The translations under genes were made by a program, and so were the position numbers. Shown piece by piece: positions 1 to 64,000 of a stretch of 64,000 nt of DNA (its first letter is position 1; the number at the start of each line of letters is the position of its first letter). A model generated the notes under the pieces. That model was not told the origin of the DNA, did no database searches, and worked only from the letters and a program-made list of their open reading frames with translations. The stretch spans positions 7,626,001 to 7,690,000 of the forward strand of contig NZ_JACHMX010000001.1 of the NCBI RefSeq assembly GCF_014205155.1, read 5' to 3'. Source of the stretch: Amycolatopsis umgeniensis. GTDB lineage: Bacteria > Actinomycetota > Actinomycetes > Mycobacteriales > Pseudonocardiaceae.

Positions 1-248
1 GCCACCAGCTCGGCGATGGCGTCGACGGCCGCCTCGGCACCTTCACCCTCGGCACTGATGATGACCTCGTCGCCGTAGCCGGCGGCGAGCGTCATCAGGT
101 TCAGCACGCTGCCGGCCGCGACCGGGTCACCGCCCGCCTTGGCGATGGACACCGCGACGGGCTGCGCCGCGGCCGCCTTGGCGACCGTCGCCGCGGGCCT
201 GGCGTGCAGGCCCACCTTGCTGGCCACGGTGACGCGTTTCTCCGGCAT
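1..248 (-). CDS. ptsH: HPr phosphocarrier protein of the PTS (3' end cut by window edge)
   Basis: This gene encodes HPr, the small cytoplasmic protein that carries phosphate from enzyme I to the sugar-specific EIIA proteins. The translation begins MPEKRVTVASKVGLHARPAA, with the phospho-accepting His15 in the canonical GLHARPA motif. A serine lies in the GSVLNLM segment where other HPr proteins carry the regulatory serine; actinobacteria generally lack HPr kinase, so this is probably not phosphorylated. About 82 codons are visible and the usual length is 85-95, so only the extreme C-terminus is missing. It lies 39 bp downstream of the EIIC gene on the same strand, so it probably belongs to the DasR-EIIC-HPr transcript. 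Confidence 0.93.
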   Translation of the reverse strand, partial: MPEKRVTVASKVGLHARPAATVAKAAAAQPVAVSIAKAGGDPVAAGSVLNLMTLAAGYGDEVIISAEGEGAEAAVDAIAELV

Positions 249-287
249 GTTCTTTCCCTTTCGTGCCTTTGTTCTTTGGAGCTGAAA

Positions 288-1544
288 CTACTTGACGGGC
301 TTGGCCGCGGTTGCCTCGAGATCGGCCTCGATCGAGTCGTCCTCGCGGCCCGGCGTGCGCAGGTTCCACTTGGTGATCACGAACCGGAAGATCACGTAGT
401 AGACGACCGCGTAGGCCAGGCCGATCGGGATGAGCAGCCAGACGTTGCTGCTCGCCGCCGGGTGGCTGAAGTTGAGCCCGAAGTCGATCGCACCGGCGGA
501 GAAGCCGAAGCCGAGGTGGATGTCGAGCGCGTTCACCAGGGCGAGCGAGGTACCGGTCAGGACCGCGTGGATCAGGTACAGCGGCCACGCGACGTACATG
601 AACGAAAACTCGATCGGCTCGGTGACACCGGTCAGGAACGAGGTCAGCGCACCGGCGATCATCACACCGCCGACGATCTTCTTCTGGCTGGGCTTCGCGG
701 TCTGCCAGATCGCCAGCGCCGCGGCGGGGATGGCGAACATGAAGATCGGGAAGAACCCGGTCATGAAGGTGCCGCGGGTCGGGTCGCCCTTGAAGAACTG
801 GGTCAGGTCGCCACCGTCGAAGATGAACCACACCGGCACGTTCAGCAGCTGGTGCAGACCGACCGGGATCAGGAGCCGGTTGAGGAAGCCGTAGATACCG
901 CCACCGACCACGGGCGCGCCGGTGACCGCTTCACCGGCGGCCTGGATGCCGTCGTTGACCCAGTGGAAGACCAGGCCCAGCGGCACCGCGAGGACGAGCA
1001 GCACCAGGGCGGTGATGATCGGCACGAACCGGCGGCCACCGAAGAAGGCCAGGTACGGCGGCAGCTTGATGCGGTAGAACTTCTGCCACAGCAGCGCGGT
1101 GACGAGGCCGACGATCACACCGGCCAGCACGCTGTAGGGCCATTTGATCGGGTTGAGCATCAGGCCGGCGGGCTTTTCGGGGTCCCAGCCGGGAAGCTCC
1201 TCGAACGGCGCGAAGACGCGAAGGACGCTGGTGAAGACGAAGAAGCCGACCACGGCGGCGAGGCCCGTGGCACCGTCGCTCTTCCGGGCGAACCCGACCG
1301 CGATACCCACCGCGAACAGGAGCGGCAGCCAGTTGAACAGCGAGTCCCCCGCGGCACCGATGGCCGCGGCGGCCTTGTCCCAGCCGAGGCCGTCCTTGCC
1401 GAGCAGGTCAGGCTGACCGAGCCTGGACAGGAGCGCTGCGGCGGGCAGGGCGGCGATGGGGAGCATGAGGCTGCGGCCGAAGCGCTGAAGGCCGGCAAGT
1501 CCCTTGCCTTTGCTCTTCGCCCCCTCGGCGGTGGTGGAGCTCAT
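288..1544 (-). CDS. nagE: PTS EIIC permease, glucose/N-acetylglucosamine family
   Basis: This is the membrane channel of a glucose-family PTS, 418 residues with about ten hydrophobic segments. It carries the family motif GVTEPIEFSF near residue 325 and a GLHQLLN stretch upstream of it. The IIB and IIA domains are not fused; they are separate divergent genes, as in the Streptomyces NagE2/NagF/Crr arrangement. N-acetylglucosamine is the likely substrate because of the adjacent DasR-like regulator and dre-type operator, but glucose cannot be excluded. The ATG was chosen because a strong GGAGGT ribosome site precedes it and because it overlaps the regulator stop codon as ATGA, implying translational coupling. 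Confidence 0.88.
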   Translation of the reverse strand: MSSTTAEGAKSKGKGLAGLQRFGRSLMLPIAALPAAALLSRLGQPDLLGKDGLGWDKAAAAIGAAGDSLFNWLPLLFAVGIAVGFARKSDGATGLAAVVGFFVFTSVLRVFAPFEELPGWDPEKPAGLMLNPIKWPYSVLAGVIVGLVTALLWQKFYRIKLPPYLAFFGGRRFVPIITALVLLVLAVPLGLVFHWVNDGIQAAGEAVTGAPVVGGGIYGFLNRLLIPVGLHQLLNVPVWFIFDGGDLTQFFKGDPTRGTFMTGFFPIFMFAIPAAALAIWQTAKPSQKKIVGGVMIAGALTSFLTGVTEPIEFSFMYVAWPLYLIHAVLTGTSLALVNALDIHLGFGFSAGAIDFGLNFSHPAASSNVWLLIPIGLAYAVVYYVIFRFVITKWNLRTPGREDDSIEADLEATAAKPVK

Positions 1545-2329
1545 CGGGTACCTCCGTAGTGAGGATGGTGACCGGAATCCGGGGTGTTCCGGTCCAGCTG
1601 CATGGTGACCTGGTAGTGATCGCCCCGGTACCAGGAAGTCATGTCTTCGATCGGTTCCCCGTTGACGCTGGAGACCCGGCGGAAGACAAGGAGCGGACTG
1701 CCGGCGCGCATGCCGAGCAGGCGTGCCGTTTCGCGGTCCGCGGATTCGGCCCAGACCGTCTGCCACGCGTGGTCCGGGCGGAGGTCGTACGACTGGGCGA
1801 GTTGGACGTACAACGATCGGGTGAGATCGAGATCGAGCAGACCGGGCATCCGGCCCGCGTGATACCACCCGCGTTCGACCGCGAGCGGCACCCCGTCGGC
1901 ACGGCGGAGCCGCACCAGCCGGTGTGCCGGGGTTCCGGCGGTCAGGCCGAGAGCGTGTGCCGAAGGGGCGGGCGGGACCTCGGTGGCGGTCTTGACGACC
2001 TCCGTGGTCGGGGTCATCCCGCGACGGCGCATGTCCTCGGTGAAAGACATCAGGTAGAGCTGCAATTCCATCCGCCTCGCGGCGGTGAACGTCCCCTTGC
2101 CACGCACGCGCGACAGGAGTCCTTCTTCGACCAGCTTGCCGATCGCGGACCGGACGGTGAGCCTCGACACCTGATAGGTCTCGGCCAGGTCACGTTCCGA
2201 GGGGATCGGTGAGCCGGGGGGTAGCTCACGCTCCACCGTGCGGCGCAGAATCTCCCGCAGCTGGGCGTGTTTGGGCGTCGGTCCGTTGATCACACGGTCG
2301 GACGGCGGCAGCTGCGCCGAAGCGCTCAT
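1541..2329 (-). CDS. dasR: GntR/HutC-family regulator, DasR-like
   Basis: This 262-residue protein has an N-terminal GntR winged helix (about residues 18-88, with the ETYQVSRLTVRSAIGKL recognition region) and a C-terminal UTRA ligand-binding domain (about 105-250). DasR, the closest known relative, represses GlcNAc uptake and chitin genes and is released by glucosamine-6-phosphate. A dre-like palindrome lies 72 bp upstream, so it probably represses its own operon and the divergent EIIB-EIIA genes. The start chosen is the ATG of MSASAQ, with AAAGGA 11 nt upstream. Longer in-frame starts would run through the operator itself and are unlikely. The stop overlaps the EIIC start by 4 bp. Confidence 0.85.
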   Translation of the reverse strand: MSASAQLPPSDRVINGPTPKHAQLREILRRTVERELPPGSPIPSERDLAETYQVSRLTVRSAIGKLVEEGLLSRVRGKGTFTAARRMELQLYLMSFTEDMRRRGMTPTTEVVKTATEVPPAPSAHALGLTAGTPAHRLVRLRRADGVPLAVERGWYHAGRMPGLLDLDLTRSLYVQLAQSYDLRPDHAWQTVWAESADRETARLLGMRAGSPLLVFRRVSSVNGEPIEDMTSWYRGDHYQVTMQLDRNTPDSGHHPHYGGTR

Positions 2330-2400
2330 GACGGTCACCGTCCTTTCGGTCCGTTCGGTTGGGTACCCGTACTCGCATCTGGTCCGGAAGATTGGTACGT

Positions 2401-2416
2401 TCCGGTCTAGACCAAT
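2401..2416. promoter_or_regulatory. dre-type operator (DasR-responsive element)
   Basis: The 16-bp sequence TCCGGTCTAGACCAAT has the perfect core GGTCTAGACC and closely matches the Streptomyces DasR consensus (roughly ACTGGTCTAGACCAGT, from memory). It sits between the divergent regulator and EIIB genes, where binding could control both directions. Confidence 0.8.
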
Positions 2417-2561
2417 GATCCGATGGGGCAGGATGCTCCGTCGCACGAGCGGGTGTCAACCACCGTTACGCGTTCGTGGCCAGGGATCGGGTGCGAGTCG
2501 GCGAACGGCGTAGTAAAGCTGGTTCGCATGTGGGAAACCGACAGGGAACAGGGAGACCGCG

Positions 2562-2798
2562 ATGGCGGATGACAGGCCGGAAAAGATCCTCGCGGCGCTC
2601 GGCGGCGCCGAGAACGTCATCGAGGTGGAAGGGTGCATCACCCGGCTGCGCTGTGAGCTCGAAGACATGAGCCTGCTCGACGAGCCGGCGCTGAAGGCCG
2701 CGGGCGCGATGGGCGTCGTGCGCATGGGAGCCGGTGTCCAGGTCATCGTGGGGCCGGAGGCCGACACGATCGCCAGTGACATCGAGGACTTGCTGTGA
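2562..2798 (+). CDS. nagF: PTS EIIB subunit, glucose/GlcNAc family
   Basis: This 78-residue free-standing IIB domain receives phosphate from EIIA on Cys25, visible in the motif EGCITRLR, and passes it to sugar bound by EIIC. The length and the C-terminal pattern GVQVIVGPEA are typical of the single-domain actinobacterial IIB proteins (MalX/NagF type). A GGGAGA ribosome site precedes the ATG. The gene starts the rightward arm of the PTS island, 232 bp from the DasR-like gene and downstream of the dre-type operator, so the same regulator probably controls it. Its stop overlaps the GTG start of the EIIA gene. Confidence 0.9.
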   Translation: MADDRPEKILAALGGAENVIEVEGCITRLRCELEDMSLLDEPALKAAGAMGVVRMGAGVQVIVGPEADTIASDIEDLL

Positions 2799-3250
2799 GT
2801 CTCGAGATCCTGAGCCCGGTGAGCGGTAAGACGACCGCTATGACCGAAGTGCCCGATCCGGTCTTCGCGCAGGCGATGGTCGGCCCCGGCCTCGCGGTCC
2901 TGCCCTCGGGCGGACGCCAGGACGCGGTCGCGCCGGTCGACGGGACGGTCGTGACCCTGCACCCGCACGCCTACGTCGTGGCCACCGAAGACGGCCGCGG
3001 GGTGCTGGTCCACCTCGGGATCGACACAGTCAAGGAGAAGGGCGAGGGGTTCACCCTCCACGTCGTCAAGGGTGAGGCCGTGCGCGCCGGGCAGCCGGTC
3101 ATCGGCTGGGACCCCGACGCCGTCGCGGCCGCGGGCTACTCGCCGATCGTGCCCGTGGTGGCGCTCGACGCGAAGGCCGAGGTCCTTTCGGGACTGCTCA
3201 CCGGCGGCGACGTCGAGGCGGGCGACCCGATCTTCACCTGGGACAGCTGA
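2795..3250 (+). CDS. crr: PTS EIIA subunit, glucose (Crr) family
   Basis: This 151-residue IIA domain of the glucose family accepts phosphate from HPr and donates it to EIIB. The two active-site histidines are visible: His58 in LHPHAY and the phosphorylated His73 in GVLVHLGIDTVK. The GTG start overlaps the EIIB stop as GTGA, so the two are translationally coupled. Together with HPr and EIIC on the other strand, all GlcNAc PTS parts except enzyme I are in this window. A strong hairpin terminator follows 18 bp after the stop. In other bacteria such IIA proteins also regulate metabolism by contact; nothing here shows that directly. Confidence 0.92.
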   Translation: MSLEILSPVSGKTTAMTEVPDPVFAQAMVGPGLAVLPSGGRQDAVAPVDGTVVTLHPHAYVVATEDGRGVLVHLGIDTVKEKGEGFTLHVVKGEAVRAGQPVIGWDPDAVAAAGYSPIVPVVALDAKAEVLSGLLTGGDVEAGDPIFTWDS

Positions 3251-3267
3251 AGTCTTTGACTCGAAGA

Positions 3268-3304
3268 GGTCCCTTTAGGACGGTAATTCCGTCCTAAAGG
3301 GACC
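3268..3304. terminator. Perfect 16-bp hairpin after crr
   Basis: GGTCCCTTTAGGACGG and its exact complement flank a 5-nt TAATT loop, followed by TTTCG. It lies between the convergent EIIA and Rieske genes and could end both transcripts. There is no long T tract, as is common in actinobacteria. Confidence 0.75.
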
Positions 3305-3317
3305 TTTCGTGTACTCG

Positions 3318-3758
3318 TCAGGCCGTGACGACCTGGCCGTTGGCGACCTTGACCGCGATCGAGGGCAGCGGCTGGTTTGCGGGCCCCTTTTTGACCGCGC
3401 CGGTCGCCGCGTCGAAGATCGAGTTGTGGCAAGGACATTTGAGCTCGGCGCCCTCGGGGACGACCGCGCAGCCCTGGTGCGTGCAGATCGCGCTGAACGC
3501 GGCCGCGGTGCCTTCCGCGGTCCTGGTGACGATCACGTCCTTGCCGTCGGCGGTCTTGGCGGCCTTCGCCTGGCCGACCTCGATGTCGGAGAGCGCGGCC
3601 AGTGCCTCGCCCGGTGCCGCGGCTGGCGGCGCGGCGGCCGAGCCGGACGACGGGGTGTCGCTTCCGCAGGCCGTGAGGGCCACGGCGCCGACGGCCGCGC
3701 CGGCGACGGCGGCCCCGGTGGTCAGGACGGTGCGGCGGGAGTGGAGTTCGGCAGTCAT
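3318..3758 (-). CDS. Rieske [2Fe-2S] protein with Tat/lipoprotein signal
   Basis: This 146-residue secreted protein carries a Rieske iron-sulfur cluster. The ligand motifs CTHQGC and CPCHNS are both intact, so it should bind a 2Fe-2S centre and take part in electron transfer outside the membrane. The N-terminus has a twin-arginine motif (SRRTVLTTG) followed by a lipobox-like LTACGS, suggesting Tat export of the folded protein and lipid anchoring, followed by a Ser/Ala/Pro-rich linker to about residue 50. The ATG of MTAEL was chosen because an ECF-type promoter motif places the predicted transcript start almost on it; an ATG two codons upstream is possible. The redox partner is not evident. 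Confidence 0.88.
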   Translation of the reverse strand: MTAELHSRRTVLTTGAAVAGAAVGAVALTACGSDTPSSGSAAAPPAAAPGEALAALSDIEVGQAKAAKTADGKDVIVTRTAEGTAAAFSAICTHQGCAVVPEGAELKCPCHNSIFDAATGAVKKGPANQPLPSIAVKVANGQVVTA

Positions 3759-3765
3759 GCCCATA

Positions 3766-3793
3766 CACACGGCCGGAGCGGCCATCCGGTTCA
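3766..3793 (-). promoter_or_regulatory. ECF sigma promoter motif for the Rieske gene
   Basis: On the minus strand TGAACC is followed by a 16-nt spacer and CGTGTG. This matches the mycobacterial SigL-type consensus TGAACC-N16-18-CGT (from memory). The predicted transcript start falls on or next to the start codon, implying a leaderless mRNA. Confidence 0.6.
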
Positions 3794-3819
3794 ATTTCGC
3801 CGACCATCGGGTGCCGGAT

Positions 3820-3847
3820 TGAACCGAGAGCCCCTCTTTTCCGTGTT
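3820..3847 (+). promoter_or_regulatory. ECF sigma promoter motif for the sigma/anti-sigma operon
   Basis: TGAACC, a 16-nt spacer and CGTGTT form the mirror partner of the Rieske promoter, 26 bp away and pointing right. It would drive the membrane protein-sigma-anti-sigma operon, so the sigma factor probably activates itself. Confidence 0.6.
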
Positions 3848-3889
3848 CAAAGGCATAGGGGAACCGAACACGCGGAAAGAGATACGGAC

Positions 3890-4258
3890 ATGATCCGGTG
3901 GTTGTTGCGGGCGGTGGTGGCGGCGGGCCTGCTCGGCTCGGCGTGGGTGCATTACGTCGTATGGCAGGACTGGGCGTCCGAAACGGCGGTGGTCGGACCA
4001 CTCTTCCTGGTGAACGTGGTGGCAGGCGTGGTCCTCGCTGTCGCCGTCCTGGTCTGGCACCACTGGCTTCCCGCGCTCGCGGCGATCGGCTTCGGCCTGG
4101 CCACGCTGGGCGCGTACGTGCTTTCGCTGACAACAGGGTTCTTCGGCGTCTCGGAGCGCTTCACCACCCAGGCCGAACTGTGGGGCGTGATCACCGAAGT
4201 GGCCTGCGTGGTCTTCGCCCTCCCTTTGCTCCTCAACCGCGAAGGCACGGATCGGTGA
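3890..4258 (+). CDS. Small four-helix membrane protein in the ECF sigma operon
   Basis: This 122-residue protein is almost entirely hydrophobic, with four predicted membrane helices (about residues 5-22, 34-57, 61-83 and 97-115). No catalytic motif is visible. It is the first gene of an operon with an ECF sigma factor and its anti-sigma factor, and its stop overlaps the sigma GTG start. The position suggests a role in the envelope or redox process monitored by that sigma factor, perhaps with the divergent Rieske protein. This is inference from context; the family is annotated only as hypothetical membrane protein as far as I know. Confidence 0.8.
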   Translation: MIRWLLRAVVAAGLLGSAWVHYVVWQDWASETAVVGPLFLVNVVAGVVLAVAVLVWHHWLPALAAIGFGLATLGAYVLSLTTGFFGVSERFTTQAELWGVITEVACVVFALPLLLNREGTDR

Positions 4259-4767
4259 AGGAATTCGCGGAGGACCGGCTGATGCGGGCTTTGCACGAGG
4301 AGCACGCCGCGGCGCTCTGGTCCTACGCACTGCACCTGACCAGCGGCGACCGGGTCCGCGCCGAGGACGTCGTCCAGGAGACGCTGCTGCGGGCCTGGCG
4401 CAACGCCAAGGTGCTGGACCAGTCCGAGGGGTCGGCGCGGGGCTGGCTGTTCACCGTGGCGAGGCGGATCGCCATCGACGACTGGCGTGCTTCCGAGGCG
4501 CATCCGGAGGTGGTGACCGGCGAACCGCCCGAAACGGCGGTCACGGACGGCACCGAGCGGGCGGTTCAGGGCTGGCTGGTCGCCGAAGCCCTCGGCGAGC
4601 TCTCGCCGAGACATCGGGACGTACTCGTTCTGTGTTATTTCCAGGGTTACTCCGTCGCCGACGCTGCGAAGCGGCTGGGTGTGGCCGAAGGGACGATCAA
4701 ATCGCGGACGCACTACGCCTTGCGGGCGTTGCGGCTGGTATTGGAGGAAAGAGGGGTGACTCAATGA
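4255..4767 (+). CDS. ECF-family RNA polymerase sigma factor (SigL-like)
   Basis: This 170-residue sigma factor has region 2 (about residues 14-80, with AEDVVQETLLRAWR and a WLFTVARRIAIDDWR -10 recognition helix) and region 4 (about 110-165, with SVADAAKRLGVAEGTIKSR as the -35 recognition helix). The closing ALRALRLVLEE is typical of the SigL/SigK type. The GTG start overlaps the upstream stop; the ATG nine codons later is an alternative. The anti-sigma gene follows with an ATGA overlap. TGAACC-type promoters upstream of the operon and of the Rieske gene suggest autoregulation and a small local regulon. Confidence 0.92.
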   Translation: MKEFAEDRLMRALHEEHAAALWSYALHLTSGDRVRAEDVVQETLLRAWRNAKVLDQSEGSARGWLFTVARRIAIDDWRASEAHPEVVTGEPPETAVTDGTERAVQGWLVAEALGELSPRHRDVLVLCYFQGYSVADAAKRLGVAEGTIKSRTHYALRALRLVLEERGVTQ

Positions 4768-5393
4768 CCGACCCCTTCGCCACCTACGACGCGGCCTACG
4801 TGCTCGGTGCGTTGTCCCCGGAAGACCGGTTCGCCTACGAGAAACACCTTCGCGTGTGCGACCAGTGCGCCGCTTCGGTCCGCGATCTGGCCGGGATCCC
4901 CGGTCTCCTCGCGCAGGCCGGTGCCCCGGCGCTGCTGGAGGAGGAACCGGTGCCCTCGCCGGAACTCCTGCCGACCGTGCTCAAACGGGTCCGCCGGGGA
5001 AGGCGGATCCAACGGGCGATCACCGCCACCGCGGCCGGGGTGGCCGTCGCGGCGGGCGTCACGCTCGCGGTCGTCCTGACCGGGCCGATCGCGGCGGCGG
5101 GGAACCCGATGACCCTGCTCGGCGACTACCCGGTGACCGCCGAGGTCGCGATGTCCGCCACGGACACCGGCACGAAGGTGGACATGACCTGCAGCTACGG
5201 CGGCAACCGCACCGGGGACTACATCCTGGTCGCCGTCGATGCCGACGGCGGCACCAGCGAACTGGCGTCCTGGCGCGCGATGCCCAAGGACACCGCGCAC
5301 ATCGTGGTCGGCACCGCGATGCGCACCGGCGACATCAAGGCGCTGGAGATCCGCACGCCCTCGGGTCTCCCGCTGCTGCGGATGAACCCCTGA
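4764..5393 (+). CDS. Membrane anti-sigma factor with zinc-finger (ZAS) domain
   Basis: This 209-residue protein should hold the upstream ECF sigma factor at the membrane. The N-terminal anti-sigma domain has the H-x3-C-x2-C zinc motif at His28, Cys32 and Cys35. A single transmembrane helix spans about residues 85-105, and an RskA-like beta-rich extracytoplasmic domain follows. The two zinc cysteines could make release redox-sensitive, as for mycobacterial RslA, which would fit the neighbouring Rieske gene; this is inference. The ATG overlaps the sigma factor stop. A GGAGG and an AGAGGGG sequence precede it. Confidence 0.9.
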   Translation: MTDPFATYDAAYVLGALSPEDRFAYEKHLRVCDQCAASVRDLAGIPGLLAQAGAPALLEEEPVPSPELLPTVLKRVRRGRRIQRAITATAAGVAVAAGVTLAVVLTGPIAAAGNPMTLLGDYPVTAEVAMSATDTGTKVDMTCSYGGNRTGDYILVAVDADGGTSELASWRAMPKDTAHIVVGTAMRTGDIKALEIRTPSGLPLLRMNP

Positions 5394-5539
5394 TCCCGGT
5401 GTCATGACAGGCCTTCGGCGCCGGAGACGGGGCGGATTGCCGACGGTGCGAAAAGTTTCGGAAGTGCGGAGGACTGGTGCGGCCGGTGGTCGGTCCGGGG
5501 CGTGAGTGGAGCAGGGCTCCGGTGTCGTCGGGTGAGGCC

Positions 5540-5578
5540 GTGTGGAAATAGGGACGTTGAATGTCCCTATTTCCACAC
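5540..5578. repeat. Perfect inverted repeat, 16-bp arms
   Basis: The arm GTGTGGAAATAGGGAC and its exact complement flank a 7-nt loop (GTTGAAT). Unusually AT-rich for this genome. It lies about 150 bp after the anti-sigma stop, so it may be a terminator, though there is no T tract. Confidence 0.8.
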
Positions 5579-5748
5579 ACCCCTTCCGGGCCCGTCACCG
5601 GCACCGCGGCCGAAGCGCCACCCGCCCCGCTTGCCGACCGTGACAGGTGCCGCTCCTGAAGCACGTGGGACGGGTTGCTCGGGAGTGGCGTTTCGGGTCA
5701 GGCCCAAGCGTGTCTTGAGTGCCTGCTGGGGTTGTTCGTGGGTCCGGG

Positions 5749-5801
5749 TCCGTGAAGGGCCCCTTGCCTACCCTGAAGGTAGGGAAGGGGCCCTTCACGG
5801 A
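5749..5801. repeat. Family-A intergenic palindrome, copy 1
   Basis: Two 24-nt arms pair at 23 of 24 positions around a CTGAA loop. The arm contains GTGAAGGGCCCCTT where the other copies have GTGAAGGCCTCCTT, and the opposite arm has changed to match, so pairing is preserved. Confidence 0.85.
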
Positions 5802-5910
5802 CTTGCGGATCGCCCACCCGCACCAGCAGCCACTGCGGCTGCGCGTGAAAGTCCCTGTCACGAAAAGAAAAACTTGCCTCCCGCCACACCCCGGGCGCAC
5901 TCTTGATCTT

Positions 5911-6522
5911 GTGTTCCTGCCGATCGCCTTCACGGTGGCGGGCGCCGGATCGGCGCTCGCCACGCGCTCCTGCCTGCGCCGGGCCGGAGCACCGGTGACG
6001 GCGTGGGCGGCGGCCCTCGCGGCGGCGCTGCTCCTCGCGGTCGGCCTGCGTCACCAAGCGGGAGCCTGGCCGTCGTGGTGGCTCGCGGTCCCGGCCGTCC
6101 TGACGGTCTTCGCGGTCCCGCTGGCGCTCGCCGACCTCAAGTACCGCCGCCTGCCCGACATCCTGACCCTGCCCGCGTACCCGGCCCTCGCCGCCGCGCT
6201 CGCGGTCGCCGCGTGCGGGGGAGGGGCGGACATCGCCTGGCGGGCGGTACTGGGCGCACTGGTCTTCGGCGGGGCGCACGCGCTCGTCCACACGCTGTCG
6301 CCGCGCTCGCTCGGCGCCGGTGACGTGAAGCTCGCCGGGAGCCTGGGCGCGGTCCTCGCCGCGACGGGCTGGCCGTCGGTCGTGCTCGGCGCCGTCGCCG
6401 CGGCACTACTGAGCGTGGCGCTCGCGGTGGGCGGGCCCCGGCATCCGACGGTGCCGCACGGTCCCGGTCTCCTGGTCGCGGCGTGGGCGCTCGCCGTCTT
6501 CGCCGGACCTGGTCCGGGATAG
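5911..6522 (+). CDS. A24-family prepilin peptidase
   Basis: This 203-residue membrane protein is a type IV prepilin peptidase. Both catalytic aspartates are present: the first near residue 75 in [11 protein letters not shown], the second near residue 138 in LGAGDVKL. It lacks the N-terminal cysteine-rich methyltransferase domain of bifunctional PilD, as is usual in actinobacteria. Six or so hydrophobic helices are visible. The GTG before FLPIAF was taken as start; upstream in-frame sequence is only the translated palindrome. The substrates (pilins of a Tad or competence-like system) are not in this window. It precedes the shikimate operon, an association also present in mycobacteria. Confidence 0.85.
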
Positions 6523-6569
6523 CCCGGCCTGTCCTGGGACGGAGAGGAGGTTGTGACAGGATCTGTCAG

Positions 6570-7757
6570 GTGTTGCGCTGGATAACCGCAGGGGAATCGC
6601 ACGGACCCGCCCTCGCCGCCATCCTGGAAGGGATGCCCGCCGGGGTCGAGGTCACCACCGCCGAAGTGGGCGAGCAGCTCGCGCGACGGAGGCTCGGCTT
6701 CGGCCGCAGCCCCCGGATGGGCTTCGAGACCGACCACATCGAGTTCACCGGCGGCGTCCGGCACGGGCTCACCCAGGGTGGCCCCGTCGCGGTCCAGATC
6801 GAGAACGCCGAGTGGCCCAAATGGGAGAAGGTCATGTCGGCCGATCCCGTACCGGCCGAGGAGCTGGACGGTCTGGCGCGCAACGAGCCGCTGACCCGTC
6901 CCCGCCCCGGCCACGCGGATCTGCCCGGCATGCAGAAGTACGGCTTCCCCGAGGCCCGTCCGGTGCTGGAGCGCGCGAGCGCCCGCGAGACCGCGTCCCG
7001 GACGGCGCTCGGCACGGTGGCCCGCGCGTACCTCAAGCAGCTGCTCGGGGTCGAGATCCTGAGCCACGTCGTGTCCATCGGCGGAGCTTCGGCGCCGGAG
7101 GGCCCGCTGCCCGTGGCGTCGGATCTGCCCGCCATCGACGAGAGCCCGGTCCGCGCCTTCGGCCAGGAGGGGACCGACGCGATGGTCGCCGAGGTCGACG
7201 CCGTGCGGAAGGCGGGTGACACCGTCGGCGGCGTGATCGAGGTGATCGCCTACGGCCTGCCGCCGGGCCTCGGTTCGCACGTCCACTGGGACCGCAGGCT
7301 CGACGCCCGCCTCGCCGGCGCGCTCATGGGCGTCCAGGCGATGAAGGGCGTGGAGGTCGGCGACGGCTTCACCACGGCCAAGCGCTGGGGCAGCCAGGCC
7401 CACGATGAGATCGATCGCGGCACCGGGCCGGTCGGCGTGACCCGCCGGTCCAACCGCGCGGGCGGTCTCGAAGGCGGCATCACCAACGGCGAGCCACTGC
7501 GCGTGCGCGTCGCGATGAAGCCGATCTCGACCGTCCCCAAAGCACTGTCCACTGTGGATGTCACCACCGGCGAACCCGCGGTGGCCATCCACCAGCGTTC
7601 CGACGTCTGCGCGGTTCCCCGCGCCGGTGTCGTGCTGGAGTCGGTGGTCGCGCTGGTCCTCGCGGACGCCGCGCTGGAGAAGTTCGGCGGGGACTCGCTG
7701 GCCGAGGGCAAGCGCAACGTCGAGGGCTACCTGAAGGCGCTCGAGGAGCGCTGGTGA
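6570..7757 (+). CDS. aroC: Chorismate synthase
   Basis: This enzyme makes chorismate from 5-enolpyruvylshikimate-3-phosphate using reduced FMN, the last step of the shikimate pathway. The 395-residue protein begins [15 protein letters not shown], the conserved family start, and carries the GRSPRMGFE and RPGHAD segments and the C-terminal [11 protein letters not shown] region. The GTG start has no clear ribosome site; instead CAGGAT lies exactly 7 nt upstream, so a leaderless transcript is likely. The gene heads an operon with aroK, a lipoprotein gene, aroB, aroQ and a GNAT/VOC gene. Its stop overlaps the aroK start as GTGA. Confidence 0.97.
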
Positions 7758-8274
7758 CCCCTCGCGCGGTGATCATCGGGCCGCCGGGTTCGGGCAAGAG
7801 CACGGTCGGCCCGGCGCTCGCCGCCCGGCTCGGCCTCGCCTTCCGCGACAGCGACGACGACATCGTCGCGAGCGCGGGCAAGCCCATCACCGACATCTTC
7901 GCCGAGGAGGGCGAGCCCGCCTTCCGCGCGCTGGAGGAGGAGATGGTCGCGAAGGCGCTGGCCGAACACGACGGCGTCCTCTCCCTGGGCGGGGGAGCGC
8001 CGATCACGCCGGGCACCCGCGAGCGGCTGGCCGGGCACACGGTGATCTTCCTCAACGTCGGGATGGCCGCCGGGGTGCAGCGCGCCGGGCTGTCGACAGC
8101 GCGCCCGCTGCTGGCCGGGGTCAACCCCCGCGCCACCTACAAGGCGCTCCTCGACGCGAGGCTGCCCGTGTACCGCGAGGTGGCCTCTTTTGAGATCGAG
8201 ACCGACCAGCTGACACCTGACGAGGTCGTCCAGGCCGCCGTCATCGGGCTGACCGAGATCAGCAAGGAACAGCC

Positions 8275-8278
<4 letters not shown>
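7754..8278 (+). CDS. aroK: Shikimate kinase
   Basis: This 174-residue P-loop kinase phosphorylates shikimate at the 3-position. The Walker A motif GPPGSGKST is at residues 9-17, the shikimate-binding DSDDDI segment follows near residue 33, and the GGGAP loop is near residue 80. The lid shows R-PLLAG, as expected for the family. The GTG start overlaps the aroC stop by 4 bp. The C-terminal YREVAS segment is typical of the actinobacterial enzymes. Its stop overlaps the start of the small lipoprotein gene that separates it from aroB. Confidence 0.95.
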
Positions 8279-10224
<1,946 letters not shown>

Positions 10225-10228
<4 letters not shown>

Positions 10229-11151
10229 ACAACCCGCCCGAACTCGAGACGGCGCGGCTGCGGCTGCGCGCGCTGGAGGAGTCCGACACCGAGGCGATCA
10301 TCGAGCTCTTCGCCGACCCGGCGCTGAGCGCGCATTTCGCGACCCCGCTGACCGATCCGGACCTTGTCCGCGCGATGGTCGGCAGGCGGCTGGCGTACAG
10401 CGGACCCGCCGGGATGGGGCACTGGGCGATCGAACGCGACGGCGAGGTGATCGGCCTCGCGCATCTGCGGCCGTCGGAAGAGCTGCCCGGCGGGGTGCCG
10501 GAGATCGGTTACTACCTGGCGCGTGCGCACGGTGGGCAGGGTTTGGCGACCGAGGCCGCGAAGGCCCTGCTGGCGCACGGGCTCGTCGGGCTCGGCCTGT
10601 CCTCGGTGTGGGCGCTGGTCGGCGAGTCCAATGTGGCCAGTCTGAACCTGGTGCGGCGCTTGGGTTTCCTGGACGTCGGCAGCGGTGACCATTACGGCAG
10701 CGGGCCGCACCGGGTGCTCGTCGCGCTGCCGTCGGAGCACGGGCGGGCCCACCACATCGAACTGTGGGTGCCGGATCTCGCGCGCGCCGAGGAAAGCTGG
10801 GGCTGGCTGCTCGGCGAACTCGGCTGGCGGGAATTCCAGCGCTGGCCCGACGGCGTCAGCTGGAAACACGGCGCGACCTACCTCGTCGTCGAGCGTTCTC
10901 CCGCGCTCAGCGGGGAAAAGCACGAGCGCACCGCGCCGGGCCTGAACCATCTCGCACTGCACGTCGATACCCGCGATCGGGTGAACGAACTGGCTTCGAA
11001 GGCCGTCGAACACGGCTGGTCGCCCCTGTTCGCGGAGAAGTATCCGTATGCGGGCGGTGATCACCACTACGCCGCCTACCTCGAAAACACCGATGGCTTC
11101 GAAGTGGAATTGGTAGCCCTACCGGGGAGTGACGTCACCCGGCTGGGTTAA
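10225..11151 (+). CDS. GNAT acetyltransferase fused to a VOC/glyoxalase domain
   Basis: This 308-residue protein has two domains. Residues 1 to about 172 are a RimJ/RimL-type GNAT acetyltransferase ([15 protein letters not shown] at the start, then [17 protein letters not shown] for acetyl-CoA binding and [15 protein letters not shown]). Residues about 178-300 form a VOC (glyoxalase/bleomycin-resistance-like) half starting [17 protein letters not shown] and containing [18 protein letters not shown] and GFEVELVA. The two run on without a frame break, so the fusion is real in this sequence. It is the last gene of the shikimate operon, overlapping aroQ by 4 bp. A role in drug or metabolite modification is plausible, but the substrate is unknown. 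Confidence 0.85.
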
Positions 11152-11158
11152 GTCTCGC

Positions 11159-11164
11159 TACACT
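11159..11164 (+). promoter_or_regulatory. -10 hexamer, leaderless promoter of the beta-propeller lipoprotein
   Basis: TACACT ends 8 nt before the ATG, so transcription would begin at or next to the start codon. No -35 element was recognised. Confidence 0.5.
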
Positions 11165-11172
11165 CGGCCATC

Positions 11173-12699
11173 ATGCGCCTTTTTCGTGGTGGTCGGCGAC
11201 CCGCCCGTGTCGTGGTGGCCCTCCTCGCGGTCGGCGCGCTCCTGATGGCCTGCAGCGACGGCCATACGCAGTCCCAGGCCGACGGCAAAGGCGGCGGGAT
11301 CGGCGGAGTCCAGCTGACGCCCGGCGAGAAGCCCAGGCCGATGGACGTCGAGCTCGCCACGAGCGATCCCCGTGCCGGCGGCGGCGTGGTCGCGGCAGGC
11401 GACCAGGACGCGGTCTACAACTACGGCCCGACCGTGATGCGGGACGGCGGCAGACTCCGGATGTGGTGGTGCAGCCAGTACGGCAGCGCCCCGCCCCCGG
11501 GCGACGACATCCTCTACGCGCAGTCGCCCTCGCTCGACGGCCCCTTCACCGGTCCGTCCGGCGGCGGCCCGGCGGCGGTGTTCTCCGGCGCGCCCGGCGG
11601 TTTCGACGGGATGCACACCTGCGACCCGTCGGTGATCAAGGTCGGCTCGACCTACTACATGTACTACACCGGCGCGGCGGGCGATCACGCGCTCGGCAAC
11701 TCGATCGGGCTCGCCACCAGCCCCGACGGCCTCGCCTGGACCCGCGCCGCGGGCGGGCAGCCGATCATCGGCCCCGCGCACGACGTGCACCGCGCCAACA
11801 ACGTCTACGGCGCCGGGCAGCCCTCGGCGGTGTACCTCGACGGCTGGTTCTACGTGCTCTTCACCGACACCACGGCCAAGGCCGCCGGGTGGAACGGCGC
11901 CGGGCAGTTCCTGCTGCGAGCCAAGGACGCGGCCTTCAGCCAGGGTGTGGAAACGCTGGGGGAGCAGGGCTTCGTGCCCAAGCCCAGCACGGTCTCGCCG
12001 CGCACCCGCTCGCTGGTCGACGGGTTCAGCACCGATCTGATGTGGGTCGGCGCGCTCGACGCGTTCGTGATCGCGCACGAGACCGACAACGGCACCACGC
12101 TCACCTTCTGGACCAGGGACTTCTCCGCGCAGCCGTACCGGCCGGCGATCATCCCCGGCGCCTGGAAGGAGGGCCCGGGTCTGGTCCGCCGGCCCGACGG
12201 GCACGCGCCGCTGTCCTCGGGCGACGTCTGCGACAGGGTCCCGTTCGACGTCGTCCGGGCCACGATCGTCGGCGGCGCGGGGGCGCCGACCGACCTCAAG
12301 CATTTCGGCCTGGACGTCCGAGGCTCGCGGGCCTGCGACGGCGACGCCCGGACCCGGATCGCCTTCGAGGGCGTCGCGATGCCCTCGCCGCAGCGGACCA
12401 TCGACCTGGTCGCCGACGGCAAACTGGTGCGGGTCGACCGGCGCTCGGTGGCGGCGGCGCTCGCGGGCGAGGTGCTGGACCAGCGGCTCGAGCCCGTCGG
12501 CAAATTCCCGCAGGCCGCCCGGCTGAGCGCCGGGGCGAGGATGGTGCACGCTCCCGGCCGCGGGGTCGGCGTGGTGCTCGACGGCAAGCTGTTCGCCGTA
12601 CCGGACGCCGGTGCCGCCGCGCTGAACGACTCGACCGTCGAGGAGATCAGCGATCAGGCCTGGGACGGCTTCCCGGCCGGTTTCCCGCTCGCGGGCTGA
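11173..12699 (+). CDS. Lipoprotein with five-bladed beta-propeller glycosidase-like fold
   Basis: This 508-residue surface protein has a lipobox (LLMACSDG, Cys27) after a positively charged signal peptide. The body carries repeated propeller blades of the GH43/GH32-like type, for example YNYGPTVMRDGGRLRMWW, CDPSVIKVGSTYYMYYTG and NNVYGAGQPSAVYLDGWFY, covering about residues 75-330. Such domains usually bind or cleave plant or fungal polysaccharides. The acidic residues needed for catalysis cannot be confirmed by eye, so it may be a sugar-binding protein rather than an active enzyme. Its last 46 bp overlap the convergent membrane-protein gene on the other strand. Confidence 0.8.
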   Translation: MRLFRGGRRPARVVVALLAVGALLMACSDGHTQSQADGKGGGIGGVQLTPGEKPRPMDVELATSDPRAGGGVVAAGDQDAVYNYGPTVMRDGGRLRMWWCSQYGSAPPPGDDILYAQSPSLDGPFTGPSGGGPAAVFSGAPGGFDGMHTCDPSVIKVGSTYYMYYTGAAGDHALGNSIGLATSPDGLAWTRAAGGQPIIGPAHDVHRANNVYGAGQPSAVYLDGWFYVLFTDTTAKAAGWNGAGQFLLRAKDAAFSQGVETLGEQGFVPKPSTVSPRTRSLVDGFSTDLMWVGALDAFVIAHETDNGTTLTFWTRDFSAQPYRPAIIPGAWKEGPGLVRRPDGHAPLSSGDVCDRVPFDVVRATIVGGAGAPTDLKHFGLDVRGSRACDGDARTRIAFEGVAMPSPQRTIDLVADGKLVRVDRRSVAAALAGEVLDQRLEPVGKFPQAARLSAGARMVHAPGRGVGVVLDGKLFAVPDAGAAALNDSTVEEISDQAWDGFPAGFPLAG

Positions 12700-13106
12700 T
12701 CCTCTTCGTCGTCTTCGGTCTTGATGATCCGGCCGCCGACGAACAGGCCGAGCCCGGCCGGGATGAGCACCAGCAGGGCCGAGAAGGCGGCGCCGCCGGT
12801 GAGCGCGCCGCCGAGTTCCGAGACACCGGTCTGGTCGACGAACACCGCGCGGCCGATCACGTACAGCACGCCCGAGACCGGGCCCGCGATCAGCGCCGCG
12901 ATGAACCAGTTCCTGCCGCGCTCGGGTTTGCCCTGCCAGGCGTCCATGGCGCTCCAGCCCGCCGCCGCGCCCACCAGGATGGCGAGGGCGAGCGAGGTGA
13001 CGAGGGTCTTGTCGGTGGGGTTGAAGACCTCGTACTTGGCCAGCACGGTGACGGCCGCGCCGTGCAGCAGCGCCATCACGAGTCCACGAGTCAGCCAAGG
13101 TGCCAT
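12654..13106 (-). CDS. Four-helix membrane protein (B-4DMT type, Rv2536-like)
   Basis: This 150-residue protein has four hydrophobic helices and a charged C-terminal tail (KTEDDEEDQP). The start MAPWLTRGLVMALLHGA resembles the actinobacterial family that NCBI calls B-4DMT transporters; that name is from memory and the transport role is unproven. The mycobacterial gene between aroD and pepQ (Rv2536) occupies the same position, which supports orthology. It is transcribed against the flow of its neighbours, and its last 46 bp overlap the upstream lipoprotein gene tail to tail. On the minus strand TAAACT lies 6 nt before the ATG, so the mRNA is probably leaderless. Confidence 0.78.
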   Translation of the reverse strand: MAPWLTRGLVMALLHGAAVTVLAKYEVFNPTDKTLVTSLALAILVGAAAGWSAMDAWQGKPERGRNWFIAALIAGPVSGVLYVIGRAVFVDQTGVSELGGALTGGAAFSALLVLIPAGLGLFVGGRIIKTEDDEEDQPASGKPAGKPSQA

Positions 13107-13112
13107 GGGGTG

Positions 13113-13118
13113 AGTTTA
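13113..13118 (-). promoter_or_regulatory. -10 hexamer, leaderless promoter of the B-4DMT-type gene
   Basis: TAAACT on the minus strand lies 6 nt before the ATG. No ribosome site is present, consistent with a leaderless transcript. Confidence 0.45.
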
Positions 13119-13158
13119 ACTCGCCAGTAGCGACCGGTGCCCCCACCTGCCCACGCCT

Positions 13159-13178
13159 CATCCAGTCCTCTGAACGCG
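13159..13178. repeat. Solitary family-C arm with inverted core
   Basis: CATCCAGTCCTCTGAACGCG differs from the right arm of the family-C palindrome at 31117-31145 only in that the 8-bp core reads AGTCCTCT instead of its reverse complement AGAGGACT. No partner arm was found nearby. Confidence 0.6.
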
Positions 13179-13234
13179 ATCTTGGCGCGGGCTGTCCGGC
13201 AGCGGCCCGCAGCAGCCCCGAGCGGCGAGCGCCG

Positions 13235-13281
13235 GTGAAGGCCTCCTTACCTACCCTGAAGGTAGTGAAGGAGTCCTTCAC
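13235..13281. repeat. Family-A intergenic palindrome, copy 2 (imperfect)
   Basis: Two 21-nt arms pair at 18 of 21 positions around a CTGAA loop. This copy lies between two divergent genes, upstream of both, so it cannot serve as a terminator for either. Confidence 0.85.
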
Positions 13282-13347
13282 GGACCACCGGGTGTCACAG
13301 GCGGCGCAACCAGTCGACGAAACGCGTGCCGCCGGCGGATCACCCCC

Positions 13348-13353
13348 TAAACT
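13348..13353 (+). promoter_or_regulatory. -10 hexamer, leaderless promoter of pepQ
   Basis: TAAACT lies exactly 7 nt before the GTG start of the peptidase gene, and no ribosome site is present. Confidence 0.5.
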
Positions 13354-13360
13354 CCAGTAC

Positions 13361-14452
13361 GTGCGTGAATACTTCTCTCGCCGCCGCGCGGCGCTGCGTT
13401 CCCTGCTGGCCGACTCCGGGGTGGACGCGCTGCTGGTCACGGACCTGCTCAACATCAGGTACCTGACCGGCTTCACCGGGTCCAACGCCGCTCTCCTCGT
13501 CCACGCGAGCGGCGACGACAAGACGATCTTCTGCACCGACGGCCGCTACACGGTCCAGTCGGCGACCGAGGTGCCCGATCTCGAACGGGTGCTGGACCGC
13601 GCGAGCGCGGCGAAGCTCGCCGATCTGGCGGCCGAAAAAGACCTCGGCAAGACCGGGTTCGAGAGCCAGCACGTCAGCGTCGAGCAGCACGAGGACCTCA
13701 AGGTGCGCTTCGACCGGGTCCAGCTGGTCCGGACGCCCGGCCTCGTCGAGCAGCTGCGGCTGGTCAAGGACGAGCAGGAGATCGAGGCGCTGCGCCAGGC
13801 GTGCGCGGCGGCCGACAGGGCGCTGGAGGACCTCGTGTCCGCCGGCGGGCTCCGGCCGGGCCGCACCGAGCTGGACGTCGCCCGTGACCTGGAGAACCGC
13901 ATGCTCGGCCACGGGTCGACGGGGCCGTCGTTCGACACGATCGTCGCGGCGGGCGCCAACTCCGCGATCCCGCACCACCGGCCCACCTCGGCCGTGCTCG
14001 CGACCGGCGGTTTCGTCAAGATCGACTTCGGCGCCACGGTCGACGGCTACCACTCCGACATGACCCGCACGTTCGTGATCGGCAAGCCCGCGGCGTGGCA
14101 GGAAGAGATCTACGAGCTGGTCCAGCGCGCGCAGGCGGCGGGCTGTGACGCCGTCCTCCCCGGCGCCGAAGTGTCCGAAGTGGACAAGGCGGCGCGTGGC
14201 GTGATCGTCGACGCGGGCCGCGGTGAGGAGTTCGGCCACGGGCTCGGCCACGGGGTCGGACTGCAGGTGCACGAGGCGCCCAGCCTCGCCACCACCGGCG
14301 TCGGTACACTGTCCGCCGGTATGGCCGTCACCGTCGAACCTGGTGTGTATCTGCCCGGACGCGGAGGCGTGCGCATCGAGGACACGCTGGTCGTGCGGGA
14401 AGGTACGCCCGAACTCCTCACGCTGAGCACCAAGGAACTCGTGGTCGTCTGA
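13361..14452 (+). CDS. pepQ: M24 family Xaa-Pro aminopeptidase / prolidase
   Basis: This 363-residue cytoplasmic metallopeptidase removes residues next to proline. The N-terminal creatinase-like domain (about 1-125) is followed by the pita-bread catalytic domain. Metal ligands are visible: two aspartates in [17 protein letters not shown], the histidine in [14 protein letters not shown], and glutamates in VEPGVY and RIEDT. The GTG of VREYFSRRR was chosen because TAAACT lies 7 nt upstream, giving a leaderless mRNA; upstream in-frame sequence is only palindrome. The order pepQ-efp-nusB is conserved with mycobacteria. PepQ may help recycle proline-rich peptides. Confidence 0.93.
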
Positions 14453-14490
14453 CGGCGGCCCGGAAGATCGACACAGGAGACTGCACACTC

Positions 14491-15054
14491 GTGGCCACCA
14501 CCAACGACCTGAAGAATGGGCTCGTCCTCAACCTCGACGGCCAGCTCTGGACCGTCACCGCGTTCCAGCACGTCAAGCCGGGCAAGGGCGGCGCGTTCGT
14601 CCGCACCACGCTCAAGCACGTGCTGACGGGCAAGGTCGTCGACAAGACCTTCAACGCGGGCACGAAGGTCGAGACGGCCACCGTCGACCGCCGCAACATG
14701 ACGTACCTGTACAAGGACGGCGCGGACTTCGTGTTCATGGACGCGGAGACCTACGACCAGATCACCGTGCTGGCCGAGACCGTCTCCGACAACGCGAACT
14801 ACCTGCTCGAGAACTTCGAGGTCCAGGTCGCGGTGCACGAGGGCACCCCGCTGTACATCGAGCTGCCGACCTCGGTCGAGCTGATCGTCCAGCACACCGA
14901 CCCCGGCCTGCAGGGCGACCGCTCCACCGGTGGCACCAAGCCCGCCACCCTGGAGACCGGCGCCGAGATCCAGGTGCCGCTGTTCCTCACCACCGGCGAG
15001 AAGATCAAGGTCGACACCCGTGACGGCCGCTACCTGGGCCGCGTCTCCAACTGA
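14491..15054 (+). CDS. efp: Translation elongation factor P
   Basis: This 187-residue protein relieves ribosomes stalled at polyproline stretches. It has three beta-barrel domains; the tip loop of domain I reads [11 protein letters not shown], with a lysine at the position modified in other bacteria. No modification enzymes are nearby, as is usual in actinobacteria, where the loop may act unmodified. The C-terminus [13 protein letters not shown] is diagnostic. A CAGGAG site precedes the GTG start. The stop overlaps the nusB start as TGATG. Its position behind pepQ links two proline-related functions. Confidence 0.97.
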
Positions 15055-15518
15055 TGGCCGACTCAGCCAAATCCGGCAAGTCGCCGAACCGCGGTGGTCC
15101 GATCAGCCGTCGTCAGGCGCGTAAGCGTGCCGTCGAGATGATGTACGAAGCCGCCCAGCGCGGTGCCGACGCCGTGACGCTGCTGGCGGACAGGGTCGGT
15201 TCGGTCGAGGTCGACCCGATCGCGGACTACACGATCTCGCTGGTCGAGGGGGTCACCGGGCGCAAGGCCCAGATCGACGAGCTGCTCTCGGAGCACGCTC
15301 AGGGCTGGACGCTGGACCGGATGCCGCCGGTGGACCTGGCGGTGCTGCGGGTCGGCGTCTACGAGCTGCTGTGGGCCACGGACGTGCCGGACCCTGTCGC
15401 CATCGACGAGGCCGTCGGGCTGGCGAAGGAGCTGTCGACCGACGATTCGCCGCGCTTCGTGAACGGCGTGCTCGGCCGCATCGGCACGATCGCCGACCGT
15501 CTTCGCGCGGTTCTCTAG
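15054..15518 (+). CDS. nusB: Transcription antitermination protein NusB
   Basis: This 154-residue all-helical protein binds boxA RNA with NusE (S10) and promotes antitermination in rRNA operons. The basic N-terminal tail (KSPNRGGPISRRQARKRAVE) and the C-terminal FVNGVLGRI motif are typical. The ATG overlaps the efp stop by one base, so expression is coupled to efp. A strong hairpin terminator follows 12 bp after the stop and separates it from the convergent bldD gene. Confidence 0.95.
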   Translation: MADSAKSGKSPNRGGPISRRQARKRAVEMMYEAAQRGADAVTLLADRVGSVEVDPIADYTISLVEGVTGRKAQIDELLSEHAQGWTLDRMPPVDLAVLRVGVYELLWATDVPDPVAIDEAVGLAKELSTDDSPRFVNGVLGRIGTIADRLRAVL

Positions 15519-15530
15519 AAGACGTACTAC

Positions 15531-15566
15531 AACGGGCCGTGTCCTCTGCCGAGGGCACGGCCCGTT
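15531..15566. terminator. 16-bp hairpin between nusB and bldD
   Basis: The arms AACGGGCCGTGTCCTC and GAGGGCACGGCCCGTT pair fully, with one G-T wobble, around a TGCC loop. It lies between convergent genes and probably ends the pepQ-efp-nusB transcript. Confidence 0.8.
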
Positions 15567-15627
15567 CTCGTGCTCGGTGGTGCGGGTTGGCGTTTCCGGT
15601 CCCCCCGGACCGAAAACGTCGCCATCT

Positions 15628-16116
15628 CTAGTCCTCTTTGGACGGTCGAGCCTCGGGCGGCAGCACACCCCAGTCGATCAGCTGCTCGGTGAGTTCACCG
15701 GGGGTCATGTCGTAGATGATCGCCAGTGAACGCAGGTCCTCGGTGCGGATCGAGAGCACCTTGCCGTTGTAGTCGCCGCGCTGGCTCTGGATGGTGGCCG
15801 CGTAGCGGGCGAGCGGTCCGACCTTCTCCGCCGGGAGCTGCTGCAGTCGTTCCAGGTTGATGACGATCTTCGTGGCGGGCTCGGCGCCCGACGGCACCCG
15901 GCCCTCCGGCAGCAGCTCGACCACCGGCACACCGTAGAAGTCGGCGAGTTCGGCGAGCTTCTGCACGGTGACGGCGCGGTCGCCGCGCTCGTACGAACCG
16001 ACGACGACGGCCTTCCAGCGGCCTCCGGACTTCTGCTCGACCCCGTGCAGGGACAGGCCCTGCTGCTGGCGGATCCCGCGGAGCTTGGCCCCGAGCGCCT
16101 TGGCGTAATCGCCCAT
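15628..16116 (-). CDS. bldD: Developmental master regulator BldD
   Basis: BldD is the c-di-GMP-responsive repressor of sporulation genes in Streptomyces; this 162-residue homologue is highly similar. The N-terminal XRE helix-turn-helix (about residues 5-72) contains LSLHGVEQKS and WKAVVVGSYERGDRAV. The C-terminal domain carries the ligand motif as RGD (113-115), eight residues, then RTED (124-127), where Streptomyces has RQDD; the key Arg and Asp residues are kept. A BldD-box-like palindrome lies about 70 bp upstream, suggesting autoregulation. The ATG has a GGAGAA ribosome site. It is convergent with nusB and divergent from pyrR. Confidence 0.94.
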   Translation of the reverse strand: MGDYAKALGAKLRGIRQQQGLSLHGVEQKSGGRWKAVVVGSYERGDRAVTVQKLAELADFYGVPVVELLPEGRVPSGAEPATKIVINLERLQQLPAEKVGPLARYAATIQSQRGDYNGKVLSIRTEDLRSLAIIYDMTPGELTEQLIDWGVLPPEARPSKED

Positions 16117-16178
16117 CTGGTGGTTCTCCGTTTCCTCACCCCCAACCGGTCGGGGTGACCGGTCCAGGGGACTCCTAG

Positions 16179-17913
<1,735 letters not shown>

Positions 17914-17917
<4 letters not shown>

Positions 17918-19206
17918 CCACGGTCCTGATCAAGGGCGCCCGCCCCTACGGCGAGGGCGATCCGGTCGACGTGCTCGTCGAGGACGGGGTCATCACCGAC
18001 ATCGGCTCTCTCGACGCGTCCGAAGACGCCGAAGTGATCGACGCGGGCGGCCAGGTGCTGCTCCCCGGTTTCGTCGACCTGCACACCCACCTGCGTGAAC
18101 CCGGCCGCGAGGACACCGAGACCATCGCCACCGGTTCGGCCGCGGCCGCGCTCGGCGGCTACACGGCGGTGTTCGCCATGGCCAACACCGATCCGGTGGC
18201 CGACAACGCGGTGATCGTCGACCACGTGTGGCGCCGGGGCCAGGAGGCCGGGCTGGTCGACGTGCACCCGGTCGGCGCGGTCACCGTGGGCCTCAAGGGC
18301 GAGAAGCTCGCCGAACTGGGCACCATGGCCAAGTCCGAAGCCCGGGTGAAGGTCTTCTCCGACGACGGCCTCTGCGTCGCGGACCCGCTGTTGATGCGCC
18401 GCGCGCTGGAGTACTCGACGGCGCTCGGCGTGGTCATCGCCCAGCACGCCGAAGAGCCGCGGCTGACCGTCGGCGCGCAGGCGCACGAAGGTGAGCAGGC
18501 CGCGCGCCTGGGCTACACCGGCTGGCCCGCCTCGGCGGAGGAATCGATCGTCGCCCGCGACTGCCTGCTCGCCCGGCACGCGAACGCGCGGTTGCACGTC
18601 TGCCACGTGTCGACCTCGGGCACCGCCGACATCCTGAAGTGGGCCAAGGAGCGCGGCACCAAGGTCTCGGCCGAGGTCACCCCGCACCATCTGCTCCTGA
18701 CCGACGAGCGGCTCGCGACCTACGATCCGGTCAACAAGGTCAACCCGCCGCTGCGCACCGAGTCCGACGCCGAGAAGCTGCGGGCCGCGCTGGCCGAGGG
18801 CGTCATCGACTGCGTCGCCACCGACCACGCGCCGCACGCCGTCCAGGACAAGGACCGCGAGTGGAACTCCGCCCGCCCGGGCATGCTCGGTCTCCAGACC
18901 GCGCTGTCGATCGTGGTCGAGACCATGGTCCGCACCGGCCTGCTGGACTGGCGGGGCGTCGCCAGGGTGATGAGCGAGCGGCCCGCCGAGATCGGCAACC
19001 TGACCGACCACGGCCGTCCGATCGAGGTCGGCGAACCGGCCAACCTGACACTGGTGGACCCGGACACGGAATGGATCGTGCGGGGTGCCGAGTTCGCGAG
19101 TATCGCGGCGAACACCCCGTACGAAGGAATGCGGCTCCCCGGCGTGGTGACGGCGACGTTGCTGCGCGGGCGGATCACCGCGCGGGAAGGGAAGATCATC
19201 CCATGA
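17914..19206 (+). CDS. pyrC: Dihydroorotase
   Basis: This 430-residue zinc amidohydrolase closes carbamoyl aspartate to dihydroorotate. The metal site HTHLREPG is at about residues 57-64, further histidine ligands lie in AQHAEEP and HVCHVST, and the catalytic aspartate is in ATDHAPH. It belongs to the longer class I (PyrC/AllB-like) dihydroorotases. The GTG start overlaps pyrB by 4 bp and its stop overlaps the membrane protein gene by 4 bp. Confidence 0.97.
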
Positions 19207-19712
19207 GCGACCGGATCCTGCTGACACTGGCGGTCTTCGCCTTCTTCCTCGTCTGTGTCCTCCTGATGTGGCGCGGCTGGCGGCGCAAGTCGCGGGCGCA
19301 GAGCGTCCAGGTGCCGCCGTTCGCCGAGATCCCCGCCGAGCCCGGCGAGGCGCTGATCGAGTCGACCGGTGTCTACATCAGCACGACGACGGCGGGGCAC
19401 TGGCAAGAGCGTGTCGTCACCCGCGGCGCGGGCCTGCGCACCGGCGCGGTCTGGCGGCTGCACGAAGACGGCGTCGCCATCGAACGCGGCGGCGGCCCGG
19501 ACTTCTGGATCCCGCGCGCCTCGGTCACCGGCGTCCGCAAGGACAAGGGGATGGCCGGGAAGGTGATGGGCATCGACGCGCTGCTCGTCATCACCTGGCT
19601 CGCCGGGGACGTCGAGCTGGACACGGGATTCCGCGGCGACGACGTCGACGACTATCCACAGTGGATCGAAGCTTTGCAAGACACTCGCAACGACATCAAG
19701 GGAGGTGCCTGA
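19203..19712 (+). CDS. Membrane-anchored PH-like protein in the pyr operon (Rv1382-like)
   Basis: This 169-residue protein has one N-terminal transmembrane helix (about residues 5-24) and a cytoplasmic beta-rich domain that looks like a bacterial pleckstrin-homology fold, ending in [11 protein letters not shown]. It sits between pyrC and carA with stop/start overlaps on both sides. The mycobacterial operon has an uncharacterised membrane protein (Rv1382) at the same place, so the association is old and probably functional. No catalytic residues are visible. It might tether pyrimidine enzymes to the membrane; that is speculation. Confidence 0.85.
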
Positions 19713-20844
19713 TGAGCACCCTGAACGGCACCCGCACGCCCGCCGCGCTGGTACTCGAAGACGGCCGCGTGTTCCGCGGCTCCGCGTACGGCGCCCGTGG
19801 CCGGAGCTTGGGCGAGGCGGTGTTCTGCACCGGCATGACCGGCTACCAGGAGACGCTGACCGATCCCTCCTACCACCGGCAGATCGTGGTCCAGACCGCG
19901 CCGCAGATCGGCAACACCGGCTGGAACGACGAAGACGACGAGTCCTCGCGCATCTGGGTTTCCGGCTACGTCGTCCGAGACCCCGCCCGCACACCGTCGA
20001 ACTGGCGCGCCAAGCGCACGCTCGACGAGGAGCTGGAGCGCCAGGGCGTCGTCGGAATCTCCGAAGTGGACACCCGCACGCTGACCAGGCACCTGCGCGA
20101 GCAGGGCGCCATGCGGTCCGGCGTCTTCTCGGGTGACGCGCTCGGCACCGACGAGGAGATGCTCGCCGAGGTCAAGGCCAGCCCGCAGATGAAGGGCGCG
20201 GACCTCGCCGGCGAGGTCAGCACCAAGCAGGCGTACGTCGTCGAGGCGCAGGGCGAGCGGAAGTTCCGCGTGGCCGCGCTGGACCTGGGCATCAAGTCCA
20301 ACACCCCGCGCCTGATGGCCGCGCGCGGCATCGAGGTGCACGTGCTGCCGTCGTCGTCCACTGTGGACGAACTGCTCGCCGTCGAGGCGGACGGCGTGTT
20401 CCTGTCCAACGGCCCGGGCGACCCGGCGACCACCGCGCACGCGACCGAGCTGACCAAAGCGGTGCTGCAGCGGGAAATCCCACTGTTCGGCATCTGCTTC
20501 GGCAACCAGATCCTCGGCCGCGCGCTGGGGCTGGGCACCTACAAGATGCGCTACGGCCACCGCGGGATCAACATCCCGGTGATCGACGTGGCGACCAAAC
20601 GGGTCGCGATCACCGCGCAGAACCACGGTTTCGCCCTCGAAGGCGAGCCGGGCGCGCGGTTCGAGACGCCGTTCGGCGCCGCGCAGATCTCGCACTACTG
20701 CCCGAACGACGACACCGTCGAAGGTGTCCGCGCGTTCGACGTCCCCGCGTTCTCGGTGCAGTACCACCCCGAGGCCGCAGCCGGCCCGCACGACGCGGCC
20801 CCCCTGTTCGATGAGTTCGTGAGCTTGATGGAGAAGGCCAAGTA

Positions 20845-20845
<1 letters not shown>
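19712..20845 (+). CDS. carA: Carbamoyl phosphate synthase small subunit
   Basis: This 377-residue subunit hydrolyses glutamine and channels ammonia to CarB. The class I amidotransferase domain in the C-terminal half has the catalytic cysteine in FGICFGNQ and the histidine of QYHPEA. The N-terminal half carries [17 protein letters not shown] lies 8 nt before the ATG, which overlaps the preceding stop as TGATG. The stop overlaps carB as TAATG. One copy of the TCCACWGTGGA motif lies in this gene. Confidence 0.97.
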
Positions 20846-24155
<3,310 letters not shown>

Positions 24156-24159
<4 letters not shown>

Positions 24160-24995
24160 GCGAGCGGTTCGGGGCGAGGCTGGCGCGGGCGGTCGCGGAA
24201 AAGGGACCGCTCTGCGCCGGGATCGACCCCCATCCCGGGTTGCTCCAGGCGTGGGGTCTTCCGGCGGACGCGGGCGGTTTGGAGAAGTTCGCCCTCACGG
24301 CCGCTGAGACGATCGCGCCCGAGGTCGCGGTGATCAAGCCCCAGTCGGCCTTTTTCGAGGCCTATGGGCCTCCTGGGGTCGCCGTGCTGGCCAAGACGAT
24401 GAAGGTGTGCCGGGAAGCGGGCGCGCTCGTCCTGCTGGACGTCAAACGCGGCGACATCGGCTCCACGATGGCGGCGTACACGGCGGCTTTCCTGCCCGCG
24501 GGGGCGGAACTCGAGGCCGACGCCATAACGGTCTCCCCATACCTCGGGTTCGGCTCGCTCGACTTCGCCGTCGAGGTTGCGCAGACGCAAGGCAAGGGCC
24601 TGTTCGTCCTCGCGCGCACTTCCAACCCGGAGGCGCAGGGACTGCAGAACGCCTTGCTGCCCAACGGAAAGACCGTCGCGCAGGACATCGTCGACACGGC
24701 GGGCGGCTTCAATGCCGATCAAAGCCCTCTGGGTGACATCGGTGTCGTCGTCGGCGCCACCATCGCGCCGGGAGAGCTCGACCTGAGCAAGCTGAACGGT
24801 CCCGTCCTGGCACCGGGTTTCGGGGCACAGGGGGCCACTCCGGCCGATCTACGGGTACTTTTCGGCCCCGGACTGCCGGGTGTGCTCCCCGCGTCGTCCC
24901 GCGACGTCCTCAAGCACGGACCGGACCGCGAGGCGCTGCGTGCGGCCGTTCGGAGGACACGGGATTCCCTCGGTCCCCTGGAAAAAGGCCAATAG
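24156..24995 (+). CDS. pyrF: Orotidine 5'-phosphate decarboxylase (type 2)
   Basis: This 279-residue enzyme performs the last step to UMP. It belongs to the longer type 2 class usual in actinobacteria: the catalytic segment [12 protein letters not shown] has the Asp-Lys-Asp array, and VGATIAPGE and [12 protein letters not shown] form the phosphate-binding end. The ATG overlaps the carB stop by 4 bp. It ends the pyr operon; pyrD and pyrE are not here. The region after it contains the promoter of mihF. Confidence 0.95.
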
Positions 24996-25032
24996 CAGGC
25001 CCGGGAATCCGTCATGACCAGCCACCCCCGCA

Positions 25033-25076
25033 TTGTGGGCCGAGGTAACGGGTGGGTACCGTCGCCACACCCACCC
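25033..25076 (+). promoter_or_regulatory. Candidate mihF promoter with GC hairpin
   Basis: TTGTGG and TACCGT are spaced by 18 nt and would start transcription about 35 nt before the mihF gene. GGGTGGGT and ACCCACCC can pair across the -10 region and early leader. Confidence 0.4.
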
Positions 25077-25102
25077 AGATTTGAGAACTACCGGAGGAAA
25101 AC

Positions 25103-25420
25103 GTGGCACTTCCCCAGCTGACAGAGGAACAGCGCGCTGCGGCGCTGGAGAAGGCCGCCGCCGCCCGCCGCATCCGTGCTGAGCTGAAGGAGCGGCTGAA
25201 GCGGGGCGGTACCACTCTGGTCGACGTGTTGAAGCAGGCCGAGGAGAACGAAGTCCTCGGCAAGATGAAGGTCTCGGCTCTGCTCGAGGCTCTTCCGGGC
25301 GTCGGCAAGGTCCGTGCCCAGCAGACCATGGAACGACTGGAGATCGCACCCAGCCGTCGTCTTCGCGGCCTCGGCGACCGGCAGCGCAAGGCGCTGCTGG
25401 CCGAATTCAGCGGCGAGTGA
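25103..25420 (+). CDS. mihF: Actinobacterial integration host factor (mIHF)
   Basis: This 105-residue nucleoid-associated protein is essential in mycobacteria and acts in chromosome organisation. It has an N-terminal helix-rich arm (TEEQRAAALEKAAAARRIRA) and an HhH-like DNA-binding segment (LLEALPGVGKVRAQQTMERL). The GTG start has a GGAGG site 6 nt upstream. It is unrelated in sequence to enteric IHF. The gene overlaps gmk as GTGA and begins the mihF-gmk-rpoZ-coaBC operon, the same order as in mycobacteria. Confidence 0.96.
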   Translation: MALPQLTEEQRAAALEKAAAARRIRAELKERLKRGGTTLVDVLKQAEENEVLGKMKVSALLEALPGVGKVRAQQTMERLEIAPSRRLRGLGDRQRKALLAEFSGE

Positions 25421-26073
25421 GCGGCACCGGTCAGGACCACCCGGTGATCCCGGGCGCTGACCGCGGCGGTGAGCCGGTGGCGGGAGTTTCATCCCGGCAC
25501 CGGCTCACGGTCGTATCAGGGCCTTCGGGGGTCGGGAAGTCGAGCGTGGCGGGGGAGCTGCGCAAGCTGGATCCGGAGATCTATTTCAGTGTCTCGGTGA
25601 CCACCAGGAAGCCGAGGCCGGGTGAGGTGGACGGCGAGCACTACCACTTCATCGACCGCGCCGAATTCGACCGCATGGTCGCCGGCGGCGAACTGCTCGA
25701 ACACGCCGAGTTCACCGGTAACTGCTACGGCACCCCGCGCGAGCCCGTCGAGCGGGCTCTGGCCGCCGGGCGCAACGCAATCCTGGAGATCGAACTCCAG
25801 GGCGCGCGGCAGGTCCGCAAGGCGATGCCGGAGGCGCGGCTGGTGATGCTGATGCCGCCGTCGTGGGAAGAGCTGGTCGGCAGGCTGACCGGCCGCGGCA
25901 CCGAGAACGAGGCCGCGGTGAAGGCCAGACTGGCCGAGGCCGAGCGCGAACTCGCCGCCGCCGGGGAGTTCGACGAGCGCGTCGTCAACGCCGACGTGCG
26001 AGACGCCGCCGAGCAGTTGCTAAACTTGATAACCGGCGACCCATCGACCGAAGATTCGGAGCACCACGAGTGA
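25417..26073 (+). CDS. gmk: Guanylate kinase
   Basis: This 218-residue enzyme phosphorylates GMP to GDP. The P-loop is [10 protein letters not shown] near residue 34; [16 protein letters not shown] and YHFI form the GMP-binding region. The first 25 residues are an extra poorly conserved extension, so translation could also start at the GTG just before SSRHRLTVV. The first GTG overlaps the mihF stop and was kept. The stop overlaps the rpoZ GTG. Confidence 0.95.
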
Positions 26074-26339
26074 CGACCCAGGCCACGCTGCACGAAGAGC
26101 TCGAAGGCATCACCAACCCGCCCATCGACGACCTCCTCGAGAAGGTCAGCTCGAAGTACGCGCTGGTGATCTACTCGGCCAAGCGCGCTCGCCAGATCAA
26201 CGACTACTACGCCCAGCTGGGCGAGGGCCTGCTGGAGTACGTCGGCCCGCTGGTCGAGCCGGGCCCGCGCGAGAAGCCGCTGTCCATCGCGCTGCGCGAG
26301 ATCCACGGCGGTCTGCTCGAGCACACCGAGGGTGAATAA
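26070..26339 (+). CDS. rpoZ: RNA polymerase omega subunit
   Basis: This 89-residue subunit helps assemble the RNA polymerase core by holding the beta-prime C-terminus. Typical omega features are [28 protein letters not shown] and the C-terminal [10 protein letters not shown]. The GTG start overlaps the gmk stop by 4 bp and its stop overlaps the coaBC start by 8 bp. Gmk and omega are linked in ppGpp biology in other bacteria; here only gene order shows the link. Confidence 0.96.
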
Positions 26340-27552
26340 ACCCAAAGTCGTTCTAGGCGTAGGCGGCGGGATCGCCGCTTACAAGGCCTGTGAGGTCCTG
26401 CGCGGACTGACCGAATCCGGTCACGACGTCCGCGTGGTCCCCACCGAAGCCGCGCTGAATTTCGTCGGCGCGGCCACCTTCGAGGCACTGTCCGGGAACC
26501 CGGTGCACACCGGCGTGTTCACCGAAGTGCCCGACGTCCAGCACGTCCGCGTCGGCAAGGAAGCCGATCTGGTGATCGTCGTGCCCGCCACGGCGAACCT
26601 GCTCGCCAAGGCCGCGCACGGCATCGCGGACGACCTGCTGACGAACACCCTGCTCACCGCCCGGTGCCCGGTCGCCTTCTTCCCGGCGATGCACACCGAG
26701 ATGTGGGAGCACCCGGCCACCCGTGACAACGTGGCGCTGCTGCGCTCGCGCGGTCTGGTCGTCGCCGAACCCGCCGCCGGGCGGCTCACCGGCAAGGACA
26801 CCGGCAAGGGACGGCTCGCCGACCCGGCCGAGATCGTCGACCTCGCCCGGCTCCTGCTCGCCGTGCCGAACGCCCTCCCGCGCGACCTCGAAGGCGTGCG
26901 CGTGGCGATTTCGGCCGGTGGCACCCGTGAGCCGCTGGACCCGGTCCGCTACCTGGGCAATCGTTCGTCGGGCAAGCAGGGCTACGCGCTGGCCCGCGTC
27001 GCCGCCCAGCGCGGCGCCGAGGTCACCCTGGTCACCGCGCACACCATCGCGCTGCCGGATCCGGCGGGCGCGAAGGTCGTCCACGTGTCCACCGCCGAGG
27101 AACTGCGCCAGGCGATGCACGCCGAGGCCGCGTCCGCCGACGTCGTCGTGATGGCCGCCGCCGTCGCCGACTTCCGGCCGTCGAACCGGGCCGAGCACAA
27201 GATCAAGAAGTCCGACGACACACCGGATCCGGTCGTCGAACTGGCTCGTAACGCGGACATCCTCGCCGAACTGGTGCGGAACCGGAGCGAGGGCCGGCTC
27301 GTCGTGGGATTCGCCGCGGAAACCGGCGACGACAAGGGCGGCGTCCTCGACCACGCCCGGGTCAAACTGAAGCGCAAGGGCGCGGACCTGCTGGTGGTGA
27401 ACGCCGTCGGCGAGGGAAAGGCGTTCGGGACCGAGGACAATTCGGGCTGGCTGCTCGGGGCGGACGGGACCGAGATCCCGATCCCGCTCGGCGCCAAGGC
27501 CGAACTGGCGTCCACATTGTGGGATGCTGTTGTGACCTTGATGAAGCGTTAA
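26332..27552 (+). CDS. coaBC: Bifunctional phosphopantothenoylcysteine decarboxylase/synthase
   Basis: This 406-residue protein performs two steps of coenzyme A synthesis. The N-terminal flavin-dependent decarboxylase half (CoaC, about 1-185) starts [14 protein letters not shown] and includes [17 protein letters not shown] and PAMHTEMW. The C-terminal CTP-dependent ligase half (CoaB, about 190-400) has [18 protein letters not shown] and the AAVADFRP segment. The GTG start overlaps rpoZ. Metabolically it is unrelated to its operon partners but gene order matches mycobacteria. Confidence 0.96.
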
Positions 27553-27574
27553 CCGGCCTCCGAACGATAGTCAG

Positions 27575-27580
27575 TACGCT
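27575..27580 (+). promoter_or_regulatory. Candidate -10 hexamer of metK
   Basis: TACGCT lies 54 bp before the chosen metK start, giving a short leader. The leader shows none of the conserved SAM riboswitch elements. Confidence 0.35.
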
Positions 27581-27634
27581 TACAGCAACTGAGGGGTGCC
27601 TAACTTTCTGGGCATCAGACGTCTAGGTGAGGAA

Positions 27635-28849
27635 GTGACGGCCACCGTGACCGCGTCCACAAGCAGACTGTTCACATCTGAATCGGTGACTGAGGGTCAT
27701 CCCGACAAGATCTGCGACGCCATCAGCGATTCGATCTTGGACGGCTTGCTGGCCAAGGACCCGCGAAGCCGGGTCGCGGTCGAAACCCTCATCACCACCG
27801 GGCAGGTGCACGTCGCCGGTGAGGTGACCACCGAGGCCTACGCGGACATCCCGACCATCGTCCGCGACGTGATCCTGAAGATCGGCTACGACTCTTCGGC
27901 CAAGGGCTTCGACGGCAACTCCTGCGGCGTCAACGTCGCGATCGGCTCCCAGTCGCCCGACATCGCGCAGGGCGTCGACACCGCGTACGAGTCCCGCGTC
28001 GAGTCCGACGAGGACGAGATCAACCGTCAGGGCGCCGGCGACCAGGGCCTGATGTTCGGCTACGCCTGCTCGGACACCCCCGAGCTGATGCCGCTGCCGA
28101 TCGCGCTGGCGCACCGGCTCTCGCAGCGGCTGACCAGGGTCCGCAAGGACGGCGTGCTGCCGTACCTGCGCCCGGACGGCAAGACCCAGGTCACCATCGA
28201 GTACGCGGGCGACCAGCCCGTGCGGCTCGACACGGTGGTCGTGTCCACCCAGCACGCGGACGGTATCGACCTGGAGCAGATGCTCGGCGTCGACGTCCGC
28301 GAGCACGTGGTCGCCCCGGAGATCGCCGAACTCGGCCTCGACACCTCCAACGTGCGGCTGCTGGTCAACCCGACCGGCCGGTTCGTCATCGGCGGCCCGA
28401 TGGGTGACGCGGGCCTGACCGGCCGCAAGATCATCGTCGACACCTACGGCGGCATGGCCCGTCACGGTGGCGGCGCGTTCTCGGGCAAGGACCCCTCCAA
28501 GGTGGACCGCTCGGCCGCGTACGCGATGCGCTGGGTGGCGAAGAACGTCATCGCCGCCGGTCTCGCCACCCGGGCCGAGGTCCAGGTCGCGTACGCGATC
28601 GGCAAGGCGGCCCCGGTGGGCCTCTTCGTCGAGACCTTCGGCACCGAGACGGTCGACCCGTCGAAGATCCAGGCCGCCATCACCCAGGTCTTCGACCTGC
28701 GTCCGGCCGCGATCATCCGCGACCTCGACCTGCTTCGCCCGATCTACGCGCCGACGGCCGCGTACGGCCACTTCGGCCGTCCCGAGCTGAATCTCCCGTG
28801 GGAGAGCACGGCGCGGGCCGCGGACCTGAAGTCGGCCGCGGGCGCCTGA
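27635..28849 (+). CDS. metK: S-adenosylmethionine synthetase
   Basis: This enzyme forms SAM from methionine and ATP. About 404 residues are predicted; the signature motifs are [12 protein letters not shown] near the N-terminus, [12 protein letters not shown] and [19 protein letters not shown]. Two GTG starts twelve bases apart are possible; the first was chosen, and the second (giving MTASTSRLF) has better spacing to the GAGGAAG sequence. The gene is followed by a family-A palindrome that separates it from priA. Confidence 0.95.
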
Positions 28850-28861
28850 TCGCTTCGGTCC

Positions 28862-28908
28862 GTGAAGGCCTCCTTGCCTACCTTGAGGGTAGGGAAGGAG
28901 GCCTTCAC
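28862..28908. repeat. Family-A intergenic palindrome, copy 3
   Basis: Two 21-nt arms pair at 20 of 21 positions around a TTGAG loop. It lies 12 bp after the metK stop, between metK and priA. Confidence 0.88.
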
Positions 28909-28982
28909 TACGTCGCGGGCTGATGTGGCGCCCGGGCCACGCGGTACGGACAGTGACACGGGAGTCTGGTAGAGATCACCGG

Positions 28983-31076
28983 GTGAGCAGCAGTCCCGAA
29001 CCGACCCCGCTGTGGGAGCTTCCGGAGCCTCCGAAGGCCGAGACGGCGCGGAAGGCCAAACCGTCCCGCGCGAAAACCGCCAGCCGCCGCGGCGCGCAGA
29101 ACCCCGCGCCCGAGAACCCGGTCGCGCGCATCGTCGTGGACATCCCGCTCACGCATCTCGACCGGACCTTCGACTACCGGATCCCCGAGAAGCTGCACGA
29201 AACCGCCGTGCCCGGCTGCCGGGTGCGCGTCCGGTTCGCGGGACAGCTCGTCGACGGGTATCTCGTCGAGCGCGCCGACACGACGGAGTTCACCGGGAAA
29301 CTCGCGTACATCGACAGGGTGACGTCCAGCGAGGCCGTCCTGCCCCCCGCGCTGCACACGCTCTGCCGGTCGGTCGCGGACCGGTACGGCGGCACGCTGA
29401 GCGACGTCCTGCGGCTCGCGATCCCGTCCCGGCACGCGAAGGTCGAGGGCGAGCCGCCCGCCGAGCCCGCGCCCGCACCCCAGGCGCCCGAAACCGGCGC
29501 CTGGGAGAAGTATCAGAGCGGTCCGGCGTTCCTGGAGGCCGTCGCGGAACGGCGTCCGGCCAACGCCGTCTGGCAGGCCTTGCCGGGGGAGGACTGGCCA
29601 CGCCGTCTCGCCGAAGCGGCAGCCGTCGCGGCCGCCGCCGGACGTGGCGTCGTGATGGTCGTGCCCGACCACCGTGATCTCACGCGGCTGCACGACGCCT
29701 GCTCCCAGCTGATGGGCGCCGACTCCGTGGTCGCGCTGATCGCCGGGCTGGGCCCCGCCGAGCGCTACCGCCGCTGGCTCGCGGTGCTGCGCGGCGCGGT
29801 CCGCGTCGTCGTCGGCACGCGCGCGGCGATGTTCGCGCCGGTCGCCGATCCCGGCCTGTTCGTGGTGTGGGACGACGGCGACGACGTCCACCTCGACCAG
29901 CACGCGCCGTATCCGCACGTCCGCGACGTGCTGATGGACCGCGCGCACGCCGCGAAAGGGTCCATGCTCGTCGCCGGTTTCGCGCGTACCTCCGAAGCGC
30001 AGTTCCTCGTGGAATCGGGCTGGGCGCAGCCTCTCGTGGCCGCCCGTCCCGAACTGAGGGCCGCCGCGCCGCGGGTCACACCGGTCGGTGAGGACTTCGA
30101 CGTCGCCCGGGACGAAGCGGCGAAGGCGGCACGGCTCCCGTCGGTCGCCTTCGAGGCGGCGCGGCAGTCGTTGGCGGGCGGATTCCCTGTCCTGGTGCAG
30201 GTTCCGCGTCGCGGGTACGTTCCGGGACTCGCCTGCGGCAACTGCCGGACTTCGGCGCACTGCCGTCGCTGCGCGGGTCCGCTTTCCTTGCCAGGCGGGC
30301 TGATCGACGGCTCACCGAGGCCGCCCGCCTGCCGGTGGTGCGGTGTCCCCGAGACGAACTTCCATTGCGCCGCTTGCGGTTCCGTGCGGTTGCGGGCTGT
30401 CGTCGTCGGCTCGAAGCGGACCGCGGAGGAATTGGGCCGCGCGTTCTCCGGATTCCCGGTGCGGACCTCGGGCGCGACGGAGGTTTTGGCTTCGGTGCCC
30501 GGAAAACCGGCGCTGGTGGTGTGCACACCCGGGGCCGAGCCGATCGCGGAAGGCGGCTACGGCGCGGCGCTGCTGCTGGACGGCTGGGCGCTGCTGGGGC
30601 GGCAGGACCTGCGCGCGGGGGAGGAGACCCTGCGCCGGTGGATGGCGGCCGCGGCGCTGGTGCGGCCGGGGACCGAAGGCGGGCGCGTGTTCGTCGGCGC
30701 GGAAGCGGGTCTCTCGGTCGTGCAGGCGCTGGTGCGCTGGGATCCGGGCTGGCACGCGAGCCTGGAGCTGGCCGAGCGTCGCGAACTCGGCTTCCCGCCC
30801 GCGATGCGGATGGCGAGTATCGAAGGGACGCCGGACGCGGTCGCCGGGCTGCTCGACGACCTCGAGTTGCCGGAAAGCGGCGAGGTACTGGGCCCGGTGC
30901 CGCTCGGCGAGGTCGACGAGGACGGCAACGCCGAACGGGAGCGGGCCCTGGTGCGCGTCGCGCGTCCGGACGGGAAGGCGCTCGCCGCCGAGGTCCACGC
31001 CGCCGCCGGCCGCCGGGACGCGCGCAAGGCCTCCGAGCCCATCCGGATCCAGCTGGACCCACTTGAGCTCATCTGA
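28983..31076 (+). CDS. priA: PriA-like replication restart protein without helicase motifs
   Basis: This 697-residue protein is the actinobacterial PriA homologue. The N-terminal 3'-DNA-binding domain (about 48-115, VDIPLTHLDRTFDYRIPE) and the four paired-cysteine zinc motifs (about 418-500, CGNC, CRRC, CRWC, CAAC) are intact. The helicase region is degenerate: the Walker A position reads PGEDWPR instead of GxGKT, and the DEAH position reads WDDGDD, so ATP hydrolysis is not expected. It probably acts as a scaffold for loading the replicative helicase at stalled forks. The first 45 residues are a basic low-complexity extension. The GTG start has no ribosome site. Confidence 0.92.
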   Translation: MSSSPEPTPLWELPEPPKAETARKAKPSRAKTASRRGAQNPAPENPVARIVVDIPLTHLDRTFDYRIPEKLHETAVPGCRVRVRFAGQLVDGYLVERADTTEFTGKLAYIDRVTSSEAVLPPALHTLCRSVADRYGGTLSDVLRLAIPSRHAKVEGEPPAEPAPAPQAPETGAWEKYQSGPAFLEAVAERRPANAVWQALPGEDWPRRLAEAAAVAAAAGRGVVMVVPDHRDLTRLHDACSQLMGADSVVALIAGLGPAERYRRWLAVLRGAVRVVVGTRAAMFAPVADPGLFVVWDDGDDVHLDQHAPYPHVRDVLMDRAHAAKGSMLVAGFARTSEAQFLVESGWAQPLVAARPELRAAAPRVTPVGEDFDVARDEAAKAARLPSVAFEAARQSLAGGFPVLVQVPRRGYVPGLACGNCRTSAHCRRCAGPLSLPGGLIDGSPRPPACRWCGVPETNFHCAACGSVRLRAVVVGSKRTAEELGRAFSGFPVRTSGATEVLASVPGKPALVVCTPGAEPIAEGGYGAALLLDGWALLGRQDLRAGEETLRRWMAAAALVRPGTEGGRVFVGAEAGLSVVQALVRWDPGWHASLELAERRELGFPPAMRMASIEGTPDAVAGLLDDLELPESGEVLGPVPLGEVDEDGNAERERALVRVARPDGKALAAEVHAAAGRRDARKASEPIRIQLDPLELI

Positions 31077-31081
31077 CGCCC

Positions 31082-31145
31082 CGCGTTTCGTCCTCTAGTT
31101 GCGGTAGTTCGACGCTGAACTATCGCATCCAGAGGACTGAACGCG
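31082..31145. repeat. Family-C long palindrome, copy 1
   Basis: Two 29-nt arms pair around a GACGCT loop, with three mismatches and two G-T wobbles. The arms contain GTCCTCT and AGAGGAC. It fills the gap between two convergent genes. Confidence 0.82.
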
Positions 31146-31150
31146 TGGGG

Positions 31151-32530
31151 TCAGAGGGTCGTGCCGGGGGTCGCGAGGACGTCGTCGCGAGCCGAAGCGC
31201 CCGGAGCGGGCGTAGCGGGCTTCGAGGCGGAGCCGCCCAGGGCGGCGGTCAGCAGCGTGACGATCTGCGACGAGATCGCCGCTCGCCGCGCCTCGAAGTC
31301 GGCGTCGGTCAGCGCCGCCGGATCGGTGGGGGTGCCGAGCACGGGCGTGTGCAGATGCCCGCCCGCGATCCCGGTCAGGCCGAGCCCGGTCCGCAGCCGG
31401 TTGCTGCGGTACATGGACTCGTTGCTCAGGTAGTTGCCGCCGCCACCGGAAGCGGCGATCTCGCCGGGCTGCGGCGCGTCCGTCCGGCAGACGGCCGTTC
31501 CCGTCCCCGGCTTCGTGCTGTCGGGCCAGACACAGAACGCCTGGTTGTACAGCACCTGGTATGCCCCGGCGGGCGCGGCGAGCATCTTTTCGTACGGCAG
31601 CGTGGTTTCGATGAACTGGTCGGCAGGCTGGGGCCAGCCGGTCGCGGGCGGGACAGGGCCGCGGACGGGCTCGTCGAGGTTGTCCGGCGAACCACCGCGC
31701 CAGGCACCGGCCCACCGTTCGATGTCGAACCGGCCGGGACGGCCCTGGCTGATCGTCATGATCAGTTCCGGACGGCGGAAGCGGTCCTTGAACGCCTTGC
31801 CGTAAGCCGCCTCGACGATTCCGGCGTCGAAGTAGCTCCACACCACCGGGAAGGACACGGCCTGCACCTGCGCTGGCCCGTTCGGGGTCTGGATCACCTT
31901 GCCGTCCAGGTGCAGCGCGGCCGCGCCGGACGGGTTCGCGATGCGGACGCCCGCGCCGTTGAGGGTGAACGGGTCGAAGCCGCTCACCAGCACCCGGCGC
32001 AGCTTCGGGCCGAGGGGGAAGCGGGAATCGTCGAGGCCGCGGGCGCCGACGTCGAACGTCTTCAGCAGGCCCGCGCGGGCGGGGGCAGGCAGCGAGAAGC
32101 GCGGCGTCCACTGGCGCAGCGCCTTGCTCATCTGGAGGCGTGCCCAGTACAGCGGCCGGTCGTCGGCCTTGTCGATGCTGCCGAGATCGGGACGGCGGCC
32201 CTGCGCGCGGTCGACGGCGGTCCGCCAGAGCCCGTCACCGGCGGTTTCCGCGAGCTTCTCGGCGCGTGGACCGGTCTTCGTGGCGCAGAGGCGCGTCGTG
32301 AAGTCGGAAACGAGCTTGTCGAATCCGGCGAGCCGGACGAGTTCCGGGCCGACCGCCGGGCCACCGGAAGGCATGGTCGCGGTGAGCCGCTTCTCCTCGA
32401 CGGTGATCGCCGCCGAATCGTCGAAACAGCCACGCGCGCTTTCGGCTCGCGCGACGCCGGGGACCGCGAGCACGGGGAGAGCGATGAGCAGCGGGAGGAA
32501 CGCGCCCCATCGCTTGCCGGGAGTCTTCAT
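31151..32530 (-). CDS. Secreted pyroglutamyl-peptidase I-like (C15) protein lacking the catalytic Cys
   Basis: This 459-residue protein has an N-terminal signal peptide (MKTPGKRWGAFLPLLIAL, cleavage after ARA) and a C15-like domain from about residue 175. Recognisable are VLVSGFDPFTLNG, the glutamate in FDIERWA within the oxyanion region, and the histidine in GGHLHTP. The position of the catalytic cysteine reads NYLSNESMY, a serine, so standard cysteine peptidase activity is doubtful. Intracellular Pcp is about 215 residues, so this is a larger exported relative. It is divergent from gamma-glutamyltransferase, whose products it could process. The ATG chosen gives the best signal peptide; one six codons upstream is possible. 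Confidence 0.75.
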   Translation of the reverse strand: MKTPGKRWGAFLPLLIALPVLAVPGVARAESARGCFDDSAAITVEEKRLTATMPSGGPAVGPELVRLAGFDKLVSDFTTRLCATKTGPRAEKLAETAGDGLWRTAVDRAQGRRPDLGSIDKADDRPLYWARLQMSKALRQWTPRFSLPAPARAGLLKTFDVGARGLDDSRFPLGPKLRRVLVSGFDPFTLNGAGVRIANPSGAAALHLDGKVIQTPNGPAQVQAVSFPVVWSYFDAGIVEAAYGKAFKDRFRRPELIMTISQGRPGRFDIERWAGAWRGGSPDNLDEPVRGPVPPATGWPQPADQFIETTLPYEKMLAAPAGAYQVLYNQAFCVWPDSTKPGTGTAVCRTDAPQPGEIAASGGGGNYLSNESMYRSNRLRTGLGLTGIAGGHLHTPVLGTPTDPAALTDADFEARRAAISSQIVTLLTAALGGSASKPATPAPGASARDDVLATPGTTL

Positions 32531-32627
32531 GGACCGCATTCTGCTCATCCGGGCACGGCCGCACTACCGACGTTCGCAGGGCTGGACGGGTCTTGTCCGG
32601 GGTGGACAGGCGGGGCAGACTCGCGCC

Positions 32628-34442
32628 ATGGCCGCGCACAGAAGCATTCCGGTACGCATCACCGCAGTCGCCGCGATCGCCGCTCTGGTCGGTGCCGCCG
32701 CACCGGGTACCGCCTCGGCGGGTCCACCGCCGCCACCGAAATCGCCGGTCGCCGTCGGCTACCTGGGCGCCGTCTCGAGTATCGACGTGGACGCGACCGC
32801 GATCGGCACGAAGATCCTGCGCGAGGGCGGCAACGCCGTCGACGCGGCCGTCGCGACAGCCGCCGCGCTGGGCGTCACCGACCCGTTCTCCGCCGGTTTC
32901 GGCGGTGGCGGCTTCTTCGTCTACTACGACGCGCGGAGCGGCAAGGTGCACACGCTCGACGGCCGCGAGACCGCGCCGTCGACGGCGAACGAGAACCTCT
33001 TCGTCGAGAACGGCAAGGCGATCCCGTTCGCCGAGGCCGTCACCAGCGGGCTGAGCGTCGGCGTGCCCGGCACGCCCGCCACCTGGCAGGAAGCCCTGCG
33101 CAAATGGGGGACCAAGTCGCTGGCGAAGGCGGTCAAGCCCGCCGAAGAACTGGCTCGCAAGGGTTTCAAGGTCGACCAGACCTTCAACACCCAGATCACC
33201 AACAACGCCGCCCGCTTCTCGGCGTTCCCCTCGACCCGGTCGCTGTACCTGCCCGGCGGAGCGCCGCCCGCGGTCGGCACGACGTTCAAGAACCCCGACC
33301 TCGCCGGCACGTACGCGCAGCTGGCCGCGAAGGGCACGGACGTGCTGTATCGCGGGCAGATCGGCGCGGACGTCGTCAACACGGTGCGGAAGCCGCCGGT
33401 CGACCCCGCGTCGACGCTGAACGTGCGACCCGGCGACCTGACCGCGGCCGACCTCGCCAAGTACCGCGTGGCCGAGCGGAAGCCGACCAAGACCGAGTAC
33501 CGCGGCTACGACGTCTACGGGATGCCCGCGCCGTCGTCCGGCGGGCTGACCGTCGGCGAGGCGCTGAACATCCTCGAGAACACGAAGCTTTCCAAGCTGC
33601 AGAAGGCCGATTACCTGCACTACTTCCTGGAGTCGACCCGGTACGCCTTCGCCGACCGCAACCGGTGGATCGGCGACCCGGCCTTCGTCGACGTCCCGGC
33701 GAAGGAACTGATCAGCCAGAAGTTCGCCGACAGCCGCGCTTGCCTGATCGACCCCGCGAAGGCCGGGACGAGCCCCGTCGCGCCCGCGGACCCGCGCAAG
33801 CCGGTGCCGTGCGTCGCGGGGACGAACTCCGCGCCGACGCCGTACGAGGGCGAGAACACCACGCACCTCACGGTCGCCGACCGGTGGGGCAACGTCGTCG
33901 CGTACACGCTGACCATCGAGCAGGAGGGCGGCAGCGGCATCGTCGTGCCGGGCCGCGGGTTCCTCCTCAACAACGAACTGACCGACTTCTCCTTCACCCC
34001 GGTGACGCCGGGCGTGCCCGATCCGAACCTGCCGGGCCCGGCCAAGCGGCCGCGGTCGTCGATGGCGCCGACCATCGTGCTCGACGGCGGCAAACCGTTC
34101 CTCGCCGTCGGCTCGCCCGGTGGCGCGTCGATCATCACCACGGTGCTGCAGATCCTCACCGGCCGCATCGACCGCGGCCTGAAGCTGGTCGACGCGATCG
34201 CCGAACCGCGTGCCTCGCAGCGGAACTCGGCGGCCGCGCAGGTCGAGCAGGCGTTCCTCGACCAGACCGACGTCCTCGCGATCCTGAAGGCCAAACAGCA
34301 GGGCTTCTCGACCGCGCCCGCCGAGATCGGGGCCGCGACCGGCGTCGAACGGCTGCGGGACGGGCGGTGGCTCGCCGCCGCCGAACCGACCCGGCGGGGT
34401 GGCGGCTCGGCGGCCGTCGTGCTGCCCTGGCCACCCAGGTAG
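32628..34442 (+). CDS. ggt: Secreted gamma-glutamyltransferase
   Basis: This 604-residue enzyme transfers or hydrolyses gamma-glutamyl groups of glutathione-like compounds. After a signal peptide (cleavage near ASA-GP) the large-subunit region has GGNAVDAAVATAAALGV and DGRETAP. Autoprocessing should occur before the nucleophile threonine in GENTTHLTVAD near residue 410, and PGRGFLLNNELTDFS and SSMAPTIV follow in the small subunit. All key motifs are intact. The ATG lies 97 bp from the divergent C15-like gene, so the two may share control. Direct and inverted repeats follow the stop. Confidence 0.93.
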   Translation: MAAHRSIPVRITAVAAIAALVGAAAPGTASAGPPPPPKSPVAVGYLGAVSSIDVDATAIGTKILREGGNAVDAAVATAAALGVTDPFSAGFGGGGFFVYYDARSGKVHTLDGRETAPSTANENLFVENGKAIPFAEAVTSGLSVGVPGTPATWQEALRKWGTKSLAKAVKPAEELARKGFKVDQTFNTQITNNAARFSAFPSTRSLYLPGGAPPAVGTTFKNPDLAGTYAQLAAKGTDVLYRGQIGADVVNTVRKPPVDPASTLNVRPGDLTAADLAKYRVAERKPTKTEYRGYDVYGMPAPSSGGLTVGEALNILENTKLSKLQKADYLHYFLESTRYAFADRNRWIGDPAFVDVPAKELISQKFADSRACLIDPAKAGTSPVAPADPRKPVPCVAGTNSAPTPYEGENTTHLTVADRWGNVVAYTLTIEQEGGSGIVVPGRGFLLNNELTDFSFTPVTPGVPDPNLPGPAKRPRSSMAPTIVLDGGKPFLAVGSPGGASIITTVLQILTGRIDRGLKLVDAIAEPRASQRNSAAAQVEQAFLDQTDVLAILKAKQQGFSTAPAEIGAATGVERLRDGRWLAAAEPTRRGGGSAAVVLPWPPR

Positions 34443-34519
34443 CTGAAGGACGCTTTCCCCGCATCTCACGCGGTGAAGGACGCTTTCCCCACATGACATG
34501 CGGGGAAAGCGTCCTTCAG
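34443..34519. repeat. Family-D element: two direct arms and one inverted arm
   Basis: A 22-nt unit (CTGAAGGACGCTTTCCCC plus GCAT) is followed 8 nt later by a near-identical direct copy (34473-34494) and then by its exact inverted complement (34498-34519). The inverted arm can pair with either direct copy, so two alternative hairpins are possible. Confidence 0.85.
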
Positions 34520-34561
34520 CCCCTACGGGAGAGCGAGCGCGCCGCGGCGGTGGGGTCCTTC

Positions 34562-34567
34562 TAGACT
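34562..34567 (+). promoter_or_regulatory. -10 hexamer of the fmt operon
   Basis: TAGACT lies 8 nt before an ATG that opens a 15-codon frame ending on the fmt start, so the transcript may be leaderless with respect to that short frame. Confidence 0.45.
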
Positions 34568-34575
34568 GAGCGGCG

Positions 34576-34623
34576 ATGTTCGCCCAGTCAGAGGTACCCG
34601 TCCCCCCGGCGGAGGTGCGTTGA
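34576..34623 (+). CDS. Possible 15-codon leader peptide coupled to fmt
   Basis: The short frame encodes [15 protein letters not shown] and its TGA overlaps the fmt ATG by one base as TGATG. It begins at the predicted transcript start and contains the fmt ribosome site GGAGGT. Its translation could feed ribosomes into fmt. There is no independent evidence that it is translated. Confidence 0.35.
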
Positions 34624-35549
34624 TGCGCCTCGTCTTCGCCGGTACCCCCGAACCCGCCGTCCCGTCGCTGCGCGCGCTCCTCGCGTCCGATCAGCACGAG
34701 GTCGTCGCCGTCGTGACCCGCCCGGACGCCCAGGCGGGCCGCGGCCGTCATGTCGTCCGGTCCCCGATCGGCGCGCTGGCCGACGAGCACGGGATCGAGG
34801 TGCTGACCCCGCCGAAGGCGAGCGATCCCGCCTTCCTCGCCCGGCTCGCGGAGATCGCCCCCGACGCGTGCCCCGTCGTCGCGTACGGGGCGTTGCTGCC
34901 CCAGGCCGCGCTGGACATCCCGGAACACGGCTGGGTCAACCTGCATTTCTCGCTGCTGCCCGCGTGGCGTGGCGCCGCGCCGGTCCAGGCCGCGATCCGC
35001 GCCGGTGACGAGATCACCGGCGCCTCGACGTTCCGGATCGTCAAGGAACTCGACGCCGGCCCGGTCTACGGCGTGATCACCGAGCAGATCGCCGCCACCG
35101 ACACCGCCGGGCAACTCCTCGGCAGGCTGTCGGAGTCCGGGGCGAAGCTGCTCGTGTCCACGATGGACGGAATCGCCGACGGCACGCTGCGCGCGGTGGA
35201 GCAGACCGGGGACGGCGTGAGCTACGCGCCCAAGGTGACCGTCGAGGACGCGCGGGTGTCGTTCGCCGACCCGGGCACGGCCGTCGACCGGCAGATCCGC
35301 GCGGTCAGCCCGGAACCGGGCGCGTGGGCGGAGTTCCGCGGCGAGCGGCTGAAGCTCGGCGCGGTCACGGTCGTCGACGAGCCGGGCCCCCCGCCCGGCG
35401 AACTGGTCGTGGAGCGCAAGCGGGTCCTGGTCGGCACGGCGTCGAAACCGGTGCGGCTGGGCGAAGTGCAGGCGCAGGGGAAGAAGCGGATGGCGGCCAC
35501 CGACTGGGCGCGCGGTACGAGGATCGAACAAGGAGAGCGCCTGCAGTGA
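34623..35549 (+). CDS. fmt: Methionyl-tRNA formyltransferase
   Basis: This 308-residue enzyme formylates initiator Met-tRNA using 10-formyltetrahydrofolate. The N-terminal domain has [14 protein letters not shown] and the catalytic [13 protein letters not shown] segment; the C-terminal OB-like domain binds tRNA. GGAGGT lies 6 nt before the ATG. The peptide deformylase gene that often precedes fmt is absent here. Its stop overlaps the rsmB GTG by 4 bp. Confidence 0.96.
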
Positions 35550-36985
35550 ACGAGCGTAGGGAACGCCGGCCGTCGAGGCCGGAGCGAGGCCGTCCGGGCC
35601 CGCGCAAGGAAGGGCCCAGCCGCCCGCCGCAGATCGACCCGGCCCGTCAGGTCGCCTTCGACGTCCTGCGCGCTGTCCGGGAAAAGGACGCGTACGCGAA
35701 CCTGGTGCTCCCCGAGTTGCTGCGCAACCGCCGGATCTCCGGCCGTGACGCCGCGCTGGCCACCGAACTGACCTACGGGACCTGCCGCGCGGTCGGCATG
35801 CTGGACGCCGTCATCGAGGCCTGCCTCGTCGACCGTTCGCTGGCCAAGGTGGACGCCATCGTGCTGGACGGGCTGCGGCTCGGCGCGTACCAGCTGCTGC
35901 GCACCCGCATCCCCGAGCACGCCGCCGTCGGGTCCACTGTGGACCTCGTCCGCGCCGAAGTCGGTTCCTGGATCGCGGGTTTCGTGAACGCCGTGCTGCG
36001 CTCGGTGTCCGAAAAGGACGAAGAGACCTGGCTCAACGAGCTGGCCCCCGACGAGGCCGCCGACCCCATCGGGGCGTACGCGCTGCGGACGGCGCATCCG
36101 CGCTGGGTCGCGCGCTCCTTCGCGGAAGCGCTGGGGGACAAGGGAGCCGAGCTGAAGGCGGCCCTGGAGGCCGACGACGACCGCCCCGACGTGCACCTGG
36201 TCGCCCGTCCCGGCGAGATCAGCGCCGACGAGCTGGCCGCCATCACCGGCGGCGACGTCGCCCCGTACTCGCCCTACGGCGTCCGGATGCCCGCGGGTTC
36301 CGGCGACCCCGGCGATGTCGAACCGATCAAGGAAAAGCTGGCGGCCGTTCAGGACGAGGGCAGCCAGCTGTGCGCCGTCGCCGTCACGAAGGTCCCGCTC
36401 ACCGGCTCCGACGAGCGCTGGCTGGACCTGTGCGCCGGACCGGGCGGCAAGGCCGCGCTGCTGGGCGCGCTCGCGTCGATCAGCGGCGCGACCGTCGACG
36501 CCGTCGAGAAGGCGCCGCACCGCGCGAAGCTGATCGAGAACGCCGTCCAGGGGCTTCCGGTGACCATCTACGTCGCCGACGGCCGCGAGACCGACCTCGA
36601 ACCGGGCTACGACCGCGTCCTGGTCGACGCGCCGTGCAGCGGTCTCGGCTCGCTGCGCCGCCGCCCGGAGGCGCGCTGGCGCCGTCAGCCCAGCGACATC
36701 TCGGACCTGACGAAACTGCAGGGCCAGCTGATCACCGCGGCGCTGGACCTGGTCCGCCCCGGTGGCGTCGTCACCTACGTCGTCTGCTCGCCGCACCTGG
36801 CCGAGACCGAAGGCGTCGTGGGGGAGACAGCGCGCCGCGCCGGTGCCGAGATCGTCGACGCGCGGCCGTTCTTCCCGGACGTCCCGCAGCTCGGCGACGG
36901 CCCGTACGTCCAGCTGTGGCCGCACCGGCACGGCACGGACGCGATGTTCTGCGCCGTCCTGCGGAAGCCGGAAACCGCCGGGTGA
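35546..36985 (+). CDS. rsmB: 16S rRNA m5C967 methyltransferase RsmB (Sun/Fmu)
   Basis: This 479-residue enzyme methylates cytosine 967 of 16S rRNA. Residues about 1-35 are a basic linker, about 36-170 a NusB-like RNA-binding domain, and about 230-475 a Rossmann methyltransferase. SAM binds at [16 protein letters not shown]; the catalytic cysteines are in [12 protein letters not shown] and [11 protein letters not shown]. The order fmt-rsmB is conserved with mycobacteria (fmt-fmu), but rpe does not follow directly. A TCCACTGTGGA motif lies within the gene. GTGA overlaps join it to both neighbours. Confidence 0.95.
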
Positions 36986-37482
36986 GCAGGGTTCTCGGCC
37001 TGGTCGCGAGCTCGTGCGGCGGACTGGACACCCGGTTCGCCGCACAGCTCGCGAAACCGGCCGCGGACCGCGGCTGGGAGCTCGCGATCACGCTGACCCC
37101 CACCGCGGCCCGCTGGCTGGAGAAGACCGAGGGGATCGGTGAGCTGGAGAAGCTCACCGGGCTGCCGGTCCGCAGCACTTCCCGGCTGCCGGGCGAACCG
37201 CGCCCGCATCCGGATCCCACGGTGTTCCTGTTCGCGCCCGCGTCCGCGAACTCGGTGGCGAAACTGGCGCTGGGCATCGCCGACAATCAGGCGCTGACCC
37301 TGCTCGGCGACGTCCTCGGCACACCCGGGATCACGATCGTCCTGGGGTATCAGATCCAGGACACGCGGGTGCACCATCCGGCCTGGCGGCGCCATCTCGA
37401 CACGCTCGCCTCCGCCGGTGTCACCACCACGAGGCTCACCCCTGAAGCTCCGTGGACGTCCGTGCTGGACCTGCTCCCTTAG
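36982..37482 (+). CDS. Flavoprotein of the CoaC/Dfp family, single domain
   Basis: This 166-residue protein has the HFCD flavoprotein fold: VLGLVASSCGG at the N-terminus and FAPASANSVAKLALGIADNQA for flavin contacts. A complete CoaBC is encoded elsewhere in this window, so this is not the CoA enzyme. Single-domain relatives include peptide cysteine decarboxylases of natural-product pathways and enzymes of unknown substrate. No precursor peptide or biosynthetic cluster is adjacent. It overlaps rsmB by 4 bp and ends tail-to-tail on the next gene, sharing three bases of the stop codons. Confidence 0.8.
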   Translation: MSRVLGLVASSCGGLDTRFAAQLAKPAADRGWELAITLTPTAARWLEKTEGIGELEKLTGLPVRSTSRLPGEPRPHPDPTVFLFAPASANSVAKLALGIADNQALTLLGDVLGTPGITIVLGYQIQDTRVHHPAWRRHLDTLASAGVTTTRLTPEAPWTSVLDLLP

Positions 37483-38594
37483 CGAGCGCAGAACCCCGTG
37501 TCGACGGCGGCCACCAGGTCTTTCGACACGTTGGCAGGCACCGGATCCTGGTTGACCACGACGTTCACCTGCTTGCCGTGCGGGATCGCCCCGGACAGGG
37601 TCGAGAAGCCGCGGATGCTCCCGCGGTGGCCCCACCACACCCCGCCGCAGCTCAACGGGACCGACACGATCCCCAGTCCGTATTGCGCGCCGGGAACGCC
37701 CAGGTCCACGGGCATGGTCCGCTGCATCTCCGCGAGTTCCGCCCGTTTCAGGAGGTGGCCGCCGGTGAGCGCGGCGAAGAAGTGGTTCAGCTCCTCGCCG
37801 GTGGAAACGAGCCCGCCGGAGGCCCCGGCGATCGACGCGTCCAGTTCGGTGTAGTCGGCGAGGTCCGGTGCGTAGCCCCTGGCGTGCGGGAAGGGCAGGC
37901 GTTCGTCGCCACGCAGCGGCAGATAAGTGCCTTGTAGGCCCAGCGGCCGGGCGATCCTGGCTTCGATCTCGGCGGAGACCGAATGCCTGGTGACCTTCTC
38001 GATGAGCATGCCCGCGATGATGTAGTTGGTGTTGGAGTACGACCAGCCCTTGCCCGGATCGAACAGCGGCCGGTTCGCCAGACCGATCGCCACCAGTTCT
38101 TCGGGCTCGGCACCGCGATGCCGCCATTCGTCGATGTCGAGACCGCGGACGTAGTTGTACAGGCCGCTGGTGTGCTGGAGCAGCTGCCGGACGGTGATCT
38201 TGGTGCCGTCGTTGCCGTTCCCGCGCACGAGGCCCGGGAGATACCGGTCGATCGGCGTGTCCAGCCGCACCTTTCCTTCGGCGACCAGCTGCAGCACCAC
38301 GACGGCGACGAAGGTCTTGGTCACACTGCCCGCGCGGAACTTCGAGCCGCGCGGGAAGGGTGTCCCGGTGCGGATGTTCCCCACGCCTTCGCGTTCCGAC
38401 CACGACCGCCCGGACACGCTCGTCACCGTCGCCTGCGCGCCGGGGACCCCGTCCTGCACCAGTGTTTTCAGCGCCTTGTCGACCTCGTCGTGCGGTTTGG
38501 TCACGGCGAGCGCCGGGGCGGCGGTGGTGGTGGCCAGCATCGCGATCAGCGAGCCGACCGCGATGGTCTTCTTGCCTGGCAAGGTTTTTCGCAT
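37479..38594 (-). CDS. Secreted serine hydrolase, class C beta-lactamase / DD-peptidase family
   Basis: This 371-residue protein has a signal peptide (cleavage near ALA-VT, residue 30) and the catalytic motifs of the family: SVTK at residues 90-93, YSNTNY in the middle, and HRGS where KTG is usual. LLQHTSGLYNY is typical of D-alanyl-D-alanine carboxypeptidases of the R61 type. It is probably a peptidoglycan or peptide hydrolase rather than a resistance enzyme, but this cannot be settled by eye. The gene converges on the flavoprotein gene and is followed upstream by alkaline phosphatase. Confidence 0.88.
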   Translation of the reverse strand: MRKTLPGKKTIAVGSLIAMLATTTAAPALAVTKPHDEVDKALKTLVQDGVPGAQATVTSVSGRSWSEREGVGNIRTGTPFPRGSKFRAGSVTKTFVAVVVLQLVAEGKVRLDTPIDRYLPGLVRGNGNDGTKITVRQLLQHTSGLYNYVRGLDIDEWRHRGAEPEELVAIGLANRPLFDPGKGWSYSNTNYIIAGMLIEKVTRHSVSAEIEARIARPLGLQGTYLPLRGDERLPFPHARGYAPDLADYTELDASIAGASGGLVSTGEELNHFFAALTGGHLLKRAELAEMQRTMPVDLGVPGAQYGLGIVSVPLSCGGVWWGHRGSIRGFSTLSGAIPHGKQVNVVVNQDPVPANVSKDLVAAVDTGFCAR

Positions 38595-38632
38595 GGAACA
38601 AAGCTAGGGACGCCACGAGGAAGCGACCATGA

Positions 38633-38664
38633 GGCAGGCCCCCACCCCTCACCGGGGGCCTGCC
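38633..38664 (-). terminator. GC-rich hairpin after the alkaline phosphatase gene
   Basis: The arms GGCAGGCCCCC and GGGGGCCTGCC pair perfectly around a 10-nt loop, 6 bp after the phosphatase stop on the minus strand. Confidence 0.75.
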
Positions 38665-38670
38665 CCACCG

Positions 38671-40056
38671 TCAGCGCAGGCGCAGAGCGCGCTTCAGGGT
38701 GCCGAACAGGTCGGTCTGGTTGGTCAGGCCGACGACGTTCGCCGCCTGCGGTCCGTAGCCGGCGACGCGGATCTGCGTTCCGGTGTGGTCCTGCGACGAG
38801 CCGGGCATCCCGGTGCCGTAGTTGATGGTCATGTTCGCGCCCTCGTTGGTGACGAGGGTGGCGGTCTGGCCGGGGCTGACCGTGCCGTTGCCGATGATCT
38901 GGCTGGTGTGGCCGTGATCGCCGGTGACGATCACCAGGGTGTCCGGGTTGCTGCGCGCGAACGCGAGCCCGGCCGCGACGGCCTGGTCGAAGTCGATCGT
39001 CTCACCGATCTGGCCGCACGGGTCGGCGGCGTGATCCTGCTTGTCGATGCTCGCGCCTTCGACCTGGAGGAAGAAACCCTTGTCCTTGCGGCGGTCGTCG
39101 AGCAGCGAGATCGCCTTGCGGGTCTGGTCGGCCAGCTTCGGCTGGGTCTTGGGCAGCGCCGGGTTCGGCGTGCAGCGGCTCGGCGGGGTGCCGCCCTGCT
39201 TCGCGGCCGGGCCGGTCCAGTTGACCGGCAGGTTGCCGGCGGCGAACAGGCCGAGCAGCGGCTTGCCCGGCTTGGCCGCGGCGAGGTCGGCCGCGGTGTT
39301 CACCACCTGGTAGCCCGAAGACTTCGCCTGGTCCAGCACGGTCTTGCCGGCGAACTTCCCGGCCTTGACCTGCTGGTCGAAATACTTCGCGCCGCCGCCG
39401 AGCAGGACGTCCGGCTTGGTCTGCACCAGCTGCTCGGCGATGGAACCGGCGCCGCCGTTCTCCTTCGCGTTGACCGCGCATTTGGCGCTGGTCTCGTTGG
39501 GGCCCTTGCAGTCGCGGTTGACGACATGCGACCCGAGCACCGCGGGGGTGGCGTCCTGGACCTCGGCCGTGGTGACGTCACCGGTGCGCAGGCCCGAACG
39601 CTTGGCGATCTCGAGGATCGACGGGACGGCGTTGCCGTACGGGTCCACGGAGATGGCGCCGTTGTAGGTCTTCACGCCGGTGGCCCAGCCGGTGCCGGAG
39701 GCGGCCGAGTCGGTCACGTAGTCGGGCTTCGAAGGGTTGTTCTTCTCGACCGCGTACGTCGTGTAGTCACCGGTGAGCGGCAGTTCGTCCATCGCGAGCC
39801 GCCCGGCCGCGCCGCGTTCGTAGTTGCGCGCCGAGGTGATCTCGGACTGGCCCATGCCGTCGCCGATGAACAGGATGACGTTGCGGGCGCCGCCGCCCTT
39901 GATCGCGGCGCGCACGTCCTGGGTGCGGTCGCCCTGCGCGGCCGCGAGACGGGCGTCGTCGCCGGCGGCGAGCGCGGCGGGCGCCAGCGCGATCAGCGTG
40001 ACGCCCAGCGCCCCGCCCGCGAGCCATTTGCGCCGTCCTGTGAACAGCGAAGCCAT
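38671..40056 (-). CDS. phoA: Secreted alkaline phosphatase
   Basis: This 461-residue enzyme releases phosphate from organic esters outside the cell. The N-terminal GRRKWLAGG suggests Tat export and is followed by cleavage near ALA-AG. The metal-binding [11 protein letters not shown], the nucleophile serine in DSAASGT (residue 117) and the VTGDHGHTS histidine motif are all present. GGAG precedes the ATG. A PHO-box-like GTTCACCC sequence lies about 80 bp upstream, consistent with phosphate-starvation control. A hairpin terminator follows. Confidence 0.92.
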
Positions 40057-40130
40057 CGAAAATCTCCTTGGGATTACTGAAAATCAGGGCAGTCCCATTA
40101 GTCACCGCGCATGTGTGCGGCCGGGGATTT

Positions 40131-40143
40131 CCGGGTGAACACG
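40131..40143 (-). promoter_or_regulatory. PHO-box-like half site upstream of phoA
   Basis: On the minus strand GTGTTCACCCGGA resembles one 11-bp unit of the Streptomyces PhoP operator (GTTCACC type). A second unit is not clear, so the assignment is weak. Confidence 0.3.
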
Positions 40144-40163
40144 GGAAGAACAGCGGCCGTCCG

Positions 40164-40823
40164 CTAGCGCAGGCTGTGACCCGGTGCGACGATGCCGGTC
40201 TCGTAAGCGAACACCACCGCCTGACTGCGGTTGGCGGCGCCCAGTTTGCCGAAAATGTTGCCCACGTGGGTTTTGACGGTTTCGAGGCTGATGACCAGAT
40301 CGGCCGCTATGTCCACATTGGACATCCCGGTGGCGATGAGCCGCAGCACCTCGGTCTCCCGTTTCGTCAGCGAAGACGGCCGCGGCGCGAGGCCCGACGC
40401 CGCCGGGCGAGCGGTGACCAGCCGCCGGATCGCGTCGGGGAACAGCAGTGTCTCCCCGGCGGCGATGGTCCGGATGGCGTGCGCGAACTCCTCCTTGCGC
40501 GCACGCTTCAGCAGGAACCCGCTCGCGCCGGCCAGCAGCGCGTCGTAGATGTAGTCGTCGTTGTCGAACGTGGTGATCACGAGGACCTTCGGTGGTTCGG
40601 GCACTTCGGCCAGCACCCGCCGGGTCGCCTCGATCCCGTCGACGCCGGGCATGCGGACGTCCATCAGGATCACGTCGGGATGCGTCCGCCGCACCAGGTC
40701 GACCACCTCGCCGCCGTCGCCCGCCTCGCCGACCACGGTCAGATCGGGCTGGTTGTCCAGCAGCGAGCGCAATCCGGCGCGCAGCAACGGTTCGTCGTCG
40801 ACGATCAGGACCCGCAGTGTCAT
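40164..40823 (-). CDS. NarL/LuxR-family response regulator
   Basis: This 219-residue protein has a receiver domain (about 1-120) with phospho-acceptor Asp55 in VILMDVRMPG, acidic pocket DD at 9-10 and the conserved K in FLLKRA, and a LuxR-type helix-turn-helix (about 150-212) with LTKRETEVLRLIATGMSN and ETVKTHVGNIFGKLG. It overlaps the upstream histidine kinase gene by 4 bp (ATGA), so the two form a two-component pair. The targets are unknown; the neighbouring phosphatase and hydrolase genes are candidates by position only. Confidence 0.94.
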   Translation of the reverse strand: MTLRVLIVDDEPLLRAGLRSLLDNQPDLTVVGEAGDGGEVVDLVRRTHPDVILMDVRMPGVDGIEATRRVLAEVPEPPKVLVITTFDNDDYIYDALLAGASGFLLKRARKEEFAHAIRTIAAGETLLFPDAIRRLVTARPAASGLAPRPSSLTKRETEVLRLIATGMSNVDIAADLVISLETVKTHVGNIFGKLGAANRSQAVVFAYETGIVAPGHSLR

Positions 40824-42055
40824 GAGCGCGACCGTAGCGGGATCGTGGTCACCAGGCGCCACAGCGGTTCCCCGTCGATGGCGGGCCCCGCGACGAGCTC
40901 GCCGCGCAGCGCCTCGACACGTTCGGTGAGCCCCGGCAATCCGTTGCCGCCGCGGCCGGAAACCGCCGCGTGTTCCATGAGCGGGTTCACGATCTCGATC
41001 CGCAGCGCGTCGGCGAGTACCGCCACCCGTACGGTCACCGGGCCGGGATGGGCGTGCCGCAACGCGTTCGTCAGTCCTTCTTGGACGATCCGGTACGCCT
41101 CCCGCGAAAGCGTCGCGGGCAGCTCCGCGGCGGGGCCGGTCAGCTCGTAGTCGATCACCGCTCCGCCGGATCGCGCCCGCTCGGCGAGCGTCGCGGCTTC
41201 GACGAGCCGTCGTTCGGGTTCGCGGGAAGACCGGTCGTCCCGCAGCAGGCCGAGCACGTGGTCGAGGTCTTCGAGTGCCGCCCGGGACGACTCCTCGATG
41301 GTGCCCAGCGCCTTGCGTACCAGTTGCGGTTCGGAATCGACCAGTTCGGCGGCCGCGGCGGCCTGGATGGTCGACGTCGTCAGCGTGTGGCCGATGGAGT
41401 CGTGCAGCTCGCGGGCCAGCCGGTTGCGCTGCTCGAAGTGGTTCGCCCGGACCTCGGCCGCGGCGACGCGTTCGGCGGCCGACGGCCCCAGCAGCGCGAC
41501 CGCGCAGTACTGGAAGAGCTTGGTGAAACCGGCGAGGACGTACGCGATGACGACGAGCGTGACCAGCGCGATCGGCAGCGTCCAGAGTCCGGCGGTACCG
41601 GCTTCGATCGTCACCCGCTCGCCGAAGAACTCGATGGGACTGCCGCCGCCTCCCGCCCACACGATGGCGAACACGAAGCCGATCATCAAGAAGCAACCGA
41701 GGCCGAACAGCACCCAGCCGAGCGTGGTGTGCACGATCAGCCAGGCCGCCGAGCGCCAGCGCTCCGCCCAGGCGACCTTCGACTGCGGCGGAGGAGAGGC
41801 GATCCGGGTGCCCAGCATCTGGTTGGCGAACCAGATGCTCACCCGCCGCATCGGTCCCGGGAGCCCGGCGAGCCCGGCCAGCAGGGCCATCGCGAGCATG
41901 CCGTAGACGATCTTCGCCTTCACGTCGCCAGGGATGAGGATCGCGGGGATGAGCGCGATCGGGAACGGGATCGCCGTCATCGCCATACCGAGAAGACCGA
42001 ACGGCACGCTGCGGTAGCTGCCGATCCGGACCAGTGTTCCGAGGGGGTTGACCAT
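40820..42055 (-). CDS. Sensor histidine kinase, HisKA_3 type
   Basis: This 411-residue kinase has five or so membrane helices in its first 185 residues and no large extracytoplasmic domain, so it probably senses a membrane-embedded signal. The dimerisation segment has the phosphorylated His218 in RLARELHDSIGH. The C-terminal ATPase domain contains VQEGLTNALRHAHPG and the glycine-rich GRGGNGLPGLTERV. It is the first gene of the pair with the NarL-type regulator. Such membrane-only sensors are often responsive to envelope-active antibiotics; that is a general inference. Confidence 0.92.
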   Translation of the reverse strand: MVNPLGTLVRIGSYRSVPFGLLGMAMTAIPFPIALIPAILIPGDVKAKIVYGMLAMALLAGLAGLPGPMRRVSIWFANQMLGTRIASPPPQSKVAWAERWRSAAWLIVHTTLGWVLFGLGCFLMIGFVFAIVWAGGGGSPIEFFGERVTIEAGTAGLWTLPIALVTLVVIAYVLAGFTKLFQYCAVALLGPSAAERVAAAEVRANHFEQRNRLARELHDSIGHTLTTSTIQAAAAAELVDSEPQLVRKALGTIEESSRAALEDLDHVLGLLRDDRSSREPERRLVEAATLAERARSGGAVIDYELTGPAAELPATLSREAYRIVQEGLTNALRHAHPGPVTVRVAVLADALRIEIVNPLMEHAAVSGRGGNGLPGLTERVEALRGELVAGPAIDGEPLWRLVTTIPLRSRS

Positions 42056-42172
42056 GACGGGAACGCTATTGGGTGCCGCGTGCGCGCACCTCCCACTGCG
42101 GTGCCATTTCCCGTCATCCTCAAGAGCGGGACGCCGGTCACAGCCGGTTAGCGGGCGTTAGCGGCGTCCTCC

Positions 42173-42178
42173 TACACT
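42173..42178 (+). promoter_or_regulatory. -10 hexamer, leaderless promoter of rpe
   Basis: TACACT lies exactly 7 nt before the GTG start of rpe and no ribosome site is present. Confidence 0.5.
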
Positions 42179-42185
42179 CGGGCGC

Positions 42186-42869
42186 GTGGCTCACCGACCT
42201 TTGATCGCACCCAGCATCCTCTCCGCGGACTTCGCCCGGCTCGGCGACGAGATCCGCGCCGTCGCGGGGGAGGGGGACACTCGCGCGGACTGGGTCCACG
42301 TCGACGTCATGGACGCGCACTTCGTGCCGAACCTGACCCTCGGCCTGCCCGTCGTGCAGTCGCTGATCAAGGCCACCGACGTCCCGATCGACTGCCACCT
42401 GATGATCGAGAACCCCGACAAGTGGGCCATCGGGTACGCCGAGGCGGGCGCCTACAACGTCACCGTGCACGTCGAGGCCGCGCACGACCCTGTCGCGCTC
42501 GCGAAGAACCTCCGCGCCGCCGGGGCGAAGGCAGGACTGTCGATCAAGCCGAACACGCCGATCGAGGACCACCTCGACACCCTCAAGCACTACGACACGC
42601 TGCTGGTGATGTCGGTCGAGCCGGGCTTCGGCGGCCAGTCGTTCATCGAGGGTGTCCTGGACAAGGTGCGCACCGCGCGGCGCCTGGTCGACACCGGCCA
42701 CCTCAAGCTGGTCGTCGAGATCGACGGCGGGATCAACGCCGACACCATCGAGCAGGCCGCCGAGGCCGGTGTGGACTGTTTCGTCGCCGGTTCCGCCGTC
42801 TACGGCGCCGAAGACCCTGGTAAGGCCGTCGCGGCGCTGCGCGAGCAGGCGGCCCGCGTCCGCGGCTGA
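42186..42869 (+). CDS. rpe: Ribulose-5-phosphate 3-epimerase
   Basis: This 227-residue TIM-barrel enzyme interconverts ribulose- and xylulose-5-phosphate in the pentose phosphate pathway. The signatures [25 protein letters not shown] (metal ligands), [17 protein letters not shown] and EIDGGIN are intact. The GTG start matches the protein start of relatives and lies 7 nt from TACACT. It precedes the riboflavin operon, for which ribulose-5-phosphate is a substrate. Confidence 0.96.
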
Positions 42870-42936
42870 TCCCGGCTCTTGATCAGCCGTCGGGTCAGGA
42901 GAAGGAATCGGCCCCGATGGGTGTTGGATGGGGGGA

Positions 42937-42959
42937 GCACCGTTTTCCAGCGACGGTGC
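42937..42959 (+). other. Short hairpin in the ribE leader
   Basis: GCACCG and CGGTGC pair around an 11-nt loop, 22 bp before ribE. The region lacks the conserved elements of an FMN riboswitch. Confidence 0.4.
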
Positions 42960-42981
42960 GACCAGGAGGAGGGCAGCAGGA

Positions 42982-43601
42982 GTGTTCACCGGCATTGTCG
43001 AGGAACTCGGCGAGGTCACCGCGGTCGAGCAGGTCCCGAACGCCGCGCGGCTGACCGTACGGGGGCCGCTGGTGACCAGCGACGCCGGTCACGGCGACTC
43101 CATCGCGGTGAGTGGCGTGTGCCTCACCGTGGTCGCGGTGGCGGGCGGTGAGTTTACCGTCGATGTCGTGCACGAAACCCTGCAACGCTCCAGCCTCGCG
43201 AAGGTGAACGTCGGCGACGTCGTCAACCTGGAACGCGCGACGCCGGCGGGCGGCAGGCTCGGCGGGCACATCATGCAGGGCCACGTGGACGGAACCGGCG
43301 TCTTCCTCAAGCGGGACGAACAGGGGCTCACCTCGTTCGCCCTGCCGGGCAGACTGGCCAGGTATGTGGTCGAAAAGGGGTCGATCGCGGTCGACGGCAT
43401 CTCCCTCACGGTCGCCGCGGTGACCGACGAGGAGTTCTCCGTCGCCCTGATCCCGACCACTCTCGAACTCACCACCCTCGGCCGGAATCAGCCGGGTGAC
43501 CTGGTGAATCTCGAGGTCGACGTGGTCGCCAAGTACGTCGAGAAGCTGGCCATGCCGCACCTGCGCGAGCAGGGGGACAATGGCGGTACGGAGGAGCGGG
43601 C

Positions 43602-43605
<4 letters not shown>
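42982..43605 (+). CDS. ribE: Riboflavin synthase alpha chain
   Basis: This 207-residue enzyme dismutates two lumazine molecules to riboflavin. The two tandem lumazine-binding repeats are visible, each with a GxSL/GVCLTV type motif ([11 protein letters not shown] and [11 protein letters not shown]), preceded by [10 protein letters not shown] with GTG as start. [12 protein letters not shown] is also typical. AGGAGGAGG lies upstream of the start. The stop overlaps the ribBA GTG as GTGA. The ribD gene is not adjacent. Confidence 0.95.
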
Positions 43606-45897
<2,292 letters not shown>

Positions 45898-45915
45898 CGC
45901 CTTTTCTTTCTGCTG

Positions 45916-45968
45916 TCCGTGAAGGCCTCCTTCCCTACCCTCAAGGTAGGGAAGGAGGCCTTCACGGA
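45916..45968. repeat. Family-A intergenic palindrome, copy 4 (perfect)
   Basis: Two 24-nt arms are exact reverse complements around a CTCAA loop. It lies 18 bp after the PH-domain gene, between convergent genes. Confidence 0.9.
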
Positions 45969-46030
45969 TTTGAGCAGGCGAGGTGGCCGTGTGGTGGGTG
46001 TCTGGGTCGCTCCGCGTGCCGGTTTCGGGC

Positions 46031-46080
46031 GTTGCGAAAGCCACTTTCGCAACCTTCAACGTTGCGAAAGTGGCTTTCGC
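46031..46080. repeat. Family-B double hairpin, copy 1
   Basis: GTTGCGAAAG-CCA-CTTTCGCAAC and GCGAAAG-TGG-CTTTCGC are each palindromes, and they are also complementary to one another over 20 bp. The element can fold as two small hairpins or one long one. Confidence 0.85.
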
Positions 46081-46108
46081 GTCATCTCGGGGCTCCGCCG
46101 AGACCCAC

Positions 46109-46894
46109 TCACGATCCCAAATTCAGGTCCACCACGATGGGCGCGTGATCCGAGGGGCCCTTCCCCTTCCGCGCGTCACGGTCCACATAGGAATCCGTCA
46201 CCCCGCCCGCGATCCGGGCGTCGGCGTACACGAGGTCGATCCGCATTCCCTTGTTGTTCGGGAAGTTCCCGGCCCGGTAGTCCCAGTACGTGAACGGGTG
46301 GTCGTACTTCAACGGCCGCGGGAACACGTCGGACAACCCGAGGTCCCGCAGCGCCGCGAGCGCCTTCCGCTCCGGCTCCGTCACGTGCGTCGACTCGGCG
46401 AACACGCCGATGTCCCAGACGTCCGCGTCGGTCGGCGCGATGTTGAAGTCGCCGAGCACCGCGAACGGCAGTCCGCGCGCCTGCTCCTCGCGCACCGTCG
46501 CTTCCAGCGCCGAGAGCCAGGAGAGTTTGTAGTCGTAGTGCGGGTTCTCCAGCTCTCGCCCGTTGGGCACGTACACCGACCACAGCCGCACCCCGCCGCA
46601 GGTGGCGCCGATGGCGCGCGCGTCGGTCTTGTCTTCGAAGGTGGGCTCGCCGGTCAGCCCGCGCGTGACGTCCTCCAGCCCCACGCGGGACACGATGGCG
46701 ACGCCGTTCCAGCGTCCGATGCCGTACGCGGCGGTCTCGTAGCCCAGTTCCCGCACGGCGTCGACGGGGAAGGCGTCGGTGCCGCTCTTGAGTTCCTGCA
46801 GGCACAGCACGTCCGGCTGCACCGTGCCGAGCCACTCCAGCACCCTCGGCAGCCGGGGCCCGATCGAGTTCACGTTCCAGGTCGCGATCCGCAT
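46109..46894 (-). CDS. xthA: Exodeoxyribonuclease III / AP endonuclease
   Basis: This 261-residue DNA repair nuclease cuts at abasic sites. It starts MRIATWNVNS and contains the catalytic LQELK glutamate, YVPNGRE, GDFNIAP, and the final SDHAPI histidine motif, all standard for the exonuclease III family. The chosen ATG matches the conserved start; an upstream in-frame ATG would add eight unconserved residues. It converges on the riboflavin operon, with a family-A and a family-B repeat in the gap. Confidence 0.94.
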   Translation of the reverse strand: MRIATWNVNSIGPRLPRVLEWLGTVQPDVLCLQELKSGTDAFPVDAVRELGYETAAYGIGRWNGVAIVSRVGLEDVTRGLTGEPTFEDKTDARAIGATCGGVRLWSVYVPNGRELENPHYDYKLSWLSALEATVREEQARGLPFAVLGDFNIAPTDADVWDIGVFAESTHVTEPERKALAALRDLGLSDVFPRPLKYDHPFTYWDYRAGNFPNNKGMRIDLVYADARIAGGVTDSYVDRDARKGKGPSDHAPIVVDLNLGS

Positions 46895-46936
46895 GCCCGC
46901 GAGCGTCCCACACCCCACCGACAGGCTGACGCGAAA

Positions 46937-46973
46937 GGGCCCCTCCGAGACGGGTCGCGTCTCGGAGGGGCCC
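46937..46973 (-). terminator. 16-bp hairpin after the S1 protease gene
   Basis: GGGCCCCTCCGAGACG and its exact complement flank a GGTCG loop, 16 bp after the protease stop on the minus strand and before the xthA start. Confidence 0.8.
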
Positions 46974-46988
46974 CACCGGGGTGTGAGG

Positions 46989-47723
46989 TCAGACCCCGGC
47001 GGTCGTGCGGATCCAGGAGCGGGCCGAAGCGACGCTGCCGTAGTTGTTGGTGCCGCGGGTGTTCGAGCCGCTCTGGTTCTGCACGGTCGAAGCGACGCCG
47101 ACCTGGACGCCGTTGGAGACCTGGGGGCCGCCCGAGTCGCCCTTCCACGCCGAACCGTTGATGCCGACGCTCTGGATGGCCGGGCCGCCGTAGGCGTCGG
47201 ACGAGCTGCCGCTGACGCGGACGTTGGCCACCTTCAGCGCCGAGGCGGGCGGGCCGGTCGGGGTCTCACGGCCCCAGCCGTACAGCTGGTTCGTGCTGCC
47301 GACCGACGGGTTCGAGCTGGCCAGGGTGATCGGCGTGACACCGGCGTCCGAGGCCAGGTGCAGCAGCGAGATGTCGGAACCCGCGGGCGAGGACACCTTG
47401 CGGTCGACGGCGATCACGCGGCCGCCCTGCAGGGCGTTGCTGCCGACGCGGACGCGCATGCCGCTGCCGTCGGAGTCGAGGCAGTGCTTGGCGGTCAGCA
47501 CCCAGCGCTGGGCGATGACGCTGCCGGAGCAGTTGAACCCGTCCCACTGACGGCCCGGGGTGTTGACGTAGACCTGGGCGCCCCAGCTCACGGTGGGGGC
47601 GGTGCCGCCGCCCACGATGTTGGGCTGGACACCGGTCGGGGTGCCCGCGGAGGCGACGCCGGCGGTCATGGTGAGGGCTGCGGCGGCGAGTGTGGCGGCG
47701 CCCAGCGTACGAAGACGGCTCAC
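46989..47723 (-). CDS. Secreted trypsin-like serine protease (S1 family)
   Basis: This 244-residue exported protease has a signal peptide (to about residue 27, ASA-GTP) and a catalytic chain beginning near PNIVGGG. The triad is complete: His in LTAKHCL, Asp in GSDISLL and Ser in GDSGGP. Several cysteines suggest disulfides. The GTG start was chosen because AAAGGA lies 10 nt upstream and the signal peptide then begins VSRLRTLG. A residue before the GDSGG motif is needed to judge specificity and is not assigned here. A strong terminator follows. Confidence 0.92.
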   Translation of the reverse strand: MSRLRTLGAATLAAAALTMTAGVASAGTPTGVQPNIVGGGTAPTVSWGAQVYVNTPGRQWDGFNCSGSVIAQRWVLTAKHCLDSDGSGMRVRVGSNALQGGRVIAVDRKVSSPAGSDISLLHLASDAGVTPITLASSNPSVGSTNQLYGWGRETPTGPPASALKVANVRVSGSSSDAYGGPAIQSVGINGSAWKGDSGGPQVSNGVQVGVASTVQNQSGSNTRGTNNYGSVASARSWIRTTAGV

Positions 47724-47796
47724 GGTGCAGGAGTCCTTTCGAGCGTCATCTGACGAAGAACCAAGTGAAGTGGAACTGGGACGGAAAGTAATCACC

Positions 47797-47859
47797 TGGT
47801 TCACCCGCTAGGAACCAACGAACGTCGGGTCCGGCCGAATACCCGACTTAGGTCGGTAT
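47797..47859. promoter_or_regulatory. Two imperfect palindromes between protease gene and uvrC
   Basis: TGGTTC and GAACCA form an inverted repeat with a 9-nt spacer (47797-47817). ATACCCGAC-TTAG-GTCGGTAT (47839-47859) is a palindrome with one bulged base. Either could be a regulator site for the protease gene or for uvrC. No known consensus was matched. Confidence 0.3.
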
Positions 47860-47959
47860 GTGTAGTGAAAGACTTACCGGATCGTGGGAATGGCCACTCG
47901 AAGGGTTGACCGGACCCTGTCTAAGGACGGGGGCCCGTAAGACTGTCGGTGCTGCCCCA

Positions 47960-47965
47960 TAGGCT
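47960..47965 (+). promoter_or_regulatory. -10 hexamer, leaderless promoter of uvrC
   Basis: TAGGCT lies exactly 7 nt before the GTG start and no ribosome site is present. Confidence 0.5.
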
Positions 47966-47972
47966 TGACGGC

Positions 47973-49925
47973 GTGGCTGACCCGACCACCTACCGTCCCT
48001 CGCCGGGGAGCATCCCGGACGCCCCTGGCGTGTACAAATTTCGTGACGCCACGAAGAGGGTCGTCTACGTCGGCAAGGCGAAAAGCCTCCGCAGCAGGCT
48101 GAACTCCTACTTCGCCGACATCACGGGCTTGCACCCGCGCACACGCCAGATGGTGACGACGGCGGCGAGCGTCGAGTGGACCGTCGTCGGCACCGAGGTC
48201 GAGGCGCTCCAGCTCGAGTACAACTGGATCAAGGAGTTCGACCCGCGGTTCAACGTCCGCTATCGCGACGACAAGAGCTATCCGATGCTCGCCGTCACGA
48301 TGAACGAGGAGTACCCGCGCCTGCACGTCTATCGCGGCGCGCGCAAGAAGGGCGTGCGGTACTTCGGGCCGTACGCGCACGCCTGGGCCATCCGCGAAAC
48401 GCTCGATCTGCTGCTCCGGGTCTTCCCGGCGCGCACTTGTTCGGCGGGCGTCTTCAAGCGGCACGGCCAGATCGGCAGGCCCTGCCTGCTCGGCTACATC
48501 GGCAAATGCTCCGCGCCCTGCGTCGGCAAGGTTTCCGCCGACGAGCACCGCGGCATCGTCGAGGACTTCTGCGACTTCCTAGCTGGCCGCACCGACGCGC
48601 TGATCCGCCGCCTGGAACAGGAAATGGCGGCCGCGTCCGAAGAGCTGGAGTTCGAGCGCGCCGCCCGGCTGCGTGACGATCTCGGCGCGCTCCGGCGGGC
48701 GATGGAAAAGCAGGCGGTGGTGCTCGGCGACGGTACGGACGCCGACGTCGTCGCTTTCGCCCACGACGAACTCGAGGCCGCGGTCCAGGTCTTCCACGTG
48801 CGCGGCGGCCGGGTCCGCGGTCAGCGCGGCTGGGTGATCGACAAGGCCGAGGAGATGGACGTCAAGGACCTCGTCGACCACTTCCTCACGCAGTTCTACG
48901 GCGAAGAAGCCGAACGCGCGGACGACCCCGACCTCGGGTCGCCGGTGCCGCGTGAGGTGCTCGTCCCCGAGCTGCCCGCGGACGCGGAAGCGGTCGGCGA
49001 ATGGCTTTCCGGGCTGCGCGGTTCGAGGGTGAGCCTGCGGGTGCCGCAGCGCGGTGACAAACGCGCGCTCGCGGAGACGGTCACGCGCAACGCGGGCGAG
49101 GCGTTCACCCAGCACAAACTGCGCCGGGCCGGCGACCTCACCGCGCGTTCGGCCGCGCTCGCGGAACTGCAGGACTACCTGGCCCTGGAAACCGCGCCGC
49201 TGCGCATCGAATGCGTCGACATCAGCCACATCCAGGGCAGCGATGTGGTCGCGTCGCTCGTGGTGTTCGAGGACGGGATCCCACGCAAGTCCGAGTATCG
49301 GCGCTTCGCGCTTCGCGAGGCCGCGGAGGAAGGCGACGTCGCGTCGATCGCCGAGGTCGCCCGCCGCCGTTTTTCCCGTTATCTCAAGGAAAACGCCGAA
49401 GAGGTCGATCCGGACCGGCCGGGCATCGACCCGGAGACCGGCAAGCCGCGCAAGTTCGCCTACGCGCCGAACCTGCTCGTCGTCGACGGCGCGGGCCCGC
49501 AGGCCACCGCGGCCGCGGACGTCCTCTCCGAATTGGGCGTCACCGACGTCGCCGTGGTCGGCCTGGCGAAGCGGCTGGAGGAGGTGTGGCTGCCGGGTGA
49601 TCCCGATCCGGTGATCCTGCCGCGCACCTCGGACGCGCTGTACCTGCTGCAGCGGCTGCGCGACGAGGCACACCGTTTCGCCATCCGATACCACCGGGAG
49701 AAGCGGTCCAAGCGGATGCAGGTGTCCGCATTGGACGGTGTGCCGGGGCTGGGGCAAGCTCGTCGTACCGCGCTGATCAAGCATTTCGGCTCGGTGAAGA
49801 AACTCCGCGAAGCAAGACTCGAGGAGATCGAGGCGGTGCCCGGCTTCGGCAGGCGCACCGCGGAAGCGGTCGTCGCGGCGCTCGCAGGGGAGACGGCCGC
49901 GACGGCGGGGGAGTCCAGTACGTGA
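47973..49925 (+). CDS. uvrC: UvrABC system protein C
   Basis: This 650-residue endonuclease makes both incisions in nucleotide excision repair. The N-terminal GIY-YIG domain ([22 protein letters not shown]), the UVR coiled region for UvrB contact (about 205-240), the RNase H-like domain ([23 protein letters not shown]) and the C-terminal tandem helix-hairpin-helix ([22 protein letters not shown]) are all present. The GTG start lies 7 nt from TAGGCT. It overlaps rapZ by 4 bp in the conserved uvrC-rapZ-yvcK-whiA cluster. Confidence 0.96.
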
Positions 49926-50833
49926 TCGGGGAAGGGACCATCGTGAGTGCGCAAGAAGAAGGCCGCGGTTCGGGGATGGAGGTCGCGGTCGTTTCGGGAC
50001 TGTCCGGAGCGGGCCGCAGTACCGCCGCGAAATGCCTGGAGGACCTGGGCTGGTTCGTGGTGGACAACCTGCCGCCCGAGCTGATCGCCACCATGGTCGA
50101 GCTCGGCGCGCAGGCGCGGGGCGCGATCACCAAGGTCGCCGTGGTGATGGACGTGCGCTCGCGCGCGTTCACCGACGACCTGGCGTCGGTCATCAAGGAT
50201 CTCGACGCCCGCGGCTACAAGCCGCGCGTGCTGTTCCTGCAGGCCACCGACGCGGTGCTGGTGCGCCGGTTCGAGGCCGTCCGCCGCGGGCACCCGATGC
50301 AGGGTGACGGCAGGCTCGCCGACGGCATCACCGCCGAGCGCACGCTGCTGGAGCCGCTGCGCGAAGAGGCCGACCTCGTGCTCGACACTTCGTCGCTTTC
50401 GGTGCACGACCTGCGCGCCAAGATCGAGGACGCCTTCGGTTCCGAGGCCAGCACGCAGACTCGCGTCACCGTGCTGTCCTTCGGCTACAAGTACGGCCTG
50501 CCGATGGACGCGGATCTGGTGATGGACGTCCGGTTCCTGCCGAACCCGTTCTGGATCCCGGAACTGCGCGACCACACCGGTCTCGAGGGCGAAGTCCGCA
50601 ACTACGTGCTCAGCCAGGAAGGCGCGGACGAGTTCCTCGACCGCTACCACCAGCTGCTGCGTCTGATCGGCGCGGGCTACAAACGCGAGGGCAAGCGGTA
50701 CCTGACGCTGGCGGTCGGCTGCACCGGCGGGAAGCACCGCAGCGTCGCGATCTCCGAGGAGCTCGCCCAGCGTCTGTCCAATGAGGACGGTATGGCCGTG
50801 AAGGTGGTGCACCGCGACCTTGGCCGCGAGTGA
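49922..50833 (+). CDS. rapZ: RapZ family nucleotide-binding protein
   Basis: This 303-residue P-loop protein belongs to the YvcJ/RapZ family, which in E. coli acts as adapter for RNase E and senses glucosamine-6-phosphate. The Walker A motif GLSGAGRST is near residue 25, with [11 protein letters not shown] following, and the C-terminal CTGGKHRSV motif is intact. In actinobacteria its role is less clear. It overlaps uvrC by 4 bp and yvcK by 14 bp. Glucosamine-6-phosphate is also the predicted ligand of the DasR-like protein in this window. Confidence 0.93.
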
Positions 50834-51821
50834 GCTGCGCGCCGTCGCGCTGGGTGGCGGGCACGGCCTGCACGCCACCCTCACCGCGCTGCGCCGGGTG
50901 ACCTCGCAGGTCACCGCCGTGGTCACCGTCGCGGACGACGGGGGCTCGTCCGGCAGGCTGCGCCGCGAACTCGGGCTGCTGCCGCCGGGAGACCTGCGGC
51001 AGGCCTTCGCCGCGTTCGCCGCCGAAGACGGCGGAACCCTGTGGGCGGAGGTGTTCCAGCACCGGTTCGGCGGTGACGGCGCGCTCGCCGGGCACGCGGT
51101 CGGGAACCTGTTGCTGGCCGGGTTGTTCGAGGTGCTCGGGGATCCGGTCGCCGCGCTCGACGAGGCGAGCAGGCTCATGGGCATCTCCGGCCGCGTCCTG
51201 CCGATGTCACCCGAACCGTTGGAAATCCAAGGCGAGGTCTCGGGTCTCGACGCCGAGAACCCCGAGGCGCTCCGGCGGATCCGCGGTCAGGTGGCGGTGG
51301 CGACGACGCCGGGACAGGTGCACCGGATCAGCCTGCACCCGACAGGACAGGCCGACAGGCCGCCGCGCGGATGCCCCGAGGCGATCGAAGCCGTGCTCGG
51401 CGCGGACGTGGTCTTCCTCGGCCCGGGGTCGTGGTTCACCAGTGTGCTGCCGCATCTGCTGGTGCCGGATCTGCACGACGCGCTGCTCCGGACGGACGCC
51501 ACGAAGGTGGTCATCCTCAATCTGATCCCCCAACCGGGGGAGACGGCGGGATTCTCTCCGGAGAAGCATTTGGACGTACTCTTCGAACACGCCCCGGAAT
51601 TGAGGGTGGACGCGGTCGTCGCGGACCGGGACTCGGTGCCCTCACCAGCCCGGTTGCGAGAGGCCGCCGGGAAACTCGGGGCGCGGGCGTTGCTGGGGGC
51701 GGTGGCTGACCCGGTCGTGACGGGGCGGCATGATCCTGATGCGCTCGCGAGCTGTATGCGAGACGCTCTCGGTCTCACCGGGGGAGGAGCTGAAGGTATG
51801 GAGGGGCAGCGATGGCGATGA
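50820..51821 (+). CDS. yvcK: YvcK/CuvA gluconeogenesis and cell-shape factor
   Basis: This 333-residue protein belongs to the CofD-like YvcK family, which binds UDP-sugars and is needed for normal cell wall growth on gluconeogenic carbon in Bacillus and mycobacteria. It shows [30 protein letters not shown] and [15 protein letters not shown], typical of the family. The TTG start is inside the rapZ end; no other in-frame start precedes the conserved region. The stop overlaps whiA. Confidence 0.93.
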
Positions 51822-52801
51822 CCGCCGCCGTGAAGGACGAGCTGAGCCGGCTTGAGATCACCAAGATCGGCCCGCGCCGCGCGGAGGTCGCGTCGATGCT
51901 GCGATTCGCGGGCGGGCTGCACATCGTGGCCGGCCGCGTCGTGGTGGAGGCCGAACTCGACACCGGTTCGGTGGCGAGGCGGCTGCGCAAGGAGATCCAC
52001 GAACTGTACGGACACCAGTCCGACGTCCACGTCATCTCCTCCAGCGGGTTGCGCAAGGGCACGCGGTACGTCGTCCGGGTGGTCAAGGACGGTGAGGGCC
52101 TCGCCCGGCAGACCGGCCTGATCGACCAGCGCGGCCGCCCGGTGCGCGGGCTGCCCGCCGCCGTCGTGTCCGGCGGCGTCGCCGACGCGGAAGCCGCCTG
52201 GCGAGGCGCGTTCCTGGCGCACGGTTCGCTCACCGAACCCGGCCGCTCGTCGTCACTCGAAGTCACCTGCCCCGGCCCCGAGGCCGCGCTGGCGCTCGTC
52301 GGCGCCGCCCGGCGGATGGGCATCCAAGCCAAATCGCGCGAAGTCCGCGGCGCGGACCGCGTCGTCGTGCGCGACGGTGACGCCATCGGCGCCCTGCTGA
52401 CCCGCCTCGGCGCCCACACGAGCGTGCTCGCGTGGGAAGAGCGACGGATGCGCCGCGAGGTGCGTGCCACCGCGAACCGGCTCGCGAACTTCGACGACGC
52501 CAACCTGCGGCGCTCGGCCCGCGCGGCCGTCGCGGCGGCGGCCAGGGTCGAGCGGGCACTGGACATCCTCGGCGAGTCCGCCCCGGATCACCTGCTCGCC
52601 GCGGGCAAACTGCGGCTGTCGAACCGGCAGGCCTCGCTCGAAGAACTGGGCCAGCTGTCCGACCCGCAGATGACCAAGGACGCCGTCGCAGGCCGGATCC
52701 GCCGCCTGCTGGCGATGGCCGACAAGAAGGCGAAGGAACAGGGCATCCCGGACACCGAATCCGCCGTGACCCCGGACATGCTGGAAGAAGACGAAGCCTG
52801 A
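51812..52801 (+). CDS. whiA: Sporulation regulator WhiA
   Basis: WhiA activates sporulation-septation genes together with WhiB in Streptomyces and is conserved across Gram-positive bacteria. The 329-residue protein has a LAGLIDADG-homing-endonuclease-like N-terminal domain (about 1-200, catalytically inactive in this family) and a C-terminal helix-turn-helix (about 240-325, [22 protein letters not shown]). GAGGGG lies 5 nt before the ATG; a second ATG follows two codons later. It is the last gene of the conserved cluster and is followed by family-C and family-B repeats. Confidence 0.96.
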
Positions 52802-52804
52802 CGT

Positions 52805-52868
52805 CGCGTTTAGTCCTCTGGTTGCGTTGATTGCGTGTGCATCTATCGCAATCAGAGGACTGAATGCG
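52805..52868. repeat. Family-C long palindrome, copy 2
   Basis: Two 22-nt arms pair fully, with three G-T wobbles, starting 3 bp after the whiA stop. An alternative inner hairpin, TGATTGCG with CGCAATCA, uses part of the right arm. Confidence 0.85.
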
Positions 52869-52911
52869 TGGCTGTTGCTTCGCGTGCCGGGTCGCCCCAC
52901 CGCCACCCTGA

Positions 52912-52966
52912 TGTCGCGAAAGCCACTTTCGAGACATCAGACGTCCCGAAAGTGGCTTTCGCGACA
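52912..52966. repeat. Family-B double hairpin, copy 2
   Basis: The arms TGTCGCGAAAGCCACTTTCG and CGAAAGTGGCTTTCGCGACA are exact complements around a 15-nt centre whose ends also pair. The same GCGAAAGCCACTTTCG core occurs in copy 1 at 46034. Confidence 0.85.
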
Positions 52967-53034
52967 CCCCGAAGCCACCACGCAAGCGAGCAACCTGGCA
53001 CGTTGCCTTACCCCTCGATAACCGTCCTTACCAC

Positions 53035-53988
53035 TCACGAGGTCTGTTCACCGAAGACCTTGCACGTCGCCGGGTCCCCGTTCAGCGCGGCGGTGGCCAA
53101 GAGGACGGCGCCCGCGGTCCAGGTGGTGCGCTCGTCGGGCCAGAACTCCTTGTCCGCGAACTGGTAGCCGGTCCAGTACGAGCCGTCTTCATGCCGTAGG
53201 CGCGCTATGCACTCGAGGAGTGCGGCGGCCCGCGTGCGGTCTCCGCGAACGGCGAGTGTCAGCGCGAGTTCGGCCGTCTCGCCGCCGGTGACCCAAGGCT
53301 CGTGATCGACACAGCGCACCCCCAAGCCAGGTTCGACGAACCGGTCCCAGCCGGTGTCGATCCGTTCCGTCGCGCTGGAACCGGTCAGGACAGAGCCCAG
53401 GACCGGGTAGTACCAGTCCATCGCGTGCGGTTTCGCCGTGAACAGGTGGGGCTGCTCGACCAGCGCCGTGCGGAGGCGCTTAGCCGAGGCCGCCCATCGC
53501 GGACGCGCCTGGCCGACCAGGGACGCGAGGCCGATCGCTTGCGTCAACGCGTGGTGGATACTGCTGCACCCGGCGACCAGGCGGACACCGGGATCGGTCC
53601 GCCAGGCGATGGCGCCGGACGGTTGCTGCCGTCGAACGATCGCATCGAGGGCACGGTCCACTGTGGGCCACAGGCGTTCCACGAACGAGTGGTCGCCGTT
53701 CGCCAGGAAGTGGTGTCGTACACCGACGGCAACGTAGGCCGTGAAGTTGGTGTCCATAGTGGACAGCGTGGCTTCGCCGTCGCGGTACTCGGCCGCCCAG
53801 GAGCCATCGGGCCGTTGGTTGCGAGCGAGCCAGTCGTAGGCGGCTTCGGCCTCCGCGTGCATCCCGGCGACGTCGAGGCCCATCGCGGCTTCGATGTGGT
53901 TCCACGGGTCGAGATGACCGTTCGCCTGCCAGGGGATCCCGCCGTCCGGTCGCTGCACGGCGGCGATCGTGGCCGCGGTGGCCTTCAC
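53035..53988 (-). CDS. Squalene-cyclase/prenyltransferase-fold protein
   Basis: This 317-residue protein has an alpha/alpha-toroid fold as in squalene-hopene cyclases and prenyltransferase beta subunits. Four QW-like repeats are visible (QRPDGGIPW, NQRPDGSWA, RQQPSGAIAW, HEDGSYW). It lacks the DxDD motif of squalene cyclases, so it is probably not a terpene cyclase. Homologues are often annotated prenyltransferase without evidence. It is the last gene of the caspase-GT4-methyltransferase operon; the GTG overlaps the methyltransferase stop as GTGA. A carbohydrate-lyase or glycan-binding role is equally possible. Confidence 0.8.
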   Translation of the reverse strand: MKATAATIAAVQRPDGGIPWQANGHLDPWNHIEAAMGLDVAGMHAEAEAAYDWLARNQRPDGSWAAEYRDGEATLSTMDTNFTAYVAVGVRHHFLANGDHSFVERLWPTVDRALDAIVRRQQPSGAIAWRTDPGVRLVAGCSSIHHALTQAIGLASLVGQARPRWAASAKRLRTALVEQPHLFTAKPHAMDWYYPVLGSVLTGSSATERIDTGWDRFVEPGLGVRCVDHEPWVTGGETAELALTLAVRGDRTRAAALLECIARLRHEDGSYWTGYQFADKEFWPDERTTWTAGAVLLATAALNGDPATCKVFGEQTS

Positions 53989-54692
53989 GATTTGCGGGCG
54001 TAGACGACGAGGCTCTTGCCGAGCACCGGGTTCAACACGCGTTCGGCGAATCTGACCGGACGCGGACCTCGCATGATGTCCCACACCAGGAATCGGTGGT
54101 AAAGCTCGCAAAACCGGTGATCCGTCTCGGGTCCGACCGCGCATTTCAGCCACCAGTAGGGCGAATGCAACGCGTGCGCGTGATGGCTGGACAAGGGGCG
54201 CAGCCCTGCTTCCCGTAGACGGCCGAAAAGCTCGCCGCGTCGGTAGATCCGGATGTGCCCGCCCTCGACAGCGTGGTACTCGTCGGAGAGCAGCCAGCAG
54301 ATCCTCTCCGGCCACCAGCGTGGCACGGTCGCGGCCATCAGGCCATCGGCTGCCAGCACCCGGCTCACCTCGGCGAGGACGACACGGTCGGCGTGGATGT
54401 GTTCGAGGGTCTCGGCCACGATCACCCGGGTGAAGGCGCCGTCCGGGAACGGAAGCCGGAGGGCATCCGCGCGGACGGCCGTCGCGGACGCCGAAGCGGG
54501 CGCCTCCCCGGCCTCGGCGATGCTGGAGAACCTGTCCCGCACGTGCTTCAGCGCGGTGTCGTCGAGGTCCGCGGCGACCACGTCCGCGCCGCGTTTGTAG
54601 GCCTCGTAGGCATGTCGCCCTTCTCCGCAGCCGAGGTCGAGGACTCGATCGCCGGGGCCGACGGGGAACCGGTCGAAGTCGACGGTCAGCAC
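53985..54692 (-). CDS. Class I SAM-dependent methyltransferase
   Basis: This 235-residue methyltransferase has the SAM motif VLDLGCGEGRHAYEAYKRG near residue 20, an acidic DLDDTAL loop, and the post-motif AETLEHIH typical of the Methyltransf_11 group. The GTG of VLTVDF was chosen: it overlaps the glycosyltransferase stop by 7 bp and gives a normal-length domain. The C-terminal 60 residues are aromatic- and arginine-rich, suggesting membrane or lipid contact. The target is unknown; a glycan or glycolipid is plausible from the adjacent GT4 gene. Confidence 0.88.
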   Translation of the reverse strand: MLTVDFDRFPVGPGDRVLDLGCGEGRHAYEAYKRGADVVAADLDDTALKHVRDRFSSIAEAGEAPASASATAVRADALRLPFPDGAFTRVIVAETLEHIHADRVVLAEVSRVLAADGLMAATVPRWWPERICWLLSDEYHAVEGGHIRIYRRGELFGRLREAGLRPLSSHHAHALHSPYWWLKCAVGPETDHRFCELYHRFLVWDIMRGPRPVRFAERVLNPVLGKSLVVYARKS

Positions 54693-55900
54693 TCGGTCCC
54701 CTCTCGTCCAAGAATCCGCCGGTAGTGGTCCATGGTCTGTTCGGCAGTCCGCCGCCAGCTCAGGGTCGCCGCCGCGGCAAGACTTCGCTCCGAGAGGTCG
54801 GCACGTCGTCGCACATCGCCGAGGAGTGAGTTGATCGCGTCCGCCAGGGCGCCGGGATCGCCGGGCGGCACCAGGACTCCGGCGTCCCCGACGACTTCGG
54901 GCAGCGCGCCCGCCGTCGTCGCCACCACGGGCGTCCCGCAGGCCATCGCTTCCGCCGCGGGCAACGAGAAACCTTCGAAGAGCGAGGGAACGCACACGAT
55001 CTCGGCCGAACAGAGAAGCTCCGCCAGGTTGACGTCCGACAGGCCGCTGACGAACCGCACGTTCGCGTCGGGGCCGAGGTTCATCAGTGCTCGTTCGGCA
55101 GGCCCGTCCGGTTTCGGCTTACCCACCACGACCAGTTCGCCGTCGATCTTCGCCCACGCGGTGAGCAGCATGTCGAGGCCCTTGAGCGGTTCGTCCGCGC
55201 TGGCCGTGGTGACGACTCTGCCGGGCACCCGTGCGATCTCGGGGCGGGGGTGGAAGACCCGCGTGTCGGCCGCGAGCGGTACGACCCGGATCCGGTGGTG
55301 GGGTACGCGCATTTCCCGGGTGATCGCCTCACGCGAGGCGTGGGAGACCGTGAGCGCGGGCAGCCGTCGAGCGACGCGGTGCTGCATGGACACGAAGCCG
55401 TACCATCGCTCGACCCGGTCCGCTTCCGGACCGGTGACCGTGGCGAGTTTCAGCTCGCGGTCCACCGCGATGGGATGGTGGATGGTCGCGATCGTCGGGA
55501 GTCCACAGTGGAGTGTTCCGTAGCCGAGCCCTTGATTGTCGTGCACGACGTCGAACTCACGCCGGCGTTTCGCGAGATGCCGGGCGGCGCGCAGGGAGAA
55601 CGCCAACGGCTCGGGAAAACCGCCGCGGCGCATACCGAGGAATTCCACCCAAGCGGGCAGGTCGCGCAACTCCGACAGCCTTGGGGTGCGGAACGGGTTC
55701 GGTTCGGCGAACAGATCCAGCCCCGGCAGCTTCGTCAGCCGCACACCGGCGTCGACCTCCGGGTAGGGCGGCCCGGCCAGCACTTCGACCCGGTGGCCCA
55801 GTCCGGCGAGCTCGCGGCTCAGATGCCGGATGTAGACGCCTTGCCCGCCGGAACGAGGGTTTCCCCGGTAGCTCAGCAGCGCGATCCGCAGGGAGCTCAC
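54686..55900 (-). CDS. GT4-family glycosyltransferase
   Basis: This 404-residue retaining glycosyltransferase has the GT-B fold. The N-terminal domain has SGGQGVYIRHLSREL; the C-terminal nucleotide-sugar domain has SLFEGFSLPAAEAMACGTPVV, the E-x7-E motif of family GT4, and an ASADEPLKGLDMLL acceptor-side segment. The start GTG overlaps the caspase gene stop by 4 bp, so it is translated directly after the caspase-NTPase-FHA protein. The donor and acceptor are unknown. One TCCACWGTGGA motif lies inside. Confidence 0.9.
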   Translation of the reverse strand: MSSLRIALLSYRGNPRSGGQGVYIRHLSRELAGLGHRVEVLAGPPYPEVDAGVRLTKLPGLDLFAEPNPFRTPRLSELRDLPAWVEFLGMRRGGFPEPLAFSLRAARHLAKRRREFDVVHDNQGLGYGTLHCGLPTIATIHHPIAVDRELKLATVTGPEADRVERWYGFVSMQHRVARRLPALTVSHASREAITREMRVPHHRIRVVPLAADTRVFHPRPEIARVPGRVVTTASADEPLKGLDMLLTAWAKIDGELVVVGKPKPDGPAERALMNLGPDANVRFVSGLSDVNLAELLCSAEIVCVPSLFEGFSLPAAEAMACGTPVVATTAGALPEVVGDAGVLVPPGDPGALADAINSLLGDVRRRADLSERSLAAAATLSWRRTAEQTMDHYRRILGREGTEC

Positions 55901-58239
55901 CACTCGTTCTCCGGAGTGGGCGGGGTCGTCCTCGCCACCCAAGTCTCGTACCAGGTCTTGCAGCGCACCGTGATCCGATGGGTCTCTCCGAGCTCCCGCT
56001 CCGCCCGCCGAGCCCACGCCGCCCAGTTTTCCCGGTTCTCCACCGGAATCCCGGACACGCGCCGCTCCACCGAGTTGAGCGCGTCCTCGTGCAGGCCCGC
56101 GAGCCACCGGAACTCGGCTTCGTTGGTGGCCGCGTACGCCTGTTCCAAGGTCGGCTCCTCGTCTCCGGACGGCGGTTCCACGTCCGAGGTCGCGTCCGCC
56201 AGCCGGGCGTGCAGGCGGGGCGTCACTTCGGGCGCGGGGCCGGTCCACAGCACGGTTTCGGTCGGCAGACCCGCTTGTGTGCGCCGGACCGCGGTGCGGA
56301 GACCGGCGAGGATGTCCCGAACGTGCACCGTTCTTTCCGGGCCGCCGCTCGCAGCGCTCGCCTTGGTCAGGATCGAGATCGGGATGGGGCCGCGGTCGGC
56401 CGCCAGGTGCAGCAGGTCCAGCAGGACCGCCCGCGCCGGACGGGGTGAGGGCAGCGCGCCGGTGTCCTCATCGGCCTCCGGCCATTTCTCCTCCTGGCCG
56501 ACGCTGATGAAGGTGGCCGTCGAGTCGCCGAGCCGGATCACGTCGCGATGCGCCAGTTCGGCGTTGAGGATTCGCCGTTTGTTGACGAAGGTGCCGTTGG
56601 CGGAATCGAGGTCGGTCAGCCACGCGGTCGTCCCGTCCCAGCGGATTTCGCAGTGCACGCGGGAAACGCGCGAATCGGCGAGCGGCAGGGTGGCGCGGCG
56701 GCTGCGGCCGAGCGTCGTGAATCCGTAGGAGAGTTCGTGGTGGACGGGAGCCCGGCCGGGGACGTCGAGGATCAGCGTCGCGGGGGTGAGTCTCGGTGAA
56801 GTCGGCGAGTCGCTTCCTCGCTGAGCTGGGACGTCGCGCGCCGGCCGGGGCGCGGGCTTGCCGGGCCGGTCCGCTGGCCGGATCACCGGATGCGTGACCC
56901 GCAAGGGGATCAGGCGCACCACGGTCGCGGACGGGAGGTTGTCCGGTGTCCGCGTCGCCACCACCGTCTTGACCCACGACAACTCCGGATCGGTGGACAG
57001 GTTCCGCAGGAGGCCGGTCACACGGGAGGTGACGTCGGGGTCTAGATCGTCCAGGCCGTCCATCGCGATCCGCACCGGGCTGTTCGTCCACTGTGGAGTG
57101 ACTGTCCGCAGCGGGCCGAGGATCGCCAGATCGAAAGCGCTTGCGCCGCTCCGTGCGCTGTCATCGAGAGTGCTCAGGAAGGCCTCGCGGGACTCGGCGA
57201 ACCACGGGACCGTGTGCTGGAGCTGGCGGGCCAGTTCCCGTGCGATCTGTTCCGCCGTCTGCCCGCGGGCGGCGAACAGCACGGCGTGCAGGAAGTCCGG
57301 CGGGACATAGGATCCCGCCACCGACGGGCGGGCGAGCGCGGCCAGCATGGCCGATTTGCCGGAGTCGGCCTCCCCGGCGATCGCGACCAGGCGGGCCCCG
57401 GTGAGCAGATGCCCGACAGTCTCGCCGAGTTCCGGCTTCTGCTTGTAGTTCGCTGTCAGCCGTTCGATGTCCGGGGCCGCGGGATTGCCTGCCAGCGGCG
57501 AATGGCGCCACGCGGGGGAGGCGTTGAGCGCGAGCCACAGCCCCTGATCGGCGCCGATCACCTCGCGGGTGCCGTCGAAACCGAGATGGACGGCGGTCTG
57601 CGCCGGGCACAAGCCGGTGATGACCCGTTTGAGATCCGCGCAGCGGACGTGCTCGCCGAAACTCCGGTGCCCCGAACGCAGCACGGTGACCAGCGACCGG
57701 CTGAAGCAGCCGTTGGCGGCGACGCGGTCGTCGGACGCCGTCAGCAGGTCGAACCGCCGTCCGGCCTCGCCGACGATCCGCAGCCAGCGCCTGCCCGCCT
57801 GGACGGCGCCGATTCCCGCGTGGCAGGTGTCGAGCAGGATGACCAGACCGTCGAGCGTGGAGTAGCGGCCGAGGAGCTCCTTGATCCGCTGGGCGAACAG
57901 GAACGACTTCCGGCTGTCCACCGGCAGGCTGGTTTCCTTGGTGAGGAAGTAGAAGTCGTCGTCGGCGTATTCGCCGTGCCCGACGAGCGAAAGGAAAAGT
58001 GTCGCCTCGTCTTCGGCCGCGCGCTCGAACGCCTCGGCCAGCGCGTCGTCGAGTTCGACCATCGTCGGGTCGATGAGCAGGTCGCGGCCGTCCGCGAGCG
58101 CGGGGACACAGCCGCCGATGCCGGGATCCCGCAACGCCGCCGAGACTTCGTGGCCGACGTCGGGAAGGAACGAAAGCAAGTTCAACGAATCGCATTGCGA
58201 CGCGACGACCAACGATCTCCGCTCTCCCACGGAGATCAC
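55897..58239 (-). CDS. Caspase-like protease fused to P-loop NTPase and FHA domain
   Basis: This 780-residue protein has four parts. Residues about 5-230 form a caspase-like C14 domain with the His-Cys dyad intact: His88 in SLVGHGE and Cys139 in LLDTCHAG. Residues about 270-450 form a P-loop NTPase with Walker A GEADSGKS (289-296) and Walker B IAMDGLDDLD (391-400), most like STAND/NACHT-type ATPases. Residues about 487-580 form an FHA domain (TLGRSRRATLPL, SRVSRVHCEI, DSANGTFVN), which binds phosphothreonine. The C-terminal 180 residues contain a single TPR-like helical pair. It leads an operon with GT4, methyltransferase and cyclase-fold genes. Architecture suggests regulated proteolysis on a phospho-signal, perhaps in conflict or cell death. 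Confidence 0.85.
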   Translation of the reverse strand: MISVGERRSLVVASQCDSLNLLSFLPDVGHEVSAALRDPGIGGCVPALADGRDLLIDPTMVELDDALAEAFERAAEDEATLFLSLVGHGEYADDDFYFLTKETSLPVDSRKSFLFAQRIKELLGRYSTLDGLVILLDTCHAGIGAVQAGRRWLRIVGEAGRRFDLLTASDDRVAANGCFSRSLVTVLRSGHRSFGEHVRCADLKRVITGLCPAQTAVHLGFDGTREVIGADQGLWLALNASPAWRHSPLAGNPAAPDIERLTANYKQKPELGETVGHLLTGARLVAIAGEADSGKSAMLAALARPSVAGSYVPPDFLHAVLFAARGQTAEQIARELARQLQHTVPWFAESREAFLSTLDDSARSGASAFDLAILGPLRTVTPQWTNSPVRIAMDGLDDLDPDVTSRVTGLLRNLSTDPELSWVKTVVATRTPDNLPSATVVRLIPLRVTHPVIRPADRPGKPAPRPARDVPAQRGSDSPTSPRLTPATLILDVPGRAPVHHELSYGFTTLGRSRRATLPLADSRVSRVHCEIRWDGTTAWLTDLDSANGTFVNKRRILNAELAHRDVIRLGDSTATFISVGQEEKWPEADEDTGALPSPRPARAVLLDLLHLAADRGPIPISILTKASAASGGPERTVHVRDILAGLRTAVRRTQAGLPTETVLWTGPAPEVTPRLHARLADATSDVEPPSGDEEPTLEQAYAATNEAEFRWLAGLHEDALNSVERRVSGIPVENRENWAAWARRAERELGETHRITVRCKTWYETWVARTTPPTPENEW

Positions 58240-58276
58240 TTTGTCTCATCGGCGGTGCACCGGCAAGCACTTCGAC

Positions 58277-58282
58277 GATACT
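58277..58282 (+). promoter_or_regulatory. -10 hexamer, leaderless promoter of the alpha/beta hydrolase
   Basis: GATACT lies exactly 7 nt before the ATG. The whole divergent promoter region shared with the caspase operon is only 50 bp. Confidence 0.4.
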
Positions 58283-58289
58283 GTGCGCC

Positions 58290-59198
58290 ATGGCTCGGAT
58301 CGTTCTGGTGCACGGCATCGCCCAGGAACAGAAGTCCGCGGACACCCTCGAGGCGGAATGGCTGCCGAGTCTCGCCGGCGGGATCCGGCTCGCGGGCGAT
58401 CCCGCGCTGGCCGACGCCCTGTGGCGCGACGCCCGGCCCGGCGATGCGCGGATGGCCTTTTACGGCGACCTCTTCCTCCGCGACGGGCAGCAAGGCGGCA
58501 TGGACGAACTGACCGCCGACGAGTGGTGGCTCGCCGAAGCGCTGGCGGCGGAATGGCTCCGGAACGCGGCTTCACGGTCTTCGCGCGAAAGCGAGCGGAA
58601 CCTGGCGCGGGCCGATCTGGCCCACCTCGGCGGTGCGTCCGAGGAGTACCAAGGTGTGCGCGCGGCGGCCCGCCCGGTGCTGAACGCGCTGGTCCGGCTG
58701 CGGCCGTTCGCGAGGCTCGGGGTGGCGTTCGCCGAACGCGTGGTGGTCAAGGCGCTCAAGCAGGTCACGCTGTACCTCACCGACGAGACGATCAGGAAAC
58801 GCGTCCAGGACCGCGTCGCCGAGCACATCGGGCCGGAGACCGAGGCGATCATCGGGCATTCGCTCGGTTCCGTCGTCGCCTACGAAGCCGCCCATCTGCA
58901 CGGCCGTCCGCTGCCTTTGCTGCTCACCCTTGGCTCGCCGCTGGGCCTGCGCACGGTGGTCTACGAGCGAACCCGCCCGCAGCCACCGTCCGTCCCGCCC
59001 GGTGTCGCGCGCTGGGTGAACCTGGCCGACCGGGACGATCTCGTCGCCGCGAAGCCGGACCTCGGCGAGATGTTCCCCGGCGCGGACGGCGTCCTCGACA
59101 GCGGCTACACGGTCGACAACGGGGCGAAACCGCATGAGGCGGCGTTCTACCTGGCCAAACGCCGGACCGGCGAAGTCCTTTCCGCGGCACTGGGCTAG
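58290..59198 (+). CDS. Alpha/beta hydrolase (GHSLGS type) divergent from the caspase gene
   Basis: This 302-residue protein has an alpha/beta hydrolase fold with a helical insert. The N-terminal RIVLVHGIAQE carries the oxyanion region, Ser191 is the nucleophile in IIGHSLGSVVAYEA, an aspartate near 248-250 (ADRDD) and His282 (KPHEAAF) complete a likely triad. No signal peptide is present, so it acts inside the cell, perhaps as a lipase or esterase. Similar hydrolases occur as effectors beside caspases and NTPases in actinobacterial conflict loci (recollection, not searched). The stop overlaps the convergent desaturase gene. Confidence 0.82.
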   Translation: MARIVLVHGIAQEQKSADTLEAEWLPSLAGGIRLAGDPALADALWRDARPGDARMAFYGDLFLRDGQQGGMDELTADEWWLAEALAAEWLRNAASRSSRESERNLARADLAHLGGASEEYQGVRAAARPVLNALVRLRPFARLGVAFAERVVVKALKQVTLYLTDETIRKRVQDRVAEHIGPETEAIIGHSLGSVVAYEAAHLHGRPLPLLLTLGSPLGLRTVVYERTRPQPPSVPPGVARWVNLADRDDLVAAKPDLGEMFPGADGVLDSGYTVDNGAKPHEAAFYLAKRRTGEVLSAALG

Positions 59199-60064
59199 AC
59201 GCTGACCGCCCTGACCTCCGCGGGCTGCCAGCCCGGCGGGCCGAACACGTAGCCGAGTTTGTCCCGCCAAGACCCGGCCGCGCGGACGTCGCGCAGGATC
59301 GACCCGTACTCGTGGAAGCCGACCTTGAGCAGGTTGTGGGACTCGACGTTCTTGGTCAGCCCGTAGGTCGGCCGCTTGCCCTCGGGTACGAAACTGCCGA
59401 ACAGCCGGTCCCAGATGATCAGGATGCCGCCGTAGTTCGCGTCCAGGTACTCCTTGTCGCTGCCGTGGTGCACACGATGGTGTGAAGGCGTGTTGAACAC
59501 GTACTCGAACCAGCGCGGCAGCTTCCGGATCTTCTCGGTGTGCACGAAGAACTGGTAGACGAGGTCGATCGACAGACCGGTCAGGATCATCCACGGCGGG
59601 ATGCCGGCGAAGGCCAGGATCGACCAGAACGGCAGCTGGAAGTACGGGGTCCACTTCTGCCGCAGCGCCGTGGAGAAGTTGTAGTGCTCACTCGAATGGT
59701 GGACCTGGTGGCCCGCCCACATGATCCGGACGCGATGGCTCGCCCGGTGGTAGGCGTAGAAGACGATCTCCTGGCCCAGCAGCATGAGGACCCAGGTCCA
59801 CCAGTCGTGCGGGCTGAACTTCACCGGCGCCAGTTCGTAGAGCGCGGCGAAGACGAACAGCATCGCGATGCGGAAGACGCCGTTGATCACGACCGCCACC
59901 GCGCCCATGGACATGCTGGTCCTGGTGTCCTTGACGCTGTAGCCGATGACGTTGTCGTCGTGGCCCAGCACGTGCAGCGCGAGGATCTCGATCGCGACGA
60001 ACAGCAGGAACACCGGTGTCGCCATCAGTACCGGGTCACTCAGATGGACAAGGAAATCCGCCAC
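59195..60064 (-). CDS. Sterol desaturase / fatty acid hydroxylase family membrane protein
   Basis: This 289-residue di-iron membrane enzyme has the three histidine motifs of the superfamily: YHRASH, HQVHHSS and HHRVHHG. Four to five hydrophobic helices surround them. Members hydroxylate or desaturate sterols, carotenoids or alkyl lipids; the substrate is not evident. GAAGAGG lies 5 nt before the GTG start. It is divergent from a TetR-family gene, with TTACC/GGTAA operator repeats between them, so the regulator probably represses it. It ends tail-to-tail with the alpha/beta hydrolase, sharing three bases. Confidence 0.88.
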   Translation of the reverse strand: MADFLVHLSDPVLMATPVFLLFVAIEILALHVLGHDDNVIGYSVKDTRTSMSMGAVAVVINGVFRIAMLFVFAALYELAPVKFSPHDWWTWVLMLLGQEIVFYAYHRASHRVRIMWAGHQVHHSSEHYNFSTALRQKWTPYFQLPFWSILAFAGIPPWMILTGLSIDLVYQFFVHTEKIRKLPRWFEYVFNTPSHHRVHHGSDKEYLDANYGGILIIWDRLFGSFVPEGKRPTYGLTKNVESHNLLKVGFHEYGSILRDVRAAGSWRDKLGYVFGPPGWQPAEVRAVSV

Positions 60065-60108
60065 CGCACCGCACCTCTTCCCGTCTCGCCGTCGAGATCT
60101 GACCTTGA

Positions 60109-60143
60109 GGTAACTTACCCTAGGGTCATTTACCTCAGGGTAA
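60109..60143. promoter_or_regulatory. TetR-type operator array with TTACC/GGTAA repeats
   Basis: GGTAACTTACC (60109-60119) and TTACCTCAGGGTAA (60130-60143) are two perfect inverted repeats of the same half site, separated by CTAGGGTCAT. The second overlaps the -10 hexamer of the TetR gene; the first is about 45 bp from the desaturase start. Confidence 0.7.
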
Positions 60144-60146
60144 GAT
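60141..60146 (+). promoter_or_regulatory. -10 hexamer, leaderless promoter of the TetR gene
   Basis: TAAGAT lies exactly 7 nt before the GTG and overlaps the operator half site, as expected for autorepression. Confidence 0.55.
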
Positions 60147-60153
60147 AACCGCC

Positions 60154-60765
60154 GTGACAGAAGCAAGGGCCGTCGGCACGAAGGGCATGCCCCGCGAAGA
60201 GCGGGAGACGCTGATCGTGCGCGCCGGGACGGAGGAGTTCGGCAAGAACGGGTACGCCGGGGCGTCGATGGTGGAGATCGCCCGCCGGGTCGGTGTCACG
60301 AAACCCTTGCTGTACCAGTACTTCGGTTCGAAGGACGGGCTGTATCTCGCATGCCTGCACCGGGCGGGGGACAGGCTGACCGAAGGGGTCGCCGAGACGA
60401 TGGCGGCGGAGGGCGAGCCGCCCGAGCGGATGCCGCTCGCGGTGCTCTCGGCCATCTTCCAGACGTTCGACAACGACCGGTACGCGTGGAAGCTGCTTCG
60501 CGACCCAACGGTGCCCTCGACCGGCGAGATCGCCGGCGTCGCCGTCGACTACCGGTTCCGGCTCGACGGGTTCGCGCTGATCGGCGCCGCCCAGCTGATG
60601 CACTCGCGTGGCCTGGACGACGAACGCGACATCGAGGCGATCGCCCAGGTGTGGACCGGGGTGGTCGACTCCCTGATCAGCTGGTGGATCGACCAGCCGG
60701 ATCAGGACGCCGCGGCGATGACCGAGCGGTGTTCGCGGATCATGCGGAACCTGTTCGGCTGGTGA
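60154..60765 (+). CDS. TetR-family transcriptional regulator
   Basis: This 203-residue repressor has a typical N-terminal helix-turn-helix (about residues 20-65: TLIVRAGTEEFGKNGYAG, MVEIARRVGVTKPLLYQYFGSKD) and a ligand-binding domain. It is divergent from the sterol-desaturase-like gene and has a palindromic operator array in its promoter, so it probably represses both genes and is released by a lipid-like ligand. The GTG start has no ribosome site and a -10 hexamer 7 nt upstream. Its last 26 bp overlap the convergent NUDIX gene. Confidence 0.92.
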   Translation: MTEARAVGTKGMPREERETLIVRAGTEEFGKNGYAGASMVEIARRVGVTKPLLYQYFGSKDGLYLACLHRAGDRLTEGVAETMAAEGEPPERMPLAVLSAIFQTFDNDRYAWKLLRDPTVPSTGEIAGVAVDYRFRLDGFALIGAAQLMHSRGLDDERDIEAIAQVWTGVVDSLISWWIDQPDQDAAAMTERCSRIMRNLFGW

Positions 60766-61249
60766 GCGCCGTGGCCGCGGCCTCGCAGTCGGCGAAGGCG
60801 AGCGGCGGGCGGTCGTCGAGCGGGAACCAGGCGTACTCGGAATTCTCTTCCGACAGCACGATTTCCGCGTCCGGCGGGAGTTCGCAGGTGAAGGCGAGCC
60901 CGATCGTCTTCAGGCCGGTGTCACCGTAGATCGACGAGTACGATCCGGCGAACCGGAGGTTCACGAGTTCGCAGCCGATCTCTTCGAGCCCTTCGCGGAC
61001 CAGGTTCTCCTCGGCGCTCTCGGCTCCGGAAAGGAATCCGCCGACGGTGTCCCAGCTGCCCTTCCGGGGCTCGTGTGCCCGGCGCAGCAACAGCATCCGG
61101 TCGCCGTCGAGGATGAGCCCGACCGTGGTCGGCAGCGGGTTGTCGTATTTGGTGAAGCCGCAAGCGGGGCACTCGACATGGGCTTCCTCGCCGTCGCCGG
61201 CGAGCCGTGTCCGGTCGCCGCAGCGAGGGCAGAACGTCCAGTCCTTCAC
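60740..61249 (-). CDS. NUDIX hydrolase with N-terminal zinc ribbon
   Basis: This 169-residue protein begins with a zinc ribbon (FCPRCG and CPACG) like NudC-type pyrophosphatases, followed by a NUDIX domain. The NUDIX box GFLSGAESAEENLVREGLEE-IG matches the consensus GX5EX7REUXEEXGU. It may hydrolyse NADH, nucleotide sugars or capped RNA; the NudC-specific motif after the box is not clear, so it is not named nudC. The start was set at the GTG of VKDWTFCPRC, with TAGGCT 7 nt upstream on this strand. Confidence 0.9.
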   Translation of the reverse strand: MKDWTFCPRCGDRTRLAGDGEEAHVECPACGFTKYDNPLPTTVGLILDGDRMLLLRRAHEPRKGSWDTVGGFLSGAESAEENLVREGLEEIGCELVNLRFAGSYSSIYGDTGLKTIGLAFTCELPPDAEIVLSEENSEYAWFPLDDRPPLAFADCEAAATALTSRTGSA

Positions 61250-61256
61250 CGGTCGA

Positions 61257-61262
61257 AGCCTA
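61257..61262 (-). promoter_or_regulatory. -10 hexamer, leaderless promoter of the NUDIX gene
   Basis: TAGGCT on the minus strand lies exactly 7 nt before the GTG. The same hexamer and spacing occur at uvrC. Confidence 0.5.
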
Positions 61263-61273
61263 GGGCCGGTACC

Positions 61274-61320
61274 GAGGAAAACGCCACCCCGCCCGGAAAC
61301 CGGACGAGGTGGCGTTCCTC
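61274..61320 (-). terminator. Hairpin after the PQQ-dehydrogenase-like gene
   Basis: AACGCCACC pairs with GGTGGCGTT around a 19-nt loop, extended by GAGGA/TCCTC after a bulge. It lies 60 bp after the stop of the upstream minus-strand gene. Confidence 0.6.
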
Positions 61321-61379
61321 CAGCTCGCACTGGATACGGTCGGGGTGCCCGGCGCCGCTCCGGACACCCCGGCCGTGCT

Positions 61380-63938
61380 TCAGGACGCGGCGTTGGAGTT
61401 GCCGCGCAGTTTGACGTTGGCCGTCGAGGCGTTCTTGATCGCCGTCTCGATCTGCGCCATCGTCGAGGACGAGGTCAGGCCCGGCACCGTCGCCGTGTTC
61501 AGCGCGTAGAGCGTGAACGTGTAGGGATGACTGGAGCCGCCGGGACACGGGCCGAAGTACTTCTGCGAGTTCGCCCCGCTGCCCATGGCCTTCTGCTTGG
61601 CGCCGTTCTGGTTCGGCACGGTGAAGCCCGAGCCCAGCCCCTCCGGGAGTGACGCCGCGGAAGCCGGGACGTCCCAGATCGCCCAGTGCAGTTTGTTGCC
61701 GTTGTTGGCCACGTCGGCGAAGACGACGGCGTACCCCTTGGCGTTCGTGGTCCCGGCACCCCACGCCAGCGGCGGGGAGGTGTCCTGGCCCGCGGTGCCG
61801 TCACCCGCACAGGTGTACTTGTTCGGAATGGACGCGTTGTCGGCGAACGCGGAACTGGCCAGCTTGAACGCTCCCGGCTGCGAGGAACCGGGGAACTTCA
61901 GGCGCACCACCACGTTGTCGATCCCGCTCGGCGTGCCGCCGTTCTTGTCCGCGTTGGTCGAGGTGACCCACAGGCCGCCGTCCGGGGTCTTGGTGACCGA
62001 ACGGAGCCTGCCCCAGCGGCCGGAGAACAGCGACTGCACCGAGCCGACGCCGTTGCCTGCCGCGTTGATCTGGGTGGCGAAGAGCTGCTCGCTGGTGACG
62101 GCCGCGACGTAGACCCAGTCGTTGACGATCTCGATCCCGCTCGGCCCGCCGGAACTGGTCGGCCAGGTCTTCTTCGGCGCGACAGTGCCTCCGCAGCTGC
62201 CGTCGGTGCCTTCGCACTGGGGCCAGCCGAAGTTGCCGCCCTTCTGGATCAGGTTGAGCTCGTCCAGCTTGCCGTCGCCGAACTCCGATGCCCACAGCTG
62301 ACCGCGGGAATCCCAGGCGAGGCCCTGCGGGTTGCGGTGCCCGAAGCTCCAGACGTACCGGGCGTTCCCGCCGGTGGAGAAGAACGGGTTGTCGCTCGGG
62401 GGCGAACCGTCGGGGTTGACCCGCAGGATCTTCCCGTTGAGCGATCCCTTGTTCTGCGCGGTGTCCTTGTTCTGCCCGTCGCCCGCGGTCACGTAGAGCT
62501 TGCCGTCCGGGCCGAAGCGGATCCGCCCGCCGTTGTGGTAACGGTTCTTGGCGATCCCGGTGAGCACCGGCGTCGAGGTCGAGGACAGCGTCCCGTTGTC
62601 GTAGGTCATCTTCACGATCCGGTTGTCGCCGGAAGCCGTGTGGTACAGGTAGATCGCGTGGTCGGTGGCGTAGTTCGGCGAGATCGCGATGCCGAGCAGG
62701 CCGCCCTCGCCGTTGGTGCCGACGGCGCCGGGAACCTTGCCCACGGTGGTCTTCTGGCCCGAAGGCGTGATCCGCAGGATCTCGAAGCGGTCCCGTTCGG
62801 TCGCCAGCGCCGTGCCGTCCGGCAGGAAGTCGACGGACCAGGCGAGGTCGACCTTCGTGATGTCCTTGTCGTACTCGGGAATCCCGCCGCCCGCGTTGCC
62901 GCTCGTCTTCGCGGTCAGCGCGTTGCTCGCGGCGGAAGCGTTGCCGTCGAGGTCACGCGCTTTGACCGTGAACGTGTATGACGTGTTCGCCGTCAGCCCC
63001 GTGATCGTCGCTTCGAGCGAAGGCGTCGTCGCGACCTTCGTCGTGCCCTGGTAGACGTCGTAGCCCGCGATCGTGCCGCTGTTGTCCGTGGAAGCGTTCC
63101 ACGCCAAGGAAACACTGTTCGCGGTCACCGACGTCGAGCGCAGGTTGCCCGGCACGGTCGGCGGGGTGGTGTCCCCGCTGGACGGTGTCGTGAACTGCAC
63201 GACATTGCTTTGCTGCGAAGGGTTTCCGGCCGCGTCGAAGGCGCCGACCGAGATGTCGTAGGCCGTGTTCGGCTGCAGGTTGTCGACGGTTGTGGTGAGC
63301 GTGGTCCCGTCGACGGTCTTGAGCACGTTACCGCCGCGCATGACGTCGTAGCGGACCACGCCGACGTTGTCGGTCGCGGCTTCCCAGGTGAAGGTGGCGC
63401 TGCGGGCCTTGACGTCCTTGGCTGCCAGGTTCTTCGGCGGTGTCGGCGCTTCGGCGTCGACCACTCCGCTCGCGGTGAGCTTGTCCGCGTTGGGGCCGCC
63501 TTCCGCGGTCGTCGCGGTGGTGCGGATCTTGTTGGCCCCGGCCGTCAGCGCGACGTCTTTGGTAACGGTCTTCCAGGTGGTCCACGCGCCGGTGCCAGGG
63601 AAGGAAAGCGTCCCGGCGGAACTGCCGTTGACGCTCAGCGAAACCGGCCTGTCGACAGTGGTTCCGTTGGCATAGCGGAAAGTCAGCGTCTGGGTTCCGG
63701 CCTGCGCGGCGTTCACCGTGTACTCGACATAGCTGCCGACGACGTTGTCGAAGTTCACGAACCCGGTGCCGGAATAGCCCGCGTGGTTCTTCTCGACGGC
63801 GCCTTGGGAGATCGTCGCGGCTTCGGATTCGTGCTCGGTCGGTGCCGCGCCGGCGGGCGGAGCCGGCAGGACGGCGAAGGTCATCGCCGTCGCGGCGGCA
63901 CACGTGAGAAACGCGCGCCACGGTGGTCGGGGTGCCAC
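61380..63938 (-). CDS. Secreted five-domain protein: CBM, two FN3, PQQ-type glucose/sorbosone dehydrogenase, PEBP
   Basis: This 852-residue exported protein has a signal peptide (cleavage near GA-APT, residue 31), then in order: a CBM35/CBM6-like carbohydrate-binding domain (about 33-160), two fibronectin type III domains (about 165-250 and 258-345), a six-bladed soluble glucose/sorbosone dehydrogenase domain (about 355-690, with HNGGRIRFGPDGKLYVTAGD and FGHRNPQGLAW), and a YbhB/PEBP-type domain (about 700-850, with DTSPPLAWG and HWAIWDVP). It probably binds polysaccharide and oxidises a sugar, using a quinone cofactor. GGAGG lies 5 nt before the GTG start, which was preferred to an ATG four codons upstream. 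Confidence 0.88.
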   Translation of the reverse strand: MAPRPPWRAFLTCAAATAMTFAVLPAPPAGAAPTEHESEAATISQGAVEKNHAGYSGTGFVNFDNVVGSYVEYTVNAAQAGTQTLTFRYANGTTVDRPVSLSVNGSSAGTLSFPGTGAWTTWKTVTKDVALTAGANKIRTTATTAEGGPNADKLTASGVVDAEAPTPPKNLAAKDVKARSATFTWEAATDNVGVVRYDVMRGGNVLKTVDGTTLTTTVDNLQPNTAYDISVGAFDAAGNPSQQSNVVQFTTPSSGDTTPPTVPGNLRSTSVTANSVSLAWNASTDNSGTIAGYDVYQGTTKVATTPSLEATITGLTANTSYTFTVKARDLDGNASAASNALTAKTSGNAGGGIPEYDKDITKVDLAWSVDFLPDGTALATERDRFEILRITPSGQKTTVGKVPGAVGTNGEGGLLGIAISPNYATDHAIYLYHTASGDNRIVKMTYDNGTLSSTSTPVLTGIAKNRYHNGGRIRFGPDGKLYVTAGDGQNKDTAQNKGSLNGKILRVNPDGSPPSDNPFFSTGGNARYVWSFGHRNPQGLAWDSRGQLWASEFGDGKLDELNLIQKGGNFGWPQCEGTDGSCGGTVAPKKTWPTSSGGPSGIEIVNDWVYVAAVTSEQLFATQINAAGNGVGSVQSLFSGRWGRLRSVTKTPDGGLWVTSTNADKNGGTPSGIDNVVVRLKFPGSSQPGAFKLASSAFADNASIPNKYTCAGDGTAGQDTSPPLAWGAGTTNAKGYAVVFADVANNGNKLHWAIWDVPASAASLPEGLGSGFTVPNQNGAKQKAMGSGANSQKYFGPCPGGSSHPYTFTLYALNTATVPGLTSSSTMAQIETAIKNASTANVKLRGNSNAAS

Positions 63939-64000
63939 TGGAGCCTCCATGCGTGAAGTCGGGTCGGGAGGGTGCAACGGCGGACCGGGCGGAACCCGGC

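Follow-up and report, generated by a model that had tools for sequence, protein, structure and literature searches.

Relation to described systems

The biosynthesis of methylmannose polysaccharide (MMP) is encoded in nontuberculous mycobacteria by the cluster meT1-mmpH-pmeT3-manT (PMC9883506; PDB 7QSJ, 7QSG and 6G7D), and excerpts of that source propose that the pathway acts on fatty-acid metabolism. Among bacterial conflict systems, excerpts of PMC7159879 state the pairing of a caspase with an alpha/beta hydrolase for MoxR-vWA systems and note sporadic FHA and glycosyltransferase domains in MoxR-vWA/VMAP and GAP1 systems. In STAND conflict systems, GT4 domains fused to the NTPase are predicted to act as effectors (PMC8195603, in excerpt), and canu anti-phage loci are described, in excerpts of PMC12799240, as a caspase with an MBL-fold nuclease partner.

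The locus analysed here, in a window of 64,000 nucleotides from Amycolatopsis umgeniensis (contig NZ_JACHMX010000001.1), shares features with each of these systems. Like the MMP cluster, it contains homologues of ManT (E = 5e-112) and MmpH (E = 1e-92) in the order ManT-MeT3-MmpH, with active-site residues mostly kept; it differs in that MeT1 was not found in the genome, Asp50 of MmpH is replaced by asparagine and a caspase gene heads the operon. As far as the excerpted sources describe them, MoxR-vWA/VMAP and GAP1 pairs likewise have a caspase-superfamily protease with an adjoining alpha/beta hydrolase gene, but the caspase of our locus is fused to a P-loop NTPase (followed by TPRs in relatives) and has an MMP-type trio attached, and a Pfam scan of the six locus proteins identified no MoxR, vWA, VMAP or MBL-fold nuclease. 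Like the GT4-STAND systems of PMC8195603, the locus has GT4 next to an NTPase-effector gene; the GT4 of those systems is fused to the NTPase, whereas that of our locus is encoded separately, as the ManT-type member of a metabolic trio. The canu loci, again judged from the excerpt, combine a MALT1-like caspase with a second enzyme, have TPRs in some cases and offer a model for a protease-activated partner, whereas the partner here is an alpha/beta hydrolase, whose cleavage is hypothetical. Closer in layout are caspase-NTPase-WD40 genes (L092 and L098), in which a homologous hydrolase gene lies directly beside the caspase-NTPase gene, as here; WD40 or other sensors replace the TPRs and no trio was seen at those loci. 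STAND NTPases combine an effector with a repeat sensor, and the window copy differs in having no C-terminal TPR sensor, which most of its relatives have. Another caspase-NTPase gene of the same genome (L107) also has a homologous hydrolase neighbour. In the open-access literature on caspase, FHA/STAND, glycosyltransferase and methylmannose polysaccharide themes, we found no description of a cassette joining such a pair to such a trio.

Organization of the locus

Five intact open reading frames, with the His88/Cys139, Walker, FHA and GHSLGS motifs, lie where the first-pass annotation had placed them (Table 1), and gene overlaps of 4, 7 and 4 bp and a divergent gap of 50 bp bear out the 4-7 bp and 50 bp that it had reported. 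The hydrolase and caspase genes are likewise divergent in Pseudonocardiaceae relatives. The database entry for the caspase protein (P0001) starts 3 codons downstream and has 777 residues. In the Amycolatopsis clade whose caspases carry the FHA domain (FHA clade), median dN/dS is 0.10-0.37 by gene or domain, which indicates purifying selection, so that these genes are not chance open reading frames. The fatty-acid hydroxylase gene at 59195-60166 was rejected as a member of the unit, having no counterpart beside L046, L059 and L061-L067.

Table 1. Features of the locus, in window coordinates.
Feature	Position	Strand	Remarks
Alpha/beta hydrolase, caspase partner (302 aa)	58290..59198	+	S191 nucleophile in GHSLGS; invariant H282; D247/D250
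Divergent intergenic region, hydrolase/caspase genes (50 bp)	58240..58289	.	Putative shared promoter region
Caspase-NTPase-FHA protein (780 aa), TPR-less short form	55897..58239	-	GTG start
Caspase domain, residues 1-240, H88/C139	57520..58239	-	Pfam Peptidase_C14, 28.6 bits (cut-off 21.4); MALT1-like fold
P-loop NTPase region, residues 241-445, Walker A GEADSGKS	56905..57519	-	STAND/NACHT-like; sub-threshold Pfam AAA_16 (27.5 bits, cut-off 32.6) and NACHT (16.6 bits, cut-off 26.7)
FHA domain, residues 508-571	56527..56718	-	Pfam FHA, 69.3 bits (cut-off 20.7); mycobacterial FHA structures
C-terminal helical region, residues 600-770	55930..56442	-	Precedes TPRs in relatives; TPRs absent in window copy
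GT4, homologue of ManT (M. hassiacum alpha-1,4-mannosyltransferase)	54686..55900	-	PDB 7QSG, E=5e-112 across residues 3-399
Class I SAM methyltransferase in pMeT3 position (putative MMP 3-O-methyltransferase)	53985..54692	-	Pfam Methyltransf_11
MmpH homologue, MMP alpha-1,4-endomannosidase family	53035..53988	-	PDB 7QSJ, E=1.1e-92; Asp50 replaced by Asn30

Structure searches with the predicted model of the caspase protein (mean pLDDT 85.2) retrieved FHA domains of mycobacteria and MALT1, the human paracaspase, in match lists that hold mostly single-domain structures. The NACHT model is reached by a relative (P0045, 34.6 bits). The window caspase scores 40.9 bits against the EACC1-associated caspase family NF047832, below its curated cut-off of 140; another caspase of the same genome (L106) scores 167.

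The caspase/hydrolase pair

The hydrolase gene adjoins the caspase gene in all 37 tabulated caspase loci, 25 of which were found by the caspase alone and 12 via the hydrolase, and H88 and C139 are kept in every one (37/37). A genus-wide caspase search was positive in 25 of 80 Amycolatopsis genomes, with the hydrolase at 25/25 of those loci, and a second scan, in which only the caspase alignment was run against genome contigs, found 20 loci, with the hydrolase adjacent in 20/20 and a complete GT4-methyltransferase-toroid trio in 13/20, many species being common to both searches. Co-occurrence, which the first-pass annotation had named beforehand as the observation that could overturn its reading, thus came out in its favour, and the hydrolase at 20/20 and 25/25 loci therefore makes one system, in which it would be the second effector, compatible with the genomics.

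Every one of the 50 aligned hydrolases has S191 and H282 (50/50), and a fold search likened the hydrolase to lipases and thioesterases; a sequence search against solved structures returned none at E 0.1. Distant relatives of the hydrolase (E 1e-25 or better) were located at 14 loci, of which seven have a clear caspase-type neighbour and three a weak one, with the same crude ORF calling as in the comparison of flanking contexts. Two of the 14 have matches of E about 0.002 only, one was assessed by eye, and no caspase neighbour was found at L104. Caspase and hydrolase are the wider pair, which extends beyond the trio.

The fold of the hydrolase would also suit a role of the two proteins in regulating lipid or MMP turnover during hyphal growth, outside defence or death, as would the one chromosomal place that the cassette occupies in most Amycolatopsis loci examined, beside genes that we take to be uvrC and whiA. 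We regard such a role as decidedly unlikely, as hydrolase relatives stand beside caspase-NTPase-WD40 genes, a type typical of conflict systems, and the distribution is patchy, with 25/80 Amycolatopsis genomes positive for the caspase and only 2 of 392 Streptomyces-type genomes for the hydrolase at E 1e-50. The Amycolatopsis and Streptomyces names of these genomes are assigned through matches to named records. A conflict role of the pair, in programmed death or defence, is a prediction throughout. Caspase and hydrolase were without a match in PADLOC-DB 2.0.0 at E 0.01. The methyltransferase alone resembles mad2 (64 bits), and was rejected as a MADS component, the match being partial and the methyltransferase fold generic.

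An MMP-type trio with an altered endomannosidase

The three genes downstream of the caspase had been read as surface-glycan tailoring enzymes, a proposal that gives way to the MMP pathway. The GT4 protein keeps the residues aligned with ManT His142, Lys240, Glu313 and Glu321. It passes the cut-off of the conflict-effector family PF20706 (47 bits, cut-off 26), but Glyco_trans_1_4 (107 bits) and ManT are much closer, and this assignment was discarded. The methyltransferase occupies the same position, between the ManT and MmpH homologues, as that of caspase-free clusters, with which it shares 52-62% identity; neither a specific solved relative nor an MMP-specific structure was found for it. The gene first described as having a cyclase fold encodes instead an (alpha/alpha)6-barrel glycoside hydrolase homologue, MmpH-like (7QSJ), and prenyltransferase or squalene/terpene cyclase assignments were rejected, since they fail the Pfam and NCBIfam cut-offs, whereas MmpH reaches 1e-92. 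By homology and gene order, the three genes make up a module of the MMP type, and such modules are common in actinobacteria in the absence of a caspase.

In M. hassiacum, replacement of Asp50 by alanine drastically cut MmpH activity (excerpts of PMC9883506). The window homologue keeps Asp47 and Glu262 and has asparagine in place of Asp50. At this site, Asn, Cys and Asp occur in 25, 2 and 1 of the 28 caspase-linked loci (L090 and L091 included), against Asp in 32 and Asn in 2 of 34 loci free of the pair, and eight other active-site residues are invariant across the linked set. The single linked locus retaining Asp is L046. Because the linked trio is one clade, the change probably reflects a single inherited event, to be counted once and not 25 times, and asparagine at this position may keep some MmpH activity. 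MeT1 was found in 0/31 linked or pair-bearing genomes (E 1e-20; 4/4 controls positive) and in 0/42 loci examined (repeats included, three without a caspase).

Linkage of pair and trio

The full trio is present in 18/18 FHA-less Pseudonocardiaceae caspase loci. Comparison of flanking contexts at 19 loci (again with L090 and L091) revealed that all five genes recur in an unchanged order in five contexts without shared flanking genes, with remnants in a sixth (L091). Judged from this gene order, pair and trio are a real cassette. They are nonetheless separable, as each half occurs without the other: 34 MMP-gene loci, sampled from 20 of 53 toroid-only genomes of the family and 14 of 83 other genomes of the class, have no caspase or hydrolase detected nearby, and nine FHA-clade and two Streptomyces-type loci have the pair without an intact trio. 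In the FHA clade the trio is intact in 8 of the 17 decidable loci (the contig of L035 ends after the caspase gene) and gone or a remnant in the other 9, so it is not the obligatory part that the initial reading had implied; the tree of flanking genes suggests about six losses. The 37-locus table does not contain L090 and L091 (caspase lost), L143 (contig end) or L047, a C-terminal remnant that is also outside the 28 linked loci.

In the GT4, methyltransferase and toroid trees (support 0.92, 0.999 and 1.0), the linked trios of Pseudonocardiaceae are cleanly set apart from the free ones. These trees contained repeated genomes from the named loci L048-L067, which duplicate many genomes and add nothing to the counts of the 37-locus and Asp50 tables. 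One clade of linked trios in the Pseudonocardiaceae sample means that a single joining event suffices, and the pair might have been inserted once ahead of an MMP operon of the ordinary kind and co-inherited with it, the two being neighbours without joint function. That pair and trio are each found alone, and that several trio losses left the pair in place, agree with such an origin, which we consider unlikely although a serious contender: it sits poorly with the five flanking contexts, with the retention of the trio in every FHA-less Pseudonocardiaceae locus and with the coincidence of MeT1 absence and the Asp50 change with linkage.

FHA insertion and TPR loss

The FHA domain is present in 18/37 caspase loci, all in one Amycolatopsis clade, and its slot is a linker that elsewhere is short or occupied by other modules. 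The FHA domain is thus a late insertion in this clade, and the idea that phosphothreonine recognition by FHA generally gates proteolysis is not supported. Nor is ATP binding supported as a general gate, since alignment shows a degenerate Walker A at 8/37 loci, all of which lie outside the FHA clade.

The C-terminal TPR region (about 200 residues) of most close relatives is absent from the window caspase and truncated in L043 and L069. Short caspases of 781-793 residues occur in other species too; they are scattered across the trees of three protein segments, which rejects one inherited deletion and may reflect repeated loss or recombination. Loss of the sensor may have left the window protein inert or uncontrolled, a decaying remnant, and its nearest relative (L034), with TPRs and without the trio, as well as the slightly higher dN/dS beside the lost TPRs in window pairs (0.37 vs 0.30), would fit this. 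We find it very unlikely, as the gene has an uninterrupted frame and retains its catalytic residues, its caspase domain shows a dN/dS of about 0.08 (0.018/0.237) in comparison with the nearest relative (a weak test of selection, given an undated TPR loss), and other species have such short forms, two of which (P0007 and P0009) lie on contigs equal in length to contigs bearing a toroid gene (P0090 and P0087, respectively).

A possible mechanism

What the analysis shows directly is the content and linkage of the genes, the conservation of catalytic residues, the changed Asp50 of MmpH, the failure to find MeT1 and purifying selection. The initial interpretation is partly supported. We tentatively favour, at somewhat less than even confidence, a caspase/alpha-beta-hydrolase conflict pair with an NTPase switch, in one cassette with a modified MMP module and partly rewired to phosphopeptides. 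In this module (ManT, putative MeT3 and the MmpH variant, without MeT1), ManT and MeT3 would make a short 3-O-methylmannan that carries no 1-O-methyl cap, and the MmpH variant would bind this glycan or trim it slowly. The NTPase-TPR part may sense a change in the methylmannan, or in something that it binds; once activated, the caspase would cleave proteins of the cell, its hydrolase partner possibly among them, and the substrates of the hydrolase would be lipid or acyl esters. Within the FHA clade, the input may have shifted partly to a phosphothreonine protein, making the trio dispensable there, and in the window copy, with its TPRs gone, FHA may be the only recognisable sensor left.

Against this reading of one functional cassette stand the 34 free MMP loci and the 11 pairs without an intact trio, the hypothetical nature of any physical or signalling link between pair and trio, and the Asp50 pattern (L046 with Asp, two free loci with Asn, probably one event). 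The missing PADLOC match for caspase and hydrolase, the eight degenerate Walker A motifs, the distant hydrolase loci (L104, the two of E about 0.002 and the one assessed by eye among the 14) and the dN/dS beside the lost TPRs also count against it.

A bolder version, which we think rather unlikely, is a suicide or defence system guarding or signalling by a methylmannan oligosaccharide: the uncapped MMP-type module with its altered endomannosidase would hold or meter a short methylmannoside, the caspase-NTPase-TPR protein and its lipase-like partner would fire when the glycan changes, and FHA would be a natural swap of trigger from glycan to phosphoprotein.

To our knowledge, no trigger has been assigned to many of the caspase systems predicted in bacteria. 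Here a protease of the death type moves through soil actinobacteria together with a lipase-like enzyme, as one unit with three altered genes of a known sugar-polymer pathway, a link between possible cell-suicide machinery and a definable sugar polymer; since the pathway of the trio has solved structures and assays, a possible input, short 3-O-methylmannosides, can be named and tested. The FHA clade provides a natural experiment, with about six losses of the glycan genes where the caspase protein gained a phosphopeptide-binding domain. Many MmpH relatives among the matches listed bear the misleading name 'prenyltransferase', an annotation that obscures the MMP link.

Conservation of the caspase-hydrolase pair and of the cassette

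The cassette formed by the caspase-NTPase-FHA gene and the divergent alpha/beta hydrolase gene (the pair) with the GT4, methyltransferase (MT) and toroid genes (the trio) is real and conserved. We compared 37 loci with caspase homologues (the window, 24 other Amycolatopsis, 11 from two other genera of the family and one Streptomyces-type) and observed that the caspase His and Cys are retained, and the hydrolase present, in 37/37; since 12 of these loci were found via the hydrolase, the fair count for its pairing is the 25 Amycolatopsis loci. Walker A is degenerate in eight of the 37 loci and an FHA domain is present in 18. The full trio was identified in 8/18 FHA loci (one of the 18 being undecidable), in 18/18 FHA-less Pseudonocardiaceae loci and in 0/1 Streptomyces-type. 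Another scan, which used only the caspase alignment and covered largely the same species, retrieved the hydrolase in 20/20 loci and the full trio in 13/20. The flanking genes of 19 compared loci form six groups, with none shared between groups at 50% identity, and the whole cassette occurs in five of them; thus, the five-gene unit stays together across different chromosomal locations. In the sixth group (L091), the trio is accompanied by remnants of the caspase and the hydrolase.

Strong hydrolase relatives (E <=1e-58) were found in 21 of the 249 family genomes, 18 of which have a toroid gene or toroid remnant within 7 kb; the remaining three (G006, G019, G021) gave no toroid match anywhere in the genome. 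Among 14 further loci read from weaker hydrolase matches (L092-L105), the adjacent caspase-type gene is clear in seven (L092, L093, L094, L095, L096, L098 and L101), weak in three (L097, L100 and L105), matched only at E about 0.002 in L099 and L103, judged by eye only in L102 and absent in one (L104). In the Streptomyces-type loci L142 and L143, a caspase-NTPase-TPR gene is followed downstream by a convergently oriented hydrolase gene, and the trio gave no match. Caspase domains of MoxR-vWA systems are described as always accompanied by a neighbouring alpha/beta hydrolase (PMC7159879).

The trio as a methylmannose polysaccharide-type module

The window toroid matches M. hassiacum MmpH (PDB 7QSJ, E=1.1e-92) and the GT4 matches PDB 7QSG (E=5e-112). 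MmpH is described as an alpha-1,4-endomannosidase and ManT as the alpha-1,4-mannosyltransferase of 3-O-methylmannose polysaccharide (MMP), their genes forming a cluster of four together with those of pMeT3 and MeT1 (PMC9883506). The toroid gene is present in 84/197 sampled class genomes and 72/249 family genomes. We read 34 caspase-free ("free") loci, in all of which the toroid gene is present without a caspase or hydrolase match. Twenty were taken from the family sample, where 53 genomes are toroid-only, and 14 from 83 other genomes in the class sample. The GT4-MT-toroid order is identical in 33/34, the exception being L119, with no GT4 match. A fourth gene, matching MeT1 (PDB 6G7D, E=2.9e-89), lies near the free trio in 18/20 family loci (by ORF clustering) and 13/14 class loci (up to ~8 kb off); in two of the three loci first missing it (L108 and L128), MeT1 was located just beyond the called or read region. 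MMP-type clusters were found in many sampled actinobacterial genomes. Of 5250 matches scored at E 1e-5, 120 MmpH relatives were listed (P0086-P0205), and many of these carry the name prenyltransferase or squalene oxidase repeat protein.

The search for MeT1 was negative in 31/31 genomes with the pair or with a trio beside it ("linked") and positive in 4/4 controls. Replacement of MmpH Asp50 by Ala drastically cut activity, as reported in the same work (PMC9883506). At this position, the 28 linked loci have Asn (25), Cys (2) or Asp (1), and the 34 free loci Asp (32) or Asn (2). No variation was seen among linked loci at Asp47, Trp49, Asn101, Met215, Tyr219, Glu262, Glu265 and Trp315, while residues at Phe102 and Thr163 differ within linked and free sets alike. 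Two caspase-free MMP clusters, L135 and L141, share Asn at the Asp50 position, so this change can arise in the absence of the caspase. In trees that left out the 14 loci from other families, linked and free Pseudonocardiaceae trios separate (GT4 0.92, MT 0.999, toroid 1.0); since the linked trio is one clade in these trees, its changes represent few events, not many.

FHA insertion, TPR loss and selection

The slot of the FHA domain is a short linker (some 20-100 residues) in most FHA-less relatives, and holds zinc ribbons or transmembrane-like stretches in a few. Within the FHA clade of Amycolatopsis the trio was lost six times, as placed on the flanking-gene tree assuming no regain and with two weak nodes (0.635 and 0.824), and trio remnants persist in L039 and L043. 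Compared with L070 and L041, the window copy, which lacks the C-terminal TPRs, misses ~600-650 bp before the GT4 gene and has a short unrelated tail instead; similar short caspase forms of other species are scattered in the protein trees. P0071, a relative of 999 aa, has a LytR-CpsA-Psr domain (residues 735-905) in the position of the TPRs of others, reflecting either a gene fusion or a misassembly.

Median dN/dS in window pairs and other pairs was, respectively, 0.135 and 0.111 for the caspase, 0.33 and 0.34 for the NTPase, 0.31 and 0.37 for FHA, 0.37 and 0.30 for the pre-TPR region, 0.20 and 0.18 for the hydrolase, and 0.16-0.20 and 0.10-0.18 for the trio genes.

Proposed mechanism

The best supported reading of these sequences is that of putative paired effectors under an NTPase switch, with a methylmannan module that may be functionally tied to them. 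We propose the caspase and hydrolase as paired predicted effectors, with the NTPase as their switch, because both the pairing and the residues are conserved. From the linkage and the co-occurring changes we infer that the methylmannan module is tied to the pair, either as its input or as a guarded process, and the FHA clade points to an input of the caspase system that can be moved. A precedent for a partner enzyme activated by a bacterial caspase is canu (PMC12799240). GT4 domains were proposed as effectors of STAND systems (PMC8195603), but the window GT4 is instead a relative of ManT. No description of the cassette was found in the open-access literature searched, and it would constitute a new form of the predicted caspase conflict systems, one that offers a candidate trigger that can be named.

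Genome setting and neighbouring genes

The host genome is a single contig of 9.2 Mb, and the nearest named relatives of the window proteins are from Amycolatopsis. The genes adjoining the locus are presumably uvrC, rapZ, yvcK and whiA. The stop of a fatty-acid hydroxylase family gene overlaps that of the hydrolase by 4 bp; this gene is present in FHA-clade loci and in L045/L060, and absent from the neighbourhoods read beside L046, L059 and L061-L067.

Additional features of the window and of its host genome
Feature	Location	Strand	Remark
Fatty-acid hydroxylase family gene	59195-60166	-	Weak NCBIfam match to OlsE
Second caspase-NTPase-type gene	L107 (G000:C1:8119000-8138000), about 8282-10986		
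Third caspase gene	L106 (G000:C1:2317000-2336000), 8464-10647	-	

The second caspase-NTPase-type gene, ~440 kb from the window locus, has a homologous hydrolase adjacent, and no GT4, MT or toroid match within the 19 kb read. The third caspase reaches 167 bits with the NCBIfam model caspase_w_EACC1, whose cut-off is 140.
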